From: Gelidibacter mesophilus DSM 14095
GTDB taxonomy: Bacteria > Bacteroidota > Bacteroidia > Flavobacteriales > Flavobacteriaceae
Direction: 5' to 3'
DNA: 64,000 nt
Assembly (NCBI RefSeq): GCF_000423005.1
Contig: NZ_AUHD01000014.1
Coordinates: 1 to 64,000, forward strand
Positions 1 through 64,000 of this stretch are shown in pieces. Both the position numbers and the translations under genes were made by a program. Every line of letters begins with the position of its first letter. The stretch's first letter is position 1. Below the pieces are notes generated by a model. It was given only the letters and a program-made list of their open reading frames with translations, had not been told where the DNA came from and ran no database searches.

Positions 1-300
1 ACCCATATAGCGTGCAGATAGGCTCTTGGTTGATGAAGCCATTTCAAAACAAATAAAAAATGCTTTGCGAACTCCAAATTTAACCTTGTGGAAAAGCGTA
101 TTGGCCGTGGTAGATTCAATATGTCCGCAGATATTGCACTGTCTTGCAAAATCCTTGCGAACTTGGCAGGCAGTATGATTACATCTCAAGCATTTGTAGC
201 CCATATTTGATTTAATTGAAGCTAAGTATTTCTTGCAATCTTCATCGGTTTTGAACCGATCAGAGAACTCTAGAAGATTTTGACCTTTAAAAATATCCAT
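1..300 (-). mobile_element. IS1595-family transposase, N-terminal part (cut by window edge)
   Basis: The minus strand is open for 100 codons from an ATG at 300 to the window edge. The protein begins MDIFKGQNLLEF and carries two CxxC pairs (CLRC near residue 39 and CNIC about 20 residues later), followed by a TTANTLFHK-type segment. This is the zinc-ribbon N-terminus and start of the transposase region seen in IS1595-family (ISXO2-like) transposases. The DDE/N catalytic part lies outside the window, so I cannot say whether the element is intact. I did not find a convincing terminal inverted repeat in 301-400, although the element should end there. The following 600 bp look degraded, which fits an insertion-prone region. 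Confidence 0.8.
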
Positions 301-939
301 AATATTATATGTTTACTGACAATAAAGATATGTATTTAGATACTGACCTCTATAAAATTTTTTCTTCAAGTGTTAAAAAAGAAAGATTTTAATTAGCACG
401 TTGCCGTAACGAAGAATGGAACGATGGTCAGAAGTTTGGTCTGAAACTCAAAGATGCTGGTAACGCCTTAAACTGATGAGAAGGTGTTCAATATTATGTA
501 ATAAATTTTTTATGAAAGTTGATTTGTTGGATGCCATAAACATAACTGGTGGTAAGAAATTGGTAAAAAAGAATTCAAATTTATAAAGATTGCAAATGAA
601 GCTTTTAGACATAGTAAAATCACTGAGTCAGATGGGGATTGTGAAAACTTTATAGAGGACACATTCTTTTCTAAGCATAAGGATATAAGACCATTTTTAA
701 TAGCTCTTCCAAGTTTTTGCATTTTTTAAATGCAAAATGGTAGTTGAATATTAAGTGCCTTCTTAAAATATCATAGAGATATCTAAATTTTTTTTAGACA
801 TCCTCTTATGGTTTTAGAATTTGAATACATTATCAGAAACGGATTGTTGTTTATCGTGATCATCTTCGATAAAGGTGTTTTTAAATTGAAAAATCAATCT
901 TTATTTTTAATTACTAAACAATGTTTAATCTATATAGTT
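301..939. other. Gene-poor stretch with possible decayed coding fragments
   Basis: No intact gene is supported here. Two short plus-strand stretches read like protein but are cut by stops: around 405-475 (NEEWNDGQKFGLKLKDAG-like) and around 556-729 (KKEFKFIKIANEAFRHSK-like). I do not recognise either family. They are most simply remnants of one or two genes broken next to the IS1595-type element. The outer end of that insertion sequence should also lie here, but no clear inverted repeat was identified. Confidence 0.3.
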
Positions 940-1512
940 ATGATCGATGGCAATGAATATACGTTTGATTTCCTGAATATGCTTGTAGGAGACTTTAGTA
1001 TTATAGTGTATCTGGAAATCTTGATTAGGGTTACAATTATTATGAGCTATACCATTTTAATGATTCGTTGGATTGGCAAACGTGCGGTTGGTAATTTGGG
1101 AAGTGCGGACATTCTGCTGATTATCGCAATGGGAAGTGCGGTTGGAGATGCAATGCTTTACCCGACGGTTCCTTTAGTCGTGGCAATTTCAGTTATTACG
1201 TTGATTGCCGGGTTTCAAAAATTGTATGTGTTAATGGGAATTGAATTTGGAAGTATTCGCAAAGTCACGCATCCACCAGTTTTGAAATTGGTAGAACACG
1301 GAAAGTTATTGGAACATAATTTTGAGGTGGATGAAATTGATAAAAACGAAGTGTTAATGCTACTCAGGCAGAAAGGTATCAGATATCTTTCGGAAGTTGA
1401 ACATGCCTATTATGAGCAGTCAGGAACCTTAAGTGTATTTAAATATGACAACCCATTTTTGGAACATTCAATTTTGCCGGAGTCTCTTGAGGATTATGAA
1501 GTCAAAAAATAA
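940..1512 (+). CDS. DUF421 / YetF-like membrane protein
   Basis: An inner-membrane protein of about 190 residues of the DUF421 (YetF/YdfR-like) family, whose biochemical role is not established. Hydrophobic segments lie at about residues 20-42, 56-75 and 78-97. They are followed by a cytosolic beta-rich domain that ends in the family's IRYLSEVEHAYYEQSGTLSVF-type segment. The signature IRWIGKRAVGNLGSADILL joins the first and second membrane segments. The frame is open upstream to an ATG at 808, which would add 44 residues, but that extension does not resemble the family. ATG 940 gives a normal family length and is preferred. A second DUF421 gene lies at 12167-12670 with low similarity, so they are not recent duplicates. 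Confidence 0.75.
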   Translation: MIDGNEYTFDFLNMLVGDFSIIVYLEILIRVTIIMSYTILMIRWIGKRAVGNLGSADILLIIAMGSAVGDAMLYPTVPLVVAISVITLIAGFQKLYVLMGIEFGSIRKVTHPPVLKLVEHGKLLEHNFEVDEIDKNEVLMLLRQKGIRYLSEVEHAYYEQSGTLSVFKYDNPFLEHSILPESLEDYEVKK

Positions 1513-1805
1513 GTTATTACTTAACAAATGAATTTTTGAAAATTCACGATTCCTAATTTTGCTTTAGAAGTGCTGGCCCAACGATGTCCTTTTAAATCTT
1601 AACTATGCGTTGCTATGCCTTTCCCAATTCTGCTAAGGTTCTTTTAAATCTTATCAAAAACATTTTTAAAAGTAAGCTGTTATTCTAAACCAACAATATC
1701 TAGCGAGGAAATCTTTTGGGCTAAAGTTTAGATTGTTTAAGTCAATCATTATTGTAATTCATAGCTATCTTGACGATTCAATATTAATTTATAAAATCTA
1801 TTATA

Positions 1806-2264
1806 ATGAATAAATTAGCAAAATTTTTGGCATTTGCGGGACTGACAGGTGCCGTGGCATATCTGACTTATGGAATAAAAAGTAGACCTGCATCAATTTC
1901 AAATTCCCATAACCCTATAAATCCTTCTAAAAACAATGATGTAAAAGCATCGCGATCACCAAATACTGAAAATCGGAAGACCACATCTAATTTTCAAAGT
2001 TCAACTCCTGAAAGAAAGCACTATCCGGATTACTCAGATAGCAGAACTCAAAAGATGTACAAGGATTTGGGAATGACAGATGAACAAAAGCTGCGTTACG
2101 AGAGAGACTACCGCACCGTCATGGGCACATGGGAAAAAAACAATCCCAATTATGAAGAAAATGAACAGGATAAAATTGATGAACATAATTCTGTTCTAAA
2201 AGCAGTTCTTGATGAGGCGCAGTTTTCAATGTATCGTGATTGGTTTAGAAACAACCCATCATAG
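1806..2264 (+). CDS. Hypothetical exported or membrane-anchored small protein
   Basis: A 152-residue protein that I do not recognise. It starts with a basic-hydrophobic segment (MNKLAKFLAFAGLTGAVAYLTYG), which could be a signal peptide or a membrane anchor. A low-complexity Ser/Asn/Pro/Lys-rich linker (about residues 27-75) follows. The C-terminal domain (about 80-152) is charged and helical, containing LGMTDEQKLRYERDY and FSMYRDWFRNNPS. The TDEQ-type start of a helical domain is loosely reminiscent of Spy/CpxP-like periplasmic proteins, but this is weak. The gene stands alone, with about 290 bp upstream and 270 bp downstream free of genes. Confidence 0.6.
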   Translation: MNKLAKFLAFAGLTGAVAYLTYGIKSRPASISNSHNPINPSKNNDVKASRSPNTENRKTTSNFQSSTPERKHYPDYSDSRTQKMYKDLGMTDEQKLRYERDYRTVMGTWEKNNPNYEENEQDKIDEHNSVLKAVLDEAQFSMYRDWFRNNPS

Positions 2265-2443
2265 AAATTTCAGAATATTCTAATTTACAACAAAGCATAA
2301 TATTAAAGTCGTTGATGTTTGACTTTATTAATCCTTCATTTTCTTAAACTATCTAATTGATTTAAGCGAATGGAGGTATTATTTTCATTATCTATTCTCT
2401 GAAGATAGGAGAATCACTTTAAAGAACTCCTGCCGATTGGCCA

Positions 2444-2517
2444 TATCTACCTACCAAAGGACGAAATTTCATGGATGAAAATAAATCTATTGACCAATAG
2501 ATACTTACAGGTAGATA
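2444..2517 (+). promoter_or_regulatory. Nested inverted repeats upstream of the gntA-like gene
   Basis: A 9-bp arm TATCTACCT (2444-2452) is matched by its inverse AGGTAGATA (2509-2517). Inside lies a second perfect inverted repeat, ATCTATTG-AC-CAATAGAT (2485-2502). The block ends 17 bp before the ATG at 2535. It could be a folded 5' leader or an operator for the two-gene unit that follows. I do not recognise it as a known riboswitch, and no intrinsic terminator follows it. Confidence 0.4.
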
Positions 2518-2534
2518 AAATTAAAAAAAATTAA

Positions 2535-3215
2535 ATGAGAAAAATGGCTACACCAATCTTAAAAAAAGCGCAAGATACCATAGAGTACCAATACAGAGAT
2601 TTTATTTTGAAACGAAAACATCCATGCGTCATGGCAAATACCATATTTATGCAAGATGACTATAAACTTAAAATTTATGATGATATAACATCTGATTCGG
2701 TGGTTGCACCTGTTCTTTCAGATCTTGATTCCTATATTAAGGATTATGATTTTGATTCTAACGCGTTTGAAACTATACTATTCTGTTTTAAGGAAAACAA
2801 TTTCAAAACAGAACTACAATTTGAAAATGCCTTATGGAAATTTTTGCAAAAGTTACATGACAATGATGACAAAGACTGGGATACTAGCGTAAACAGAGAA
2901 CCTGAAAACGCAAATTTCAGTTTTAGTATAAAAGGAAAAGCATTTTATATAATTGGCATGCACCCAAATAGTTCAAGAATAGCTAGGCAAGCACCATATT
3001 GTACCTTGGTGTTCAATCTGCATTGGCAATTTGAGAAATTACGAGACATGGGCATTTATCAGAATATCAAAAAAAGAATACGACGTAGGGATAAAAAACT
3101 TCAGGGAACAATCAATCCTGTTTTAAAGGATTTTGGTAAAGCCAGTGAAACTAGGCAATATAGTGGAAGGGAAGTAGAAGCTGACTGGAAATGTCCATTT
3201 ACAAATAAAAAATAA
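2535..3215 (+). CDS. GntA-like / YqcI-YcgG family heme-dependent N-oxygenase homologue
   Basis: A 226-residue protein of the YqcI/YcgG family. Characterised relatives, GntA of guanitoxin biosynthesis and DcsA of D-cycloserine biosynthesis, are heme proteins that N-hydroxylate guanidino groups. Family marks visible here are HPCVMA at residues 29-34, the strongly conserved GKAFYIIGMHPNSSRIAR around 134-151 (His143 is a plausible heme ligand), NLHWQFEKLR at 161-170, and a C-terminal WKCPF. The ATG at 2535 starts MRKMATPIL; a second ATG at 2544 would also serve. The next gene, a DUF1989 protein, begins 6 bp after the stop, so the two are almost certainly co-transcribed. The substrate is not known. 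Guanidino compounds or arginine are inferred from the family and the partner. Confidence 0.75.
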   Translation: MRKMATPILKKAQDTIEYQYRDFILKRKHPCVMANTIFMQDDYKLKIYDDITSDSVVAPVLSDLDSYIKDYDFDSNAFETILFCFKENNFKTELQFENALWKFLQKLHDNDDKDWDTSVNREPENANFSFSIKGKAFYIIGMHPNSSRIARQAPYCTLVFNLHWQFEKLRDMGIYQNIKKRIRRRDKKLQGTINPVLKDFGKASETRQYSGREVEADWKCPFTNKK

Positions 3216-3221
3216 AAACAA

Positions 3222-3830
3222 ATGAACGCAATACATGTAATTCACCCCCAAACAGGTAGTGCTTTTGAGCTTAAAAAAGGAGAAATACTAACTGTTATTG
3301 ATCCACAGGGTCAACAGGTTTGTGATATGGTCCTGTTTAATCTTAATGATCACAAAGAGAAAATTTCTTCCGGAAAGACTATGGATTTTGAAGAAAGTAT
3401 ACTTATATCAGCAGGGCATTATCTTTGGAGCAATCGGTCACAAAAAATGATGGCAATTAAGGAAGATACCAATGGACGAAATGATTTTCTTTTGGCGCCA
3501 TGTAGTCCTGAAACTTTCCAGATCATGTATGATAAGCAAGATTATCATCCAAGTTGTCTTGATAATCTTCATCAAAACCTACTTAAATACGGCATTGGTA
3601 TTGATGACATTCCTACTGCTTTCAATATATTTATGAATGTACAATTTAGTAAATCTGGTAAACTTAAAGTATTTCCTCCAACATCAAAAGCGGGAGATCT
3701 CGTTCGTTTTGAAGCTAAAATGGACTTGTTGGTTGGTCTGACGGCATGTTCTGCCGAAGACAGTAATGGTGGAACATTTAAACCTATTCATTATGTCATC
3801 ACTGACGCAGAAGGACTTATAAATCCATAG
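3222..3830 (+). CDS. DUF1989 (urea carboxylase-associated) family protein
   Basis: A 202-residue cytosolic protein of the DUF1989 family. Members include the former urea-carboxylase-associated proteins, two of which form carboxyguanidine deiminase (CgdAB) in guanidine-degrading bacteria. Recognisable features are GQQVCDMVLFN near residues 30-40, SSGKTMDFEE, the LWSNRSQKMMAI strand, EDTNGRNDFLLAPCS near 80-95 and a late TACSAEDSNGG motif. The conserved cysteines in APCS, HPSCLD and TACS are compatible with metal or catalytic roles. No biotin-dependent carboxylase gene lies nearby, so a complete guanidine carboxylase pathway is not shown. It sits 6 bp behind the GntA-like gene, which links a predicted guanidino N-oxygenase to a predicted guanidino-group hydrolase. 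Confidence 0.75.
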   Translation: MNAIHVIHPQTGSAFELKKGEILTVIDPQGQQVCDMVLFNLNDHKEKISSGKTMDFEESILISAGHYLWSNRSQKMMAIKEDTNGRNDFLLAPCSPETFQIMYDKQDYHPSCLDNLHQNLLKYGIGIDDIPTAFNIFMNVQFSKSGKLKVFPPTSKAGDLVRFEAKMDLLVGLTACSAEDSNGGTFKPIHYVITDAEGLINP

Positions 3831-4184
3831 GTTATGCTTTAGGATATTTAAATCTTAATTTTAAAAATCAAAAGTTAAGGAAAACCCTAAAGAAAAAGCA
3901 TTGGAGATTGAAAAGGACAAAGAAGTAAAGAAAGAGTACTAAGACCCGAACATAAAATCAAGATGGCGGAAATCTTTGAGGAAAATCACGTTATCGTTGA
4001 GAGTAGGCCAAAGTTGAGAAAGAGAGAAAAGAAAAGAAGCAAGTGACTATTCTATTTTTCTTAAACAGTAAGAGGACAAATCGTATAAGTCCGATGATGA
4101 GTTAGGTTACAATACATTGCGCCACGAGGATGGCATCTAATCTTAAACGATTTTGGTTCATATATGTTTAAGCATCCTAAAATT
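3831..4184. other. Intergenic stretch without a supported gene
   Basis: Short Lys/Glu-rich open stretches are seen on the plus strand around 3895-4050, but they are interrupted by stops and lack a start with a plausible ribosome-binding site. I see no RNA gene. The stretch ends at the intrinsic terminator at 4185-4213. Confidence 0.4.
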
Positions 4185-4213
4185 AAAAATCCCGAAAATT
4201 TCTCGGGATTTTT
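4185..4213. terminator. Bidirectional intrinsic terminator
   Basis: A perfect 11-bp stem, AAAAATCCCGA (4185-4195) with TCGGGATTTTT (4203-4213), with a 7-nt loop. The A/T runs at both sides let it work in both directions. On the minus strand it lies just after the stop of the DUF892 gene (4234). Confidence 0.8.
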
Positions 4214-4233
4214 GAATAGTAATTAAATTGTTT

Positions 4234-4719
4234 TTAATCAATCGCTTTTCTGTTAAGACGTTGTTCGGCCATTTTATTCAATTTATCGTCTGCACCGTAT
4301 TCTTCGTCCAAAGTTTCTTTTAATTTGGACGCAATATCTTTATGACCCAACTCCTTGGCATAGCGTATGGCTGTTCCATATCCAGATATTTCGTAGTGTT
4401 CTACACGCTGAGCTTCCGCAATTAGGCCCGCATTGTTCACATCGTCATCTTTCTTTTCTTTGATAAAACTTTCAGCTTCCTTAATTAGGCCTTCCATAGC
4501 TTTACAGGTTTCTCCTTTTGGGTCAATTTTTAATTCATCACAGACTTGCTCCAAACGTTTTTTATGTTTCTTGGTTTCTTCCAGATGATCTTCAAAGACT
4601 TTTTTTAATTTGGAATCCGATGCATTCTTGACCATCTTTGGCAAAGCCTCAATGAGTTGTGATTCGGCGCTGTACAAATCCTTTAACTGATGCTCAAATA
4701 AATCTTCTAATGTTTTCAT
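4234..4719 (-). CDS. Ferritin-like DUF892 protein (YciE/YciF-like)
   Basis: A 161-residue four-helix protein of the DUF892 ferritin-like family, to which YciE and YciF of enterobacteria belong. It opens with MKTLEDLFEHQLKDLYSAESQLIEALPKM, the conserved first helix with Glu ligands. Later come DHLEETKKHKKRLEQV and RVEHYEISGYGTAIRYAKEL, which supply the Glu/His residues of a possible di-metal site. Relatives are general stress proteins whose enzymatic role is not settled. It is monocistronic with a strong terminator after its stop. A small hydrophilic protein diverges from it at 4984, and a DUF2383 four-helix protein is encoded at 12845-13294, giving this region a stress-protein character. Confidence 0.85.
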   Translation of the reverse strand: MKTLEDLFEHQLKDLYSAESQLIEALPKMVKNASDSKLKKVFEDHLEETKKHKKRLEQVCDELKIDPKGETCKAMEGLIKEAESFIKEKKDDDVNNAGLIAEAQRVEHYEISGYGTAIRYAKELGHKDIASKLKETLDEEYGADDKLNKMAEQRLNRKAID

Positions 4720-4983
4720 AATTCTAAAATTTTATATTTAATTATTATTTAAATTGATATCAATTAAAGATAATGCGTAGTTGTTTTCAATATTATTCCA
4801 TAAGCTAATTTACTTAGCTTAAAAAAGATCGACCTTAAAAATGTTGTGTTGCGTTTTGGTAGTTTAGGCTATATCTGTAAATAATGAAAGCATATAAGTC
4901 AATACAGATTGGGATAGAGACTGAGGTTTCTTTATTCTTTATGTATATTTCATTAAAGAATTTTAATCTAATAAATAGAAATT

Positions 4984-5118
4984 ATGAGCGATAAGAAAAA
5001 ACAGGAAACTGATAGAAAAGAATCGAGTACGAAACATGCCCGTGGGAGTAAACAAGTCCATAGCGAAAGAGATGATTCCACTGGAGATGGTTTTAAGCCT
5101 AATGATACCAAGAAATAA
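4984..5118 (+). CDS. Small hydrophilic protein, probably stress-related
   Basis: A 44-codon frame from ATG 4984 to TAA 5118. It encodes a highly charged peptide that begins MSDKKKQETDRKESSTKH and ends GDGFKPNDTKK. It has no hydrophobic segment and is rich in Lys, Asp, Glu, Ser and Gly, as in small intrinsically disordered stress proteins. The upstream AATAGAAATT is typical of the weak ribosome-binding sites of this lineage. I recognise no named family. It is divergent from the DUF892 gene, with about 260 bp between them. Confidence 0.5.
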   Translation: MSDKKKQETDRKESSTKHARGSKQVHSERDDSTGDGFKPNDTKK

Positions 5119-5604
5119 AATATTATAAGTTTCGACAAAGAAAATAACAGAGATTATTATGATACGGAAGATAGCAAACTGAATAGTTCCAATTGGTCAT
5201 TTTGAATGTCGATGGAGTAACATTCTAACGTATTACCGTTATAATAATTATGAAATTAGTGTGAGGATGTCAACAATTACTCTAGTGATTTTGACCAGGT
5301 CATAGCGAGTATTGCTAGAAGAACAAATATTACATAGAAAATGACATTCGGAATTGCAAGTTGTAAACTCGAAATCAATGGATGAAAAATCACACCAACA
5401 CCATCCCCATAAGTGTAGAAGGTCTAAGTTTAATAACTTAGATTTTTTTTTTACAATGACTACCTGGATACTAGAACACTCGTGATACTTAAATGAATTG
5501 TATTTTACAATCAAGAATTTTTTAAACCTTTAAATTTTTTAGGAATACTTTGATTTAGATGCTGTTTTCTAAAATATAATAATATCCTACCATCTAGAAA
5601 GAGT
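5119..5604. other. Intergenic stretch with one orphan terminator
   Basis: No intact gene is supported. A minus-strand frame of 88 codons (5248-5514) has an amino-acid composition unlike a protein (many Cys, Trp and Ser in runs) and is taken as chance. The only clear structure is the plus-strand terminator at 5423-5452. Confidence 0.4.
5423..5452 (+). terminator. Intrinsic terminator without an obvious upstream gene
   Basis: A perfect 8-bp stem, TCTAAGTT (5423-5430) with AACTTAGA (5435-5442), a TAAT loop and a run of T to 5452. The nearest intact plus-strand gene ends at 5118, about 300 bp upstream. It may end that transcript, or a small RNA or decayed gene in between. Confidence 0.6.
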
Positions 5605-6025
5605 TTATAATCGCAACAAGAAGTTATCCCTGTTCAAATATTGCCAAAATGTGGTCACAACTTGCGAAAGTAAGGATTTCAACTGCTTGAAATCATAAGG
5701 TTTTGTTATGTACCGTTAACGAAAGTTTTTTCGATATCTTCTTCTGCAGCGGAGGTTGAATAAAATGCAATTGGTATTTCAGAAACTTCGTATTTCTTTA
5801 TCAATACCAATAGACATTCAAACCCAGTTCTTAAGGGCTTGTTCAAATCGAGAAACTGATATGGGGCAAAGAGCAAGTCCGGACTATTATACTATCTCTA
5901 AGTGCCATACCATTGTTGTACGTTTGAAATATGGTCTTTATCCTAAGTTCTTCAAGAGCTTCAGTAAAGAATTATTTCCTTTCCATTTTGAATTTTTAAG
6001 CAGAATAAAATTGCTAATTAGCGTA
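5605..6025 (-). pseudogene. Response-regulator receiver domain, degraded by frameshifts
   Basis: The minus strand shows a complete CheY-like receiver scattered over three frames. In order: FFTEALEELRIKTIFQTYNNG (about 5973 downwards), then after a shift FLDLNKPLRTGFECL with the phosphoacceptor Asp in the LDLN motif, and IPIAFYSTSAAEEDIEKTF with the conserved Ser/Thr. A further shift gives ITKP with the conserved Lys, and another gives YDFKQLKSLLSQVVTTFWQYLNRDNFLLRL before TAA at 5605-5607. At least three frame changes are needed, so no functional product is expected. Intact homologues are stand-alone receivers of about 140 residues common in Flavobacteriaceae. A 114-codon frame on the opposite strand (5756-6100) is a shadow of this pseudogene. 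Confidence 0.75.
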
Positions 6026-6041
6026 CGGAATAACTTTTGGG

Positions 6042-7064
6042 TTATGATTTTTTATCTAAATATAAATCTTGGACCAGTACAAGAACGACTACTGCAATAG
6101 GGGTTGCCAAGACCAATCCCCACCCCCCAGTTAAAGTGCCCATTAATAATTGAACAGTGAGGATCATAGCTGGTGGTAAACTTATCATCTTTTGTTGGAC
6201 TAATGGCGTAATAAAATTACTTTCTAAAAATTGAACCACTATATAAAGAATAATTACGTAAACAGCAGTATGTGGACTATCAAGGAGAGCAATGAGTACA
6301 GCAGGAATAAGGGCAATTATAGGTCCAAAATTTGGAATAAAACTAATCAATCCGGCAATCAATGCCAATACCAACCACAGTTTTATACCCAAGGCAGCCA
6401 AGCCTATGGCTGTTAATATGCCGACTACCAACATTGAGAACAACTTACCTTTTAACCAGTTTTTAAGTTGCGAGCCAAGATTGAAAATGACTTTTTCTGC
6501 TTTGGACTGACCCTTTTCTGGAATTAGTTTAATAATACCATCAATATATATGTTGGGAGAAATTGCTAAAAATAATCCAATAAAAAGAACGACATATATA
6601 TCTCCTAATATACCAAAGGTAGAAGTGAAAAATTGCCCTCCAAAGGCTTCCAATTTTGAAATTGTTGAATCTGAAGTTATTTTGTTAATTATAAACTGTC
6701 CAAATCTTGATTGTTCAAGTTGGTGTTGTGCTGCATCAATTGTTGCTGGAATTGTATCAATAAGCTCAGAGGCTTGATCCTGTATTTTAGCTCCTATTAA
6801 CCAAAGCAGTCCTGCAGTGGCCATTAAAGTGAAGAGAATAGAAATTGCAATGGACCACTCGTTTGACGTTTTTAAATGTTTCCTTGCTAACCCCGCTAAT
6901 CCCTGCAGTAAATTGGCTAAAAGTATTCCAGCAAAGACCAAAAGCAAGACAGAAAATGTTGCTTTCAAAATCCAAAGAACTATAAACGTAAATGCCGCTA
7001 GGGCAATTATAATCCATATTTTTTTTTGAAACTCTGGTTCTCTATCAAAATTATTACTGTTCAT
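6042..7064 (-). CDS. AI-2E family transporter (PerM/TqsA-like)
   Basis: A 340-residue polytopic inner-membrane protein with about eight predicted helices. A pair lies near residues 17-52, one near 70-92, and one near 150-175 after a large extracytoplasmic loop; a dense C-terminal group spans about 205-335. The segment FIPNFGPIIALIPAVLIAL and the late PLVQQKMISLPPAMILT are characteristic of the AI-2E transporter family (PF01594). Members include autoinducer-2 exporters and Na+/H+ antiporters, so the substrate cannot be read from sequence. ATG 7064 gives a standard-length protein with a short charged N-terminus. It appears monocistronic. Its 3' end is next to the receiver pseudogene. Confidence 0.85.
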   Translation of the reverse strand: MNSNNFDREPEFQKKIWIIIALAAFTFIVLWILKATFSVLLLVFAGILLANLLQGLAGLARKHLKTSNEWSIAISILFTLMATAGLLWLIGAKIQDQASELIDTIPATIDAAQHQLEQSRFGQFIINKITSDSTISKLEAFGGQFFTSTFGILGDIYVVLFIGLFLAISPNIYIDGIIKLIPEKGQSKAEKVIFNLGSQLKNWLKGKLFSMLVVGILTAIGLAALGIKLWLVLALIAGLISFIPNFGPIIALIPAVLIALLDSPHTAVYVIILYIVVQFLESNFITPLVQQKMISLPPAMILTVQLLMGTLTGGWGLVLATPIAVVVLVLVQDLYLDKKS

Positions 7065-7201
7065 AATTGGGGAGCTGTTTTATTGTTGTAAAATTTTTAC
7101 TATCTCATTGATTAAAAAAAAATCCAGCACAAGAATGCTAAATAAAAATGACATCTAGGACTTCAGGAATTAAATAACTTTCTCAAACTTCATAAAATTT
7201 C

Positions 7202-7444
7202 CTATTTTAAGTTCTTTCGAGCATTCCAAAATACTGGAGTCGAGCATTCCAAAATACTGGAGTCGAGCATTTCAAATTTCGACTTAATTTTTTCAGAATA
7301 GGTGTGCCATTCATTCACCGATTGCAAACGAATTTTTAGTATTTCAAAATTGGCTTTTGCTTTATTTAATGTACCATCACAATGCATCTCTACGCTATCA
7401 TGATATTCGCCTTCGGATTGAATAGGGATTATTGGATATTCCAT
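7202..7444 (-). CDS. Small hypothetical protein with an altered C-terminus
   Basis: An 80-residue protein starting MEYPIIPIQSEGEYHDSVEMHCDG, with a helical middle part and no membrane segment. I do not recognise a family. The C-terminal codons overlap a 23-bp tandem duplication (7218-7263). Because 23 is not a multiple of 3, the extra copy shifts the frame, so the protein now ends STPVFWNARKNLK. Removing one copy would instead give a helical tail reading ECSKELKIGNFMKFEKVI before a stop. The present protein may thus be a recent variant. Confidence 0.5.
   Translation of the reverse strand: MEYPIIPIQSEGEYHDSVEMHCDGTLNKAKANFEILKIRLQSVNEWHTYSEKIKSKFEMLDSSILECSTPVFWNARKNLK
7218..7276. repeat. 23-bp tandem duplication inside a small gene
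   Basis: Two perfect copies of a 23-bp unit beginning CGAGCATTCCAAAATACTGG lie at 7218-7240 and 7241-7263. A third, partial copy (CGAGCATT-CAAA with one change) begins at 7264. The partial third copy suggests that the duplication arose from an earlier short homology. Confidence 0.9.
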
Positions 7445-7553
7445 TGTTTTGGTTATATTACTTTATTAATAAAGGTCATCTGAACTTATCCGTGATGATG
7501 CGTGATTGCTATAAAGTAGCTATAATTATTTTCTTTTTAAGTGAAATTAATTT

Positions 7554-9374
7554 CTATAAATTGTCTTTGCTTTCATAAATTTCTGTGATTTCTTCAATTG
7601 TAATGTTTTCCTTAAAAGAGTGGTCAAGAAATTCTTTTTTGAATTGCTCGATTAACAGGGTGCTTGTAGCATTGCAGGCTTGTAAACCATAGGAGTATGG
7701 GCGACACCCAGAAGTATGCATGAAGGACACATCGCTGATTTGTGAAGAGGGCAAACCCTTAGGATCTAATATCCGGTAACCGGCATCAATATCAATCCCT
7801 CCTGTATATAGATAAAATTCATCCTCTGTAGTGAGAATCTTATTTTTCATTTTTTCCGTCTTTATAAGTGATGTTTTGGGAATAGATTTAAATTTTGCTT
7901 TTGATCTACTTACGAAATTATTTTTTAGAAGGGTAGGAAATGGATAATCTTCATATTCTATTGTTGCCTGTCCGGAGCAATTGACAAACATGGAGTATTC
8001 AATTCTTTCTGAGTTTTCAGTTTCATTATTAACTTTTATAACTGTATTCCCATTAGCATTTTTATCCTCAATAATTTCCACAAAACCTTTTTTTAGTGAT
8101 ATGCATCCAGCGTCATAAAGGGCCAGTAAAATCTCGGCTGATTCTAATGGGAGTGCTGCAATAACATTCATCAGAAATGGCATTATATGTTTACTTAAAA
8201 TCAAATGATCTTCTGCGGAAAGCAGCTCGGCGTGAAAGTTTAGACAGTACATCAAATCGTCTAGGGTTTCCATCCAATAGGTAGGCTTCTCTGATTTCAT
8301 TTTTTTTCTGGCCTGATTCAATTCCTTGCGCATACCTTCGAATGAGTTGACATATTCGTGCTGATTTTCCATGTGTTCCACAAATTCTTTAATTCCAAAG
8401 TTTGATTGTGACAATAGTTTGGTAAGCAAGATATCTCCATCCAAAGATGCTGCTTTTAAAAGTGCGGAACGGCAAATGGTATCAAAAAAAACCGCAATGG
8501 ATAAAAAACCTGAATCCTCGATTAGAGAAAGCAGCTCATCACGGTTGGTATGTCTGTAAATTTCTCGAATGGGTTTTTCTTGTTCATATTGCAAATGAGG
8601 AAGCCAACCTTCGGCAGAATGCATGACGAGATTAAAATTCTGTGCGCCTTTGTGGAGATTGAAGGTGAAACCCTTTTCCGATTTCTGAAAAGATCCGTGA
8701 CGGTGTGCCAAAGATGTGACGACGTCAAAGGCACTCAAAGAAGCTCCTAAGGTTCCTATGGTGAAATTATAATAAGCATCCTCCTTTGGCAGTATTTTGC
8801 AGATAGGCCATGGTGAGGCATAGTATCCATGATCAGGCTTGTCTTTATCCAACCATATATGACCTGTTGAAATAATGACCTTATGAAAACGATTATAGAC
8901 CCTATTGTTGGAAGCTTTAAGTGATACTTGATCAGTGTTTTTGATAGGGTTAATATCCACGATTTCAATGCCAGAATTTAATTGAACAGGTATGCCATGT
9001 GCTTTAATTTTTTCAATAATCAAGTCAAATTGAACCTTCAGGTAATGACCAAGGGCCAGGCGACTATATACTTTTGACTTACTGATTGGAAATTCAGTGA
9101 CATTTAAATTTTTAAGAATTTCCGTCGGTTGTTTCTTTAACCAATCCGCAAAGCTTTCTTCTAATGCTGGAATTTCTTCCGATGAAATATTAGATAAATT
9201 ATATAAATCAGTCATTTCAGGATTATAGGGCATTCCCATACCTGAATTATGTGATTTTTCAAAAATTGTTATGGAGTGAAAACGTGACTTAAACTCTTTG
9301 CTTTGGTCGGAAAACTGTTTTAAAAAATATATACATGTTGGTCCTGAACCTATAATGGTTACCTTTTTTTTCAT
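7554..9374 (-). CDS. FAD/NAD(P)-binding protein (NAD_binding_9 type)
   Basis: A 606-residue flavoprotein-like protein of the family with an FAD-NAD(P)-binding domain (PF13454). The N-terminus MKKKVTIIGSGPTCIYFLKQF holds the dinucleotide-binding GxGPxxxxxL at residues 9-17. The motif NSGMGMPYNPEMTDLYNLSN near 45-60 and HKVIISTGHIW near 165-175 (the ATG-like motif of two-domain flavoproteins) are typical. A late segment, MHTSGCRPYSYGLQACNATSTLL, resembles the C-terminal FAD contact region. Members are often annotated as hydroxyacylglutathione-hydrolase-like or SidA-like oxidoreductases without a known substrate. It is monocistronic; 300 bp of non-coding DNA separate it from the divergent DJ-1/PfpI gene. 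Confidence 0.8.
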   Translation of the reverse strand: MKKKVTIIGSGPTCIYFLKQFSDQSKEFKSRFHSITIFEKSHNSGMGMPYNPEMTDLYNLSNISSEEIPALEESFADWLKKQPTEILKNLNVTEFPISKSKVYSRLALGHYLKVQFDLIIEKIKAHGIPVQLNSGIEIVDINPIKNTDQVSLKASNNRVYNRFHKVIISTGHIWLDKDKPDHGYYASPWPICKILPKEDAYYNFTIGTLGASLSAFDVVTSLAHRHGSFQKSEKGFTFNLHKGAQNFNLVMHSAEGWLPHLQYEQEKPIREIYRHTNRDELLSLIEDSGFLSIAVFFDTICRSALLKAASLDGDILLTKLLSQSNFGIKEFVEHMENQHEYVNSFEGMRKELNQARKKMKSEKPTYWMETLDDLMYCLNFHAELLSAEDHLILSKHIMPFLMNVIAALPLESAEILLALYDAGCISLKKGFVEIIEDKNANGNTVIKVNNETENSERIEYSMFVNCSGQATIEYEDYPFPTLLKNNFVSRSKAKFKSIPKTSLIKTEKMKNKILTTEDEFYLYTGGIDIDAGYRILDPKGLPSSQISDVSFMHTSGCRPYSYGLQACNATSTLLIEQFKKEFLDHSFKENITIEEITEIYESKDNL

Positions 9375-9681
9375 AACGTTTCTATGACTATTTGAAAGAA
9401 ATTTATTTGTTTTATATCTCGTAATGTAATTTTAGATGTGCAAATGAAATTTATGTGTTTTCATAATTACAATTCGATATAAAATTATAACTCTACAAAC
9501 ACTTTACTTAACTTAGAAAAACAATTGTTTAATGCGAATACGGATTAATAATTATTATAAATAAACCTTAACAGTTTCATTTAAATTGTAATTGAATTAA
9601 ATGAGGTTTTACAAAACATTTAATTTCACTAAATATTTTTGATGTGCTTTCAATCTTTCGTATCAATAAATTACTGTGATT
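9375..9681. other. Divergent intergenic region
   Basis: About 300 bp, very AT-rich, between the divergently oriented flavoprotein gene and the DJ-1/PfpI gene. It presumably holds both promoters, but I see no box that matches TAnnTTTG well and no stable hairpin. Confidence 0.4.
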
Positions 9682-10376
9682 ATGAGAAAAATTCTAATGA
9701 TAATGACTTCTCATCAGGAGATGTTAAATACAGATGGCAAGACGGGATTGTGGATAGGTGAGTTTACCGATCCTTATTATGAATTTAAAGATAAGAAGTA
9801 TACCGTTGTTCTTGCCAGTCCAAAGGGTGGGAGTCCTCCAATAGATCCAATGAGTACGCTGACAGAAAATCTAACGGGATCCAATAGGCGTTTTATGGAC
9901 GATGATTTTGCACAAGATGAATTGAAACACACCCTAAAATTATCTGAAATTTCTGCTACAGATTATGATGCCGTTTTTTTTCCAGGAGGTCATGGACCCA
10001 TGTTTGATTTAGCAAACAATCAAGAAAGCGGGAAATAATTGTGGATTTCATATCATTAAATAAACCTGTGGCAGCTGTCTGCCATGGCCCCGCAGCTTTG
10101 GTTTCGGCGGCCAATTTAGATAATTCTATTTTACGTGGGAAAAGAGTGACTGGATTTTCCAACGCTGAAGAATTATTGGTACTGCGTTCAAACGCCATAC
10201 CTTTTAAATTAGAAGAGAAATTAAAGTGGTTAGGTGCAGACTATCATAAATCTTTGGTTCCATTTACATCACATGTGGAAACGGATGGATGGTTAATTAC
10301 CGGACAGAATCCCTTATCCGCAGGACCCACGGCTAAAGCTCTCATTGAAATTTTGGAATCTAATAACCTCAATTAA
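9682..10376 (+). pseudogene. DJ-1/PfpI (Hsp31-like) protein, split by a one-base frameshift
   Basis: Two adjacent frames together make one class I glutamine-amidotransferase-like protein of about 230 residues. The first (ATG 9682; an in-frame GTG lies at 9676) runs to TAA 10038. It encodes MRKILMIMTSHQEM, the ASPKGG motif and FFPGGHGPMFDL, and ends SGK. The second continues IIVDFISLNKPVAAVCHGPAAL with the nucleophilic Cys, then the TSHVETDGWLITGQNP ending at 10376. The break is in GGGAAATAATTG near 10031-10042; one more A would restore SGKIIVDFISL. Intact Hsp31-type relatives act as glyoxalase III-like enzymes, chaperones or proposed deglycases. The frameshift may be real or a sequencing error in a short A-run. 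Confidence 0.75.
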
Positions 10377-10585
10377 ATATAACCTAAAAACCCTCCAAAT
10401 TTATACTTAAATACTTAAGTATAAATTTTAATCCCTTAATTTCGAGAGATATTGTAATTGTTTTAGAATTTGAGTGCGTTTTTAGGTTTGTAAAAATGTA
10501 CTCACGGTACGAAATCTTTTATGGCGTTTAAATGGATACAAATAGATGTTGACTTTAATGTTAATTGCTCATTAAACACCAAATT

Positions 10586-11998
10586 TTAATTTGCAAAATC
10601 TAAAGTTTTCAAAATTCTGTTTATTGATCTTGTCCATTTACTATAGACTTCAATTGGTTTGGGATATTCTGTTTCTTTCATAACATCTTCAAATAACCAA
10701 GGTGCATGAATCTTATTGTCTTGAATATGATTTAATTCAGGTATCCATTTTGCTATATATTCATTGGCACTATATTTCAAGCTTTGATGTACAGGATTTG
10801 TATAATACATTTCAAATGTTTGCATATGCCAATTCAACCAGTTTGCGCTCACATCATAATCAATTAATTTACTTTCAAAATAGGAGGCTCCCCAAGTCCA
10901 ATCAATACTAAGATCTTTAACAAAATAGCTGGCACAATTCACTCGCCCTCTATTGCTCATATAACCCGTTAAGTTGAGCTGTCTCATATGGGCATCAATA
11001 AAAGGGATTCCAGTTTTTCCTTCTTGCCAACGTTTAAATTTGGTTAAGTCATTTTGAAAATCAACTTTCCTGTTTTTGATTCCACTAGTGAAAAAGATAG
11101 ATTTTCCAAATCGCATGCCTTTGAATGTGAAATAGTCACGCCACACCAGTTCAAAAATGAGCCACCATGTACTTTGGTTTTTTTTAATCTGCTTCTCGTA
11201 ATCTTGAACAGCTTCATAAATTGTACGAGGTGATAGGCATCCCAGTGCTAGATAAGGTGATAATTTAGAACTGTAATCAAGACCCAGAGATTTGTTACGT
11301 GACCATCGATACCCTGTTAAAAGTTCAGATTCAAATGTGTAGTAGTGAAGTCTTTTTAATGCTTCATCTTCACCTCCAATCATCAGAGGGGTGGTATTAT
11401 CATATTCTGTTTGATGAAAACCAAACTCAGTGGGCGATGGAAATCTGGTAGACGCTGCTTGTGGATGGCTAACCAAATGATCAGGGATTTTATAGGTCTT
11501 TCGGAGTTTGGTCAATTTGGAGGTTGGAATCCGATACGCTTTACTGGTCAAAGGTATTTCAGAAATTTCAAATGGAATATCATCTATATTATACAAAGTT
11601 TTACCCCAATAAAAATTGAATTCTACCTCATTCACTAATTTTTGCAGTTCATCAATAATTTGTAATTCTTCGTAAGCATATTCTTGTTCAGCAAAAATTG
11701 TTGAGACATTGAATTTTTTAATAAGTTTTGGAATTTCTTTAACCGCACCTTCAGAACAAATGATTAGATGACCACCGATAGCTTCTATATTTTTTATTAG
11801 ATCTTCAATTGATTTTTCTAAGAATTTAAAACGATTGATGTCCGTCTTCCTAAAACCAATTTCTAAAACATCAAACAAATGAGGTTCAAGGCAAAAACAA
11901 CACACTACTTGATCACATTGTCTTATTGCCTGACACAATACTTCATTGTCTTGAAGTCTTAAATCATTTTTAAACCATACCAATCCAGTTTTCATCAA
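10586..11998 (-). CDS. Cryptochrome-DASH / photolyase-family protein
   Basis: A 470-residue flavoprotein of the photolyase/cryptochrome superfamily. The N-terminal Rossmann-like antenna domain starts TGLVWFKNDLRLQDNE. The C-terminal FAD domain shows GYRWSRNKSLGLDYSSKLSPYLALGCLSPR, WWLIFELVWRDYFTF, TGIPFIDAHMRQLNLTGYMSNRGR and IDYDVSANWLNWHMQ. The GYMSNRGR and DYSSK/LSP features match the DASH clade, whose members repair cyclobutane dimers in single-stranded or looped DNA and bind MTHF and FAD. Two consecutive ATGs (11998 and 11995) are possible starts. It is monocistronic. Light-driven repair fits an organism exposed to surface light. Confidence 0.88.
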   Translation of the reverse strand: MMKTGLVWFKNDLRLQDNEVLCQAIRQCDQVVCCFCLEPHLFDVLEIGFRKTDINRFKFLEKSIEDLIKNIEAIGGHLIICSEGAVKEIPKLIKKFNVSTIFAEQEYAYEELQIIDELQKLVNEVEFNFYWGKTLYNIDDIPFEISEIPLTSKAYRIPTSKLTKLRKTYKIPDHLVSHPQAASTRFPSPTEFGFHQTEYDNTTPLMIGGEDEALKRLHYYTFESELLTGYRWSRNKSLGLDYSSKLSPYLALGCLSPRTIYEAVQDYEKQIKKNQSTWWLIFELVWRDYFTFKGMRFGKSIFFTSGIKNRKVDFQNDLTKFKRWQEGKTGIPFIDAHMRQLNLTGYMSNRGRVNCASYFVKDLSIDWTWGASYFESKLIDYDVSANWLNWHMQTFEMYYTNPVHQSLKYSANEYIAKWIPELNHIQDNKIHAPWLFEDVMKETEYPKPIEVYSKWTRSINRILKTLDFAN

Positions 11999-12166
11999 AC
12001 TTTGTTTTTTAAATTGTTCTGTAACCTCGTTTTCTGATATTTCTTATTTTTAAAAAAATTTCGCCTACCATTTAAAAATTGTCGGTTATCAATTGTAAAG
12101 GTGTAATCTAAAACTGTATAAATTTAACTAATAGGTTATAATCGCCTAAGCACCAAGAAATACTCC

Positions 12167-12670
12167 TTAAGTGGCAACGTCAGTTAATAAATCTAAGGAG
12201 ATGTTTCTGTCTTCTGAGTTGTGTATTACTGAGATATTTCCTGTGCTTTCAAATATTACGGCCTTTACATCTTTAAATTCATGAACATTCGCTTCTCTTA
12301 GTTTGGCAATTAAATCATCTTTACCAACGTTACATTTCTTTAGGGCTTCAAATAAAATTTTGCCGTTCCACATAATCAATTGTGGCTTGTTCGTAAAAAA
12401 ACGTTTAAATAAATCGCTTTTTCTGACTAAAAATGAAAATAAGGTCTGGAATGCAATAATTGTTAATAGTGCGACGCCACCTTTAAACAAAGAATACTCT
12501 GAGTTAAGAATAATTGAAGCCAATATAGAGCCCACTGCTATAGTTGAGGCGAAATCAAAACTGGACATTTTTGCGAAAGTCCTTAAGCCAAAAACTCTTG
12601 TTATAATAATGGTAATTGTAAAAATTCCTAATACGGAACATATCATCCAAAATGTTTCTTCAATAGTCAT
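12167..12670 (-). CDS. DUF421 / YetF-like membrane protein
   Basis: A 167-residue DUF421 protein. Membrane segments lie at about residues 8-27, 40-58 and 62-82. The signature RVFGLRTFAKMSSFDFASTIAVGS links the first and second, and an IMWNGKILFEALKKCNV cytosolic domain follows. It is distinct in sequence from the DUF421 protein at 940-1512. The role of the family is unknown; members often accompany stress genes, as here beside a DUF2383 protein. It stops short after the first part of the YetF cytosolic domain, which is normal for the short subfamily. Confidence 0.8.
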   Translation of the reverse strand: MTIEETFWMICSVLGIFTITIIITRVFGLRTFAKMSSFDFASTIAVGSILASIILNSEYSLFKGGVALLTIIAFQTLFSFLVRKSDLFKRFFTNKPQLIMWNGKILFEALKKCNVGKDDLIAKLREANVHEFKDVKAVIFESTGNISVIHNSEDRNISLDLLTDVAT

Positions 12671-12793
12671 GATGTTTTGTTTTTTTATTTTAAAATTAAT
12701 CCAGGAAGATGGATTTAATTAGTGAATAAAAGATTGAAATAACCTATTTTTCAAAATCACTATGGAAAGAGGAGAATTTCAATCTAGACAATT

Positions 12794-12825
12794 AAAAAAA
12801 ATGCCCCATGTTGGGACATTTTTTT
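12794..12825. terminator. Intrinsic terminator, near-bidirectional
   Basis: AAAAAAATG-C-CCC and GGG-A-CATTTTTTT form a stem with one mismatch around a short loop, with an A-run before and a T-run after. On the minus strand it lies just downstream of the DUF2383 gene (stop 12845). Confidence 0.7.
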
Positions 12826-12844
12826 AATAATTAAGAGTTTTTAA

Positions 12845-13294
12845 TTACTTAAAATGCTCCATACTTTTTACTTTAGCAAGATCTTCCTGTACTTTCATTT
12901 TTTGTTGTCTAACAATGGTTGCAATGCTCGCAGGTAAATTGCTATCCTTCAAAACTTCTTCATATTCCTCAACGGATGCTTTTTCACCACGAATAGCTTC
13001 TTCAAGCATCGACTCATCATTATCTGCGGAAAATAGAGCTTTAACATCCATCCAAGCTCGATGTATGGTTCCGGTAAAAGAACCTTCATCATCAATATCA
13101 TCATAATTTACGACCATCTCTCGTTTTAATTGGGCATTAAAGCTTGCTCGGTCTCGAGCTCTGTCTGCAAAAAAAGTTTTCAAACTTGGGTTCTTAGCAT
13201 TTTCTGCTGCTTTTTTATAACCTTTTTCGGCATCTCTATTCTTTTCTAAAATCTCCTCTAATTGATCTACTAATTTGTCATGTCTAGTGCTCAT
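12845..13294 (-). CDS. PA2169/DUF2383 four-helix-bundle protein
   Basis: A 149-residue protein of the DUF2383 (PA2169-type) ferritin-like family. It opens with helical DKLVDQLEEILEKNRDAEKGYKKAAENAKN. A conserved second region contains FFADRARDRASFNAQLKRE, then GSFTGTIHRAWMDVKALFS and a Glu-rich EEAIRGEKASVEEYEEVL. These are the usual family blocks and supply carboxylate ligands for a possible metal site. Function is not established; genes of this type are typically stress-induced. It is monocistronic, with an intrinsic terminator about 20 bp past its stop. Confidence 0.85.
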   Translation of the reverse strand: MSTRHDKLVDQLEEILEKNRDAEKGYKKAAENAKNPSLKTFFADRARDRASFNAQLKREMVVNYDDIDDEGSFTGTIHRAWMDVKALFSADNDESMLEEAIRGEKASVEEYEEVLKDSNLPASIATIVRQQKMKVQEDLAKVKSMEHFK

Positions 13295-13836
13295 TTCGTT
13301 GTTTTTTATGGATTAATAATTACTTCTAAAATACTATGAATGCCGTAAATTGATTAACTGTAAAAAAATAATCTTTGGCACTATAGATAAAGTATGATAC
13401 AATTCTAAGTCTTTCAACCTATTGGACTAAGAATCCTATGCTGAGAGATTTAAAAATTAATGAGATTCTTATGCAGATGTTTAGTTGCATCACGAAGAAT
13501 TCAATACCACTTATCGATTATACTTTAAGCTTTGTATTGCACTCATCAGTACGGAAAGCAAGAGAATGAAAAGGAAAATTAATTAACTATAGAAGACTTT
13601 TAATTAAAACTCAGAATAAAACTTAACTGAGTGCATATTGGATGCATACTGGAAAGGAAATCCAACTATTTAACTATTTTAAAATAGATATGAATTGTCA
13701 ATCTTAAAATGGAAGATCTTGCAAATACTTAAAGCCAAGTTGTTTTGGAGAAGTTCGTACTTTAATACCTCAAATCAATACCTCACATCGTAATATATGC
13801 AAGGATATTTTAAAACTTTAAGAACCATTGGAATTC
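13295..13836. other. Intergenic stretch, no supported gene
   Basis: About 540 bp. A plus-strand frame of 43 codons (13438-13569, starting MLRDLKINEILMQMF) is the only notable one. It has no convincing ribosome-binding site or recognisable family and is left uncalled. No stable hairpin with a T-run was found. Confidence 0.4.
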
Positions 13837-14007
13837 TCAATCTACCATTAAGATTTCTTTTCGCTTAACTGCAAAAATTAACAGAACAGCTATAATGCCG
13901 ATAGATAGGAATATAATGTTAATGAATTGAAAATCAACAAAAAATGTGATGCCCAATAGCCAGCTGGCAATGTAAAAAATCACTAAAAAATTTATGGATA
14001 GTTTCAT
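13837..14007 (-). CDS. Small membrane protein (two helices)
   Basis: A 56-residue frame from ATG 14007 to TGA 13837-13839. It begins MKLSINFLVIFYIASWLLGITFF and contains INIIFLSIGIIAVLLIFAVKRKE, so two transmembrane helices with a basic cytosolic tail are predicted. The amino-acid pattern is typical of real small inner-membrane proteins rather than a chance frame. I do not recognise a family. It stands alone between the DUF2383 gene and yebC, on the same strand as both. Confidence 0.55.
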   Translation of the reverse strand: MKLSINFLVIFYIASWLLGITFFVDFQFINIIFLSIGIIAVLLIFAVKRKEILMVD

Positions 14008-14716
14008 CTAATTTAAAATATTATGTAAGTAAACATCCCTTACAGTTTAATTTCAAAGATAGATTATGTCGTTCGTCGATTTATTATACAATTATAATAA
14101 ATGGTTATACATTTTCCATATTTGATAGTTGTTTTATGGTCAACAGTTAAAAAGCTGCGTTAAATGAATTAAATAAGTATACAAGATTTTGTTTATTAGT
14201 AATTTTTTGAAATTGAAGATCTTCATAAATCTTATTTGGACAATATATATCTTCAATTCATTGGTCTGTGGCTAACAGGCACATCTTTGGTATTTATAAC
14301 GGAGTTTTTGCTTAAAGTAGTCAGGAGAAAAGTGGCAAAGGTTTACTTTAGTCCCGCATTCGAGCGTTCATACTTCATCAGGTTTAGTGAACTAAATAAA
14401 AAGATGTAAAAATGAATTCTGCCTTATAAATTGTTTGAGCTTGGCAATATTCTTGGCCTTTTTTATAGTTTCTTTCATTGTGCTTGCTTAACAAATACAC
14501 ATGAACCAATATATTGCACATCCTTTTATGAGGTGACTATCTTGTGATTAATCAATTCTGTTATATTTTCTTTATGTAAAACGAAAGATCATATTTGAAA
14601 TTCAATAATTTGATATCAGTTTGAAGTTTAAACAATCATAAGTATTTCCAAATAAATATAAAAAACGATTTAAATTCCAGTAATGAGTGTGTTCCTTGAT
14701 TTCACGTGGAGCGAAC
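14008..14716. other. Long intergenic stretch with one start-less open frame
   Basis: About 700 bp without a clear gene. The plus-strand frame ending at TAA 14407-14409 reads like protein for 57 residues from a possible TTG at 14236 (LQFIGLWLTGTSLVFITEF, one membrane helix, then a basic tail ending SELNKKM). It has no ATG, and a stop closes it upstream, so it may be the tail of a decayed membrane-protein gene or a short gene with a rare start. Nothing else is supported. Confidence 0.35.
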
Positions 14717-15427
14717 TTATTCCTCCATAGTATGATAGACATTCTGCACATCGTCATCTTCCTCCAACTTTTCCAATAGTTTTTCAACGTCTTCAGCTTC
14801 TTCAGCAGATAATTTTTTGGTCACTTGCGGAATGCGCTCAAAGCCGGAAGATAGAATTTCAATCTCCCGTTTTTCCAATTCCGATTGTATGGCTCCGAAA
14901 TTCTCAAAAGGTGCGTAGATCAAAATCCCATCATCGTCCATAAAGACTTCTTCTGCACCAAAATCAATAAACTCCAATTCCAATTCTTCTGGATCCAAAC
15001 CGTCAGCTGCGATTCTGAAATTACAGGAATGGTCAAACATAAATACAACAGAACCAGAAGTACCTAAGCTACCATCACATTTATTGAAATAACTTCGAAC
15101 ATTGGCAACCGTTCTGGTATTATTATCGGTAGCCGTCTCCACCAATATGGCAATGCCGTGTGGGGCATAACCTTCAAAAAGCACTTCCTTAAAATCACCT
15201 AAACTTTTGTCAGAAGCACGTTTAATGGCGCGTTCTACATTGTCTTTGGGCATATTGACAGCCTTTGCATTTTGTATGACAGCTCTTAATCGGGCATTGC
15301 TATCAGGATCAGGTCCGCCATCCTTAACGGCCATGACAATGTCTTTACCAATGCGTGTAAAGGCCTTGCTCATTGCTGACCAGCGTTTCATTTTACGTGC
15401 TTTACGAAATTCAAAAGCTCTTCCCAT
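14717..15427 (-). CDS. yebC: YebC/PmpR family DNA-binding regulator
   Basis: A 236-residue YebC/PmpR family protein (TACO1 family in mitochondria). It has the conserved N-terminal MGRAFEFRKARKMKRWSAMSKAFTRIGKDI, then NARLRAVIQNAKAVNMPKDNVERAIKRA. The FEGYAPHGIAILVE and NNRTVANVR-type core is also seen. Family members have been described as transcriptional regulators and, for YebC/TACO1, as factors that assist translation of proline-rich stretches. Full length, cytosolic. It is followed downstream on the same strand only by the long non-coding region and is not clearly in an operon. Confidence 0.92.
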   Translation of the reverse strand: MGRAFEFRKARKMKRWSAMSKAFTRIGKDIVMAVKDGGPDPDSNARLRAVIQNAKAVNMPKDNVERAIKRASDKSLGDFKEVLFEGYAPHGIAILVETATDNNTRTVANVRSYFNKCDGSLGTSGSVVFMFDHSCNFRIAADGLDPEELELEFIDFGAEEVFMDDDGILIYAPFENFGAIQSELEKREIEILSSGFERIPQVTKKLSAEEAEDVEKLLEKLEEDDDVQNVYHTMEE

Positions 15428-15585
15428 GCTCTAATTCTATGTTTAAAGTTTAAAATTCTAAGTTTTCCAATTTGAGGTCCAAAGTAACTGACATCTGTTA
15501 ACCGTCATCAGTTACTGAACACCTCTGGCAAATTTAAAAAAAATCAGGGCATCAATATCAATGTTTAGTGATAAAATGGCCATGT

Positions 15586-17637
15586 TCAATGTAATTTCTT
15601 ATTTCTGATATCTGCGAGAATAGTTAACGCCTCATGGATGTAAATATCGGTAGAAATATCATCCATCAAGATCTCATTGAGTATAATGGCGTCTTCACCT
15701 ACCAATTTCTTTTGGGTGAACATTGTGTTTTTAACCGGGATGCTCGAAAATTTTTGATCAAAGGTTATATTCAAATCCGTCCATAGGTCATTATAGTTTT
15801 GGACATCTTTATACAGATATTCCAATGTTAGGGGGAATTCTAAATCTCTGTCAATGTACGTATTCAATAATTCAGTATTCAGCTTATGAATAGCCCTAAA
15901 ACTGTCATTCCGTTCTATCCTAATCTTACTTTTTGATTGGATTTCTGCCATAGGGAGTTTTTTATAAGGATGATATATCCACATAGGGATTATCGAATCA
16001 TTGGAGAGAGCAAACGGACTATAAGCTTCATTGGTCTTAAAACCGTCATAGAGTGATGGCAAAATTATATCTGGCACAACACCAACGGACTGATGGCTTT
16101 TTCCCGTGACCCGATAGAATTTTTCTATAGTCAGTTTACAGAACCCTAAATCGTCAGTCTCACTCAAAGGTAGAATAACCTGTGCCGAAGCTTTTCCATG
16201 ACTTGGTGAACCTACAATAATAGCACGATTATAATCTTGCATAGCAGCGGCGAAAAATTCAGAGGCCGAAGCACTAAAGTTATCAATAAGCAAAACGATG
16301 GGTTTATTAAAAAATGTGCCATTAAAATCATCTCTAATGGTAAAAGTTTCCCCATTGCCGTATTTTAAAATTGCCAGAGGCCCTTTGTTTATGAACAAGC
16401 CGGCAAGTTGTGCGGCTTCTTTCATGGATCCTCCGCCATTGAATCTTAAATCCAGGATTAAACCTTTAACTTTTTCTGTATTAATGATTTGGAGTTGCCT
16501 TGCAACATCATAGGCTAATCCATAGCCATTGGGCGTATCAAAATCTGTATAGAAACTTGGTATTTTTAAATAGGCATAATTTGATCGTTTTTTAAGTATA
16601 AATGCCGTGCAAGAATTATCCTCAACCTTGAGATCGGTTTTTGTGAGTTGAATATCATGAACGGAACCATTTTGCTTTTTAATTTTAAAAATGATTGTTT
16701 CGTTCTTCTCATTAGAGGTAAAAGCAATAATATCTTCATTGGATACGCAAAATGTTTCCAAAGTTTGGGTGGGAGAAGTTAGCGATTTGATAACATCATT
16801 TTCATCAAATTTCCCATTTAAAGATGCTGCACTTCCTGGAGCAATGTAGGAAATCACAATATCGCCATCTCCATTTTTCATGGTATCAATACCGAAAGTG
16901 TATTGATGATTGGACACGGAGCCCTCAAATTGTGATTTATCTGAATCATTATAGAAAAAGGAATTTGGATCTTGATAATTGGCAAAAGCATTTAAAAACG
17001 ATTCTTTTACAAAAAGATCGAGGCCTCCATTTTTATGAAGTAACTCATCCAGAAGACATAATTGATTTTCAATGATTTTTGGTTTGACCTCTTTTTCTAA
17101 AACTGAGAAGTTCTTTTCTACATATGAACGGGAACTGTCTTGCTCAATCAAGTTATCAAGAATGGCATAGCGAAGACGCTTATTCCAATACTTTTTAAAG
17201 GCCGCATCATCCTTAAAATATCCCATTGTTTTAATGGGTTTAAAATAGAGCGTGTCTTTTCCTGAATAATCAAATGCTTCATCTCTTAAAGTTGCGATAT
17301 ACGCTTTGGAGGCTTCAATCCGCTGAACTAACGTCGCACTATACTTTTCGATAAAATCGCATTTTCCAGAAGCAATGGCATCATCGAGTTGATATTCGTC
17401 AACTTTGAACTTCGAGATATCAGATTCTTGAAAAAAACGTTTGTTTTCATCCAATCGATCTAAAAACAATTGATGGACATCTTTAGAGAGACTATCGTTT
17501 AGGGGCTTTGGACGGAAATGATGCTGTTGGATACGCTGGTTCAGCTCATATATTTGATCACAAAAAAAAGGATCGCTTTGTGAGTAGGTCCATGAAATGA
17601 TTAAACTGAAAGTAATAGAAACCAGCTTTTTCATCAT
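15586..17637 (-). CDS. S41 family carboxy-terminal processing protease (Tsp/Prc-like)
   Basis: A 683-residue periplasmic protease with a signal peptide (MMKKLVSITFSLIISWTYS). A helical N-terminal Tsp-like domain runs to about residue 240, followed by a PDZ domain (about 245-335, starting FGIDT and containing IAPGSAASLNG). The S41 core holds GLILDLRFNGGGSMKEA near 392-407 and the Ser-Lys dyad: Ser457 in NFSASASE and Lys482 in GSPSHGKAS, with the usual 25-residue spacing. Relatives degrade or trim proteins from a non-polar C-terminus. Length and order fit the Prc type rather than the short CtpA type. The pterin dehydratase gene lies upstream on the same strand, with a gap of 21 bp. Confidence 0.88.
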   Translation of the reverse strand: MMKKLVSITFSLIISWTYSQSDPFFCDQIYELNQRIQQHHFRPKPLNDSLSKDVHQLFLDRLDENKRFFQESDISKFKVDEYQLDDAIASGKCDFIEKYSATLVQRIEASKAYIATLRDEAFDYSGKDTLYFKPIKTMGYFKDDAAFKKYWNKRLRYAILDNLIEQDSSRSYVEKNFSVLEKEVKPKIIENQLCLLDELLHKNGGLDLFVKESFLNAFANYQDPNSFFYNDSDKSQFEGSVSNHQYTFGIDTMKNGDGDIVISYIAPGSAASLNGKFDENDVIKSLTSPTQTLETFCVSNEDIIAFTSNEKNETIIFKIKKQNGSVHDIQLTKTDLKVEDNSCTAFILKKRSNYAYLKIPSFYTDFDTPNGYGLAYDVARQLQIINTEKVKGLILDLRFNGGGSMKEAAQLAGLFINKGPLAILKYGNGETFTIRDDFNGTFFNKPIVLLIDNFSASASEFFAAAMQDYNRAIIVGSPSHGKASAQVILPLSETDDLGFCKLTIEKFYRVTGKSHQSVGVVPDIILPSLYDGFKTNEAYSPFALSNDSIIPMWIYHPYKKLPMAEIQSKSKIRIERNDSFRAIHKLNTELLNTYIDRDLEFPLTLEYLYKDVQNYNDLWTDLNITFDQKFSSIPVKNTMFTQKKLVGEDAIILNEILMDDISTDIYIHEALTILADIRNKKLH

Positions 17638-17658
17638 AATTTAAGAGGCCATTTTTTA

Positions 17659-17949
17659 CTATTCCTGTACTTCAACAATCGCTTCAATGGCGGCGGCCAG
17701 TTTAAAATCTTTATCCGTAACGCCTTTGGCGCTATGTGTGGATAATGTAATAGTTAACATATTATAAACATTTTTCCAATCGGGATGATGGTTTTGCGCC
17801 TCACATTCAAATGCAATTCTGCTCATGGCACTGAAACAATCCTTGAAATTGTCGAACTCAAATTCAGCATGTAGTGCGTTGTCATAATATTCCCAGTCTG
17901 GAAAGTGCAACAATTTTTTTTCAATGGTATCTTCAGAAAGTAGAGACAT
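17659..17949 (-). CDS. 4a-hydroxytetrahydrobiopterin dehydratase (PCD/DCoH)
   Basis: A 96-residue protein with the family hallmark CEAQNHHPDWKNVYN (the two His and the PDW around residues 57-61). It continues into VTDKDFKLAAAIE. It dehydrates the 4a-carbinolamine formed by pterin-dependent aromatic amino acid hydroxylases, or acts in molybdopterin-related roles in some bacteria. No aromatic hydroxylase gene is seen in this window. It lies between an SDR-type gene and the S41 protease on one strand with short gaps, and may share a transcript with them. Confidence 0.9.
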   Translation of the reverse strand: MSLLSEDTIEKKLLHFPDWEYYDNALHAEFEFDNFKDCFSAMSRIAFECEAQNHHPDWKNVYNMLTITLSTHSAKGVTDKDFKLAAAIEAIVEVQE

Positions 17950-18003
17950 AATTTCGATTTTTAGTTTCTTAAAATTATAAATTATAATTGATAAAATCTA
18001 GAA

Positions 18004-18852
18004 CTAAGAGTTATAATTCATGTAATTATCTAATTCTTCCAAAAGTTCAGTACTACTAATTTGAAGATGTTGGGGAAGTCTATTTGTCTTGGGCATAACC
18101 GCTAAATAGCGGTCTTCATTGGTAGTATAAACGTTTTTAAAACGTACTGGTTTTGAAGTGATCAAAGAGGCTATTTCCATTATAAAGTCGTCATGATGGA
18201 CCAAATCTGAGCTTCCTAAGTGGTAAATTCCATATTTGTTTCTGTTAATGATATAATGGATTTGTTGGGTCATTTTAAAATCAGTAGTCACATTCATTAT
18301 CAAATTTGGAAAAACTTCTATAGGCGTGTTTTCTAAAATATGTTCTTTGATTTCTTTAAGACGTGGCGATTGTGTTCCAAATACCATTGGTAATCTGATA
18401 ATGACCACTTTTCGTTTTGGCAATCGCAATAACATATTTTCAATCTTAATCTTAAAATGTCCGTACACGCTTCCGCTCAAAGTTTTATCGTCTTCATAGC
18501 TTGGATATTTACTGTAGGCGTCAAAAACATTTGCCGAAGAAAAGAACATCAGCTTACAATCATTTTTTACCACATATTCAGCAACATGTTGATGGGCAAT
18601 TACCTGGGCATAGAAGTCGCCCCGTAAACATGAAATAATAATGGAAGGTTTGACTGCTTCGAGGATTTCAAAAATATCGTCTTCCTCCACGCGGTATTGA
18701 AAAAAGTGTTTATTATTCTCAAATGCCTTATTTGAAATATGATAAGTCCCGTAGGTTTTAAAATATGAACACAGTTCTTTATATAGGGCGTTTCCAATGA
18801 AACCACTGGCGCCAAGGATAAGTATTCGGTGTTTGTTTTCTGGAGTCAACAT
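18004..18852 (-). CDS. RmlD-like sugar-nucleotide reductase/epimerase (extended SDR)
   Basis: A 282-residue extended short-chain dehydrogenase. The Rossmann motif GASGFIG sits at residues 14-20 and the catalytic YxxxK at Tyr130-Lys134 (YGHFK). A VIRLPMVFGTQSPR segment and a C-terminal HLGSSDLVHHDDFI region are typical of dTDP-4-dehydrorhamnose-reductase-like proteins. The substrate cannot be assigned, and no nucleotide-sugar gene lies beside it. It starts 17 bp after the stop of the glutaminase gene on the same strand, which suggests cotranscription. Confidence 0.75.
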   Translation of the reverse strand: MLTPENKHRILILGASGFIGNALYKELCSYFKTYGTYHISNKAFENNKHFFQYRVEEDDIFEILEAVKPSIIISCLRGDFYAQVIAHQHVAEYVVKNDCKLMFFSSANVFDAYSKYPSYEDDKTLSGSVYGHFKIKIENMLLRLPKRKVVIIRLPMVFGTQSPRLKEIKEHILENTPIEVFPNLIMNVTTDFKMTQQIHYIINRNKYGIYHLGSSDLVHHDDFIMEIASLITSKPVRFKNVYTTNEDRYLAVMPKTNRLPQHLQISSTELLEELDNYMNYNS

Positions 18853-18869
18853 TTATGAGGGGCAATTTT

Positions 18870-19784
18870 TTAAAAAATAGATAATTTGGTCATAGAGGTA
18901 AAATCTTCTAAAGCTTTCATTCCCAGTAACGAATTGCCTTTCATATTTAAACCTGGAGACCAAACTGAAATTGTAAAATGATTAGGTAACAGTGCAACTA
19001 TGCCGCCTCCAACACCACTTTTTCCAGGTAAACCTACTTCAAAAGCAAATTCTCCGGCTTCGTCGTAAAAACCACAAGTAAGCATTATCGCATTGATCCG
19101 TTTGGCCTGACTAGGTGAGAGTTGATTGGTTTTTAGGCAACATTTACCATGATTTGCAAACATGAGAAATGCCTTGGTGAGCTGTTCGCAAGTCATTTCA
19201 ATTGCACATTGATGAAAATAGAAATCCAAAACATCATCTACGTCATTGGTTAAATTTCCATAGGCTTTCAGTAGGTTGGCTGCAGCGTAATTGTTGTAAC
19301 CCGTAAGACGTTCAGATCTGGCAACCTCCAAATTAAAGACGATGGTAGAATCATCAACAACGGCTCTTACATAATTTAAAAAATCTTCTTTTGGATTCTC
19401 AAGTAAACTTACCAGAATATCGGCAATTACAAGAGCACCCGCATTAATTAACGGATTTCTTGGGATGCCGTTTTCCAATTCCAAAAGTGATAAATGGTTG
19501 AACGGATTTCCCGAAGGTTCCACATCCACACGTTGCCACAAGTCTTCAGGATACCGTGATAGAGCCATGGCAAGCGTCAAGACTTTAGAGATACTCTGAA
19601 TGGAGAATTTCTTGTTCCAATCACCAGTGCCATAAGTTTGACCGTCTAAAAACCGAAGATGAATTCCAAAATTTTGTACATCAATATTTGCTAATTCAGG
19701 GATATAGGAAGCCACTAAGCCTCTATTCACTTCATCTCTTAAATTTTCATGTATGGTATCAATGACATTTTGGTAATCAATCAT
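18870..19784 (-). CDS. glsA: Glutaminase (serine-dependent, GlsA type)
   Basis: A 304-residue beta-lactamase-like glutaminase that converts glutamine to glutamate and ammonia. The SxxK catalytic motif is SISK at residues 64-67. Other family blocks are RNPLINAGALV, SERLTGYNNYAAANLLKAYG, CGFYDEAGEFAFEVGLPGKSGVGGGIVA and SVWSPGLNMKGNSLLG. Length matches YbaS/YneH and other GlsA proteins. The stop of gcvT is 3 bp upstream, so translational coupling with gcvT is likely. Confidence 0.93.
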   Translation of the reverse strand: MIDYQNVIDTIHENLRDEVNRGLVASYIPELANIDVQNFGIHLRFLDGQTYGTGDWNKKFSIQSISKVLTLAMALSRYPEDLWQRVDVEPSGNPFNHLSLLELENGIPRNPLINAGALVIADILVSLLENPKEDFLNYVRAVVDDSTIVFNLEVARSERLTGYNNYAAANLLKAYGNLTNDVDDVLDFYFHQCAIEMTCEQLTKAFLMFANHGKCCLKTNQLSPSQAKRINAIMLTCGFYDEAGEFAFEVGLPGKSGVGGGIVALLPNHFTISVWSPGLNMKGNSLLGMKALEDFTSMTKLSIF

Positions 19785-19787
19785 GCA

Positions 19788-20870
19788 TTAGGCTTTATAA
19801 AATGGTGTTTTCACAACCGTAGCTGGAACTGCATTTTTCCGAATTTGAATATAAATCTTATTTCCAGCTTCTGAATAGATAACCGGCACATAACCTAAAC
19901 CAATACCTTTATTTAATGAGGGAGACATCGTGCCAGAAGTAACTTTTCCAATAGTTTTACCTTTATCATCTACAATATCATAACCCTGACGCGGAATGCC
20001 TTTTTCATCCAGTTCAAAGCCCACCAATTTATTTTCAGGGCCTTGTTCTTTTTCTGATTTAAGTGCTTCACTATTTGTGAACTCTTTGGTGAATTTTGTG
20101 ACCCAGCCCAATCCAGCTTCAATCGGAGAGGTGGTGTCATCAATATCATTTCCATATAGACAATAGCCCATTTCTAAGCGCAAGGTGTCACGGGCAGCCA
20201 ATCCGATTGGTTTGATACCATAGTCTGCGCCAGCTTCAAAAACCTTATCCCAAATTTGTTTCACTTCAGAATTTTTACAATAGATTTCGAACCCGCCGCT
20301 GCCGGTGTAGCCAGTTGCGGAAATGATAACATGCTCAATGCCTGCAAAATCGCCAACCACAAAGTTATAGAATTTAATTTCTGAAAGGTCATGGCTTGAC
20401 AAGCATTGCATGGCTTCAACCGCTTTAGGACCTTGAATTGCCAATAACGAGTAATCTTCAGAAAGATCTCTCATAGTTGCACCAACATCATTTTTAGAAG
20501 AAATCCAGTCCCAATCTTTTTGAATATTTCCAGCGTTGACCACTAACAAATAAGATTCTTCTTTCAACTTGTAAATGATCAAATCATCCACGATACCACC
20601 ATCTTCATTTGGTAAATAACTGTACTGCGCCTTCCCGATGGTTAATTTTGAAGCATCGTTACTGCATGTTTTTTGTATTAATTCAAGAGCATGCGGTCCT
20701 TTAATTAAAAACTCACCCATATGCGAGACATCAAATACACCTACGCTTTTTCTGACCGTTTCGTGTTCTGCACTGACACCTTCATATTGAACAGGCATAT
20801 TAAAACCTGCATAAGAAACTAGTTTTGCGCCAAGGGCTTGGTGGGTTGTTGTTAAGGCTGTATTTTTCAT
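19788..20870 (-). CDS. gcvT: Aminomethyltransferase, T-protein of glycine cleavage
   Basis: A 360-residue folate-dependent T-protein. It releases ammonia from the aminomethyl lipoyl-H protein and transfers the methylene to tetrahydrofolate. Visible family blocks are [67 protein letters not shown] and [19 protein letters not shown]. Full length. The other glycine cleavage genes are not in the window. It leads a minus-strand run, gcvT-glsA-SDR-PCD-S41 protease, with gaps from 3 to about 50 bp. A CAAAAGTA minus-strand promoter-like box lies at 21092-21099. Confidence 0.95.
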
Positions 20871-20920
20871 AATTTGATTGTTTTAATTCCATGACCCTTT
20901 CTTTCAGTAAAAAGGGGCGG

Positions 20921-21081
20921 CTATTGTATTTGATTTTTTTTTGTTAAAATGAAAACGATGACAATGATGATGGACAGTATTAAAAACGCATAGCACAATC
21001 CTTTTTTTAAGCTCATGCCAAAAACGAAGTTTTCGATTGTATTTCCAAAAACTTTACAATTTCTACCAATATATCCTCCAT
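20921..21081 (-). pseudogene. Possible small membrane protein, frameshifted
   Basis: From ATG 21081 a 22-codon frame (MEDILVEIVKFLEIQ) ends in a TGA that overlaps a second ATG at 21016. The second frame (MSLKKGLCYAFLILSIIIVIVFILTKK, 31 residues, one membrane helix) ends at 20921. If one A were added in the TTTTTGGAAATACA run, the two would form a single 54-residue protein, MEDILVEIVKFLENTIENFVFGMSL and onwards. Either a frameshifted gene or a short coupled pair is possible. It lies between the gcvT promoter box and gcvT. Confidence 0.35.
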
Positions 21082-21099
21082 AATTGCCTCACAAAAGTA
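21080..21099 (-). promoter_or_regulatory. Candidate -7 promoter box upstream of gcvT
   Basis: CAAAAGTA at 21092-21099 reads TACTTTTG on the minus strand, a perfect match to the Bacteroidota TAnnTTTG box. It would start transcription near 21085, just before the small frames at 21081 and about 215 bp ahead of gcvT. No good TTG was seen at the expected upstream distance, so support is partial. Confidence 0.35.
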
Positions 21100-21288
21100 T
21101 CGAAAATTATCTGTTTTAAAAATCAATCTTTCCGATTATAAGTTTGTAAAAAGCGCACTGAGAATTCTTCTTTAAATTATATGACATAGAGACGCACAAG
21201 TCTTATCAACTGTATGTGAAAGTTGATAAAGTTAAGTTAAATGCCCTCAGAAAATTGGTGAAGCCTAAAATAATGTTAGATTGATGGT

Positions 21289-21924
21289 ATGGAAAATGTA
21301 TTAGTAGCAGGTGCAAATGGCACCACAGGAAAACAAATAGTGAAACTTTTAATGGAGACACAATATTTTACACCCGTAGCAATGGTGAGAAAAAAGGAAC
21401 AGATGACTCAGTTTGAAAACGAAGGAATTAAAACGGTTTTGGGCGATTTGGAGAAAGATGTTTCCCATGCTGTTAAAAATATAGATAAAGTAATATTCGC
21501 AGCTGGCTCAGGAGGTAAAAACGTGATAGGGGTTGACCAAGAAGGCGCTAAACGCTTGATAGATTCATCTAAAAATTCTAATATTAAAAAATTTGTCATG
21601 CTGAGCTCAATGGGCGCTGATGCTCCTGAAAAAGCGGAGGAGCTGCAGGACTATTTGAAAGCAAAACATAATGCCGATGAACATTTAAAAAATAGCGGCC
21701 TAAATTATGTCATCGTTAGACCAGGAACTCTAAATAACAATAAAGCGACAGATCATGTTCAATTGAAGGAAAAACTATCTGAACGTGGAGAGATTAGCAG
21801 GGCAGATGTGGCGCAAACCTTAGTGCGAGTACTTAATGAAGATACAGCAAATAACGTCTCTTTTGAAATATTAAACGGTGATACTTTAATTGGGGAAGCT
21901 TTAGAGAAACTGTCTGAAAAATAG
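21289..21924 (+). CDS. NAD(P)-binding SDR-family protein (atypical, YwnB-like)
   Basis: A 211-residue atypical short-chain dehydrogenase or NAD(P)H-binding protein (PF13460 type). The nucleotide-binding GANGTTG lies at residues 8-14. A VMLSSMGADAPE segment and a late NYVIVRPGTLNN are seen in the YwnB/YesF/SDR_a5 group. No catalytic YxxxK is obvious, as is usual there. The role could be redox sensing or reduction of an unknown metabolite. It is monocistronic with a strong terminator that also serves thrC from the other side. Confidence 0.8.
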   Translation: MENVLVAGANGTTGKQIVKLLMETQYFTPVAMVRKKEQMTQFENEGIKTVLGDLEKDVSHAVKNIDKVIFAAGSGGKNVIGVDQEGAKRLIDSSKNSNIKKFVMLSSMGADAPEKAEELQDYLKAKHNADEHLKNSGLNYVIVRPGTLNNNKATDHVQLKEKLSERGEISRADVAQTLVRVLNEDTANNVSFEILNGDTLIGEALEKLSEK

Positions 21925-21947
21925 CTTTCACTCCGATAACATTCTAT

Positions 21948-21976
21948 AAAAAAAGAGGCGTTTGGCCTCTTTTTTT
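21948..21976. terminator. Bidirectional intrinsic terminator between SDR gene and thrC
   Basis: AAAAAAAGAGGC (21948-21959) pairs with GCCTCTTTTTTT (21965-21976) around a 5-nt loop (GTTTG). It ends the plus-strand SDR gene and overlaps the stop codon of thrC on the minus strand (21975). Confidence 0.85.
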
Positions 21977-23276
21977 ATGATACGGTGTTTAATAACACGG
22001 TTTTCAAATCCTCGTAATTTGTTATCGATATGGATTTTTTTTCTTGGTCCATTACGGCTTCAATTTGAGGGGGTAATGCAATAGTTTTACTGATGACCTC
22101 TTCTACGACATCTAAAAATTTTGTGGGATGGGCGGTTTCAAGAAACACACAATGCGCATTTGTGTCTTCCTTTAAATATGCTTTGCATCCCAAATAGCCA
22201 ACGGCACCATGTGGATCGGCTACATATTTAAAATTATTATATAATTCCTTTAAAGCAACTCGGGTTGCGTTATCTGAAAAACTATAAGAGGACAAATTAG
22301 ATTTTAGAGCGTCAAAATCATTTTTATAGATTTCCTGAATTCTTATAAAATTACTCGGATTACCAACATCCATGGCGTTGCTTATGGTTTGAACGGATGG
22401 TTTTGGCTGATATAATTTTGTCGTGAGATATTCAGTCACAACGTTATTTTCATTATTTGAAGCTACAAAATGATAGATTGGCAAGCCTAGTTGTTGCGCC
22501 ATCATCCCTGCGCAAATATTACCAAAATTGCCACTTGGTACAGAAAACACAATTTTTTTATGCGTTTTGTAAAGTTGCTTATAGGCAAAAAAGAAATAGA
22601 ACATCTGTGGTAGCCAACGCGCCACGTTAATGGAATTGGCAGATGTTAGTTGCATTTTACTGGTTAATTCTTCATCCAGAAATGCACGTTTGACCATATC
22701 TTGGCAATCGTCAAAAACACCGTCCACTTCTATAGCGGTAATGTTTTGTTTTAACGTGGTCAATTGCTTTTCCTGGATATCGCTCACTTTTCCACTCGGA
22801 TATAAGATAACGACATTCACGCCCTTGACACCTAAAAAGCCATTGGCAACCGCTCCTCCGGTATCCCCTGAAGTAGCCACCAAAACGGTAACTTCTTCGC
22901 TATTGTTTTGATTAAAATAACCTAAACAACGTGCCATAAATCTGGCACCAACATCTTTAAATGCCATCGTTGGTCCGTGAAACAGTTCTAAAGTAGAAAC
23001 GTTCTCATTGATCTTTGCAATTGGAAAATCAAAAGACAAGGTCTCTGCAATGATTGTTTTCAAAACGTCTTCAGGAATATCTGGGCTTACAAATTGCTTT
23101 ATAGCTTCAAAAGCTATTTCTTCATAGGATAAATTATCAATATTTTCAAAAAATGAAGCTGGTAAACGGGTTATATGCTCAGGAAAATAAAGGCCTTTAT
23201 CAGGAGCGATACCTTTTATTACGGCAGCTTTAAATGATGCGTTGGGAGCTTTTTTGTTCAGACTGTAATAATTCAT
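21975..23276 (-). CDS. thrC: Threonine synthase
   Basis: A 433-residue PLP enzyme that converts O-phosphohomoserine to threonine. The PLP lysine is Lys107 in LFHGPTMAFKDVGARFMAR. The phosphate/PLP-binding loop is near 136-146 (VATSGDTGGA). SVPSGNFGNICAGMMA and DPHGAVGY are the other family blocks. It follows thrB on the minus strand, but a decayed S23-type cassette (23284-23740) separates them. That cassette may affect thrC expression if transcription is continuous. Confidence 0.95.
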   Translation of the reverse strand: MNYYSLNKKAPNASFKAAVIKGIAPDKGLYFPEHITRLPASFFENIDNLSYEEIAFEAIKQFVSPDIPEDVLKTIIAETLSFDFPIAKINENVSTLELFHGPTMAFKDVGARFMARCLGYFNQNNSEEVTVLVATSGDTGGAVANGFLGVKGVNVVILYPSGKVSDIQEKQLTTLKQNITAIEVDGVFDDCQDMVKRAFLDEELTSKMQLTSANSINVARWLPQMFYFFFAYKQLYKTHKKIVFSVPSGNFGNICAGMMAQQLGLPIYHFVASNNENNVVTEYLTTKLYQPKPSVQTISNAMDVGNPSNFIRIQEIYKNDFDALKSNLSSYSFSDNATRVALKELYNNFKYVADPHGAVGYLGCKAYLKEDTNAHCVFLETAHPTKFLDVVEEVISKTIALPPQIEAVMDQEKKSISITNYEDLKTVLLNTVS

Positions 23277-23283
23277 AGTAATT

Positions 23284-23311
23284 GACGGATGACCGATGAC
23301 GGGTGACCGAA
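23284..23311. repeat. Degenerate heptamer array, left flank of S23-type pseudogene
   Basis: Four tandem 7-bp units: GACGGAT, GACCGAT, GACGGGT, GACCGAA. A complementary array in inverted orientation lies at 23720-23740 on the other side of the pseudogene. The shared sequence TGACGGATGAC is perfect in both flanks. Confidence 0.8.
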
Positions 23312-23336
23312 GTCATGCCGATAAGTCACCACTTTT

Positions 23337-23693
23337 TTAATTAATTTTATTTATAAATGCGATCATCATATTCATCAACTCGAATGATTTTTCATATATG
23401 TTTTCGAATTGACTTATATCTAAATAGTTTCTTCTTTTTGATTTATGAAGACAAGTAATGACTTCGGCTAATGAGCGTATGGCCTATCCAATAAATTTCT
23501 TTTGTTCAGGATTGCTCTGACCTATCGACCCTTCTGATATGTTTAAGGCTATTGTGTCTGCGGCTCTACTTATTTGAGAGGACAGATTATATTTTTCTTT
23601 ATCAGGGAAAGTTTCTGATAGATCATCGATTTCTTCACCAAAATCCATGGCTTTTTGCCAAATAATGAGTTTCTCAAATTTAAATTTACTCAT
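23337..23693 (-). pseudogene. S23-type four-helix-bundle protein gene with an in-frame stop
   Basis: The frame opens at ATG 23693 with FKFEKLIIWQKAMDFGEEIDDLS and NLSSQISRAADTIALNISEGS, as in the 23S rRNA intervening-sequence (IVP/S23) four-helix family. It meets TAG after KKFIG (codon 70). The same frame continues AIRSLAEVITCLHKSKRRNYL and ends ELMNMMIAFINKIN at TAA 23337-23339, 118 codons in all. The intact relative at 55024-55377 reads KFLGYAIRSIAEV at the same place, so a single Tyr codon became TAG. Without readthrough only the first two helices would be made. It sits between thrB and thrC, bracketed by inverted heptamer arrays. Confidence 0.85.
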
Positions 23694-23719
23694 AATACAT
23701 AATGTTTTCTAGATTTCAT

Positions 23720-23740
23720 TTCTGTCATCTGTCATCCGTC
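23720..23740. repeat. Degenerate heptamer array, right flank of S23-type pseudogene
   Basis: TTCTGTC, ATCTGTC, ATCCGTC in tandem. On the other strand these read GACGGAT, GACAGAT, GACAGAA, the inverse of the array at 23284-23311. With that array it brackets the pseudogene. Confidence 0.8.
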
Positions 23741-23748
23741 ACCTAGCT

Positions 23749-24678
23749 TTATTCTAAAATTCTAATTCCTTCCGTATTAATCCGTGACACGTGCGTTTCA
23801 AACGCAATTTCTGTCTTTAAATACACATTTCGCATGGCTTTTTCTACATTTTTGGCATTCTCAAGGCCTTTTGAAAGCGCAAAAATTGAAGGGCCAGCAC
23901 CTGAAATACCTGCGCCCAAAGCGCCATTATTAAGTGCTGCCGCCTTAATATCAGCATAATGCGGAATCAATTGACTTCTATGGGGTTCTACAATTACATC
24001 CTGCAAACTTCTTTTTAAGAGTTCATAATCGCTGGTGTGCAAAGCATGAACAAAACTTCCCATATTGGCCCATTGCGTAATGGCATCCTTTAAAGGGAAC
24101 TCCTTTGGCAAAATGGCTCTGGCATCAGAAGTTTTGATTTCAATCTGAGGATGGATGATGGTTGCATAAATATCTTCAGGAGTTGGTAATTGCAGCACTT
24201 CCAACGGCGAGGAGCTTTTCACCAACGTAAATCCTCCAAAAATCCCGGGAGCTAAATTATCAGCGTGTTCGCTACCGCTGGCCAAAGCTTCACCTTTCAT
24301 GGCAAAATCAGTGACTTGCGTCTTGTTATAAGGCCGTCCTAAAAGTTCGTTGATGGCAAAAACGCTTCCGGCAGCGCTGGCGCTACTGCTTCCAATTCCA
24401 CTACCAGGTTTAATGTTCTTGTAAATTTCGATTTCAAAACCGCAATCTGGTTTCGCATCTGCAATCATTGCCAATGCAGAAACACCAGCTACATTTTTAG
24501 TGGCCTCCAAAGGGAGATCGAAACCTTCGATTTTGGTAATGCAAATGCCTTTTTTTTCTGTTTTTCTGATGATCATTTCGTCGCCAATGGTGTCCAAACA
24601 AAATCCTAGGGTGTCAAAACCACAAGCGACATTGGCTACCGTTGCCGGTGAAAATATTTTAATTTCGTTTTTAATCAC
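23749..24678 (-). CDS. thrB: Homoserine kinase
   Basis: A 309-residue GHMP kinase that phosphorylates homoserine at the O atom. The N-terminus IKIFSPATVANVACGFDTLGF is the first GHMP block. The ATP loop is IKPGSGIGSSSASAAGSVFAIN near 90-111, and the third motif is GALGAGISGAGPSIFAL. It lies 108 bp after thrA on the same strand. ThrA supplies homoserine and ThrC uses the product. Confidence 0.95.
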   Translation of the reverse strand: MIKNEIKIFSPATVANVACGFDTLGFCLDTIGDEMIIRKTEKKGICITKIEGFDLPLEATKNVAGVSALAMIADAKPDCGFEIEIYKNIKPGSGIGSSSASAAGSVFAINELLGRPYNKTQVTDFAMKGEALASGSEHADNLAPGIFGGFTLVKSSSPLEVLQLPTPEDIYATIIHPQIEIKTSDARAILPKEFPLKDAITQWANMGSFVHALHTSDYELLKRSLQDVIVEPHRSQLIPHYADIKAAALNNGALGAGISGAGPSIFALSKGLENAKNVEKAMRNVYLKTEIAFETHVSRINTEGIRILE

Positions 24679-24786
24679 AAATACTTATTTATTTTTTGCC
24701 ACGTCCTTTTAGTCATAAGACACAACTATTAATATTTCCCTATGGCTATTACGCCAACTGCCGACTGAATATTACATATTGAAACC

Positions 24787-27231
24787 CTAATTCCCAATCC
24801 TAATAATATCCGCAAACAATCCCGAAGCGGTGACATCAGCACCAGCACCTGCACCTTTAATGATCATGGGTTGTTCAGGATAGCGTTGGGTGTAAAACAT
24901 GACAATATTGTCTTTTCCTTTCAGATTATAAAAGGGGTGATCTTTTGAGATTTCCTTAAGACCGACCTTAGCCGTCTTACCATCAAATTCTGCCACATAT
25001 TTTAATTGACAATCGTTCTTTTTTGCCGATGCATAAAGCTCTTGAAAGTGTGCCTCGTCAGCAATCAATGTTTTATAAAAATCATCAACAGTATCACTTT
25101 TCAAATTGCTTGTGGTTAAGAAAGAGGTGTTTTCAATGTCCTCCAAATTCATTTCGGTACCACTTTCCCGTGCTAAAATCAATATTTTTCTGGCAACATC
25201 CACGCCACTCAAATCGATACGTGGATCTGGTTCTGTGTAACCTTCTTTTTGAGCCTGCTTAACCACGTCATGGAAATTTGTAGTGTCATCAAAATTATTG
25301 AAAACAAAGTTCAAACTGCCTGATAGGACGGCCTGAATAGAGGTTATTTGATCTCCCGAAGCAATTAAATGATTGAGGGTGTCAATAATCGGTAATCCAG
25401 CACCAACATTTGTTTCAAATAAATAGGGTGCATTATATTTTACTGAAAGTCTTTTCAGATTTTTATAGTTTTCGTAAGTGCTTGAACAGGCAATTTTATT
25501 ACAGGCGACAACTGCAATACTTTCTTTGAGATATTCTCCATAAATTTTAGATACGTCTTCATTTGCGGTGACATCCACAAAGATGCTGTTTCGTAAATTG
25601 AGTTCTTTGTTTCGTTCTAAGAAACCTTCCAAAGAGGCTTTTTCCCCTGAAACCAAATCCTCTTTCCAAGTTTTCAAGTTAAGGCCGGATTCATCAAAAA
25701 TCATGGTTCTGGAATTTGATAGACCAATGACTCTTAAATTGATTTTCAAATGTTCCTTGAGATATTTTTTCTGTTGTTTAATTTGCTCTACAAGACGTTC
25801 GCCAACATTTCCAACTCCGGTTATATATACGTTAAGTTGCTTGGTTTGATCTTCAAAAAAGCTTTCGTGGATAGTGTTTAACGCTTTTTTTACATCTTTT
25901 TCAGCTATCACTGTTGAAATGTTTTTTTCTGAAGCGCCTTGGGCAATCGCTCGGATATTGATGTTATTTCTTCCTAATGCGCTAAACATTCTGCCGCTAA
26001 TACCTTGATGATTCTTCATGTTGTCACCCACTAAAGCCACAATAGATAACCCTTTCTCAACAATAATAGGATCGATTTTTTTTAAAGAAATTTCATTTTC
26101 GAACGCCAAATTAATACTAACCGAGGCGCGATTAGCATCTTTTTCATCAATACCAAAACAAATGGAATGCTCAGAAGATGCTTGTGTGATCAGAATAATA
26201 TTAATTTTTTCAAGGGCTAAGGTTCCAAAAAGACGTTTTGAAAATCCTGGTATCCCAATCATTCCGGTGCCTTGCAAGGTCAATAAAGCGATATTGCTAA
26301 TGTTACTGATGCCTTTTGCAGCTTTAGAAAACCCGTTGGTTTTGTCGTTTGTTACGGTCGTTCCAATCGCGTCAGGGACTGTTGTGTTTTTGATAAGGAT
26401 AGGAATGTTCAAATCTAAAACAGGTTGAACAGATGGGGGATATAATACTTTAGCGCCAAAATGTGAAAGCTCCATAGCTTCTTGATACGATAATCGCTCA
26501 ATGGGGTAAGCCTGTTTTACCAATTTTGGATTTGCGGTATACATGCCACTAACGTCAGTCCATATTTCTAAACGGTTGACTTTGAGTGCTGCAGCAATAA
26601 TGGCCGCAGTAAAATCTGAACCGCCACGTCCTAAAGTGGTGATCTCTCCAGATTCTGACTTTGAAATAAATCCTGGAAGTATGGTAATCTTCTGGTTACT
26701 GTTTTTAAAATAATCTTGAATCTTGGCGTTTGTAACGTTGAAATTAATTTCAGCTTTGGTAAAATTAGCGTCGGTTACCAAAAGATCTTGACTGTTCTTT
26801 CTAAGAACATTCAAACCTTTGCTTTTCATAGTCTCTGCTATGATATAAGAAGAGAGTAGCTCTCCAAAGCTCATCAGTTTATCAGAAGTTTTAGGAGACA
26901 GCTCATTGATAAGGTAAATACCGTCCAATAAACTTTTTAAACTCGCCAATTTGCTTTCAATGTACTCTTTTACCGTTTCGTTTTGATTCGGAATAAGCTC
27001 AGATAAAATTTTAAGATGGATCTCTTTGATTGTTTTGAATTCAGTGAGGTAACTTTCATTTTTTTGCTGGGCAAATTCCCCAGCTCTCAATAGCTTATCG
27101 GTGATGCCGCCTACTGCCGAAACGACGCAAATAACGGATTCATTTTGTGAATAATTATCGAGAATAGTGATGACTTTTTTTATGTTTTCTGCGGAACCAA
27201 CTGATGTTCCGCCAAATTTTAATACGTTCAT
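24787..27231 (-). CDS. thrA: Bifunctional aspartate kinase / homoserine dehydrogenase I
   Basis: An 814-residue fusion that catalyses the first and third steps of the aspartate pathway. The kinase domain starts MNVLKFGGTSVGSAENI and contains TTLGRGGSDFTAA. ACT-type regulatory repeats follow at about 310-460 (LLTLQGTGMIGIPG; IVALVGDNMKNHQG). The homoserine dehydrogenase domain begins near 465 (VYITGVGNVGERLVEQI) and includes EPDPRIDLSGVDVARKILILARE and AGAGADVTASGLFADI. Threonine feedback through the ACT repeats is expected from the family. About 280 bp separate it from the divergent nnr gene. Confidence 0.95.
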   Translation of the reverse strand: MNVLKFGGTSVGSAENIKKVITILDNYSQNESVICVVSAVGGITDKLLRAGEFAQQKNESYLTEFKTIKEIHLKILSELIPNQNETVKEYIESKLASLKSLLDGIYLINELSPKTSDKLMSFGELLSSYIIAETMKSKGLNVLRKNSQDLLVTDANFTKAEINFNVTNAKIQDYFKNSNQKITILPGFISKSESGEITTLGRGGSDFTAAIIAAALKVNRLEIWTDVSGMYTANPKLVKQAYPIERLSYQEAMELSHFGAKVLYPPSVQPVLDLNIPILIKNTTVPDAIGTTVTNDKTNGFSKAAKGISNISNIALLTLQGTGMIGIPGFSKRLFGTLALEKINIILITQASSEHSICFGIDEKDANRASVSINLAFENEISLKKIDPIIVEKGLSIVALVGDNMKNHQGISGRMFSALGRNNINIRAIAQGASEKNISTVIAEKDVKKALNTIHESFFEDQTKQLNVYITGVGNVGERLVEQIKQQKKYLKEHLKINLRVIGLSNSRTMIFDESGLNLKTWKEDLVSGEKASLEGFLERNKELNLRNSIFVDVTANEDVSKIYGEYLKESIAVVACNKIACSSTYENYKNLKRLSVKYNAPYLFETNVGAGLPIIDTLNHLIASGDQITSIQAVLSGSLNFVFNNFDDTTNFHDVVKQAQKEGYTEPDPRIDLSGVDVARKILILARESGTEMNLEDIENTSFLTTSNLKSDTVDDFYKTLIADEAHFQELYASAKKNDCQLKYVAEFDGKTAKVGLKEISKDHPFYNLKGKDNIVMFYTQRYPEQPMIIKGAGAGADVTASGLFADIIRIGN

Positions 27232-27413
27232 GGTCGGTAGTATGATGATTTAAATAAATAAAATGAATTAAAAAAAATGCAGGACGAGATAAAATATAAC
27301 AATTAACCCCAAAGGGTAATAATGTTAAAAGTAGAATTTCCTTTGGTAGAAATAAAGGTCATAAAAACATTTTTTATGTAGTGTAAAGTATGCATATCTT
27401 GGTCTATACCTTT

Positions 27414-27421
27414 CAAATGTA
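27414..27421 (-). promoter_or_regulatory. Candidate -7 box for thrA
   Basis: CAAATGTA here reads TACATTTG on the minus strand, matching TAnnTTTG. It would give a leader of about 175 nt before thrA. I found no matching TTG box and no clear attenuator hairpin with a T-run in the leader, so this is tentative. Confidence 0.3.
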
Positions 27422-27509
27422 TTATTTTTACTTTAATAAAAAAACTTAAAGACCTTTTTTGGAAATAAAAGGTAAATTATTAAGTATATCATAAAAAATC
27501 ACTCTTAAA

Positions 27510-29066
27510 ATGAAGATATTCTCAAAAGAACAAATCTATAAAGGCGATGAATTGACAGCTAAAAAGCAAAACATCAGTTCTACGGAATTAATGGAACGCG
27601 CAGGAACGCAAATCTTTAATTGGTTTCATCAGCGGATGCAAGGTGCCCAAGTGCCCATTCATGTATTTTGTGGAATTGGCAATAACGGTGGTGATGGCTT
27701 GGTCGTAGCTAGGCAATTAATAAATTACGGTTATAATGTGCATACCTATGTTGTGAATTGCAGTGACAAGCGTACCAAGGATTTTTTGGTCAATTATGAC
27801 CGTATCAAACAAACCACGAAGAAATGGCCAACAATGCTTAATTGTCAAGCCGATTTTCCGCCAATTGGTCCAGATGACATCATTGTAGATGCTGTTTTTG
27901 GAATAGGCCTGAATAGACCTGCCAATGAGTGGGTGCAAGGCTTGTTTCAGCATTTTAGGGCGTCAAAGGCCTTTACATTGGCTATTGATTTACCATCAGG
28001 ACTCTATTCGGATGACGTTCCAGAAGATGAGAATAGTGTGGTTTGGGCAGATTACACACTGAGCTTTCAAAGTCCAAAACTGGTGTTCTTCCTTCCTGAA
28101 ACTTCAAAATATACGAAACAATGGGAAGTGCTGGATATCGGTATTGATCCTGAATTTTTACAAATGACAGAAACTGAGGTAGAACTCATTGGTAAAAATG
28201 AGATGATAACTATTTATAAACCACGCGAGAAATTTTCTAACAAGGGCATTTACGGTCACGGGTTAATAATTGGTGGCAGTTATGGTAAAATAGGCGCAGT
28301 GTTGCTTTCAGGAAGAGGTGCATTGGCCTCTGGTGCAGGCTTGGTAACTGCTTTTATTCCTAAATGTGGCTATATCCCGATGCAATCGGCGTTCCCGGAA
28401 GCCATGGTTATCACGGATGTCGATGAAGAGAAGATTACCGCCATCGATTTTGACATAAAACCGACCGCCATTGGGATTGGGATGGGTATGGATGTAGATG
28501 GGAAAACGCATTTGGCGTTTCAAAAGTTATTAAAATCGAATACCGTAGCCATTGTAATTGATGCTGACGGGCTTAATTTATTGTCCAAGCATAAATCGGA
28601 TTTAAAACTATTAAAGCCTCAAACTGTATTGACGCCGCACCCAAAGGAATTGGAACGACTCATTGGGAAATGGAAAAATGATTTTGATAAATTGAAAAAA
28701 GCTAAAGCGTTCTCAAAGAAATACGGTTGCATTCTCGTCATCAAAGGTGCACATACCATCACGGTATTTGAGGAAAAATTGTATATCAACTCCACAGGTA
28801 ACCCTGGGTTATCAACAGGAGGAACGGGGGATGTGTTAACAGGCATTATCACCGGACTTATTTGCCAAGGTTATGAAGCTTTAACTGCCGCTTTATTTGG
28901 AGTGTATTTGCATGGAAAATCGGCAGACATCGCTGTTGAAGACTACGGCTATCAAAGTTTGACCGCAAGTCATATTATTGATTATTTAGGACAGGCATAT
29001 CTTGATTTATTTACAAAGCCACCGGTACAACCGCAGCCTGAACCAGAAGAAGAAAATGAGAATTAG
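27510..29066 (+). CDS. nnr: Bifunctional NAD(P)H-hydrate epimerase / ADP-dependent dehydratase
   Basis: A 518-residue metabolite-repair enzyme. The N-terminal YjeF_N epimerase domain (about 1-215) has CGIGNNGGDGLVVARQL and DAVFGIGLNRP. The C-terminal ribokinase-like dehydratase domain (about 225-500) has GHGLIIGGSYGKIGAVLLSGRGAL, TVLTPHPKELERL and NPGLSTGGTGDVLTGIITGL with the catalytic GTGD. Together they repair hydrated NAD(P)H. A Pro/Glu-rich tail ends the protein. It is monocistronic with its own terminator. Confidence 0.93.
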   Translation: MKIFSKEQIYKGDELTAKKQNISSTELMERAGTQIFNWFHQRMQGAQVPIHVFCGIGNNGGDGLVVARQLINYGYNVHTYVVNCSDKRTKDFLVNYDRIKQTTKKWPTMLNCQADFPPIGPDDIIVDAVFGIGLNRPANEWVQGLFQHFRASKAFTLAIDLPSGLYSDDVPEDENSVVWADYTLSFQSPKLVFFLPETSKYTKQWEVLDIGIDPEFLQMTETEVELIGKNEMITIYKPREKFSNKGIYGHGLIIGGSYGKIGAVLLSGRGALASGAGLVTAFIPKCGYIPMQSAFPEAMVITDVDEEKITAIDFDIKPTAIGIGMGMDVDGKTHLAFQKLLKSNTVAIVIDADGLNLLSKHKSDLKLLKPQTVLTPHPKELERLIGKWKNDFDKLKKAKAFSKKYGCILVIKGAHTITVFEEKLYINSTGNPGLSTGGTGDVLTGIITGLICQGYEALTAALFGVYLHGKSADIAVEDYGYQSLTASHIIDYLGQAYLDLFTKPPVQPQPEPEEENEN

Positions 29067-29073
29067 AAAATGC

Positions 29074-29113
29074 AAAAACCGCACTTGAATAGTTAAATTT
29101 AAGTGCGGTTTTT
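29074..29113. terminator. Bidirectional intrinsic terminator after nnr
   Basis: AAAAACCGCACTT (29074-29086) pairs with AAGTGCGGTTTTT (29101-29113), 13 bp with a 14-nt loop. It serves nnr on the plus strand and the TlpA-like gene (stop 29134) on the minus strand. Confidence 0.85.
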
Positions 29114-29133
29114 AATTTGGATTCGTTGGCTTA

Positions 29134-30171
29134 CTAAATGTTTAAACTGTCAAATAGTTCTACTAATTTTTTACTCGACGGTCTTGGTGCATTTGCATCC
29201 ACAACGTTCCCATTTGGATCGATAAGAATGAATCTCGGAATACCGTTGATCTTATAATTCTTTACAAAATCTGATTCCCAGTTTTTATCTGAAAACAATT
29301 GAATGCCAACGAGGTTTTTTTCTTCTATCATCGTTCTCCATTTGTTCTTAGCTACCTCGAGATCGCCGCCACCACTTCTCATGGCATCATCAATGGAAAT
29401 ACTTAAAAATTGGATGTTTTTATCCTGGTAATCTGCCTCAAGTTTTTTCAAAGATGGTATTTCTGCGATACAAGGTCCACACCAAGTAGCCCATACATCA
29501 ACATATACATATTTTCCTTTTAAATCTGCTAATGAGGTTGTGCCTCCTTTGTAATTTTCGTAATTCTCAAATGTTGGAGAAGGAGAACCTACCGGAAATT
29601 GTTCTCTTACCGCAATCGATTCTGCAAAATAATTTTGGTACATATTCAGCATAGGATCCAAATTGTTTTTGGCCATATTGGTAAGTGTGCTGTCAATGTT
29701 TTTGTCGCGATTATAAAATGTGGTTAATTTATTTCTGATATCCTTCATTTCTTCTTTTAGACCTTCTGAACTCAAACTACTCAACTTATCTTGATCCAAT
29801 AATTCCTTCTCTAGCTTCAATTGTTCGATCAGATAATTATTGTGCTCTGAACCAGCTCCTGAAAACTCCATAGTTTCCTCTAAGTTCTCAGCGTCTGCCT
29901 TCAACTCAATATCAAAACCATTTTTTAAGAAAACTGGTGCTGCCACATTCCCATTAAAAAAGCCAAAAACCTCAGGTTGACTGATTTTGAGCGTATCAGA
30001 AAAAGAGCCGTCCTCTCCCAGCAGGATGGTTTTGGTTAGTGTTCTGTTTCGCAATAAAATGGAATCACTTGATTTATTGGAGATTTTTCCAGAAATAGTC
30101 ACATAATCTTTAGGTTCTTCTTTACAGGACACAATTGCGAGTGCACATAAGAAAACAAATATATTTTTCAT
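29134..30171 (-). CDS. TlpA-like thioredoxin-fold lipoprotein with DUF4369 domain
   Basis: A 345-residue envelope lipoprotein. The signal MKNIFVFLCALAIVSCKEEP has a lipobox ending at Cys16. A DUF4369-type domain (about 25-120, starting VTISGKISNKSSDSI) precedes a helical linker. The C-terminal thioredoxin-like domain has GKYVYVDVWATWCGPCIAEIPSLKK with the CxxC, and GIPRFILIDPNG with the cis-Pro. Proteins of this build are common in Bacteroidota as membrane-bound thiol-disulfide oxidoreductases. The frame is open 47 codons upstream, but ATG 30171 gives the lipoprotein signal and a promoter-like box lies 20 bp upstream of it. Confidence 0.88.
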   Translation of the reverse strand: MKNIFVFLCALAIVSCKEEPKDYVTISGKISNKSSDSILLRNRTLTKTILLGEDGSFSDTLKISQPEVFGFFNGNVAAPVFLKNGFDIELKADAENLEETMEFSGAGSEHNNYLIEQLKLEKELLDQDKLSSLSSEGLKEEMKDIRNKLTTFYNRDKNIDSTLTNMAKNNLDPMLNMYQNYFAESIAVREQFPVGSPSPTFENYENYKGGTTSLADLKGKYVYVDVWATWCGPCIAEIPSLKKLEADYQDKNIQFLSISIDDAMRSGGGDLEVAKNKWRTMIEEKNLVGIQLFSDKNWESDFVKNYKINGIPRFILIDPNGNVVDANAPRPSSKKLVELFDSLNI

Positions 30172-30190
30172 GGTTATAATTTTAAGCTGC

Positions 30191-30198
30191 CAAAAGTA
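30191..30198 (-). promoter_or_regulatory. Candidate -7 box for the TlpA-like gene
   Basis: CAAAAGTA reads TACTTTTG on the minus strand, a full match to TAnnTTTG, 20 bp upstream of ATG 30171. The TTG expected upstream is poorly placed. Confidence 0.4.
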
Positions 30199-30295
30199 AT
30201 AGTTTGCGTACACAAAGAAGAAAATTTTATTAATTATTAACATTTGTTGTATAAGGCGTAGGTATTGCCCATTTTTGAACACTGAAATTAGAATA

Positions 30296-31807
30296 ATGGA
30301 CTTAATACACACTATATCTTCAAAAACCTTAGAATTAGCGACGCTAAGTGATATTATATTTTACGATAAAAAGATTGAACTTTCAGAGGAAGCTATTTCT
30401 AAAATAAATAATTGCAGGAAATATTTAAATGAAAGAATGGTTGGCCAAGACGAACCTATTTACGGAATCAATACGGGCTTTGGTTCTTTATATAATGTAA
30501 AAATATCTAAAGATAAACTCACACAGCTTCAGGAAAATTTGGTCATGTCTCACGCTTGTGGTATTGGAGATAAAGTTCCAAATAATATTGTGAAATTGAT
30601 GTTGTTGTTAAAAGTACAAGCTTTAAGTTATGGACATAGTGGCGTACAACTGGAGACAGTTTTACGTTTGGTCGATTTCTATAATAATGACGTACTGCCT
30701 ATTGTCTATACCCAAGGTTCATTAGGGGCATCTGGAGATTTAGCGCCTTTGGCACATTTGGCATTACCTTTAATTGGTAGAGGAGAGGTGTGGTATGATG
30801 GAAAAGTGATGACTGCTGAAGCGATGATGAAGCACTTTAATTGGCAGCCCATCACATTATTGTCCAAAGAAGGTTTGGCACTTTTAAACGGTACTCAATT
30901 TATGAGTGCCTATGGGGCTCATTTATTAATGAAGAGTTATAAACTTTCTTATTTTGCCGATTTTATTGGAAGTATTTCTTTAGATGCTTTTGATGGACGG
31001 ATTGAGCCTTTCAATGAATTGGTACATTTGGTAAGACCACATAACGGTCAGTTAAAAACAGCGGCGCGCATTAGGGAGTTTTTGGAGAACAGTGAGCTTA
31101 TTTCACAGAAAAAACAGCATGTTCAAGATCCATATTCGTTTAGATGCATGCCTCAAGTTCATGGCGCTACCAAGGATACCTTAGAATTTGTGCATAAAAC
31201 CTTAAAGACTGAAATCAATTCAGTTACGGATAACCCAAATATTTTTATAGAGGAGAATGAGATCATCTCTGGAGGTAATTTTCATGGACAGCCTTTGGCA
31301 TTAGCTTTAGATTATTTAAAGATTGCAATGGCCGAAATCGGAAACATCTCAGAACGTCGGACCTATCAATTAATTTCAGGTTTGCGCGGACTTCCAACAT
31401 TTTTGGTGGATAATCCGGGGCTTAATTCAGGATTTATGATTCCCCAATATACCGCAGCCAGCATTGTCAGTGCCAATAAACAATTGGCAACGCCCGCAAG
31501 TGTAGACTCTATTGTATCGTCAAACGGTCAGGAAGATCATGTCAGTATGGGGGCAAATTCGGCAACCCAAGCATATACCTTAGTGTATAATGTGGAAAGA
31601 ATATTGGCCATTGAATTGTTAAATGCGTCCCAAGCCATGAGCTTTAGAAAACCTAAAACCTCTTCACCATTGATAGAGACGTTTTTAAAGAGTTATCAAA
31701 CTGAAATTAAATTTGTGACCCAAGATGAAATATTTCATGATCTTATCGTGAAATCTATAGATTTCATCGCTGATTTTTCAATTGAAAATGACCTGATTTT
31801 CGATTAA
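30296..31807 (+). CDS. hutH: Histidine ammonia-lyase
   Basis: A 503-residue aromatic amino acid lyase that removes ammonia from histidine to give urocanate. The Ala-Ser-Gly that cyclises to the MIO group is at residues 145-147 in QGSLGASGDLAPLAHLALPLIG. Tyr56 in YGINTGFGSL, DPYSFRCMPQVHGA and NFHGQPLALALD are further family marks. Histidase identity is favoured over Phe/Tyr lyase by the SMGANSATQA-type C-terminal region and by a hut-type arginase-family gene at the right edge, but other hut genes are not adjacent. The frame is open to 30275; ATG 30296 (MDLIHTISS) is preferred. Confidence 0.88.
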   Translation: MDLIHTISSKTLELATLSDIIFYDKKIELSEEAISKINNCRKYLNERMVGQDEPIYGINTGFGSLYNVKISKDKLTQLQENLVMSHACGIGDKVPNNIVKLMLLLKVQALSYGHSGVQLETVLRLVDFYNNDVLPIVYTQGSLGASGDLAPLAHLALPLIGRGEVWYDGKVMTAEAMMKHFNWQPITLLSKEGLALLNGTQFMSAYGAHLLMKSYKLSYFADFIGSISLDAFDGRIEPFNELVHLVRPHNGQLKTAARIREFLENSELISQKKQHVQDPYSFRCMPQVHGATKDTLEFVHKTLKTEINSVTDNPNIFIEENEIISGGNFHGQPLALALDYLKIAMAEIGNISERRTYQLISGLRGLPTFLVDNPGLNSGFMIPQYTAASIVSANKQLATPASVDSIVSSNGQEDHVSMGANSATQAYTLVYNVERILAIELLNASQAMSFRKPKTSSPLIETFLKSYQTEIKFVTQDEIFHDLIVKSIDFIADFSIENDLIFD

Positions 31808-31826
31808 GTATGATCACATGATTTGT

Positions 31827-32198
31827 TTAATGATCCAGAATAGACCTTGTCCAAGAAACCGCATCTTGTAGATCGTGAAAGATTTCAAAGGGTTTGTTGT
31901 GTAGGAATAATTTCTCTATTTCAGCATTGGATTTGGCCTTAAAATCTTTGGAGACCACTGCAAACCCCTTTAGATTTTTAATTTTTGAAGTTTCGATGTA
32001 GGTTGTAGGATCAACGGCGTAAGAATTGATGCGGTGGGTGATATAGACAAAATCTTTTTTATAAAAAAAAACCTCCACGACCTCCTTTAGCAAATTATTA
32101 TGTTTTGGTAGCACTGTAAGTCCTTCATTTATAATGACGATCATATAATCCTCATAAATGTGTATGTCACAAAAGTCAAACCTCAATAAATCAGTCAT
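31827..32198 (-). CDS. Hypothetical protein, STAS/SpoIIAA-like size
   Basis: A 123-residue cytosolic protein starting MTDLLRFDFCDIHIYEDYMIVIINEGLTVLP. It has alternating strands and helices, a YITHRINSYAVDPTTYIETSK middle and a KNLKGFAVVSKDF segment. The pattern is reminiscent of SpoIIAA/STAS-like proteins of Bacteroidota, but there is no firm motif. The frame extends upstream to 32282 through the clpC terminator hairpin, so that extension is not a real start; ATG 32198 is chosen. It follows clpC on the same strand but is separated from it by a strong terminator. Confidence 0.65.
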   Translation of the reverse strand: MTDLLRFDFCDIHIYEDYMIVIINEGLTVLPKHNNLLKEVVEVFFYKKDFVYITHRINSYAVDPTTYIETSKIKNLKGFAVVSKDFKAKSNAEIEKLFLHNKPFEIFHDLQDAVSWTRSILDH

Positions 32199-32231
32199 AC
32201 ATAAAGTTATGCAATAACAAAGCACAAACAA

Positions 32232-32263
32232 AAAAAGCATCTGAATATTTTCAGATGCTTTTT
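32232..32263. terminator. Strong bidirectional intrinsic terminator after clpC
   Basis: A perfect 14-bp stem, AAAAAGCATCTGAA (32232-32245) with TTCAGATGCTTTTT (32250-32263), and a TATT loop. It lies 20 bp past the clpC stop on the minus strand. Confidence 0.9.
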
Positions 32264-32282
32264 GTTTTTCACGGGATTTCAA

Positions 32283-34832
32283 TTATGATTCCGTTTGTTT
32301 TTCAGGTTTTTCAATCTGGATTACCAATTCATTGGATTCCTTGTCGAGATCCATCGTAATGGTGTCACCTTCATTGATATGCGCGGTAATGATCTCTTCG
32401 GCTAAGGTGTCTTCAACATATTTTTGAATGGCACGCTTTAACGGTCGAGCCCCATATTGTTGGTCAAATCCTTTCTCAGCAATATAATCTTTCGCATCAG
32501 TGGTAAGTTTGAGTTCATAGCCCAAATCTTTAATCCGTAGAATTAATTTCTCCAATTCAATATCAATAATTTTATTGATATGTTCTTTTTCTAAGGTATT
32601 GAATACCATGACGTCGTCAATACGATTTAAAAACTCAGGAGCAAAGGCTTTTTTAAGGGCATTTTCAATAATGCTCTTGGAGTTGTCACTGGCTTGAGCA
32701 GCTTTCGCTGCCGTTCCAAATCCAACACCTTGTCCGAAGTCCTTCAATTTGCGAGCGCCAATATTAGAGGTCATGATGATGATCGTATTTCTAAAATCAA
32801 TTTTACGACCAAGACTATCTGTTAGAAAGCCGTCATCCAATACTTGTAACAACATATTAAATACATCAGGATGTGCTTTTTCAATTTCATCCAACAATAG
32901 GACAGAATAAGGTTTGCGTCTTATTTTTTCTGTCAATTGTCCACCCTCTTCGTAACCGACATATCCTGGAGGTGCACCAACAAGTCTTGATATCGCGAAT
33001 TTTTCCATATACTCACTCATATCAATTCTTATAAGGGCATCATCACTATCAAAAAGTTGTTTGGCCAAAACTTTAGCCAATTGTGTTTTACCAACACCTG
33101 TTTGACCCAAAAATATAAATGACCCAATTGGTTTGTTGGGGTCTTTAAGTCCAGCACGATTACGCTGAATGGCCTTTACGACCTTAGCAACTGCTTCATC
33201 TTGGCCAATAACTTTGCCTTTTATAAGTTCTGGTAAAATGGCAAGTTTGTTGCTTTCAGTCTGTGCTATTCTGTTTACTGGAATACCAGTCATCATCGAT
33301 ACCACATCAGCCACATTGTCCTCAGTTACAACTTCTTTGTGAAGCTTGGTTTCCTCTTCCCATTTTTCTTGGGCGACTGCCAACTCTTTTTCTAAGCGTT
33401 TTTCATCATCGCGCAATTTGGCCGCCTCTTCATACTTTTGCTTTTTAACCACGGTGTTTTTAGTTTCCTTAACATCTTCCAATTGCTTTTCAAGCTCTAA
33501 AATTTGTTTAGGCACATCAATATTCGTGATATGGACTCTTGATCCGGCTTCATCCAAAGCATCAATAGCTTTGTCTGGTAGGAAGCGTTCAGTCATATAT
33601 CTGTTGGTCAATTTTACACAAGCTTCTATGGCTTCTGGTGTATATTGCACATTATGATGTTCTTCATATTTCTCTTTGATGTTCTCCAATATCTGAATGG
33701 TCTCTTCAACAGTTGTCGGTTCTACAATCACTTTTTGAAAACGACGCTCTAAGGCACCATCTTTTTCGATATACTGTCTATATTCATCCAAAGTAGTAGC
33801 ACCAATACATTGTATTTCGCCACGTGCCAACGCTGGCTTAAACATATTGGAAGCGTCCAGACTCCCGGTAGCACCACCGGCACCTACAATGGTATGGATC
33901 TCATCAATAAATAGAATAATATCATCATTCTTTTCAAGTTCGTTCATCACCGCTTTCATTCGCTCTTCAAATTGTCCTCGGTATTTGGTTCCGGCCACTA
34001 AACTCGCCAGATCCAGAGTAACCACACGTTTGTTGAAAAGTATACGGGATACTTTACGCTTAATGATGCGGAGCGCAAGTCCTTCGGCGATGGCCGATTT
34101 TCCAACACCCGGCTCGCCAATGAGCAATGGGTTGTTCTTTTTCCGTCTGCTCAAAATTTGTGAGACGCGTTCTATTTCTTTTTCTCGACCAACTACAGGA
34201 TCCAATTTACCTTCCTCCGCCATTACCGTTAAATCGCGACCAAAATTGTCTAAAACTGGCGTTTTTGACTTTTTGACACCTTTTGTGGTTGATTGGCTAA
34301 AAGGGTTTTGTTTGTTATCATCCTCATCATTGGCATCCTCATCAGAAAATGACTCTGCTTTTGGAGATTCTGTATAGTCATCATTGTTAGTTATCATAGA
34401 TTTGAATTGTTCTTTAACGTTATCGTAATCCACTTTAAGCTTATTCAATAGCTTCGTGGTGGGATCATTTTCATTTCTTAAGATGCACAATAATAAATGT
34501 GCCGTATTGATTGAGGTGCTCTGAAATAGCTTAGCTTCTAAAAATGTTGTTTTAAGGGCACGCTCGGCCTGTCTTGTTAAATGTAGGTTTTTCTTTTCAT
34601 TTGACACGATAGTATTGCTCGGGTTTGCCGGGCTTAAGATTTCTACTTTGCGACGTAGGTGGTTTAAATCAATCTCTAGCGCGCTCAATATATCAATAGC
34701 TTTGCCGTTGCCATCTCTTAGCAAACCTAGCATTAAATGTTCTGTTCCTATAAAATCATGCCCTAACCTTAAAGCTTCTTCTTTGCTGTAGGCTATAACA
34801 TCTTTGACTCTTGGGGAAAAATTATCATCCAT
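32283..34832 (-). CDS. clpC: ATP-dependent Clp protease ATPase subunit ClpC
   Basis: An 849-residue HSP100 unfoldase. The N-domain holds two Clp_N repeats (about 1-145). AAA1 carries Walker A GEPGVGKSA and LFIDEIHTIVGAGGATG. A short coiled middle region with a UVR-like motif (KKQKYEEAAKLRDDEKRLEKE) distinguishes ClpC from ClpA. AAA2 has GQTGVGKTQLAK, EYMEKFAISRLVGAPPGYVGYEEGG and VLLLDEIEKAHPDVFN, then a ClpB-type D2 small domain. It feeds substrates to ClpP. It is divergent from gyrA across 260 bp. Confidence 0.95.
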   Translation of the reverse strand: MDDNFSPRVKDVIAYSKEEALRLGHDFIGTEHLMLGLLRDGNGKAIDILSALEIDLNHLRRKVEILSPANPSNTIVSNEKKNLHLTRQAERALKTTFLEAKLFQSTSINTAHLLLCILRNENDPTTKLLNKLKVDYDNVKEQFKSMITNNDDYTESPKAESFSDEDANDEDDNKQNPFSQSTTKGVKKSKTPVLDNFGRDLTVMAEEGKLDPVVGREKEIERVSQILSRRKKNNPLLIGEPGVGKSAIAEGLALRIIKRKVSRILFNKRVVTLDLASLVAGTKYRGQFEERMKAVMNELEKNDDIILFIDEIHTIVGAGGATGSLDASNMFKPALARGEIQCIGATTLDEYRQYIEKDGALERRFQKVIVEPTTVEETIQILENIKEKYEEHHNVQYTPEAIEACVKLTNRYMTERFLPDKAIDALDEAGSRVHITNIDVPKQILELEKQLEDVKETKNTVVKKQKYEEAAKLRDDEKRLEKELAVAQEKWEEETKLHKEVVTEDNVADVVSMMTGIPVNRIAQTESNKLAILPELIKGKVIGQDEAVAKVVKAIQRNRAGLKDPNKPIGSFIFLGQTGVGKTQLAKVLAKQLFDSDDALIRIDMSEYMEKFAISRLVGAPPGYVGYEEGGQLTEKIRRKPYSVLLLDEIEKAHPDVFNMLLQVLDDGFLTDSLGRKIDFRNTIIIMTSNIGARKLKDFGQGVGFGTAAKAAQASDNSKSIIENALKKAFAPEFLNRIDDVMVFNTLEKEHINKIIDIELEKLILRIKDLGYELKLTTDAKDYIAEKGFDQQYGARPLKRAIQKYVEDTLAEEIITAHINEGDTITMDLDKESNELVIQIEKPEKQTES

Positions 34833-35092
34833 AGTAAAATCCTTTCTGCATTAAAAATAGTAAAAACAAGTGTATTAGGGCAAAAACTATACCCTAAATG
34901 TTTTTATAATGGCTAAGTGACGAAAAATACTTCAAAATTTCAAAACATTTAACGAGATACTTATCAAATAAAAAAGGGTTGGTATTGTTAATAAAATATA
35001 CTAAAAAAGCATCAATAAAGTGGCGTTAAAACTCATAAAATGGTTATCTTAGCACGATTTGAAAATCGACGAAAAATCTAATTAATTTATAT

Positions 35093-37660
35093 ATGACAGA
35101 AGGAGAAAAATTAATTCCTATCAACATTGAAGATGAAATGAAATCGGCCTACATTGATTATTCAATGTCGGTCATTGTGTCACGTGCTTTACCAGATGTT
35201 AGAGATGGTCTGAAACCAGTACACCGACGTGTGCTTTTTGGCATGCATGAACTTGGTATTAGATCTAATACGGCCCATAAAAAATCAGCAAGAATTGTTG
35301 GTGAGGTTCTAGGTAAATACCATCCACATGGAGATACCTCTGTCTATGATGCCATGGTGCGTATGGCCCAAGAGTGGAGTTTGCGCTACATGTTAGTGGA
35401 TGGTCAAGGTAACTTCGGTTCTATTGATGGTGATAGCCCTGCAGCAATGCGTTATACAGAAGCGCGAATGCGTAAGATTTCTGAAGACATGCTGGCGGAC
35501 ATCGATAAAGAAACCGTAGACCATAAACTCAACTTTGATGATACATTACAGGAACCTACGGTACTACCAACGCGTATCCCGGGACTTTTAGTCAATGGTG
35601 CTTCAGGTATTGCAGTAGGGATGGCTACCAATATGCCGCCGCATAACTTAAGTGAAGTTGTTGATGGTATTGTAGCTTATATTGATAATCATGATATTGA
35701 GGTTGATGAATTAATCACCCATGTTAAAGCTCCTGACTTTCCGACGGGAGGAACTATTTACGGTTATGACGGAGTAAGGGAAGCCTTTAAAACTGGTCGT
35801 GGTAGAATTGTGATCAGAGGAAAGGCAAATATTGAAGAAGTCCAAGGCAGGGAAACCATTATCGTGACTGAAATTCCATATCAGGTGAATAAAGCCGATA
35901 TGATCAAGAAAACCGCCGATTTGGTCAATGAAAAGAAAATTGAAGGGATTTCTATGATTCGTGATGAATCTGATAGAAATGGGATGCGTATCGTTTATAT
36001 CTTGAAACGTGACGCGATTCCTAATATCGTTTTAAATACCTTATATAAGTACACGGCATTGCAGTCATCATTTAGTGTCAATAATATCGCACTTGTTAAT
36101 GGACGTCCTGAATTATTGAACTTAAAGGATATGATCCATCATTTTGTGGAGCATAGACATGAAGTTGTGGTAAGAAGAACCACTTATGAACTTCGCAAAG
36201 CAGAAGAACGCGCCCATATCTTAGAAGGATTGATTATTGCTTCTGATAATATTGATGAGGTGATCGCTATTATTCGCGCCTCTTCCAATGCTGATGAAGC
36301 TCGTGAAAAATTGATTGAACGTTTTGAACTTTCAGAAATTCAGGCTAAAGCTATTGTGGAGATGCGTCTGCGTCAGTTAACGGGTCTTGAACAAGATAAA
36401 CTACGTAGTGAATATGCTGACCTGATGGCAACCATTGAAGATTTGAAAGACATTCTTGAAAAGAAAGAACGTCGTATGCAAATCATCAAAGAAGAGCTGA
36501 TAGTAGTAAAAGAAAAGTATGGTGATGAACGTCGTTCAGTCATTGAATATGCTGGAGGCGATTTGAGTATTGAGGATATGATTCCTGATGAGCAGGTAGT
36601 GATTACAATTTCTCATGCGGGTTATATTAAACGTACCTCATTGACGGAATATAAAACGCAGCATAGAGGTGGGGTTGGGCAAAAAGCATCCACCACGCGT
36701 AATGAGGATTTCTTAGAACATTTATTTGTTGGTACCAACCACCAATATATGTTGTTCTTTACTCAAAAAGGTAAATGTTTCTGGATGCGCGTCTATGAAA
36801 TCCCTGAAGGTAGTAAGACTTCCAAAGGGAGAGCCATTCAAAACTTGATCAATATAGAGCAGGATGATAAGGTCAAAGCATTTATTTGTACTCAGGACCT
36901 TAAGGATGAAGACTACATCAATAGCCATTATGTAATTATGGCAACTAAAAATGGTCAGGTTAAGAAAACGTCGTTAGAGCAATATTCCCGTCCAAGAACC
37001 AATGGTATCAACGCCATTACTATTAAGGACGACGATATTTTATTGGAAGCTAAATTGACTACTGGTAACAGTCAGGTGATGTTGGCCCTAAAATCAGGTA
37101 AAGCCATTCGTTTTGAGGAAGCTAAAACACGACCTATGGGAAGAAATGCATCTGGAGTAAGAGGTATCAGACTTGCCAATGCTAAAGATGAAGTGATCGG
37201 GATGGTTACCATTGAAAATCCAATGGAAGAATCTGTTCTTGTAGTTTCTGAGCATGGGTATGGTAAACGAACTTATATAGATGATCCTGAAGATGGAGAA
37301 GCAGTTTATAGAATTACCAATAGAGGGGGAAAAGGTGTAAAAACCATTTCTATTACAGAAAAAACAGGGAGTTTAGTAGCTATTAAATCCGTGAGCGATG
37401 ACGATGACTTAATGATTATCAATAAATCAGGAATCGCTATACGTATGGCGGTTCAGAATCTCCGAGTAATGGGTAGAGCCACTCAAGGTGTGAAGTTGAT
37501 TAATTTAAAAGGAAATGATTCTATTGCAGCTGTTGCGAAGGTAATGCGTGAGGAAGAGAACGAACAAATTGAAGACATTTTGGACGAATCTACTGACACT
37601 CAGGATCCTAAAGAAAATGGCACAACTCTTGATAATTTAAACGACGAAAACAACAATTAA
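35093..37660 (+). CDS. gyrA: DNA gyrase subunit A
   Basis: An 855-residue type II topoisomerase subunit. The breakage-reunion domain has [22 protein letters not shown], then [17 protein letters not shown] (quinolone-resistance region with Thr at the position of E. coli Ser83 and Asp retained at 87). The catalytic Tyr lies in [12 protein letters not shown]-terminal six-bladed domain includes a GyrA-box variant, QHRGGVG, that distinguishes it from ParC. An acidic tail follows. The TPR gene begins 25 bp after the stop and probably shares the transcript. Confidence 0.96.
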
Positions 37661-37684
37661 CACTTAATTTTAAAACAACTAAAA

Positions 37685-38959
37685 ATGAAAAAACAAACGA
37701 TAATCGCTTTGGCACTTTTAGTAGGTTCTTTTTCTTTTGCACAGAAAAGCGAGATAAAAGATGCTGAAAAAGCTATAAAGAAAAGTAATTTTGCAGAAGC
37801 TAAGACTGCAATTAATGCTGCAGAATCCGCAATTGGAAGTGCAGACGATAAAATGAAAGCACAATTCTACTATGTAAAAGGACAAGCTTATTATGCTAAC
37901 GGCACCGGATCAAGTGCTGATATGGACACTGCCATTGAGAGTTTAAATATGGTAGAACAAGTTGAAGGTGCTAATGGTAAGTATTCAAAAGATGTTTCAG
38001 AAATAAAGCAAGGCATGCTTAATTCCTTTTTGACCAACGCAAATGCTGCGTTAGAAAAAAAGAATTATGCAGCGTCATCTAGTGGTTTTGAAAAGGCCTA
38101 TCAAATGTCAAAAAAGGACACATTATATCTTTATTATGCTGCAGCAACAGCTGTTAACGGCGAAGATTATGACACGGCTTTGAAGCACTACGAAGAGCTT
38201 AAAAACATGGGCTATGAGGGCATTGAAACTGAATATATTGCCACGAACAAAGAGAGCAATGAAGAAGAAGCATTTCCTTCTAAAAGTCTGATGGATATTT
38301 CTGTAAAATCTGGTACACATATTAAACCAACCACCAAAAAATCAGAATCCAAGCAAGCGGAAATTGTAAGAAATGTGGCATTGATTTACATGAACCAAGG
38401 TAACGATGCGAAAGCAATTGAAGCCATGAAGGATGCTAGAATTGCTAATCCTGATGATGCATCCTTGATTATTTCAGAAGCAAATATGCAGCTGAAGATG
38501 GGCAACAGAGAGGAATTTAAAAGTTTGATTCAGGAAGCGTTGGTCAAAGATCCAAACAATCCGGAGTTGTTGTTTAACTTGGGAATTGTTGCAGCAGAAG
38601 CCGGTGAAACAGAACAAGCCAAGGGTTATTATGAAAAAGCGATTCAATTAAAGCCTGATTATGTTGATGTTTATAATAACATGGCTGTTTTAATATTAGG
38701 CCAAGAACAAACAATTATTGAGCAAATGAACAGCCTTGGAAGTTCTGCTGCCGATAACAAAAAATATGATGAGTTAAAAGCGCAAAGATCTAAACTTTAT
38801 GAAGATGCTATTCCTTATTTGGAAACGACCCTTAAGTTAAGACCAACAGATTTGCAAGCTGCAAAAACATTAGCGAATATTTACAGCGCTATCGGAGAAA
38901 CTGAAAAGTATAAAAACATGAAAGCCAAAGTTGAGGAACTTGAAGGTGCTCAGAAATAA
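37685..38959 (+). CDS. TPR-repeat exported protein
   Basis: A 424-residue protein with a signal peptide (MKKQTIIALALLVGSFSFAQ) and several tetratricopeptide repeats. Repeats are clear near 30-70, 128-165 and 220-330; for example NPELLFNLGIVAAEAGETEQAKGYYEKAIQLKPD is two half-repeats. Another pair lies near the C-terminus. A scaffold or protein-protein interaction role in the envelope is inferred from architecture only. The close spacing to gyrA (25 bp) and a terminator after it point to a gyrA-TPR operon, an arrangement common in Flavobacteriaceae. Confidence 0.85.
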   Translation: MKKQTIIALALLVGSFSFAQKSEIKDAEKAIKKSNFAEAKTAINAAESAIGSADDKMKAQFYYVKGQAYYANGTGSSADMDTAIESLNMVEQVEGANGKYSKDVSEIKQGMLNSFLTNANAALEKKNYAASSSGFEKAYQMSKKDTLYLYYAAATAVNGEDYDTALKHYEELKNMGYEGIETEYIATNKESNEEEAFPSKSLMDISVKSGTHIKPTTKKSESKQAEIVRNVALIYMNQGNDAKAIEAMKDARIANPDDASLIISEANMQLKMGNREEFKSLIQEALVKDPNNPELLFNLGIVAAEAGETEQAKGYYEKAIQLKPDYVDVYNNMAVLILGQEQTIIEQMNSLGSSAADNKKYDELKAQRSKLYEDAIPYLETTLKLRPTDLQAAKTLANIYSAIGETEKYKNMKAKVEELEGAQK

Positions 38960-39035
38960 TAAGCATTGGTAAATTTGGGCATGTACTCTCCTAATGGAGC
39001 GTCTGTTTAAAAAATACTGATCTCAATTAGTATTT

Positions 39036-39076
39036 AAAGCGATTAAATAAAAGATGATTTTATTTAATCGCTTTTT
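39036..39076 (+). terminator. Intrinsic terminator of the gyrA-TPR transcript
   Basis: A 17-bp perfect stem, AAAGCGATTAAATAAAA (39036-39052) with TTTTATTTAATCGCTTT (39058-39074), followed by T. Despite its AT content it is long and fully paired. Confidence 0.85.
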
Positions 39077-39211
39077 ATTTGGTGATTAATCTTTTGAAGC
39101 GTCTTCTCGATTTCTTAGTATTCTATTTTTCATCAATTGAATTGAGATGCTTTCGATTATTTTTTAGGATAAAATATGGCTCAAACTATGAGTTAACGAT
39201 GGGTGGAAGGG

Positions 39212-39258
39212 AAAAGGAGTAAATGTCATTGCGATAGCTACTCCTTTTTATTTTTTAG
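39212..39258 (+). terminator. Second plus-strand terminator-like hairpin without a gene
   Basis: AAAAGGAGTA (39212-39221) pairs with TACTCCTTTT (39239-39248) around a 17-nt loop and is followed by a T-rich tail to about 39258. The upstream gene already has its own terminator, so this may close a short untranslated transcript from about 39080-39210, or it may be a backup terminator. Confidence 0.45.
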
Positions 39259-39318
39259 TTGCTGAGAGATTTTAAAGAACCACTTCTGAAAAAAATTGTA
39301 ATTCTTATGATTTTGGAA

Positions 39319-40947
39319 CTAAACTTGTAAAACGCCCATGTTGAATTTCTTCTCGATAGGAGCGTGGTTAGCGGCCTCAATACCCATACTGATCCATGTT
39401 CTGGTATCTAGAGGATCAATGATGCCATCTGTCCAGATTCTGGCCGCGGCATAGTACGGTGACACTTGTGCATCATAACGATCTTTTATTTTTTTGAACA
39501 GTTCGTCTTCTTGCTCTTTGGTGATCGTTTTTCCTTTCTTTTTAAGTGATGCGGTTTCAATTTGAAGCAATACTTTTGCGGCACTATTACCACTCATCAC
39601 TGCTAATTCCGCACTTGGCCACGCAACAATTAATCGAGGATCATAAGCCTTTCCACACATGGCATAATTTCCAGCACCATAGCTATTGCCAACAATGATC
39701 GTGAATTTTGGAACAACGGAATTACTTACCGCATTTACCATTTTGGCTCCATCCTTAATAATGCCACCATGCTCACTTTTACTGCCCACCATAAATCCGG
39801 TGACATCCTGCAAAAAGACTAAGGGGATTTTCTTCTGGTTACAATTCGCAATAAAACGGGTGGCTTTATCAGCAGAATCATTATAAATCACCCCGCCAAA
39901 CTGCATTTCTCCCGACTTGGTTTTTACCAATTGACGTTGGTTGGCCACAATGCCCACGGCCCAACCGTCAATTCTGGCGTAAGCGGTGACAATAGTTTTT
40001 CCGTAACCGGCTTTGTATTCGTCAAATTCAGAATTGTCCACCAATCGCTTGATGACTTCGTACATATCATATTGATCCGTACGACTTCGTGGAATGATAC
40101 CATAGAGATCTTCAGGATTTTCTTTTGGTTTTAGCGCTTTTGCACGATTGTATCCGGCCTTATCATAATCACCAATCTTATCAATAATATTCCTAATAGT
40201 GTCCAAAGCATCTTTATCGTCTTTGGCTTTATAATCTGTAACTCCAGAGATTTCACAATGTGTTGTAGCGCCTCCCAAAGTTTCGTTGTCAATGGTTTCG
40301 CCAATTGCAGCTTTTACTAAATAGCTTCCGGCAAGAAAAATGCTTCCTGTTTTATCCACAATTAAGGCTTCATCGCTCATAATTGGTAAATAGGCGCCAC
40401 CTGCAACACAACTCCCCATTACTGCTGCAATCTGCGTAATGCCCATACTACTCATAATAGCGTTATTTCTAAAAATACGTCCAAAATGCTCCTTATCCGG
40501 AAAAATTTCGTCTTGCATTGGTAAATACACCCCTGCAGAATCGACCAAATAGATAATCGGTAATCTGTTTTCAATAGCAATTTCTTGGGCTCTTAAATTC
40601 TTTTTTCCAGTAATAGGGAACCAGGCACCCGCTTTTACGGTGGCGTCATTGGCAACTACCATACATTGTTTGCCTTTAACATACCCTATCTTGACAACCA
40701 CGCCGCCAGAAGGACAGCCGCCATGTTCTTCATACATATCTTCGCCAGCAAATGCCGCAATTTCAATGGATTTAGATTTTGGATCCAAAAGATAATTGAC
40801 ACGCTCGCGCGCCGTCATTTTTCCTTTTTCATGATGTTTATCAATACTTTTTTGTCCGCCGCCCAATTTTACTTTGGCGAGACGTTGACGTAATGCTGAG
40901 AGTAGAAGTTTATTGTGGTCTTCGTTTTTGTTGAAGTTAAGATCCAT
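39319..40947 (-). CDS. Acyl-CoA carboxylase, carboxyltransferase subunit (methylcrotonyl-CoA type)
   Basis: A 542-residue carboxyltransferase of the acyl-CoA carboxylase beta family, which moves the carboxyl group from biotin to an acyl-CoA. N-terminal KMTARERVNYLLD, then GGVVVKIGYVKGKQCMVVAND and IYLVDSAGVYLPMQDEIFPDKEHFGRIF. The last is characteristic of methylcrotonyl-CoA carboxylase beta rather than propionyl-CoA carboxylase. C-terminal GNSYGAGNYAMCGKAYDPRLIVAWPSAE and SPYYAAARIWTDGIIDP complete the two crotonase-like halves. The biotin carboxylase subunit is not in the window. Leucine degradation is the likely pathway, inferred from family. Confidence 0.85.
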   Translation of the reverse strand: MDLNFNKNEDHNKLLLSALRQRLAKVKLGGGQKSIDKHHEKGKMTARERVNYLLDPKSKSIEIAAFAGEDMYEEHGGCPSGGVVVKIGYVKGKQCMVVANDATVKAGAWFPITGKKNLRAQEIAIENRLPIIYLVDSAGVYLPMQDEIFPDKEHFGRIFRNNAIMSSMGITQIAAVMGSCVAGGAYLPIMSDEALIVDKTGSIFLAGSYLVKAAIGETIDNETLGGATTHCEISGVTDYKAKDDKDALDTIRNIIDKIGDYDKAGYNRAKALKPKENPEDLYGIIPRSRTDQYDMYEVIKRLVDNSEFDEYKAGYGKTIVTAYARIDGWAVGIVANQRQLVKTKSGEMQFGGVIYNDSADKATRFIANCNQKKIPLVFLQDVTGFMVGSKSEHGGIIKDGAKMVNAVSNSVVPKFTIIVGNSYGAGNYAMCGKAYDPRLIVAWPSAELAVMSGNSAAKVLLQIETASLKKKGKTITKEQEDELFKKIKDRYDAQVSPYYAAARIWTDGIIDPLDTRTWISMGIEAANHAPIEKKFNMGVLQV

Positions 40948-41079
40948 TGCTGTTTTTTAGTTTATGTAAAAATACGAACTTTAAAATATATACAAAGAAG
41001 CTGTGAAGGATAAAAATTTAAATATACGACAACTATATTACATGGACTTATCTTCCTAGGAAAACATAATTATTTAAGG

Positions 41080-41087
41080 TATATTTG
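41080..41087 (+). promoter_or_regulatory. Candidate -7 box for the DoxX operon
   Basis: TATATTTG, a perfect match to TAnnTTTG, ends 23 bp before ATG 41111. No good -33 TTG was seen at the usual distance. Confidence 0.45.
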
Positions 41088-41110
41088 CGTTTAATATAAA
41101 TGATAACTTT

Positions 41111-41467
41111 ATGAAGACCAATAGAATTGTTTATTACGTATCAACTGGATTATTGACCTTATTAGTGCTTTTTTCATCGGGGATGTATATTTTTAATTAT
41201 GATGACGTATCAGTCACGTTTACAAGTTTTGGATATCCAACCTATCTTATTTATCCATATGCCATTATAAAACTGTTGGGATTGGTTGCACTTTGGGTTC
41301 CTAATTTAAAACTTGTTAAAGAATGGGCCTATGCTGGTTTCTTTTTTGCTTTCATTTTAGCATTCTTTGCCCATTTCATGATTGGGGACGGAGAGCAAAT
41401 ATCGGCTGTGATTGCGATGGTCCTTTTGATAGTTTCTTATATCTTTAGCAAAAAATTAGCTAAATAG
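41111..41467 (+). CDS. DoxX family membrane protein
   Basis: A 118-residue inner-membrane protein with four predicted helices (about 7-27, 45-66, 75-95, 98-115). The YPTYLIYPYAIIKLLGLVALW segment is typical of short DoxX-like proteins. The role is unclear; relatives accompany redox enzymes in thiol or quinone stress operons. The next gene starts 1 bp after the stop, so the two are translationally coupled. First gene of a run of DoxX, FMN reductase, GNAT and MarR-type genes. Confidence 0.82.
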   Translation: MKTNRIVYYVSTGLLTLLVLFSSGMYIFNYDDVSVTFTSFGYPTYLIYPYAIIKLLGLVALWVPNLKLVKEWAYAGFFFAFILAFFAHFMIGDGEQISAVIAMVLLIVSYIFSKKLAK

Positions 41468-41468
41468 T

Positions 41469-41999
41469 ATGAAGAACATAATAGCATTTGCGGGAAGCAA
41501 TAGTTTAAAGTCCATAAACAAACAATTGGCAATCTATGCCGCAAGCTTAGTAGAAGATGCAGAAATTACAATTTTAGATTTGAACGATTTTGAATTGCCA
41601 TTATTTGGAGTCGATCTAGAAAAACAAATCGGAGCTCCAGATAATGTTCGCAAATTTTTAGATTATATTAGAAATTCAGATGGTATAATTCTATCTCTTG
41701 CCGAACATAACGGTGCATATTCTGCCGCATTCAAAAATCTGTTTGATTGGTTATCACGTTCTGAAAAAAAGACATTTATGGGTAAACCAATACTTCTGAT
41801 GGCAACTTCAGGAGGAGGTAGAGGTGGCGCTTCGGTATTGGCAATGGCACACAGCAGATTTCCATATCATGATGCAAAGATTGCCGCGGAATTCTCCTTG
41901 CCATTGTTTGCGGATAAATTTGCTGACGGAAAAATTACCGATTCAGAATTTGACGACGAATTAAAAGAAGCAGTTAAACTATTTCAAAAACAACTTTAA
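41469..41999 (+). CDS. NAD(P)H-dependent FMN reductase / quinone reductase family protein
   Basis: A 176-residue flavodoxin-like reductase (PF03358). It begins IIAFAGSNSLKSINKQLAIYAA, the phosphate-binding loop. LAEHNGAYSAAFKNLFDWLSR is the FMN/substrate region, and ILLMATSGGGRGGASVL follows. Enzymes of this family reduce FMN, quinones or azo compounds with NAD(P)H. It lies in the middle of a tight operon (1-bp gaps on both sides). A role in electrophile or quinone stress is inferred from that setting. Confidence 0.87.
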   Translation: MKNIIAFAGSNSLKSINKQLAIYAASLVEDAEITILDLNDFELPLFGVDLEKQIGAPDNVRKFLDYIRNSDGIILSLAEHNGAYSAAFKNLFDWLSRSEKKTFMGKPILLMATSGGGRGGASVLAMAHSRFPYHDAKIAAEFSLPLFADKFADGKITDSEFDDELKEAVKLFQKQL

Positions 42000-42000
42000 T

Positions 42001-42285
42001 ATGGAAATAAAACGCTCAGACAACGGAAAAACAGGATTGTTCTATGTAGAACTTGACGGAAAGAAAGCAGCGGAAATGACCTACAAACATTCAGGAGATC
42101 AACAAATCACCATTGTTCATACAGCAGTGAATGATGCTCTAAAAGGGCAAGGGGTTGGCCATCAATTAATTCATGCGGCAGTAGATTATTTAAGAGAAAA
42201 TAATTTAAAAGCGGTCGCGCAATGTGCTTTTGTGAAGTCTGTTTTCGATAAAAAGAGTGAAGCATTCGATGATATTATAGCTTAA
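42001..42285 (+). CDS. Short GNAT N-acetyltransferase (YjdJ-like)
   Basis: A 94-residue single-domain Gcn5-related acetyltransferase of the short YjdJ/GCN5_2-type group. The core is ITIVHTAVNDALKGQGVGHQLIHAAVDYLRENNLKAVAQCAFVKSVF. GQGVGHQL is the acetyl-CoA pyrophosphate loop. The substrate is unknown. It starts 1 bp after the FMN reductase stop. Confidence 0.85.
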   Translation: MEIKRSDNGKTGLFYVELDGKKAAEMTYKHSGDQQITIVHTAVNDALKGQGVGHQLIHAAVDYLRENNLKAVAQCAFVKSVFDKKSEAFDDIIA

Positions 42286-42331
42286 TCTCTATTTATTTTA
42301 AAAACTTCGACCTCGACCGAACACTAAAGCT

Positions 42332-42769
42332 ATGGGTGATTTATCAAAGGATATTAATTCAAAATTCGCCAATGCCAAAATAAAGGCATTGATCAATATT
42401 TTATATACTGCAAATTGGATAACGAGCTTTCAGAATGAGTTTTTTAAACCTCATGGAATTTCACCGCAGCAATATAATATTTTACGAATTTTAAATGGTG
42501 CCGGAAAAGCACTTAAAGTTCAGACTATAAAGGATAGTATGATAGAGCGCTCGCCCAACGCCACAAGATTAATGGATAAATTGCATGATAAATTACTGAT
42601 TGAACGCTTGCCTTGTCCCGAAGATAGAAGAGTGGTAAATATTCAAATTACCATGAAAGGTAAAGCACTTTTAAATACTATTTCAGATTCGTTTAATGAT
42701 GAATTGGTAAAGAATATTACTGAAGAAGAGGCGCAACAGTTGAGCGATTTATTGGACAAGATGCGTTAA
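42332..42769 (+). CDS. MarR family transcriptional regulator
   Basis: A 145-residue winged-helix regulator. The recognition region is GISPQQYNILRILNGAGKALKVQTIKDSMIERSPNATRLMDKL, followed by the wing LPCPEDRRVVNIQIT with the conserved DRR. It is the last gene of the DoxX-reductase-GNAT run and probably senses the compound those proteins handle. A divergent or self-regulating operator was not identified. Confidence 0.88.
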   Translation: MGDLSKDINSKFANAKIKALINILYTANWITSFQNEFFKPHGISPQQYNILRILNGAGKALKVQTIKDSMIERSPNATRLMDKLHDKLLIERLPCPEDRRVVNIQITMKGKALLNTISDSFNDELVKNITEEEAQQLSDLLDKMR

Positions 42770-42851
42770 TAATTTTGTTGATAATCACAACAGCAAAATA
42801 TACGTGAGAAATTCTAAAAATTATTTTTCAAATTTTATTATTAACAGAATT

Positions 42852-42880
42852 AAAAAGCACCTATGAATATACGTGCTTTT
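42852..42880. terminator. Terminator between convergent marR-type and MFS genes
   Basis: AAAAGCAC (42853-42860) pairs with GTGCTTTT (42873-42880) with a 12-nt loop; A- and T-rich flanks allow use in both directions. The right arm overlaps the last codons of the MFS gene. Confidence 0.6.
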
Positions 42881-44039
42881 CTACTTTTTTCGCTTTTCGA
42901 TTTCTCAGCATAAAAATGCTGAATGCCACCAAGATCCCAGATCCTGCCATAGCCGCGCCAACCCAGTCTGCAGAGGTATATCCGTAGCCCATGGCAATGG
43001 GTAAGCCAGCAAAATAGGCACCCGATGCATTCCCGATATTAAAGGCACTTTGATTGAGTGATGATCCTAAAGTCTCAGAGCCTTTTGATGCCCTGATTAT
43101 TAACATTTGAATAGGGGTAGATATGGCGAAGGTCACCATCCCAATGATAAAGGTCATCACCAAAACCATGACTTTATCTGAAGCCAAGTAAGTGTTCAGA
43201 GAAAGACAGATAACCATTAGCGTTAGAACGATAGTTACAGTATTCAAGGGGGCGAATTTCTCAGTTAGTTTGGCACCTATAAAATTTCCTATGACCATTC
43301 CTAATCCGGCAAGAACCATGGCATAAGAAACTACATTTGGCGAATGACCAGCAACTTCAGTTATTAATGGAGAAATATAGCTATACCAAGCAAAAAATCC
43401 GCCAGTTCCAATGGTAGTCAATAAGATAATCAGCCATAGTTCTAAACGTTTGAATATTTTAAGGTCACTTAAAAAATTACTTTCGGAAGATTTTTTGAGC
43501 GCAGGCATCCAAAACTTTACGCTTAAAACGGCTAAAACACCCACAACACCAACCATCACGAATGATATGCTCCAATCAAAATTTTTACCTAAATAGGTCC
43601 CTAATGGAACGCCCAAAAGATTGGCAAAGGTCAATCCGCTAAACATAATGGCAATACCTTTGGCTTCTTTACCTTTCTTTGAAAGTTTCCCGGCTACTAC
43701 AGCACCAATCCCAAAAAATGCGCCATGTGGTAATCCTGAAAGAAAGCGCACTATCATAAATGAGTTGTATCCAGTAGCAAAAGCGGATAGCGTATTAAAA
43801 ACGGTAAACCATAACATAAGTACCAATAAAACTTTATCGGCAGGCCATTTACTGCCAAAACCAGTAAGGATAGGTGCGCCCACAACGACGCCTAACGCAT
43901 AAGCTGAAATAAAATGTCCAGCCACCGGAATGCTAATGTCAAATGCCAGGGCAATATCTGGCAAAATTCCCATGATGACAAATTCAGTCAATCCGATGCC
44001 AAATCCTCCAATGGCTAATGATAATAGGGCTTTGTTCAT
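42861..44039 (-). CDS. MFS transporter, AraJ/DHA1-like
   Basis: A 392-residue major facilitator with 12 predicted helices. It starts ALLSLAIGGFGIGLTEFVIMGILPDIA, the typical first helix of the AraJ/YdhP DHA1 exporters. SALGVVVGAPILTGFGSKWPAD-like loop 2 and a GLPHGAFFGIGAVVAGKL segment (fourth helix) support this. The substrate is unknown; drug, sugar-ester or arabinose-type efflux is seen in relatives. Monocistronic, convergent with the MarR-type gene. Confidence 0.87.
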   Translation of the reverse strand: MNKALLSLAIGGFGIGLTEFVIMGILPDIALAFDISIPVAGHFISAYALGVVVGAPILTGFGSKWPADKVLLVLMLWFTVFNTLSAFATGYNSFMIVRFLSGLPHGAFFGIGAVVAGKLSKKGKEAKGIAIMFSGLTFANLLGVPLGTYLGKNFDWSISFVMVGVVGVLAVLSVKFWMPALKKSSESNFLSDLKIFKRLELWLIILLTTIGTGGFFAWYSYISPLITEVAGHSPNVVSYAMVLAGLGMVIGNFIGAKLTEKFAPLNTVTIVLTLMVICLSLNTYLASDKVMVLVMTFIIGMVTFAISTPIQMLIIRASKGSETLGSSLNQSAFNIGNASGAYFAGLPIAMGYGYTSADWVGAAMAGSGILVAFSIFMLRNRKAKKVEKHVYS

Positions 44040-44345
44040 TTATCGATACTTTTAGCTAAAAAAATAATCGGCAAAATTAGGCGATACATTCCTAGTGGCA
44101 GAAGAATATATGATAATAATAAGTTAATTGAGGACTTGAGAATTTAAGGTCTGTTTGATTGCTTTAAAATAATGTTTTTACGAGAAAACTTAATGATTTA
44201 AGAATGATGAAATTTATTGAAAGAAACGAAAACACAAGATGTGAGAACGTTTCAGATTATTATAAATCCTTTTAAAAATCGTCATTAACAGCGGTTTTTA
44301 TACTAAAATACTCGATATTTGTAATTCCCTTAAAAATGAAAATTT
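44040..44345. other. Intergenic region, nothing recognised
   Basis: About 300 bp between the divergent MFS gene and the 60-residue membrane protein gene. It must contain both promoters. I see no clear hairpin, RNA gene or conserved box. Confidence 0.4.
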
Positions 44346-44528
44346 ATGTCAATGAATAAAAATACGGTGTTGGCTTGGGCCACAACAATCATGATTATAG
44401 TTGGATTAGCTTTAATTGCTCTTGGCGCTTTTAGGTATGATGATGTGGCAGGCTATGGTTTTGCAGCTGTAGGGATTGGCTTCTTCGCCATCGCCTGGGT
44501 ATTCAATGCTCTTAAAGGAAGGGTGTAA
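44346..44528 (+). CDS. CAL67264-like small membrane protein
   Basis: A 60-residue protein with two transmembrane helices (about 8-28 and 35-55), MNKNTVLAWATTIMIIVGLALIALG and YGFAAVGIGFFAIAWVFNALKG. It matches the flavobacterial CAL67264 family of small membrane proteins, of unknown role. The gene precedes ettA by 95 bp on the same strand. I infer the start at ATG 44346 (MSMNKN). Confidence 0.75.
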   Translation: MSMNKNTVLAWATTIMIIVGLALIALGAFRYDDVAGYGFAAVGIGFFAIAWVFNALKGRV

Positions 44529-44623
44529 AGGTTTATGTCATTTGGGTTTTAATTATACAGAATATAATCTGTAATCAGACTTTGGTGAACTATTTTATTA
44601 ATAACAACTAACTTATTTTAAAA

Positions 44624-46315
44624 ATGAGCGATGATAAAAAAGTAATCTTCTCGATGAGAGGTCTTACTAAAACTTTCAAAGGAGCTGATACACCGGTTTT
44701 GAAAAACATTCATTTAAGCTTCTTCTACGGAGCTAAAATCGGGATCTTGGGACTTAATGGTTCCGGGAAATCCACACTATTAAAAATTATTGCTGGCCTG
44801 GATAAAAACTATCAAGGTGACGTTACATTTCTTCAGGATTACTCCGTGGGTTTTTTGGAACAGGAGCCACAATTGGATGACGAAAAGACGGTTATCGAAG
44901 TGGTGCGTGAAGGGGCTGCAGAAACTGTAGCTATTTTGGATGAATACAACAAAATCAACGACATGTTTGGTCTGGAGGAAGTTTATTCTGATGCCGACAA
45001 AATGGAAAAATTGATGAACCGTCAAGCAGAATTACAGGATAAGATTGATGCCTCCAACGCTTGGGAGCTAGATACCAAATTAGAAATTGCCATGGACGCC
45101 TTAAGAACTCCGGATGGCGATAAGAAAATTGGCGTCCTATCTGGAGGAGAGCGTCGTCGTGTAGCGTTATGCCGTCTCCTATTACAAGAACCGGATGTGT
45201 TGTTATTGGATGAGCCAACCAACCATTTAGATGCCGAATCAGTGCATTGGTTAGAGCATCATTTATCGCAATATAAAGGAACAATTATAGCAGTAACGCA
45301 TGATAGGTATTTCTTAGATAATGTTGCTGGTTGGATTTTGGAACTTGATAGAGGGGAAGGGATTCCGTGGAAAGGAAATTATTCGTCTTGGCTGGATCAG
45401 AAATCGACTCGAATGGCACAGGAAAGTAAAACAGCTTCCAAACGTCAAAAAACATTGGAACGTGAGTTGGAATGGGTGCGACAAGGTGCCAAAGGACGTC
45501 AGACCAAGCAAAAAGCGCGGCTGAACAATTACGATAAATTGATGAGTCAAGATCAAAAACAACTTGACGAAAAATTAGAAATCTATATCCCTAATGGTCC
45601 GCGTTTAGGGACCAATGTTATTGAAGCCGTTGGTGTCAGCAAGGGTTATGAGGATAAATTACTTTATGAAAACCTGAATTTCAATTTGCCACAAGCAGGA
45701 ATTGTAGGAGTTATTGGACCGAACGGTGCTGGTAAAACCACCATTTTCAGAATGATTATGGGCGAGGAAACTCCAGATAAAGGCGAATTTAAAGTGGGTG
45801 ACACCGCAAAATTGGCATATGTAGATCAAAAACATTCCAATATTGATCCTGAAAAATCCATATGGCAGAACTTCAGTGATGAACAGGAATTGGTGATGAT
45901 GGGAGGAAAGCAAGTAAATTCTAGAGCTTACCTGAGCCGATTTAATTTCTCAGGAAGTGAGCAGAATAAGAAAGTGAAATTGCTCTCTGGTGGTGAACGT
46001 AACCGTTTGCATTTGGCCATGACACTGAGGGAAGAAGGTAACGTGCTTCTTTTAGATGAGCCAACTAACGACTTAGATGTGAATACTCTAAGAGCATTGG
46101 AAGAAGGTCTTGAAAATTTTGCAGGTTGTGCCGTGGTCATTAGTCACGACAGATGGTTTTTAGATAGAATCTGTACGCATATTCTAGCATTTGAAGGAAA
46201 CTCAGAAGTTTACTTCTTCGAAGGTAGCTTTAGTGAATATGAAGAAAATAAGAAGAAACGTCTTGGTGGCGATTTAACACCCAAACGACTTAAGTACAAA
46301 AAATTAGTACGTTAA
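44624..46315 (+). CDS. ettA: Energy-dependent translational throttle protein EttA (ABC-F)
   Basis: A 563-residue ABC-F ATPase with two nucleotide-binding domains and no membrane domain. Walker A motifs are GLNGSGKST (first) and GPNGAGKTT (second). Signatures are LSGGERRRVAL and LSGGERNRLHL. The P-site interaction (linker) region and the N-terminal MSDDKKVIFSMRGLTKTF match EttA. EttA binds the ribosomal E site and gates translation in response to ADP/ATP. It is followed by inverted repeats and a terminator. Confidence 0.93.
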   Translation: MSDDKKVIFSMRGLTKTFKGADTPVLKNIHLSFFYGAKIGILGLNGSGKSTLLKIIAGLDKNYQGDVTFLQDYSVGFLEQEPQLDDEKTVIEVVREGAAETVAILDEYNKINDMFGLEEVYSDADKMEKLMNRQAELQDKIDASNAWELDTKLEIAMDALRTPDGDKKIGVLSGGERRRVALCRLLLQEPDVLLLDEPTNHLDAESVHWLEHHLSQYKGTIIAVTHDRYFLDNVAGWILELDRGEGIPWKGNYSSWLDQKSTRMAQESKTASKRQKTLERELEWVRQGAKGRQTKQKARLNNYDKLMSQDQKQLDEKLEIYIPNGPRLGTNVIEAVGVSKGYEDKLLYENLNFNLPQAGIVGVIGPNGAGKTTIFRMIMGEETPDKGEFKVGDTAKLAYVDQKHSNIDPEKSIWQNFSDEQELVMMGGKQVNSRAYLSRFNFSGSEQNKKVKLLSGGERNRLHLAMTLREEGNVLLLDEPTNDLDVNTLRALEEGLENFAGCAVVISHDRWFLDRICTHILAFEGNSEVYFFEGSFSEYEENKKKRLGGDLTPKRLKYKKLVR

Positions 46316-46409
46316 TAAAAATGCTTGGGCAAGCCCACAAGGTATTCAACGGAAAACCTTTTTTACTTTCCGAAGCAAGCTTCGAGGTTTTCGAGATTTT
46401 GAACCTTAG

Positions 46410-46429
46410 ATCCCGCTAAAAAGCGGGAT
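46410..46429. repeat. Short GC-rich hairpin
   Basis: ATCCCGC (46410-46416) with GCGGGAT (46423-46429) and a TAAAAA loop, not followed by a T-run. It lies between ettA and its terminator and may be a dispersed intergenic repeat. Confidence 0.6.
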
Positions 46430-46485
46430 TAGTTCAACCATCAAAACTAAATGCGTTTGGCTATTCAGTTTTGGGGTTCACTATA

Positions 46486-46516
46486 AAAAATGCCGCTCAA
46501 GGAGCGGCATTTTTTA
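46486..46516. terminator. Bidirectional intrinsic terminator after ettA
   Basis: AAAAATGCCGCTC (46486-46499) pairs with GAGCGGCATTTTT (from 46503), a 3-nt loop and A/T runs on both sides. It also lies just past the small minus-strand frame ending at 46523. Confidence 0.85.
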
Positions 46517-46522
46517 TATTCT

Positions 46523-46657
46523 TAATTAAGTACAATGTTATTTGCTATTTCTAATTGATTTTATTTCGGCCTTAAGCTTATAGACTTTATACATGTTCAG
46601 TCCCAATAAAACGAACAGGACGACAGCATTCGCTAAAATGCTCACCAATTTATTCAA
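46523..46657 (-). CDS. Possible small membrane protein, relative of the next gene
   Basis: A 44-codon minus-strand frame to TAA 46523-46525 with TTG 46657 or GTG 46645 as possible starts (no ATG before the helix). It reads ILANAVVLFVLLGLNMYKVYKLKAEI. The end of the helix and the KLKAE stretch resemble the neighbour at 46704 (FIALAIIKMYKLKAENKRL), so it may be a diverged or remnant duplicate. The terminator at 46486-46516 follows. Low certainty because of the rare start. Confidence 0.35.
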
Positions 46658-46703
46658 ATCTTAAGTGTTGGAAAGTTCAATAGTAATGGCAATCATTGGC
46701 CAG

Positions 46704-46937
46704 TTATTTGTTGTCATATAAATGCCCATCCGTAAAATCCTTATAGCTTTCATCTACTTCTGCTTTAAACGCGTCACTTTCAGTCAAGCGTTTATTCTCA
46801 GCTTTCAGTTTATACATTTTAATTATGGCTAAAGCAATAAAAAACAAGAAGACTCCAGCAGTAATGAGTAACACTACGGTCAGTTGTTCAGTGCTCACTG
46901 AAGCAACTAAAGGTATTTTATAATGAAAAGGATTCAT
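46704..46937 (-). CDS. Small single-pass membrane protein
   Basis: A 77-residue protein with one transmembrane helix (about 19-42, TVVLLITAGVFLFFIALAIIKMY) and a charged C-terminal tail (KLKAENKRLTESDAFKAEVDESYKDF). I do not recognise a family. The tail is helical and acidic. A similar, shorter frame follows at 46523-46657 on the same strand. Confidence 0.6.
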   Translation of the reverse strand: MNPFHYKIPLVASVSTEQLTVVLLITAGVFLFFIALAIIKMYKLKAENKRLTESDAFKAEVDESYKDFTDGHLYDNK

Positions 46938-47063
46938 GACTCAATAGAATTAAATCTGGATTGCGAATCAAATATACACTTTTAAATTCTGGAGTAACTA
47001 TGTCATATTAAAAAAGTTATGAAAAAATCGTGTTAATAAAGCCTTGTTTTCTAATAAATGTGT

Positions 47064-47849
47064 TTATTTATACCAATCCAACTGAATAACTTCAATGTCT
47101 GAATTTTCTTTAGACACAAGTGTTTTAAATTTCTTTATATCACTCATTCCATCTGTACCTCTATAATGGTAAGGATACACTTTTTTTGGTTTAAACTCCA
47201 ATACAGCACTCGCCGCACTTTCTACGGTCATCGTATAAGGCAGGTTCATGCAAACAAAGGCAATATCAATATTTTTAAGAGTTCTCATTTCAGGAATATC
47301 TTCTGTATCTCCAGAGATGTAGACTCTTTGATTTCCCAGCGTTAAAACATAGCCATTTCCTCTTCCTTTTTCGTGAAACTTTAAGGCCTTTTCCCTTAGA
47401 TTATACATAGGAACCGCTTCAATAGAAAACACGCCAAGATCCTTTAAATCACCATTTTTCATCACAATCAGTTCCTTTACTTTGGGTGCGGGCAACTTTT
47501 CTTTCACAGCTTGAGGAACTATAAGAGTCGTAGAATCCAATACCATATTTTTTAGGGTTTCGATGTCTAAATGGTCGCCATGAATATCGGTTATTAACAT
47601 ATAATCTGCTGGTTCTTGATTTTCAAAATTTGTTGCACCTCCTACAGGATCAACGTAAATAACGGTATCGTTATAGGCTAAGATCATTGTGGCATGCTCA
47701 ATTGGAATGATCGTGATGTCTTCAGGACTCGTGGTCTCATGAAGTTCATTTGCAACCTCAGAAGCTAGATTAACAGCTTTCTCAGTTGTGTTTTTACAAT
47801 TTAATATGGTAAGTGCAAAAATTGATGCAATGAGGAATTTGGATTTCAT
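47064..47849 (-). CDS. MBL-fold metallohydrolase lipoprotein
   Basis: A 261-residue predicted lipoprotein (MKSKFLIASIFALTILNCKNT, lipobox Cys18) carrying a metallo-beta-lactamase fold. Metal-binding features are ITDIHGDHLDIETL (HxDH-like, with His-Gly-Asp-His) and VYISGDTEDIPEM, with a final KVYPYHYRGTDG. These resemble the UlaG/YtkL-type branch (Lactamase_B_2/3). Substrate unknown. The frame is open upstream to 47912, but ATG 47849 gives the lipoprotein signal. A CAAACATA promoter-like box is 37 bp upstream. Confidence 0.85.
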   Translation of the reverse strand: MKSKFLIASIFALTILNCKNTTEKAVNLASEVANELHETTSPEDITIIPIEHATMILAYNDTVIYVDPVGGATNFENQEPADYMLITDIHGDHLDIETLKNMVLDSTTLIVPQAVKEKLPAPKVKELIVMKNGDLKDLGVFSIEAVPMYNLREKALKFHEKGRGNGYVLTLGNQRVYISGDTEDIPEMRTLKNIDIAFVCMNLPYTMTVESAASAVLEFKPKKVYPYHYRGTDGMSDIKKFKTLVSKENSDIEVIQLDWYK

Positions 47850-47885
47850 TTTTATGAATTTAAGTTCCTTAAAGATACTAACTTT

Positions 47886-47893
47886 CAAACATA
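47886..47893 (-). promoter_or_regulatory. Candidate -7 box for the MBL-fold gene
   Basis: CAAACATA reads TATGTTTG on the minus strand, a full match to TAnnTTTG. A TTTG (CAAA at 47910-47913) lies 16 bp further upstream, slightly closer than usual. Confidence 0.45.
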
Positions 47894-48024
47894 TTGAGAA
47901 TGTATGTAACAAATTAAGAAAATATCCTACAAATAATATAAGGAGTAATAATTTTGAAACTGATAATTTTTAACGAAATTGCTACTCATTAAATTTTATT
48001 GATCACATTTAAACCATATACGAT

Positions 48025-49374
48025 ATGTCTGATGATTTTGATTTATTAGAAACCAATTCTAACGAAAAAACAGGAAAAGTGGATGTCAATTGGGGGAAAG
48101 CCATTGATACCATGAAATCTAAATTAGCGCAAGAAGACGATCCGCAGTCCCGTCAAAAAATCCTGAATGCCACGCTTGATGATGTGGTGCATATGGCAGA
48201 GAAAGATAGAACAACGCTTTTAGATGCCATCAAGGATCTTACTGATTATCAGGACGAAGTGGGAATTATCTTTGAAAAATTCTCTTCTCTCAATCCTGAT
48301 GAGCAACGCATTATTGATGATGCCCAGAAAGCGTTAGAACGTGCTCGGATAGAATTGGAAGATGCGCGCAATAAACCGGATACTTGGTGGAATAACCTTT
48401 GGGGACGCAAAAGTAGAATCCAAAAAGAAGAACAGGAGTTTAAGGAAGCTGAAAAATTCAGGTCAGGTGCAGATAATAGAGCTAAGGCCATGTTTCAAGA
48501 GCGTATTGAAAGTGCCGATGTGCAAACGCTTTTAAGTGAATTGTCTTATAAAAGTCAAGCCGCTGTAACCCGACTAAAAAATAGGGAAGTTGAAATCAGG
48601 GAGGTTGAAGATAAGCTTCAGGTGGCCATTGTTGAGGCCACAAAAAACCATACCCGTGCTTTAGAAAAGAAGAAAGAAGTAGAAGGGAAACTCGATGAGA
48701 ATTATGCATTGTTAAGACAGGCACGTCAGGAATTGGACGAAATTGTCGATAAACAATCGGCTGATTATGCACAGGCCGTAGGGAAAGTTACCACCTTAGA
48801 ACAAAAAGTAGAAGAGTTGGAAGGCCTTAAAAATGCCTATACCACATTGTCGGCTAGTAAAGATAGTTTTGTGCATAAGCACAACCTGACCATTAAAGTA
48901 TTGACGTCTTTGCGAAGCAACTTACAAACGCATCGCGCAAAACTAAAAAGTGATACTGAAGAGCGTCTTAAATATTATGACGGCTATGTAGTGGCTTTAA
49001 AAGCACGAACAGATCAAGAATTTGCTGCTATTTTAGAGCATTTGGGAGTTAAAACAGATGAGCATATTGGTGAAACTTTAGCATCAATGCACACTGCAAG
49101 TGCCAAAGCACGTCAGGAAATGATGGAAAACATTCCAGTTCACGAAAAAGTGATGCAAGGTGTTTACAGTAGTTATGCTGAGGCTTTACAGGAAATCCGT
49201 ACGAAAGATGCCGATATCCAAAAGAATTTTGCGGAGCGTTACGGTATTGACATGAAAGAAATTTTTGAAGATTATTATAAAGCTGACGCCACTAAGCCTT
49301 CAGGAAATGACGACGCAGGAAAACCTGCCGCCGCACCAAAACGAGAAACCAATAGTGACGATTTATTGTCTTAA
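48025..49374 (+). CDS. Long coiled-coil protein of unknown function, first gene of cluster
   Basis: A 449-residue soluble protein, almost all helical. After an N-terminal region (VNWGKAIDTMKSKLAQ; HMAEKDRTTLLDAI), long heptad-rich coiled coils run from about residue 95 to 330 (for example RARIELEDARNK, KEEQEFKEAEKF, VEGKLDENYALLRQARQEL). A C-terminal helical domain contains KYYDGYVVALKARTDQEFAAILEHLGV, then ENIPVHEKVMQGVYSSYAEAL. It ends in a disordered Asp/Pro/Ala-rich tail. There is no signal peptide. I do not recognise a family with confidence; a scaffold or filament-like role is inferred from shape. It heads the co-directional run up to 57833. Confidence 0.7.
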   Translation: MSDDFDLLETNSNEKTGKVDVNWGKAIDTMKSKLAQEDDPQSRQKILNATLDDVVHMAEKDRTTLLDAIKDLTDYQDEVGIIFEKFSSLNPDEQRIIDDAQKALERARIELEDARNKPDTWWNNLWGRKSRIQKEEQEFKEAEKFRSGADNRAKAMFQERIESADVQTLLSELSYKSQAAVTRLKNREVEIREVEDKLQVAIVEATKNHTRALEKKKEVEGKLDENYALLRQARQELDEIVDKQSADYAQAVGKVTTLEQKVEELEGLKNAYTTLSASKDSFVHKHNLTIKVLTSLRSNLQTHRAKLKSDTEERLKYYDGYVVALKARTDQEFAAILEHLGVKTDEHIGETLASMHTASAKARQEMMENIPVHEKVMQGVYSSYAEALQEIRTKDADIQKNFAERYGIDMKEIFEDYYKADATKPSGNDDAGKPAAAPKRETNSDDLLS

Positions 49375-49377
49375 TAA

Positions 49378-49525
49378 ATTCCCACGAAAGTGGGAATCTC
49401 ATGAAACAAAAGATCGGTTTTTTGTTCATGGCGTTCCCACGCGAAAAGCGTGGTCAGGTTTTCCGCTGTATCTTTTTTCTGAAAAAGAAAAAAGGATGCC
49501 GCTGCAACCCTTAACGCGAATTTAA
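49378..49525. repeat. Intergenic repeat-like block with hairpins
   Basis: Contains ATTCCCAC-GAAA-GTGGGAAT (49378-49397, 8-bp stem, GNRA-type loop) and CCACGC-GAAAA-GCGTGG (49437-49453). A stretch with TTTCCGCTGTATC and GGATGCCGCTGCAACCC around a T/A-rich centre follows. None ends in a T-run, so terminator function is unlikely. The composition is unlike the AT-rich spacers elsewhere and fits a dispersed intergenic element. A variant of the first hairpin recurs at 53708-53728. Confidence 0.6.
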
Positions 49526-49584
49526 AAAAAAGCTACATTACGAATCATTCATAATTTTTCATTATTAATTTTTAATTATAAAAA

Positions 49585-50646
49585 GTGTCCATTAATCACA
49601 TAGTAACGCCATTAGATTCTGCATACCTCGACTCCAAAGAGCAGTATGTATTTTATCATAAAATGGTCGATTTTGCGCTGAAGGAATTAATAGTGAGTGC
49701 GCAGCGTGAACAACTGTGTTCCACTCAAGAAATCATTTTCTTTAAACAGTACGCTGATTTGCTGTTGTATTCCATTGAAGCCATGCGGGTCAAGTATATG
49801 TATGACGAGGAAGAAAACATGAAAGTCGATTTGACCGAATCTGGTTTTCCAAATTATTTGGAATTCCGCTATTTGTTCAATGATTTGTCCTTACGGGAAA
49901 ATTATGTCAATAAGCTCAAAGATGTGAGTGAGTTACAGGAAGAGTTTTTAGATACCTTACTGAGAAAAAAGGAGCCTATTAAAAAAAGCAGATTGTTTCA
50001 AGCAGCTTCCATTGTTTATTATACTTCCGTTGAGCAAAAATTTATCTTTAATCGCTTTGTACAAGGTAAAATCATAAAAGCGCCTGAAGATTCAGGCGCC
50101 GAATTTATGACCAGTTGGAGCTTTTTTGATGTTGGTTGTAACCGACCTTTTGTCTGTTATATGTACTTTGATTTTGAAGGACCGAATGTTGAAAGTATCA
50201 AAGAACAAATCTATGAGGTTTTGAAAAATACGGCAGACCGAGACATGAACTTGGATGTTATGGCTTATGGAATTGATAGAAAATTAAAGGATATCAAACC
50301 AAAACACATCAAACGCATTGATTTAGGGCCTTTCCACAATGTATTTGCCAAAGATGAAAACCAGATTACCCATACTATTTTAAAAAGTATTGCAGATAAA
50401 GTGGTGCCATTGGAATCTTATGCACTTTCCTTAAGTGTTGACGAAGTATTCTCAGGCAGCGAATTTAGTGAAGGCGGCTATTTCTCAAAACAAACCTTGC
50501 AAAAATGGAACGAACCCATTCATAAAAGTTATGTATTGGCGCCACATCGCATCATTCAGTTATTGTACAGTAAAACACCGGAAATCATGAATAGGTTGGC
50601 AAAACCACCAATTCAGATTGCGGATTTGAAAATAAGTAAAGTTTAA
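49585..50646 (+). CDS. Cluster protein of unknown function (353 residues)
   Basis: A soluble 353-residue protein starting with GTG 49585 (MSINHIVTPLDSAYLDS); no ATG is near. A helical N-terminal half contains QREQLCSTQEIIFFKQYADLLLYSIEAMRVKY. The C-terminal half is mixed, with FFDVGCNRPFVCYMYFDFEG and a SLSVDEVFSGSEFSEGGYFSKQTLQKW segment. No membrane segment or known catalytic motif is seen. I do not recognise a family. It lies between the coiled-coil gene and the AAA+ gene, which makes a partner or adaptor role plausible by context only. Confidence 0.68.
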   Translation: MSINHIVTPLDSAYLDSKEQYVFYHKMVDFALKELIVSAQREQLCSTQEIIFFKQYADLLLYSIEAMRVKYMYDEEENMKVDLTESGFPNYLEFRYLFNDLSLRENYVNKLKDVSELQEEFLDTLLRKKEPIKKSRLFQAASIVYYTSVEQKFIFNRFVQGKIIKAPEDSGAEFMTSWSFFDVGCNRPFVCYMYFDFEGPNVESIKEQIYEVLKNTADRDMNLDVMAYGIDRKLKDIKPKHIKRIDLGPFHNVFAKDENQITHTILKSIADKVVPLESYALSLSVDEVFSGSEFSEGGYFSKQTLQKWNEPIHKSYVLAPHRIIQLLYSKTPEIMNRLAKPPIQIADLKISKV

Positions 50647-50740
50647 AATAGAATAAAGACCGCTGCGCTTATAGAATCAAAAATCAAGATTTTTAATTGT
50701 GAAGAATTGGAAGTTTTTTTTAAATAAGCAAAGAAAAATT

Positions 50741-50890
50741 CCTTCCCTTTTTAAGGGAAGGTGGATTAAGTTTCCGTAGTGGAATTTAAGACGGAAGGGT
50801 TTGAATCAACCACCTCGTCTTCATCCCCTTATCTTGGGATGAATCCACTCCTCCTTTGAAAGGATGAGAATTTATAGAGATTATAAAATT
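50741..50890. repeat. Intergenic repeat-like block with hairpins
   Basis: CCTTCCCTT (50741-50749) pairs with AAGGGAAGG (50753-50761). Further on are CAACCACCTCGTCTTCATCCCC and a CCTCCTTTGAAAGGATGAG hairpin. Such purine/pyrimidine-rich, partly palindromic blocks occur between genes in many Bacteroidota. It occupies most of the 319-bp spacer before the AAA+ gene. Confidence 0.55.
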
Positions 50891-50904
50891 TAAATATTCG
50901 TGTA

Positions 50905-50926
50905 CCCGCCTGAACGGACGGGCAGG
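50905..50926. repeat. GC-rich palindromic repeat, copy 1
   Basis: CCCGCC-TGAA-CGGACGGGCAGG. On the minus strand it reads CCTGCCCGTCCG followed by GGCGGG. The same two blocks occur at 53666-53695 with a longer spacer. It is strikingly GC-rich for this DNA and resembles REP-type elements. Confidence 0.75.
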
Positions 50927-50965
50927 TTCGTGGCTAAATTCAATAGATAAATCATAAATCAACCA

Positions 50966-52924
50966 ATGCAACAAAACTCAACATTTCCCATAAAACAAAA
51001 TGAACTCCATATGCTTCGCGATGAGGCGGCTTCGTATCTTAAAAGTATTCAATGGGAGCAAGGACAACGTGCCAAAAATAAAGATAAGGACGCAAAGGAC
51101 GATTCTATTCTTCTTTATTTGTCAAGAGCCAATAACGGCTCTAATATGGCAGAGACCACATCGGTGTCCAAAACAATTTTAGAGCTTAAAAAGCGGTTGC
51201 TTCCAGATTCCATCGCTATTCCAGTTTTGCTTAACCAAACCTTATATGCCGTTCAGGAAGGGTTGACATTAGGCATCTGGATCAAGGATAGTTATTATAA
51301 TGCTTCGGGATTATCCAGTTTAAATGAGCGTAAAGCTTCATTGGACAGCATGGGCAAAAGAGAATACGAAAGCAAAATGCATACTGCAACAGCATTTATG
51401 TTGTTTTCAGCCGCCTATAATATTTTACACAATCTAAAGCCCTATGCTTCCGACGATTTGAGCGTTATGAAGCAGAAATTCGCAGGCATTCCTGAAGTTT
51501 CGTTTTTATCGCCTTTAAAAGGTGTGGCTTGTACCTTATTTTATTATGACAAATATTTGGGACATCCCGATATTATTAAAAGTGATAAGGATGTGGCCGA
51601 TTTCACTGTGGTTTTCTTTGAAGCATTGATTGATGAAATCCAAATGAGAAAATCAACTTTGGAGCATCAGGAAACCATTGTGGACAGGACTTACAAATTG
51701 GAGCATTCCGAATTTGCAATTTCAGGATGGAACAACGTCTTTGCCGGTGCTGCAAAAAGTATAGAATTCAACAAAATTAAGTTTGAGCAGATCGTTGGAA
51801 ACAAAGACGCCAAACATTTTGCACGCCGTTTAACGGAGCGCATGTTGAGCTATGATGTTACGGCAAAGAAGAATCCGTTTCAGGAATTGGGCGGATTTAT
51901 GCCCGTTTTTATGGGCTACGGTATCCCAGGAACGGGAAAAAGTATGCTTATTGCCGCCATTGCTACAAAATTAAAAGAGCATTGTGACCATTTGGAAATT
52001 CCGTTTTTATTTCATCCTATGCCCGACACCTTGATTTCAACATTTCAAGGAGGTTCTGCCGAGAAAATGGTGGAATGGATGAAACCCATGCAAGATCCTT
52101 CAAAATTGATTTTTGCACCTATTGATGATGCTGAAAACAATCTGCAAGAACGGACTGCCCAAGGGGTTTCTGCAGGTGTTAAAGAGGTTATTGGGGTGTT
52201 TTTGAGATATACGGAAGGTGCTTATGCCGTAAATTATGGTAATAGTTCCATCGGATTATTTACTAATTTGCCGGAAATGCTGGACAAGGCAGTGATTTCT
52301 CGTGTACAGGGACGTTTTAAAATTGATGGCGCACGCACTGAAAACGATTTTTTGGATCAAGATCATTTATGGTGGCGTAAGTTGCAAAAAACGATGCCAG
52401 ATTTCATAAACATGAAAGATCCAAACAATTATAACTATCTTCAAGATCAGGGCTTGGCCAAAAATATGGGTGAAATTTTGAAATCTGTCGATAAACCTTC
52501 AGAAGAACGCGTGCATGCTGTTTATGATAAGGTTGAAAAGCAGTATCAAACCAATGAACACCAGTTTTACGCCAATCTCTACAAAGAAATGCAAAAGGTT
52601 TTTCCTTTCTTCTCTTCAAGGGATGTTCGGAATATCCAATCGGCTATTTCATTGCGTTTAACCGATTTTGATTTGGAAACTTCATGGTTCGAAAATCCTG
52701 AGGTGTATTTTAAACAAGCATACGAAACAAAGTTTAATATGTTGCAAGAACTCATGCGTTCTAATATGAAAGGGCTTAACTTTTCTGAAATAAGACGTCA
52801 GGAAGTTGTCCGTTATTTGGATAATGTTGCCACTATTGCAGATACTGATTTCAAACGACAGGTCGATTCGAGAGTCAACCAACTCAATATAGAAATGGAA
52901 GCGCGAAGAAAGTTTGACAATTAA
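50966..52924 (+). CDS. AAA+ family ATPase of unknown function
   Basis: A 652-residue soluble protein. A large helical N-terminal half (about 1-300) has no recognised domain. The AAA+ module follows: Walker A GIPGTGKS at residues 319-326, Walker B LIFAPIDDAEN around 381-391, a sensor-1-like GLFTNLPEM, and ISRVQGRF that can supply the arginine finger. The Walker B reads DDAE rather than the common DE. A C-terminal helical region carries DVRNIQSAISLRLTDFDLETSW, like an AAA+ lid, then a long tail. By architecture it should form an ATP-driven oligomer. The substrate may be a cluster protein, such as the coiled-coil protein, but this is inference. Confidence 0.8.
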   Translation: MQQNSTFPIKQNELHMLRDEAASYLKSIQWEQGQRAKNKDKDAKDDSILLYLSRANNGSNMAETTSVSKTILELKKRLLPDSIAIPVLLNQTLYAVQEGLTLGIWIKDSYYNASGLSSLNERKASLDSMGKREYESKMHTATAFMLFSAAYNILHNLKPYASDDLSVMKQKFAGIPEVSFLSPLKGVACTLFYYDKYLGHPDIIKSDKDVADFTVVFFEALIDEIQMRKSTLEHQETIVDRTYKLEHSEFAISGWNNVFAGAAKSIEFNKIKFEQIVGNKDAKHFARRLTERMLSYDVTAKKNPFQELGGFMPVFMGYGIPGTGKSMLIAAIATKLKEHCDHLEIPFLFHPMPDTLISTFQGGSAEKMVEWMKPMQDPSKLIFAPIDDAENNLQERTAQGVSAGVKEVIGVFLRYTEGAYAVNYGNSSIGLFTNLPEMLDKAVISRVQGRFKIDGARTENDFLDQDHLWWRKLQKTMPDFINMKDPNNYNYLQDQGLAKNMGEILKSVDKPSEERVHAVYDKVEKQYQTNEHQFYANLYKEMQKVFPFFSSRDVRNIQSAISLRLTDFDLETSWFENPEVYFKQAYETKFNMLQELMRSNMKGLNFSEIRRQEVVRYLDNVATIADTDFKRQVDSRVNQLNIEMEARRKFDN

Positions 52925-52953
52925 TGATGATATGGTAATTTTTTAGGATTTTA

Positions 52954-52988
52954 GACAACAGACAACAGACAACAGACAACAGACAACA
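52954..52988. repeat. GACAACA tandem heptamer array (5 copies) upstream of NUDIX gene
   Basis: Five perfect copies of GACAACA, ending 9 bp before ATG 52998 and occupying the ribosome-binding region. The same heptamer appears six times at 56087-56128 before another start codon. Confidence 0.92.
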
Positions 52989-52997
52989 GACAAGACA

Positions 52998-53585
52998 ATG
53001 TTAGACAACATAAAAAACATCACCTTTAAAACACTTTCCAAAGCTTGGGCTACTTTGTTGGAAATCAATTATGATTACCAGTTCAAAGATGGCACCTGGA
53101 AACGTGTTTCTAGAGAAAGTTATGATCGCGGACATGGCACCGGAATTTTATTATATAATGTAGAAAAAGGGACGATTATTTTAACAAAACAATTCAGGAT
53201 GCCAATTTACCATACCAACAAAGATGAAGGTATGTCTATTGAAGTCTGCGCTGGGGCTATAGATGATAATGATTTACCAGAATCTACTATAATTAGAGAA
53301 GTGGAAGAGGAAGTAGGATATAAGGTTAAAGAGGTTAAAAAGATAATGGAAACTTATATGTCTCCTGGCGCCTTAACTGAAAAGATGTATTTATTTGTTG
53401 CGCGCTATTCAGAGGATATGAAAGTCAGTGAAGGCGGAGGATTGGCAAGCGAACATGAAGAAATTGAAGTGATGGAAATACCTTTTTCGAAAGCCTTAAA
53501 AATGATGGAATCTGGAGAGATTTTAGATGCGAAAACGATTATTCTGTTGCAATATGCTCAGATAAATAGTTTAATTAAGAATTAA
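52998..53585 (+). CDS. NUDIX hydrolase (NudK/ADP-ribose pyrophosphatase-like)
   Basis: A 195-residue NUDIX enzyme. It starts MLDNIKNITFKTLSKAWATL. The Nudix box is AGAIDDNDLPESTIIREVEEEVGYKV, with REVEEEVG for metal binding; the Glu normally at the fifth position after Gly is Asp. Upstream VEKGTIILTKQFRMPIY and downstream YMSPGALTEKMYLFVARY resemble GDP-mannose/ADP-ribose pyrophosphatases. It probably hydrolyses a nucleoside-diphosphate-linked sugar. It is the only gene of the run with a clear enzymatic family besides the ATPase. The last residues and stop lie within the AATTAAG array. Confidence 0.85.
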   Translation: MLDNIKNITFKTLSKAWATLLEINYDYQFKDGTWKRVSRESYDRGHGTGILLYNVEKGTIILTKQFRMPIYHTNKDEGMSIEVCAGAIDDNDLPESTIIREVEEEVGYKVKEVKKIMETYMSPGALTEKMYLFVARYSEDMKVSEGGGLASEHEEIEVMEIPFSKALKMMESGEILDAKTIILLQYAQINSLIKN

Positions 53586-53618
53586 GAATTAAGAATTAAG
53601 AATTAAGAATTAAGAATT
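53573..53618. repeat. AATTAAG heptamer array (6 copies) across the NUDIX stop codon
   Basis: Six perfect AATTAAG units (53573-53614) and a partial seventh. The first two units contain the last codons (KN) and the TAA of the NUDIX gene, so the reading frame ends inside the array. Confidence 0.92.
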
Positions 53619-53629
53619 GTTTTTCTTTA

Positions 53630-53664
53630 GAAACAAGAAACAAGAAACAAGAAACAAGAAACAA
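53630..53664. repeat. GAAACAA heptamer array (5 copies)
   Basis: Five perfect GAAACAA units directly before the GC-rich palindromic repeat at 53666. Another 7-bp period of different sequence. Confidence 0.92.
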
Positions 53665-53665
53665 G

Positions 53666-53695
53666 CCTGCCCGTCCGCAGCGAAGCGAAGGCGGG
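53666..53695. repeat. GC-rich palindromic repeat, copy 2
   Basis: CCTGCCCGTCCG, a 12-bp spacer (CAGCGAAGCGAA) and GGCGGG. Its outer blocks are those of the repeat at 50905-50926 in the opposite orientation. It sits directly after the GAAACAA array. A hairpin ATTCCCA-CTTTCA-TGGGAA at 53708-53725 follows and overlaps the first possible ATG of the next gene. Confidence 0.75.
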
Positions 53696-53731
53696 AAACA
53701 AAAAGAGATTCCCACTTTCATGGGAAATAAT

Positions 53732-54967
53732 ATGGAAAAACTAAAAGCAGCGCATTTATTTAGAAACGATCTCATCCCCATTAGCGGGAAATTGGTAGAG
53801 CGTTACAATCAGTGCCTAAAAAAATTAGGTCTGACTGTAACAAAGCTCACCAGTTTTTCAATTGACGGATTAGGGTGGAGCCCTGAGATTGCTGAAGAGA
53901 AAAAGGAAATCCACTATCTTAATAATGGAGAGGCCAATCCAAATGCGATTATCATCACGCCTCTTCAAAAAGGGAAACCAGTATATGTTCCTTTTCATAC
54001 TTTTGATAGAGATATGATGCAACATATTTTTCGCAATCATGGTGATAGAATCAATGATATTACAAGAGATTGTGCCATTTGTGTGGATTTTGACCAATAT
54101 ATAGATGCATTTTATGAACCATTGGATGTATTAAAATATAAGGATATTTCCATTAGCTTTAAACTGATCAACGATTTGGACAAAGTTCAAAAGCTACAGT
54201 TTCAGCTGGTTGATACATTTAAGCAAGGGAACAATTTTATTGATGAAAATTTACATCAGCAACTGTTGGATTCGGCAAAGACCTACGGCGACCTAAGACA
54301 TCGAAATTTAGAGCTTCATGAGTTGTATTTCTCAACGGATTCTTTTTACACCCGTGCGTTTAACGGAGTTTTTGTTTTACGTGATTTTATAACGCCAATT
54401 GTTGTTTTCGAAGATGAAAAATGGCACAAAGAAGCCATAAAGGACACCTCACATGACGTACTGATCTATCACATTTCACAACCAGAATTGATGGATAAAC
54501 TACGAGATCATTTGATTATTGAATATGATTTAGACGCCGTTGTGAAAACTCCACGTTATGAACGTATTAAAAAATTTATGTTTTCTCAATTATTGAAGGA
54601 ACCCCAACATCCTATAAAAGATATTTTAGATGATAAGGTATTGTTTAAAGGATATTTGAACAAACTGTCCATTGAAAATCGAAAAAAAGTAATGAGTGTT
54701 GAATTGTACCTCGAAAAAATGGAAGTCAACAATCAGCATAAATTGGCAGATATTGTTGATGTTGAGCTTTTTGAGGCCTTACATCAACCACATTCGTCCT
54801 TAAATGCAAAACATCAAGATTTAATTTGGAAATTGCTGGTTAATATCTCGTCTTTAGATGTGTTGTTCATGTATTGGTACGACAAAGAACAATTTTATAA
54901 AAATTATAAAGATTGGGATGATTCATTGAAAGATTGGGTAATTGGAACGATTCGTAACAATATATAA
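53732..54967 (+). CDS. Cluster protein of unknown function (DUF6638-like size)
   Basis: A 411-residue soluble protein starting MEKLKAAHLFRNDLIPISGKLVERYNQCLKKLG. An upstream in-frame ATG at 53720 lies inside a hairpin, so 53732 is preferred. Blocks include GKPVYVPFHTFDRDMMQHIFRNH, RDCAICVDFDQYIDAFYEPLDV and YTRAFNGVFVLRDFITPIVVFEDEKWH. The C-terminal third is helical (PIKDILDDKVLFKGYLNKLS onward). No known catalytic motif or membrane segment is visible. It may belong to a Bacteroidota-restricted family that I recall as DUF6638, but I am not sure. It is part of the co-directional run. Confidence 0.68.
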   Translation: MEKLKAAHLFRNDLIPISGKLVERYNQCLKKLGLTVTKLTSFSIDGLGWSPEIAEEKKEIHYLNNGEANPNAIIITPLQKGKPVYVPFHTFDRDMMQHIFRNHGDRINDITRDCAICVDFDQYIDAFYEPLDVLKYKDISISFKLINDLDKVQKLQFQLVDTFKQGNNFIDENLHQQLLDSAKTYGDLRHRNLELHELYFSTDSFYTRAFNGVFVLRDFITPIVVFEDEKWHKEAIKDTSHDVLIYHISQPELMDKLRDHLIIEYDLDAVVKTPRYERIKKFMFSQLLKEPQHPIKDILDDKVLFKGYLNKLSIENRKKVMSVELYLEKMEVNNQHKLADIVDVELFEALHQPHSSLNAKHQDLIWKLLVNISSLDVLFMYWYDKEQFYKNYKDWDDSLKDWVIGTIRNNI

Positions 54968-54976
54968 AGTAAGAAG

Positions 54977-54997
54977 TTGAAAGCACGAAGCATGAAG
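54977..54997. repeat. Degenerate heptamer array, left flank of S23-type gene
   Basis: TTGAAAG, CACGAAG, CATGAAG in tandem (consensus NNNGAAG). An inverted counterpart lies at 55454-55488. The two flanks match over about 28 bp when one is reversed and complemented, with several mismatches and one gap. Confidence 0.75.
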
Positions 54998-55023
54998 TTT
55001 TATATCTTTATGATTAAAAAAGC

Positions 55024-55377
55024 ATGCAGTTTAAATTTGAAAATTTATTGATTTGGCAAAGAGCAATGGATTTAGGTGAAGATATGAATCAATTGGCTTA
55101 TAAGTTTCCTAAAGAAGAGTTGTATAATTTGTCGTCACAAATTAGAAGAGCAGCCGACTCAGTCGCATTAAATATTTCAGAAGGTTCTATTCTACAGTCT
55201 GATGCAGAATATAGAAAGTTTTTAGGCTATGCAATTCGATCAATTGCTGAAGTGGTGACCTGTTTACACAAAGCCAATAGAAGAAATTATATGACTGATG
55301 ATAGTTTCTTAAAATATTATAAGGCCTGTTTTGATTTAATGAATATGACGATTGCTTTCAGAAATAGAATAAATTAG
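55024..55377 (+). CDS. S23-type four-helix-bundle protein (23S rRNA IVS protein family)
   Basis: A 117-residue four-helix protein of the family named after the ORF in 23S rRNA intervening sequences (IVP/S23; also related to Avd). It shows FENLLIWQRAMDLGEDMNQLAYKFP, YNLSSQIRRAADSVALNISEGS, YRKFLGYAIRSIAEVVTCLHKANRRNY and FDLMNMTIAFRNRIN. Avd of diversity-generating retroelements has this fold, but no reverse transcriptase is nearby. Its biochemical role is unknown; RNA or nucleic-acid binding is suspected for the basic helical surface. It is intact, while the related copy at 23337-23693 has an in-frame stop. Inverted heptamer arrays bracket it, suggesting insertion as a small cassette. Confidence 0.88.
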   Translation: MQFKFENLLIWQRAMDLGEDMNQLAYKFPKEELYNLSSQIRRAADSVALNISEGSILQSDAEYRKFLGYAIRSIAEVVTCLHKANRRNYMTDDSFLKYYKACFDLMNMTIAFRNRIN

Positions 55378-55453
55378 AAATGAGGTATGGAGAATTAAAA
55401 TCAAAACTCTTGTCTTCAATTACTTACAATTATAAATAAATATAAATCCTTTA

Positions 55454-55488
55454 CTTAAAGCTCCATGCTTCAAGCTTCAAACTTTTAA
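55454..55488. repeat. Degenerate heptamer array, right flank of S23-type gene
   Basis: CTTAAAG, CTCCATG, CTTCAAG, CTTCAAA, CTTTTAA in tandem. Reversed and complemented these follow the NNNGAAG pattern of the left flank (54977-54997). It ends 2 bp before the ATG at 55491. Confidence 0.75.
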
Positions 55489-55490
55489 TT

Positions 55491-56015
55491 ATGACCTTAG
55501 AAATTATCGTTTTCATCGGCTCAATACTATTTGGAATCCTGCTTTACTGGCGCGAATCTACTGGTAACGGATTGTTTCGTTTTTTCAATAAAATGATGTA
55601 TTCCAAAAAACTTCAAATGTCACCAATGGATCCTACAGGGTTTCTATACCAGCAAAAATTTATTTTACGTTTGGTGTTCATTTCTATGATTTTTCTTGTG
55701 GGAATTTTAATTGCGCGCTTTTTGATTCCAATCGATATTGCGACTATTTCAGTGTTTGCTTCGAGTATAGTAGGCACACTTTTAGGGACTTATATTGGCG
55801 GATTTATTTTAAAATCGGAAAAGGTCATTGATGAACATAGTGAGTCCTTTGAAGAGAAATTTGACAATGTTATTGACCAGGGAAGGGATTTTGTTCAAGA
55901 TATCAGATCTAGAGATCCAAAAGTCGTAGAAGAAGCGAAAAAAGAAATTGAAGAAGATCCTGAATTACCAAAAAAGAGTGCTAGAGAACGATTGAAGGAT
56001 AAAGGACTAATGTAA
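55491..56015 (+). CDS. Cluster membrane protein (174 residues)
   Basis: Three predicted transmembrane helices: about residues 4-22 (EIIVFIGSILFGILLYW), 58-82 (FILRLVFISMIFLVGILIARFLI) and 86-107 (VFASSIVGTLLGTYIGGFIL). A charged C-terminal tail (DEHSESFEEKFDNVIDQG onwards) is probably cytosolic and helical. No family was recognised. The tail might dock the soluble cluster proteins to the membrane, by inference only. Confidence 0.7.
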   Translation: MTLEIIVFIGSILFGILLYWRESTGNGLFRFFNKMMYSKKLQMSPMDPTGFLYQQKFILRLVFISMIFLVGILIARFLIPIDIATISVFASSIVGTLLGTYIGGFILKSEKVIDEHSESFEEKFDNVIDQGRDFVQDIRSRDPKVVEEAKKEIEEDPELPKKSARERLKDKGLM

Positions 56016-56026
56016 AATTAGAATTC

Positions 56027-56061
56027 TCGATTGAAGATTGACGATTTTTGATTGAGGACTA
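56027..56061. repeat. Degenerate heptamer array (NNGATTG)
   Basis: TCGATTG, AAGATTG, ACGATTT, TTGATTG, AGGACTA with a period of 7. It lies just after the 174-residue membrane gene and 25 bp before the GACAACA array. Confidence 0.6.
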
Positions 56062-56086
56062 GGGAGTGAAATTTTATTTTTATTTT

Positions 56087-56128
56087 GACAACAGACAACA
56101 GACAACAGACAACAGACAACAGACAACA
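56087..56128. repeat. GACAACA tandem heptamer array (6 copies) upstream of a start codon
   Basis: Six perfect copies of GACAACA, ending 7 bp before ATG 56136. A frame through the array from TTG 56085 would add the residues TTDNRQQ repeatedly, but ATG 56136 (MIKNYWNRGSRQ) looks like the real start of a membrane protein. Confidence 0.92.
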
Positions 56129-56135
56129 GAAAAAA

Positions 56136-57833
56136 ATGATAAAGAACTATTGGAATAGAGGAAGCAGACAAAAAACCATCACTATTATCGGCGCTTTGGT
56201 TTTACTATTACTATTGTTTTTCCTTCGTGATGATTACCAACCGTTTCTATTGTTTATAAGAAAATTCTTTTTTATAATTTTAGTGATTGGTTTGGTATTG
56301 TTTTTTGGGTTGCGAAGTTTTAGAAACTCCGTTGGGGTTGGGCGTCGCATAGGTGTTTTAGCACTTTTAATTTTGTTTTTTGGTGTGCTTTATGTTGTTG
56401 GTTGGCATTTTAAGATGTACGATTACATGAAAACTTACAATGTTTTTAAAGACTTAAATAAAGTGGAGATTAATGAGTTGCCACTGACCCAAAACGAACG
56501 CATTCAGCCCTTACGAAATATTTTTTCTATGGCCAATGAATCGGTTGGGGAGACCAAAGATGTGTCTTTGCCCCATTTAGTGAGGGTAGATGGCGAAAAC
56601 AAATGGACCATGGCCATTCAGCCTTCAGAAAAATACACCATGCAGCAAATCAGCGAGAATACCGAAGAGATATTCTCGGTTTCCAGTACGTCACCATTTC
56701 CAAGGTTTTCCAGTGAAAATCGGATTCCTGTAACTTTTTCTATTGGAGAATCCTTGAAATTCAGTCGCAATACCTACAATGCTGTGGTGCAACGTTTCAA
56801 TATTTTTCAGTTGTTTACTATGGAACCTAGTGATACGTTTTATATGAAAAACGATTCTGGAGATTGGGTAGAAGTGGTAAGTTTGATCAAATGGAAAGGT
56901 TTCTTTTTCCCATATCCTACATTTGGTGGCGTGATGGTTATTGACAGTGGAAAACACGATTTTAATGATTATGTAGAACGTGTTTTGATTGGAAAAGGTA
57001 CCTACATCAGTGCTGAACAAATGAAAAACCATCCATTTTTGACCAAGCAGAATACGTTGTCAGAAAAGGTATCACGGTTGCAAGCAGAATCGTTAAAATT
57101 TTTGGGCGGATTTACGGATCCGTTACCATGGAAAATGCAAACTGCCGTAAAAATTCCAGATATGCCAGATGATCAAAATGAACAGCCTTTTGTGACCGAT
57201 TTCAATTTTAGTGATGTGGATACCAAAACCTACAGCGGCTTGTACCATTGGTTCGGATTGGAGCCCATTGGGGAAGAACGCACTAGTTTAGCTTACAGCG
57301 TCTTTGTTCCGGCAGATGGTACCGACAAATTGTTCTATTATGATCATGCTGGCAAAAAACAAGGATATGCAGGAGTTTCTGCAATGCCATTAAAAATGAT
57401 TGAATCACGTAAAGAATATGATTGGTCGGTTAATAAACCTGTTGAGTTTAGACCTTATATTAAAGATATTGCAGGTAGGAGACGCATGTTCTTTTTAGGT
57501 ACTGTCTCTGCTGTAAAAGAAGACTCGAAAAAGTTTGATGGTTCTGCAACTCCCGATTTGGCCCTGATTGATAGCGAATATCGCGATGTTATCTGGATTG
57601 ATGTGAAACACCCTAGTCAATGGGATAAAACCGTTTACGATCAATTAAATGAAGCTTGGAGAGCCAGTGAAGGTATTGGTTATTTTTATGATGAAGTCAA
57701 AAACACATCTGATTTGGACATGATGCAAAGGGAAATGGATTCTATTAATGCCATACCAAAAGTTAACGCCAATGACGTTGAGATTAACAGATTACAAAGT
57801 CGGATTGATTCTTTGAAATCGGTGGGAAATTGA
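56136..57833 (+). CDS. Cluster membrane protein with large extracytoplasmic domain (565 residues)
   Basis: Three predicted N-terminal membrane helices (ITIIGALVLLLLLFFL; FLLFIRKFFFIILVIGLVLFF; RIGVLALLILFFGVLYVVGW) are followed by a soluble domain of about 450 residues on one side of the membrane. Blocks include SLPHLVRVDGENKWTMAIQPSEKYTMQQI, SLIKWKGFFFPYPTFGGVMVID, YSGLYHWFGLEPIGEERTSLAYSVFVPADG and AGRRRMFFLGTVSAVKEDSKKFDGSATPDLALID. I do not recognise a family. It is the last gene of the run and the largest membrane component. Confidence 0.72.
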   Translation: MIKNYWNRGSRQKTITIIGALVLLLLLFFLRDDYQPFLLFIRKFFFIILVIGLVLFFGLRSFRNSVGVGRRIGVLALLILFFGVLYVVGWHFKMYDYMKTYNVFKDLNKVEINELPLTQNERIQPLRNIFSMANESVGETKDVSLPHLVRVDGENKWTMAIQPSEKYTMQQISENTEEIFSVSSTSPFPRFSSENRIPVTFSIGESLKFSRNTYNAVVQRFNIFQLFTMEPSDTFYMKNDSGDWVEVVSLIKWKGFFFPYPTFGGVMVIDSGKHDFNDYVERVLIGKGTYISAEQMKNHPFLTKQNTLSEKVSRLQAESLKFLGGFTDPLPWKMQTAVKIPDMPDDQNEQPFVTDFNFSDVDTKTYSGLYHWFGLEPIGEERTSLAYSVFVPADGTDKLFYYDHAGKKQGYAGVSAMPLKMIESRKEYDWSVNKPVEFRPYIKDIAGRRRMFFLGTVSAVKEDSKKFDGSATPDLALIDSEYRDVIWIDVKHPSQWDKTVYDQLNEAWRASEGIGYFYDEVKNTSDLDMMQREMDSINAIPKVNANDVEINRLQSRIDSLKSVGN

Positions 57834-57870
57834 TTCAACAATAGTCATTCCGCAATTAGAAAATTAGAGT

Positions 57871-57923
57871 TTTCAGATTTTGTCTTTGAAAAGCTCAGTC
57901 TCCAAGAATCTGAAAGGTTTTTT
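57871..57923 (+). terminator. Probable intrinsic terminator at the end of the cluster
   Basis: TTTCAGATT (57871-57879) pairs with AATCTGAAA (57907-57915) with a 27-nt loop, then GGTTTTTTTAT. The loop is long, so support is moderate. It fits the end of the co-directional run, converging on the RamB-like regulator gene. Confidence 0.5.
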
Positions 57924-57926
57924 TAT

Positions 57927-59402
57927 CTATCCAAATCGCTTCTGTAAATCTGCAACAACCATTTCAGTCTGCTTGTTTTTGTTTTTTCGTTCCAGTAGTA
58001 TTGGTGGCGCTTGTCTTACTTTACAATCGGCAATGGCACAGCGCTCGCAGGTCACCCCAACATCTTGCGACTTTATTTTTGGATCTTTTAGGAAAGCGAG
58101 TTTCCGTTGCAATTGTTTGTTCATTAATAAACCAATGCTGATACTTCTGTAGTGATGCTCTCTAAAAGGATCCTTTGTTGCGGAGGATAATACCAGGTAT
58201 TGCATCCCATCATCAGGATAGTTTGAAATCTGCAAATCAAAGACATGATCTTCTTTTGTGTTACTAATGGTTTTTAGAACTTTTAAGGAAACCCAACGTC
58301 GGCAATAATGCTCATTCGTTTCATTGGCGCGCGGCGAATGTTGGTGTGCCAAATGCAATTCTTTCTTGAGATGAAATCGTTCACTGCCTGCACGATGTGT
58401 AAAGCGTAAAAAAAACAAATCCTGAAGATTGAATTCTTTGGGAAGCACATTGGTCAAGCGTTGGTAAAAGGATTCTGGAGATGCGTTAAAACCATCGATA
58501 ATTTTTAAAAGTAGGGCTTCATCAAATGTTTCTTTTTCAAATAACGTGGATAATTGTGCTGTAATTGTTGCTTTAGGTAAAAGAAGGGCGCCTGCAAAAT
58601 AAGAGGCATAAAAATTATTCAGAACTTGGTCAAAATTTTCGAATTTGATCCAGGAAAAGGTGTAAAGACGTTCTTTATACTGTAAATAATTATAGGCAAT
58701 TTCTTTTGCATATATAAACGTGCGTTGTGCATCATCCATTTGGTTGGCGAGCAAAAGTGTCTTCGTTTTTGGAACAAAAACGGAGCGTAAGGTGTCTAAA
58801 GATTGATGTTTGTCCAATTCAGTTTCATTAAATGAATAGCCGTATTCCTCAATGAGAATTTCCTTTAATTCGCTGGAATCAATTGGTTTTTCCAAATCAA
58901 TTTGGTAGGCTTCAGCAAACTTTAAAACGGCCTGTTCAATTTCTTCAAAATAATTATGATTGGCCTGCTGAAAGGATCGTACAGAAGCTAAATAAAAACT
59001 TTCCCGACTAAAATTATAATTCTGCGCAATTTCAATGATCGTACTTATAAAGGCATTGACCTTTGCTGGTGCATTGGAGACGATATCGATGAGCGTACTT
59101 TCTTGTATTCCAAAGAGATCCAATGGAATTTCCTTTAAAATTTTTGACTTTAAAATATCACCAATAGGAGCGAGGTTTTTGTCAAGCTTTAAAGAGACCA
59201 TTTGATCGTAAGGCACTTCTAACTTTTCTGAAAGAATGGCAATTTTATCGGGTTTTGGATATTTTTTTCCCTTTTCAATTTCGTTTAAATAGGACTTTGA
59301 TAGTCCTGATAATTTGGATAGTCCAAAGAGAGAAAGGTTCCTTTCAGTCCTTATCTGCTTTAGCTTTAGTCCAAAAATGAGTTTGATATAGTCTTCTTCC
59401 AT
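57927..59402 (-). CDS. XRE/ImmA-IrrE/DUF2083 regulator, RamB-like
   Basis: A 491-residue transcription factor. An N-terminal Cro/CI helix-turn-helix (KLKQIRTERNLSLFGLSKLSGLSKSYLNEIEKGKKYP) is followed by an ImmA/IrrE-like domain (about 200-330). A C-terminal DUF2083 domain with conserved cysteines ends the protein (TCERCAIADC). This is the layout of RamB and PrpC2-type regulators that control acetate, glyoxylate-shunt and methylcitrate genes and sense acyl-CoA or related metabolites. It is divergent from aceB-aceA; three 17-bp operator-like repeats lie in the 120-bp gap. Autoregulation and control of aceBA are inferred. Confidence 0.85.
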   Translation of the reverse strand: MEEDYIKLIFGLKLKQIRTERNLSLFGLSKLSGLSKSYLNEIEKGKKYPKPDKIAILSEKLEVPYDQMVSLKLDKNLAPIGDILKSKILKEIPLDLFGIQESTLIDIVSNAPAKVNAFISTIIEIAQNYNFSRESFYLASVRSFQQANHNYFEEIEQAVLKFAEAYQIDLEKPIDSSELKEILIEEYGYSFNETELDKHQSLDTLRSVFVPKTKTLLLANQMDDAQRTFIYAKEIAYNYLQYKERLYTFSWIKFENFDQVLNNFYASYFAGALLLPKATITAQLSTLFEKETFDEALLLKIIDGFNASPESFYQRLTNVLPKEFNLQDLFFLRFTHRAGSERFHLKKELHLAHQHSPRANETNEHYCRRWVSLKVLKTISNTKEDHVFDLQISNYPDDGMQYLVLSSATKDPFREHHYRSISIGLLMNKQLQRKLAFLKDPKIKSQDVGVTCERCAIADCKVRQAPPILLERKNKNKQTEMVVADLQKRFG

Positions 59403-59420
59403 AAGAACAAATATAATCGT

Positions 59421-59472
59421 TTTTTGCGAATATCAATTTTTAGCGAATAAAATTATTTAGCGAACGTTCGCT
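59421..59472. promoter_or_regulatory. Operator: three GCGAA repeats with 17-bp period plus a palindrome
   Basis: GCGAA occurs at 59426, 59443 and 59460, exactly 17 bp apart, each preceded by a T-rich stretch (TTTTTGCGAA, TTTTAGCGAA, ATTTAGCGAA). The third is part of a perfect 14-bp palindrome, AGCGAACGTTCGCT (59459-59472). Between divergent regulator and aceB genes this is a strong candidate binding array for the RamB-like protein. Confidence 0.75.
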
Positions 59473-59502
59473 TGTTTTTTTAAAAAGTTATTTCTATCAT
59501 TG
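59472..59502 (+). promoter_or_regulatory. Candidate aceB promoter
   Basis: TTG at 59472-59474 and TATCATTG at 59495-59502 are 20 bp apart, close to the Bacteroidota TTG-N17-23-TAnnTTTG pattern with one mismatch. The -33 TTG touches the end of the operator palindrome, so a bound regulator could block or recruit RNA polymerase. Confidence 0.5.
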
Positions 59503-59523
59503 TACTATCAAAATAACAACATT

Positions 59524-61122
59524 ATGGAAAACAACATTTTAAGCTTACCGAAACTTCAATTTTCGAAAGATGTAAAAAATTACTATCCGGAAATCTTAAC
59601 GGATGAAGCATTAGAATTTTTGTCGGCATTACACGAAAAATTTAATCAGGATCGTCTAGGATTATTAAAATCTAGAGAAGAACAGCAGCAACAATTCGAT
59701 AAAGGCGCTTTTCCAGATTTCCCAGCAGAAACTAAAAGTATCAGAGAAGGGGACTGGGTGGCAGGAGCAATTCCGAATGATTTATTGGATAGACGTGTAG
59801 AAATTACAGGTCCTGTTGACAGAAAGATGGTAATTAACGCCCTAAATTCTGGAGCTAAAACGTTTATGGCAGACTTGGAGGACAGTAATGCACCAACTTG
59901 GAAAAATGCTATTGAAGGACAACAGAACCTTATTGATGCTAACAAAAGAACCATTTCGCTTCACGATGTCAAACGGGATAAGTTCTATAAATTGAATGCA
60001 GATCTTGCCGTTTTATTAGTGCGTCCAAGAGGTTTGCATCTTAATGAACGCCATATCCTAATCAATAAGGAAGAGGCTTCAGGGAGTTTAGTTGACTTTG
60101 GACTGTATGTTTTTCATAATACTAAAACCTTGTTAGAGAATAATACTGCTCCTTATTTTTATTTGCCAAAATTGGAGCATTATACAGAGGCTAGATGGTG
60201 GAATGACGTTTTCGAATTTGCACAAGCGTATTTAGAAGTTCCAAAAGGGACATTTAAAGCTACTGTGTTAATAGAAACTATAACGGCTAGTTTTCAATTG
60301 GACGAAATTATCTATGAACTAAAAGATCATATTGTTGGATTGAATTGCGGACGTTGGGATTATATTTTTTCCTACATCAAGAAATTCAGAAATCATGACA
60401 ATTTTGTGGTCCCAAACCGTGATCAAGTGACCATGACCTCACCATTTATGGCTGCTTATTCAAAACTGGTCATCCAATGTTGCCATAAACGAGGCATTCA
60501 TGCCATTGGTGGAATGGCAGCCCAAATTCCAATCAAGAACAATCCAGAGGCCAACAAGGCAGCCTTGGAAAAGGTTAGGGTTGATAAAGAAAGAGAAGTT
60601 AAAAATGGACATGATGGCACTTGGGTGGCACATCCAGATTTGGTTAAAGTGGCGATGGACGAATTTGACAGGCACATGCCAACAGCCAATCAGTTTCATG
60701 TAACAAGAGATGATGTTACTATTACAAAAGAAGATTTGGTAGAACTTCCAATAGGCACCATCACCGAACAAGGGATTAGAAAAAACATCAATATTGGACT
60801 TTTATATACTGAAGCTTGGTTGAGAGGTCATGGTGCAGTGGCGCTTTATAATCTGATGGAGGATGCAGCAACCGCCGAAATCTCAAGAACGCAGTTATGG
60901 CAATGGCTGAAGAATGAAGTGGTTTTGGAAGATGGACAAACGTTTTCAAGAGCACTTTACGATACTATTTTTCAAGATGAAGTTGAAAAACTCGTCAAAG
61001 AATTTGGAGAGGAAAACATCAAAAACACAAAATTCAATTTAGCGATAGAATTATTCAACAAATTGGTAACCAATGCCGATTTCGAAGAATTTTTAACCTT
61101 ACCAGCCTATCAATATATTTAA
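59524..61122 (+). CDS. aceB: Malate synthase A
   Basis: A 532-residue malate synthase that condenses glyoxylate and acetyl-CoA. It has family blocks AGPVDRKMVINALNSGAKTFMADLEDSNAPTW, VLLVRPRGLHLNERHI, KATVLIETITASFQLDEIIYEL and GLNCGRWDYIFSYIKKFR (catalytic Arg/Glu region). HDGTWVAHPDLVKVAM and LRGHGAVALYNLMEDAATAEISR follow. ATG 59524 (MENNILSLPK) is preferred over 59500. It is followed after 84 bp by aceA, giving the glyoxylate bypass operon controlled from the divergent region. Confidence 0.95.
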   Translation: MENNILSLPKLQFSKDVKNYYPEILTDEALEFLSALHEKFNQDRLGLLKSREEQQQQFDKGAFPDFPAETKSIREGDWVAGAIPNDLLDRRVEITGPVDRKMVINALNSGAKTFMADLEDSNAPTWKNAIEGQQNLIDANKRTISLHDVKRDKFYKLNADLAVLLVRPRGLHLNERHILINKEEASGSLVDFGLYVFHNTKTLLENNTAPYFYLPKLEHYTEARWWNDVFEFAQAYLEVPKGTFKATVLIETITASFQLDEIIYELKDHIVGLNCGRWDYIFSYIKKFRNHDNFVVPNRDQVTMTSPFMAAYSKLVIQCCHKRGIHAIGGMAAQIPIKNNPEANKAALEKVRVDKEREVKNGHDGTWVAHPDLVKVAMDEFDRHMPTANQFHVTRDDVTITKEDLVELPIGTITEQGIRKNINIGLLYTEAWLRGHGAVALYNLMEDAATAEISRTQLWQWLKNEVVLEDGQTFSRALYDTIFQDEVEKLVKEFGEENIKNTKFNLAIELFNKLVTNADFEEFLTLPAYQYI

Positions 61123-61206
61123 AAAAAATGTCTCGCAACTACGGGAATAGTGTACGAGACTTAATTATCAAAATCTATAAAAACCTTAATAATCAAACAC
61201 AAAATT

Positions 61207-62838
61207 ATGAAAAATTTAGCACAAAGTAATTATAGTTCTGCCTTGGACACCGTTAGAAGTCTTAAAGCAAAATACGGAACTACTTGGGATGCAATAAATC
61301 CTGAAAGCGCAGCTAGAATGGTTGCACAAAATCGATTTAAAACGGGATTGGATATCGCTAAATATACCGCCGCCATCATGAGAAAAGACATGGCTGAATA
61401 TGATGCCGATGCATCCAATTACACACAATCCCTAGGATGCTGGCATGGGTTTGTGGCTCAGCAGAAAATGATTGCGGTTAAAAAACATCATAAAACAACC
61501 CATAAAAAATATCTTTATCTATCAGGTTGGATGGTGGCCGCATTGCGTTCAGAATTTGGTCCATTGCCAGATCAATCCATGCACGAAAAAACGGCTGTGC
61601 CCTCTTTAATAAGTGAAATTTATGATTTCTTGCGTCAAGCAGATGCCATAGAATTAAATGATTTGTTTAGACGACTTGAAAATGGTGAGGATGTCCAAGC
61701 TCAAATTGATAATTTTGAAACCCATATCGTTCCAATCATAGCAGATATTGATGCCGGTTTTGGGAATGAAGAGGCCACCTATTTGTTGACTAAGAAAATG
61801 GTTGAAGCTGGGGCCTGTGCCATCCAAATTGAAAATCAGGTTTCTGATGCCAAACAATGTGGCCATCAAGATGGAAAAGTAACCGTGCCTCATGAAGATT
61901 TTATCGCAAAACTGAATGCCATTAGATATGCCTTTTTAGAATTGGGAGTGGATGATGGGATAATTGTAGCGCGTACCGATTCTGAAGGGGCAAGTCTTAC
62001 CCAAAAGTTACCAGTAAGCAATGAACCCGGAGATTTGGCATCGCAATATTTAGCTTTTGTGGAAGCTGAAGAAATCGACATTAAAGAAGCTAAGGAAGAT
62101 GATGTGCTGCTTAAAAGAGATGGTAAATTGGTACGCCCTGTGAGATTGCCAAATGGCTTATATCAATTTAAAGAGGGCTCTAATATTGATCGGGTGGTGT
62201 TGGATTGTGTCACCAGTCTTCAAAATGGTGCAGACTTGTTATGGATTGAAACACCAACGCCAAATGTGAAACAAATTGCACATATGGTCAACAGGATTAA
62301 GGAGGTAATACCCAATGCGAAATTGGTTTATAACAATTCGCCATCTTTTAACTGGACCTTAAATTTCCGAAATCAAGCTTATGAAGAAATGCTTGCCGAA
62401 GGAGAAAACATGACGGCTTATGACAGAAATAATTTAATGGATGCCCAATATGATGCCTCAGAATTATGCTTTCGTGCCGATCAGAAAATCAAAACCTTCC
62501 AAATGGATAGCGCCAGAGAAGCAGGCATTTTTCATCATTTGATCACATTACCAACCTATCATACGACGGCGCTTCATATGAATGACCTCACACAAGGTTA
62601 TTTTGGTGAAGAGGGCATGTTGACCTATGTAAGAGAAGTCCAAAGACAGGAAATACGTAAAGGCGTTGCTTGTGTAAAGCATCAACGCATGGCGGGTTCA
62701 AATCTTGGAGATGATCACAAATCATTTTTCGCCGGTGATAAGGCCTTAAAGGCTGACGGAGAAAAAAACACCTCCAATCAGTTTGAAGTTAAAACAACTA
62801 CCGCTCAAGTTGACGAGAAATTGAGTGTGGTTGCATAA
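61207..62838 (+). CDS. aceA: Isocitrate lyase (long form)
   Basis: A 543-residue isocitrate lyase that splits isocitrate into succinate and glyoxylate. The active-site cysteine lies in DAKQCGHQDGK (the KKCGH motif with Gln at the second place). Other blocks are VPIIADIDAGFGNEEATYLLTKKMVEAGA, RTDSEGASL, LVYNNSPSFNW and FQMDSAREAG. It is longer than the 430-residue enterobacterial enzyme, as is usual for the form found in Bacteroidota and pseudomonads. It shares the aceB transcript and ends at an intrinsic terminator. Confidence 0.95.
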   Translation: MKNLAQSNYSSALDTVRSLKAKYGTTWDAINPESAARMVAQNRFKTGLDIAKYTAAIMRKDMAEYDADASNYTQSLGCWHGFVAQQKMIAVKKHHKTTHKKYLYLSGWMVAALRSEFGPLPDQSMHEKTAVPSLISEIYDFLRQADAIELNDLFRRLENGEDVQAQIDNFETHIVPIIADIDAGFGNEEATYLLTKKMVEAGACAIQIENQVSDAKQCGHQDGKVTVPHEDFIAKLNAIRYAFLELGVDDGIIVARTDSEGASLTQKLPVSNEPGDLASQYLAFVEAEEIDIKEAKEDDVLLKRDGKLVRPVRLPNGLYQFKEGSNIDRVVLDCVTSLQNGADLLWIETPTPNVKQIAHMVNRIKEVIPNAKLVYNNSPSFNWTLNFRNQAYEEMLAEGENMTAYDRNNLMDAQYDASELCFRADQKIKTFQMDSAREAGIFHHLITLPTYHTTALHMNDLTQGYFGEEGMLTYVREVQRQEIRKGVACVKHQRMAGSNLGDDHKSFFAGDKALKADGEKNTSNQFEVKTTTAQVDEKLSVVA

Positions 62839-62875
62839 ACAATTTGATGATAGAATTATCGAATTTTGAACAAAT

Positions 62876-62908
62876 AAAAATCTCCAGTCTAGTGCCTGGA
62901 GATTTTTT
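62876..62908 (+). terminator. Intrinsic terminator of aceBA
   Basis: AAAAATCTCCAG (62876-62887) pairs with CTGGAGATTTTTT (62896-62908) with an 8-nt loop. Confidence 0.85.
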
Positions 62909-62994
62909 ATGCGTACTGTTTCTCGTCTAAAAGCTTAGCGAATTATGTTTTTACTACATGTAATTATGATCTGAGTTAAATTAGCTGAAGATGA

Positions 62995-63288
62995 TCACAC
63001 CAACGTGGTATAACCAATCAGAAACGCGGTCAACAATGAAAATAACAAGGTGAGTATGGCCAAAGGGTTGCTATCAGTCTTTTTTGTAAGGAACCTAAAA
63101 ATAACAATTAAAGGAATGAAGGTTCCAATAAAAAAAATAGGAATAGTAATCCATTCCATTAAGGCCTTAAACGAATCATTACTCCAGTTTTTTACAAACA
63201 TGAGATTCATCAATAATATATAAAGCATTACCGTAATACTTCCTATGAACAACCATAAATCGATCCGATAGTGTTTATTTTTTTTCAT
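62995..63288 (-). CDS. Small membrane protein
   Basis: A 97-residue protein with three predicted helices: about residues 8-28 (IDLWLFIGSITVMLYILLMNL), 45-65 (ITIPIFFIGTFIPLIVIFRFL) and 73-95 (NPLAILTLLFSLLTAFLIGYTTLV). No family was recognised. Its ATG (63288) overlaps the last codons of the formimidoylglutamase gene (stop at 63275), which indicates a shared transcript and coupled translation. Confidence 0.65.
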   Translation of the reverse strand: MKKNKHYRIDLWLFIGSITVMLYILLMNLMFVKNWSNDSFKALMEWITIPIFFIGTFIPLIVIFRFLTKKTDSNPLAILTLLFSLLTAFLIGYTTLV

Positions 63289-64000
63289 AATTGGATTGAT
63301 TGGCTCTCATAAAATCCGTTATTAAATAGGTGATGAGCTTTCCAACAAGGGTTTCAGTTTCTGCAGTTGGAGCGGCTTCACAAATATGTAAATAAGTGGC
63401 ATTGCGCTGCTTTCCAAAATAACTCACAAAGGCCCTCGCTTTTTTTATGCTAAAACCACTAGGTGATATTGCGCTACTGGGAATGTATTTAATCGCATCA
63501 CAGTCTACTTCTATTCCAAAAGGCTTATCCGATACATGTTTTGAAGCACGCTCCAGTTCGTCCTTGAATTTTTTGTCTTTTCGGATGATGAGTGCTTCAA
63601 AGGTATTGTATTTTAAGGCTTTAAACTTGTCCAAAGTTTTGAAAATGTGGTCTGAAGTATAATTTTCATGCAATCCAAAAATGAAATAGTTTCTTAAAAA
63701 CCCTTCGGCATACGCATAACTAAAGCCATTGCCACTATGCCTGCCTTCCTCACTTCTAAAATCTGAGTGTGCATCAAAATTTACCACATTAATCGGTTTT
63801 TTAAATGCTAGAGATGCACCTTTTAAATTTCCGTAGGCATTGTTATGTCCGCCCCCAATCACAATTGGTATTTTTCCCGACTTTACAATTTGATAGATTA
63901 AGTCGGTCACATGTCGGTCAATTTTCTCAGTCAGTTTTCGTGCTTTGACAATGTCATTGTTATCTGTGGCATCGTAATTATCCACCTTTTTCATCTCTTT
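63275..64000 (-). CDS. hutG: Formimidoylglutamase/arginase family protein, 5' end outside window
   Basis: The frame is open through the window edge; 239 residues lie downstream of an internal Met at 63994 and the N-terminus is missing. Arginase-fold metal motifs are visible: VIGGGHNNAYGNLK, VVNFDAHSDFRSEEGRHSG (DAHxD, binuclear metal), GIEVDCDAIKYIPSSAISPSGF (the DxD region, with DCDAI). The SP-rich following loop fits HutG-type or arginase-type enzymes of Bacteroidota. HutG hydrolyses N-formimino-glutamate to glutamate and formamide, which would complete histidine degradation started by hutH at 30296, though the two are 33 kb apart. Arginase or agmatinase activity cannot be excluded. Confidence 0.75.
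   Translation of the reverse strand, partial: KEMKKVDNYDATDNNDIVKARKLTEKIDRHVTDLIYQIVKSGKIPIVIGGGHNNAYGNLKGASLAFKKPINVVNFDAHSDFRSEEGRHSGNGFSYAYAEGFLRNYFIFGLHENYTSDHIFKTLDKFKALKYNTFEALIIRKDKKFKDELERASKHVSDKPFGIEVDCDAIKYIPSSAISPSGFSIKKARAFVSYFGKQRNATYLHICEAAPTAETETLVGKLITYLITDFMRANQSNYEKK

Follow-up and report, generated by a model that had tools for sequence, protein, structure and literature searches.

Does the run of eight co-directional genes around an unusual AAA+ ATPase in Gelidibacter mesophilus DSM 14095 encode one machine, and how far does this arrangement reach? The genes occupy positions 48025-57833 of the 64,000-nucleotide stretch analysed here (the window). The ORF list placed all eight on the + strand, in agreement with the preliminary description of the locus down to the coordinates.

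48025..49374, +, cc449, 449-aa coiled-coil protein, core gene 1 (ORF)
49585..50646, +, u353, 353-aa soluble protein, core gene 2 (ORF)
50966..52924, +, AAA, 652-aa classical AAA+ ATPase by sequence, core gene 3 (PF00004)
52998..53585, +, NUDIX hydrolase (YffH/AdpP family), optional, between AAA and DUF6638 (TIGR00052)
53732..54967, +, DUF6638 protein, 411 aa, core gene 4 (PF20343)
55024..55377, +, S23/IVP four-helix-bundle protein, optional (PF05635, TIGR02436)
55491..56015, +, tm174, three predicted membrane helices (hydropathy)
56136..57833, +, tm565, three predicted N-terminal membrane helices and a large outer domain (hydropathy)

Two starts were ambiguous, those of DUF6638 (53732 for 411 aa or 53720 for 415 aa) and tm565 (ATG at 56136 for 565 aa or TTG at 56085 for 582 aa). 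The earlier NUDIX and S23-type assignments were confirmed by scores above the cut-offs (TIGR00052, 156.5 bits against 79.55; PF05635, 101.7 against 33.8). The statement that none of the non-enzymatic proteins was recognisable had to be corrected for one of them, which belongs to a named Pfam family, DUF6638 (PF20343, 102.5 against a gathering score of 27). It held for the 449-, 353-, 174- and 565-aa proteins, which reached no Pfam or NCBIfam cut-off. No homology was found among the six core proteins and NUDIX.

Conservation of the gene unit

In the family to which the window belongs, the conserved object is a six-gene unit composed of cc449, u353, AAA, DUF6638, tm174 and tm565. AAA was present in 94 of 299 family genomes, always in one copy, with 67-93% identity across the family. 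Synteny was counted in the 93 AAA-holding genomes other than that of the window. All six genes lay on one strand and in one order at 87 of these 93 loci, hence the arrangement is not a product of chance; this was the check proposed earlier, whether the named genes stay together across genera, and its outcome counts in favour of one machine. Individually, cc449, u353 and DUF6638 were each found at 92 loci, tm174 at 89 and tm565 at 88. Across 249 family genomes, cc449 was detected in 78, tm565 in 79 and AAA in 78, and the three were co-present in 78 with one disagreement, which also speaks for one machine. This set omits the other 16 AAA-holding family genomes, all of which have a cc449 gene adjoining AAA. 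Genome G370 has tm565 and no cc449 match. G318 has retained AAA, cc449 and tm565 even though its unit is broken into parts ~850 kb from each other, a further point for one machine.

The two remaining genes were optional: NUDIX occurred at 45 of the 93 loci, every time between AAA and DUF6638, and S23 matches at 11, seven of them between DUF6638 and tm174. The neighbouring EttA gene (product identity of at least 80%) was kept at 61 of the 93 loci. Pairwise distances at 39 loci correlated at 0.55-0.77 among the six proteins and at 0.47-0.65 with EttA; these ranges overlap, so the correlations add little. Synteny within the family is partly a matter of shared ancestry, and the intergenic gaps in the unit often exceed 100 bases, with co-transcription only conceivable; both observations weigh against the one-machine reading.

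The unit extends beyond what had been seen in the preliminary description, its four-gene core (cc449, u353, AAA and DUF6638) being present in Proteobacteria as well. In one scan, the four genes kept order and strand at 76 of 80 proteobacterial loci, which counts for one machine, and they did likewise in Vibrio and Sinorhizobium records. cc449 was found at 77 of the 80 loci, u353 at 80 and DUF6638 at 79; genes at the high-GC loci were counted on all ORFs, and long antisense ORFs shadow genes there. Alphaproteobacteria, Gammaproteobacteria and the phylum of the window share the four-gene order despite ~16-28% identity, and that these genes form one conserved unit over two phyla is well supported. 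PF20343 scored 201.6 and 256 on the DUF6638 orthologues of Vibrio and Sinorhizobium, respectively, and comparison of the proteobacterial and family cc449 profiles gave 97% probability. DUF6638 was above the cut-off in five of 241 alphaproteobacterial genomes, centre included. Going by gene numbers, the Sinorhizobium ATPase is presumably SMc02733; this identification carries no weight here. An excerpt of PMC3687685 lists SMc02733 with a ChvI-bound fragment.

The membrane proteins behind the core differ between the lineages. In the window, tm174 has a predicted cytosolic tail ending SARERLKDKG and tm565 a domain of ~475 residues predicted to be periplasmic (hydropathy and charge bias, of the positive-inside kind for tm565). 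The tail motif was present in 54 of 59 tm174 proteins. At 79 of the 80 proteobacterial loci the core was followed by another module, DUF2333 or DUF1523, the latter mostly with an 88-aa protein. No homology was detected between tm174 or tm565 and the 88-aa protein, DUF1523 or DUF2333 (best probability 4.8%). Two changes of module type, as few as there can be, suffice to explain its distribution over the AAA tree, which again favours one machine. In Vibrio, mfd and not a small membrane protein directly followed DUF6638; therefore, the membrane link is not universal, a point against the one-machine reading.

The ATPase and its soluble partners

AAA scored 37.5 bits with PF00004 (gathering score 21.2). 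Its residues include a Walker A motif (317-326), pore loop 1 STFQGGS (358-364), the DDAE Walker B motif pointed out earlier (387-390), sensor 1 N434 and R446/R450. In an alignment of 145 rows (143 different proteins), the Walker A motif, the pore loop [FY]QGxS, the sensor Asn and the two Arg were invariant. Judged by these signatures, the protein is a classical AAA whose pore loop is of the threading type and which carries arginine fingers; its sequence has the elements with which ring ATPases thread a polypeptide through their pore. The Walker B motif aligned with IDEID of a VCP-like ATPase, and its catalytic Glu was replaced by Asp in all 145 rows (DDID in 78, DDAE in 61 and DDVD in six). 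The Glu of this motif (DE) is usual in classical AAA proteins, but the Pfam model does not demand it. The Asp may imply weak ATP hydrolysis, which counts against one machine.

The nearest solved sequences in a PDB sequence search were VCP, Rpt4 and Vps4, a result in favour of one machine. AAA shares PF00004, Walker A, an aromatic pore loop 1, the sensor 1 Asn and arginine fingers with the classical remodellers VCP/Cdc48, proteasomal Rpt and Vps4, but differs from them in the Walker B Asp of every row, in an N-terminal half that matched no family and in three dedicated partners without described function. MoxR-type systems likewise place an AAA+ next to soluble helpers and membrane proteins. 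The MoxR-type option of the preliminary description was not supported, as PF00004 was the best match, the nearest solved sequences were of the VCP, Rpt and Vps4 types, and no MoxR model matched at E<=1; no VWA match was found among the core genes. In the phylum sample, AAA also had eight weak matches (L005-L012, E 6e-5 to 1e-3), of which one lay inside the family of the window; they were confined to the ATPase domain, save for a weak 43-residue N-terminal stretch in L007.

cc449 is most conserved in its C-terminal half (~270-410) and matched only generic coiled coils among PDB sequences. It carries an aromatic segment, WWNNLWGRK, at 121-129. An amphipathic reading of this segment was rejected: the most hydrophobic 18-mer overlapped it in just nine of 67 and three of 59 motif-holding proteins, and membrane insertion is therefore not claimed. 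In size and helical build cc449 is like the TelA (PF05816) toxic-anion-resistance proteins, and by eye its short motifs resemble TelA motifs. Kinship with TelA was rejected, with no TelA match at E<=10 in the genome of the window itself, less than 1% probability in hhalign with four TelA proteins and a negative hmmsearch.

u353 combines a helical N half with a beta-rich C half. Its AF2 model (pLDDT 83.9, pTM 0.83) tentatively suggests a T-fold-like domain at ~168-339. The u353 of the window matched no Pfam family, 32 members gave weak matches only, and no solved relative was found (best PDB sequence match E 0.057); against a viral fold library, TMq was at most 0.16 among the 50 matches listed. 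For DUF6638, the best match among PDB sequences had E 1.4.

A proposed machine and its alternatives

Altogether, these results put the chance that cc449, u353, AAA and DUF6638, the soluble proteins of the core, belong to a single machine a little short of even. For its substrate and purpose we infer the following. AAA would assemble into a hexamer with its N-terminal ~260 residues docking cc449, which might be the substrate of the ATPase or, on the inner side of the membrane, its scaffold; as dedicated partners, u353 and DUF6638 would act as adaptors or regulate the ATPase. The membrane module specific to each lineage (in the window, tm174 and tm565) could tether the machine and report on the envelope, or be itself remodelled there, with the conserved cytosolic tail of tm174 as a candidate for docking. 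Perhaps slowed or gated by the Asp in place of the catalytic Glu, ATP hydrolysis would take cc449 assemblies at the membrane apart or reload them. We propose, tentatively and as something that may well prove otherwise, a new class of bacterial AAA+ machines in Bacteroidota and Proteobacteria: a slow-cycling Walker-B-Asp ring ATPase would act on cc449 at the inner membrane by way of two new soluble cofactors, of which one would contain a T-fold-like domain that may form rings, with the membrane module swapped between lineages and the engine constant. The ATP-driven membrane machine envisaged in the preliminary description is supported by the pore loop with its arginines and by the membrane module after 79 of 80 proteobacterial cores; the MoxR model and, by sequence, the ESCRT-III/PspA model are not supported.

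The module might instead be a client: much as BCS1 or MoxR systems mature theirs, AAA and the soluble helpers would assemble or insert a single membrane protein, be it tm565, DUF1523 or DUF2333. BCS1 also has Asp at the position of the catalytic Glu. Behind the core, 79 of 80 proteobacterial and 88 of 93 family loci have a membrane protein of which a large part is predicted to lie outside. Since DUF2333 and DUF1523 are also named from other organisms, a client may occur by itself, as tm565 does without a cc449 match in G370. A chaperone would, however, be expected to keep its client, whereas three modules without detectable homology were seen and the Vibrio core has no membrane protein directly after it; we regard such a maturation chaperone as unlikely, though worth serious consideration. 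Another possibility is that cc449 is a divergent ESCRT-III/PspA polymer and AAA its Vps4, which would fit the combination of a coiled coil, a classical AAA and membrane partners, and the Vps4-like pore loop and arginines. An excerpt of PMC11237479 describes bacterial PspA/Snf7 proteins with AAA+ neighbours, where a coiled-coil protein, a classical AAA+ and membrane proteins also come together; the excerpt contains nothing resembling the four-gene core, and cc449 matches no PspA/Snf7 model. At E<=1, none of the proteins from the window, Vibrio and Sinorhizobium matched PspA_IM30, Snf7 or MIT, and none of these three families appeared among the best 25 of 50 families for 22 coiled-coil proteins. 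The CdvC model NF041006 reached 17.2 bits against a cut-off of 650. The MIM1 pattern, in what we assume to be its form, occurred in none of 59 tm174 tails. The ESCRT/PspA kinship suggested earlier is thus not supported by sequence, and a true ESCRT-III/Vps4-type system appears improbable.

An anti-phage or other conflict system would account for the patchy spread (AAA in 94 of 299 family genomes, DUF6638 in five of 241 alphaproteobacterial ones) and for weak PADLOC matches of AAA (IetA, 1.8e-6), cc449 (JetC, 0.002) and tm174 (2TM effector, 0.0087). The IetAS anti-phage system consists of the IetA ATPase and the IetS protease; the IetA match covers AAA residues 318-523 only, and the core genes have no protease match. 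Such a role is improbable given the high identity and single copy of AAA in the family and the retained EttA neighbour, and no full-length AAA relative was found among the at least seven partial matches listed for viral contigs, nor any match in phage records. If these were housekeeping genes independent of each other, at a common locus through inheritance, part of the co-occurrence in one family and the wide gaps would be explained, but hardly the fact that Alphaproteobacteria, Gammaproteobacteria and the phylum of the window order the four genes identically, or the retention of AAA, cc449 and tm565 in G318; we give this explanation next to no credence.

Literature searches found no description of the function of the four-gene unit. 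Its persistence in two phyla at ~16-28% identity is the mark of a real function in the cell, and the exchangeable membrane module offers three natural versions of one engine for comparison. DUF6638, DUF1523 and DUF2333, Pfam families of unknown function, gain a tentative context, and two families below every Pfam cut-off are defined. Should a coiled-coil assembly at the membrane be what the machine acts on, bacteria would have one more way, in addition to PspA and ESCRT-III, of using ATP to remodel membranes or the envelope.

Locus organization and conservation in Flavobacteriaceae

All eight forward-strand open reading frames claimed in the preliminary description were present at 48025-57833. 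Pfam/NCBIfam cut-offs were exceeded by the AAA+ ATPase (PF00004), the NUDIX hydrolase (TIGR00052), DUF6638 (PF20343) and the S23/IVP protein (PF05635), and were not reached by the 449-residue coiled-coil, 353-residue soluble, and 174- and 565-residue membrane proteins (tm174 and tm565). One flank of the unit carries an EttA homologue, whose best plasmid-collection relatives are Bacteroides-type (72%), which fits Bacteroidota, and an MBL-fold protein; the other carries a RamB-like regulator and a putative malate synthase gene:

47064-47912, opposite strand, MBL-fold hydrolase, relatives of which occur in 31 of 93 family loci
57927-59402, RamB-like regulator with ScfRs and M78 domains, its RamB score lying under that model's cut-off

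The regulator gene is divergent from the gene at 59500-61122, tentatively assigned by eye to malate synthase, and both lie outside the unit.

The ATPase was found at E≤1e-20 in 94 of 299 family genomes, in single copy in each and, excluding the window itself, with 67-93% identity to the window's protein. Among 247 genomes sampled from the phylum, 12 had matches at E≤0.001, of which eight covered the ATPase domain and four were full-length, all from the window's family and one being the window's own genome. The loci of all 93 other AAA-positive family genomes were taken for synteny and gene presence was scored by tblastn. The coiled-coil, 353-residue and DUF6638 proteins were each detected in 92, tm174 in 89 and tm565 in 88, with EttA in 62 (61 at ≥80% identity), NUDIX in 45 and S23 in 11. 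All six core genes lay on one strand and in one order in 87 of the 93. Among the six exceptions, L084 (G318) has the unit split within one long contig, with the coiled-coil, 353-residue and ATPase genes near 1.83 Mb and tm565 retained 850 kb off, at 2.68 Mb. The coiled-coil gene is on a different contig in L086 (G426), as is tm565 in L088 (G472) and L229 (G349); the contig ends in L208 (G511), and the fetched stretch of L219 (G088) ends at DUF6638, so that tm565 may sit beyond it.

In a sample of 249 family genomes, the coiled-coil protein occurred in 78, all AAA-positive, and tm565 in 79. The remaining 16 of the 94 AAA-positive genomes have the coiled-coil gene in their loci and were therefore outside this sample. 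The extra tm565 (71% identical; G370:C4:175175-176896) belongs to a genome with no coiled-coil match and not among the AAA positives, possibly as a relic or in independent use. Protein distances over 39 loci correlated at 0.55-0.77 among the six core proteins and at 0.47-0.65 between these and EttA, overlapping ranges that lend weak support.

The four-gene core in Proteobacteria

A tblastn search of plasmid records with the ATPase returned ten records (Vibrio 4, Sinorhizobium 4, Shinella and Rhizobium) at 26-28% identity, nine with ≥80% length coverage; as single queries, DUF6638 found six, and the coiled-coil protein and tm565 none. Vibrio L109 and Sinorhizobium L110 share the order coiled coil, 353-residue-like protein, ATPase, DUF6638, the last two being separated in L110 by a gene for an endonuclease-domain protein and by an IS element. 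Profiles built from the window's family only, searched against 16 proteins, recognized the L109 and L110 ATPases (2.8e-80, 6.9e-63), 353-residue-like proteins (4.7e-23, 2e-18), DUF6638 (1.7e-24, 7.7e-51) and coiled coils (1.6e-9, 8.9e-5); the Sinorhizobium coiled coil was the weakest link (hhalign 76%).

The genome-collection scan gave 496 relatives, the best 80 of which comprised one Halomonas and 79 labelled as alphaproteobacterial genera or groups; picked by likeness to the Vibrio protein, they are no census. With profiles that also took in L109 and L110, these 80 loci yielded the 353-residue protein in 80, DUF6638 in 79 and the coiled coil in 77. All four were present in 76, with identical order and strand in 76/76; L111, L171 and L181 stop at a contig edge and L179 is without the coiled coil. 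DUF6638 exceeded its cut-off in 5/241 alphaproteobacterial and 1/232 gammaproteobacterial genomes (the centre genome counted in both) and in 4/296 phylum genomes, all four AAA-positive.

Elements of 0.88-0.94 Mb labelled as plasmids in Vibrio parahaemolyticus and V. vulnificus (L109, CP099927; L206, NZ_CP015514; L207, NZ_CP097357) carry the core beside mfd, with almost identical local gene order in all three and additionally secA in L109. A literature search on these elements found nothing.

A small endonuclease-domain gene lies near the AAA-DUF6638 gap at L110:15914-17659, there together with an IS4-type element, and, as one cluster, in 17 of the same best 80 of 496. The same gap, which holds the NUDIX gene in the window, is an insertion-prone site.

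Motor motifs and the membrane module

The ATPase alignment comprised 145 rows with 143 different proteins (window, 60 family and 82 proteobacterial). All rows share Walker A (GxGxPGTGK), pore loop 1 ([FY]QGxS), the sensor Asn and two Arg residues beyond that Asn. Walker B read DDID in 78 rows, DDAE in 61 and DDVD in 6, thus with Asp at the catalytic Glu position in all 145, as is also the case in BCS1. In an alignment with a VCP-like ATPase, this Asp pairs with the Glu in IDEID, and pore loop 1 with MSKYYGQS/LSKWVGES.

The membrane module is exchanged between lineages. Among the best 80 of 496 relatives, DUF1523 lies 3' of DUF6638 in 41 (36 of them also with an 88-residue two-helix protein) and DUF2333 in 38; L181 alone, cut by its contig, has neither. 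In Vibrio the gene after DUF6638 is mfd. No relation of DUF1523, DUF2333 or the 88-residue protein to tm174 or tm565 was detectable. Two changes, the minimum possible, suffice to place the three module types on a tree of 59 ATPases; the Vibrio and inter-phylum branches are long, which leaves their places unsure. The Halomonas ATPase falls within Rhodobacterales-type proteins, a position suggestive of transfer. From charge bias, the 475-residue portion of tm565 is predicted to lie outside, and the tm174 tail to be cytosolic; this tail ends in SARxR[LFMI]K[DE]KG in 54/59.

The unit as a probable single machine

Literature searches, with most subscription papers and all bioRxiv preprints beyond reach, found no description of the unit. 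DUF1523 (PMC10783040) and DUF2333 (PMC5256989) are mentioned in passing, and the Sinorhizobium tag SMc02733 appears in PMC3687685. DUF2333 adjoins a NUDIX gene in Pseudomonas fluorescens MFE01 (PMC5256989), a parallel to the NUDIX gene in the window's unit that may be coincidental. The nearest published idea found was that of PspA/Snf7 with AAA+ neighbours, as described in PMC11237479.

We take the six window genes to encode one AAA+ machine, built on four soluble proteins as its conserved engine, to which an exchangeable membrane module is added. It is very probable that the six products act together. The unit itself, its spread across lineages, the ATPase motifs and the exchange of modules are observed; we infer a hexamer, its docking, a substrate and a role of the machine at the membrane; the specific mechanism, in which the hexamer would dock on and work the coiled coil with the membrane module as a tether, is proposed tentatively, at slightly under even odds.
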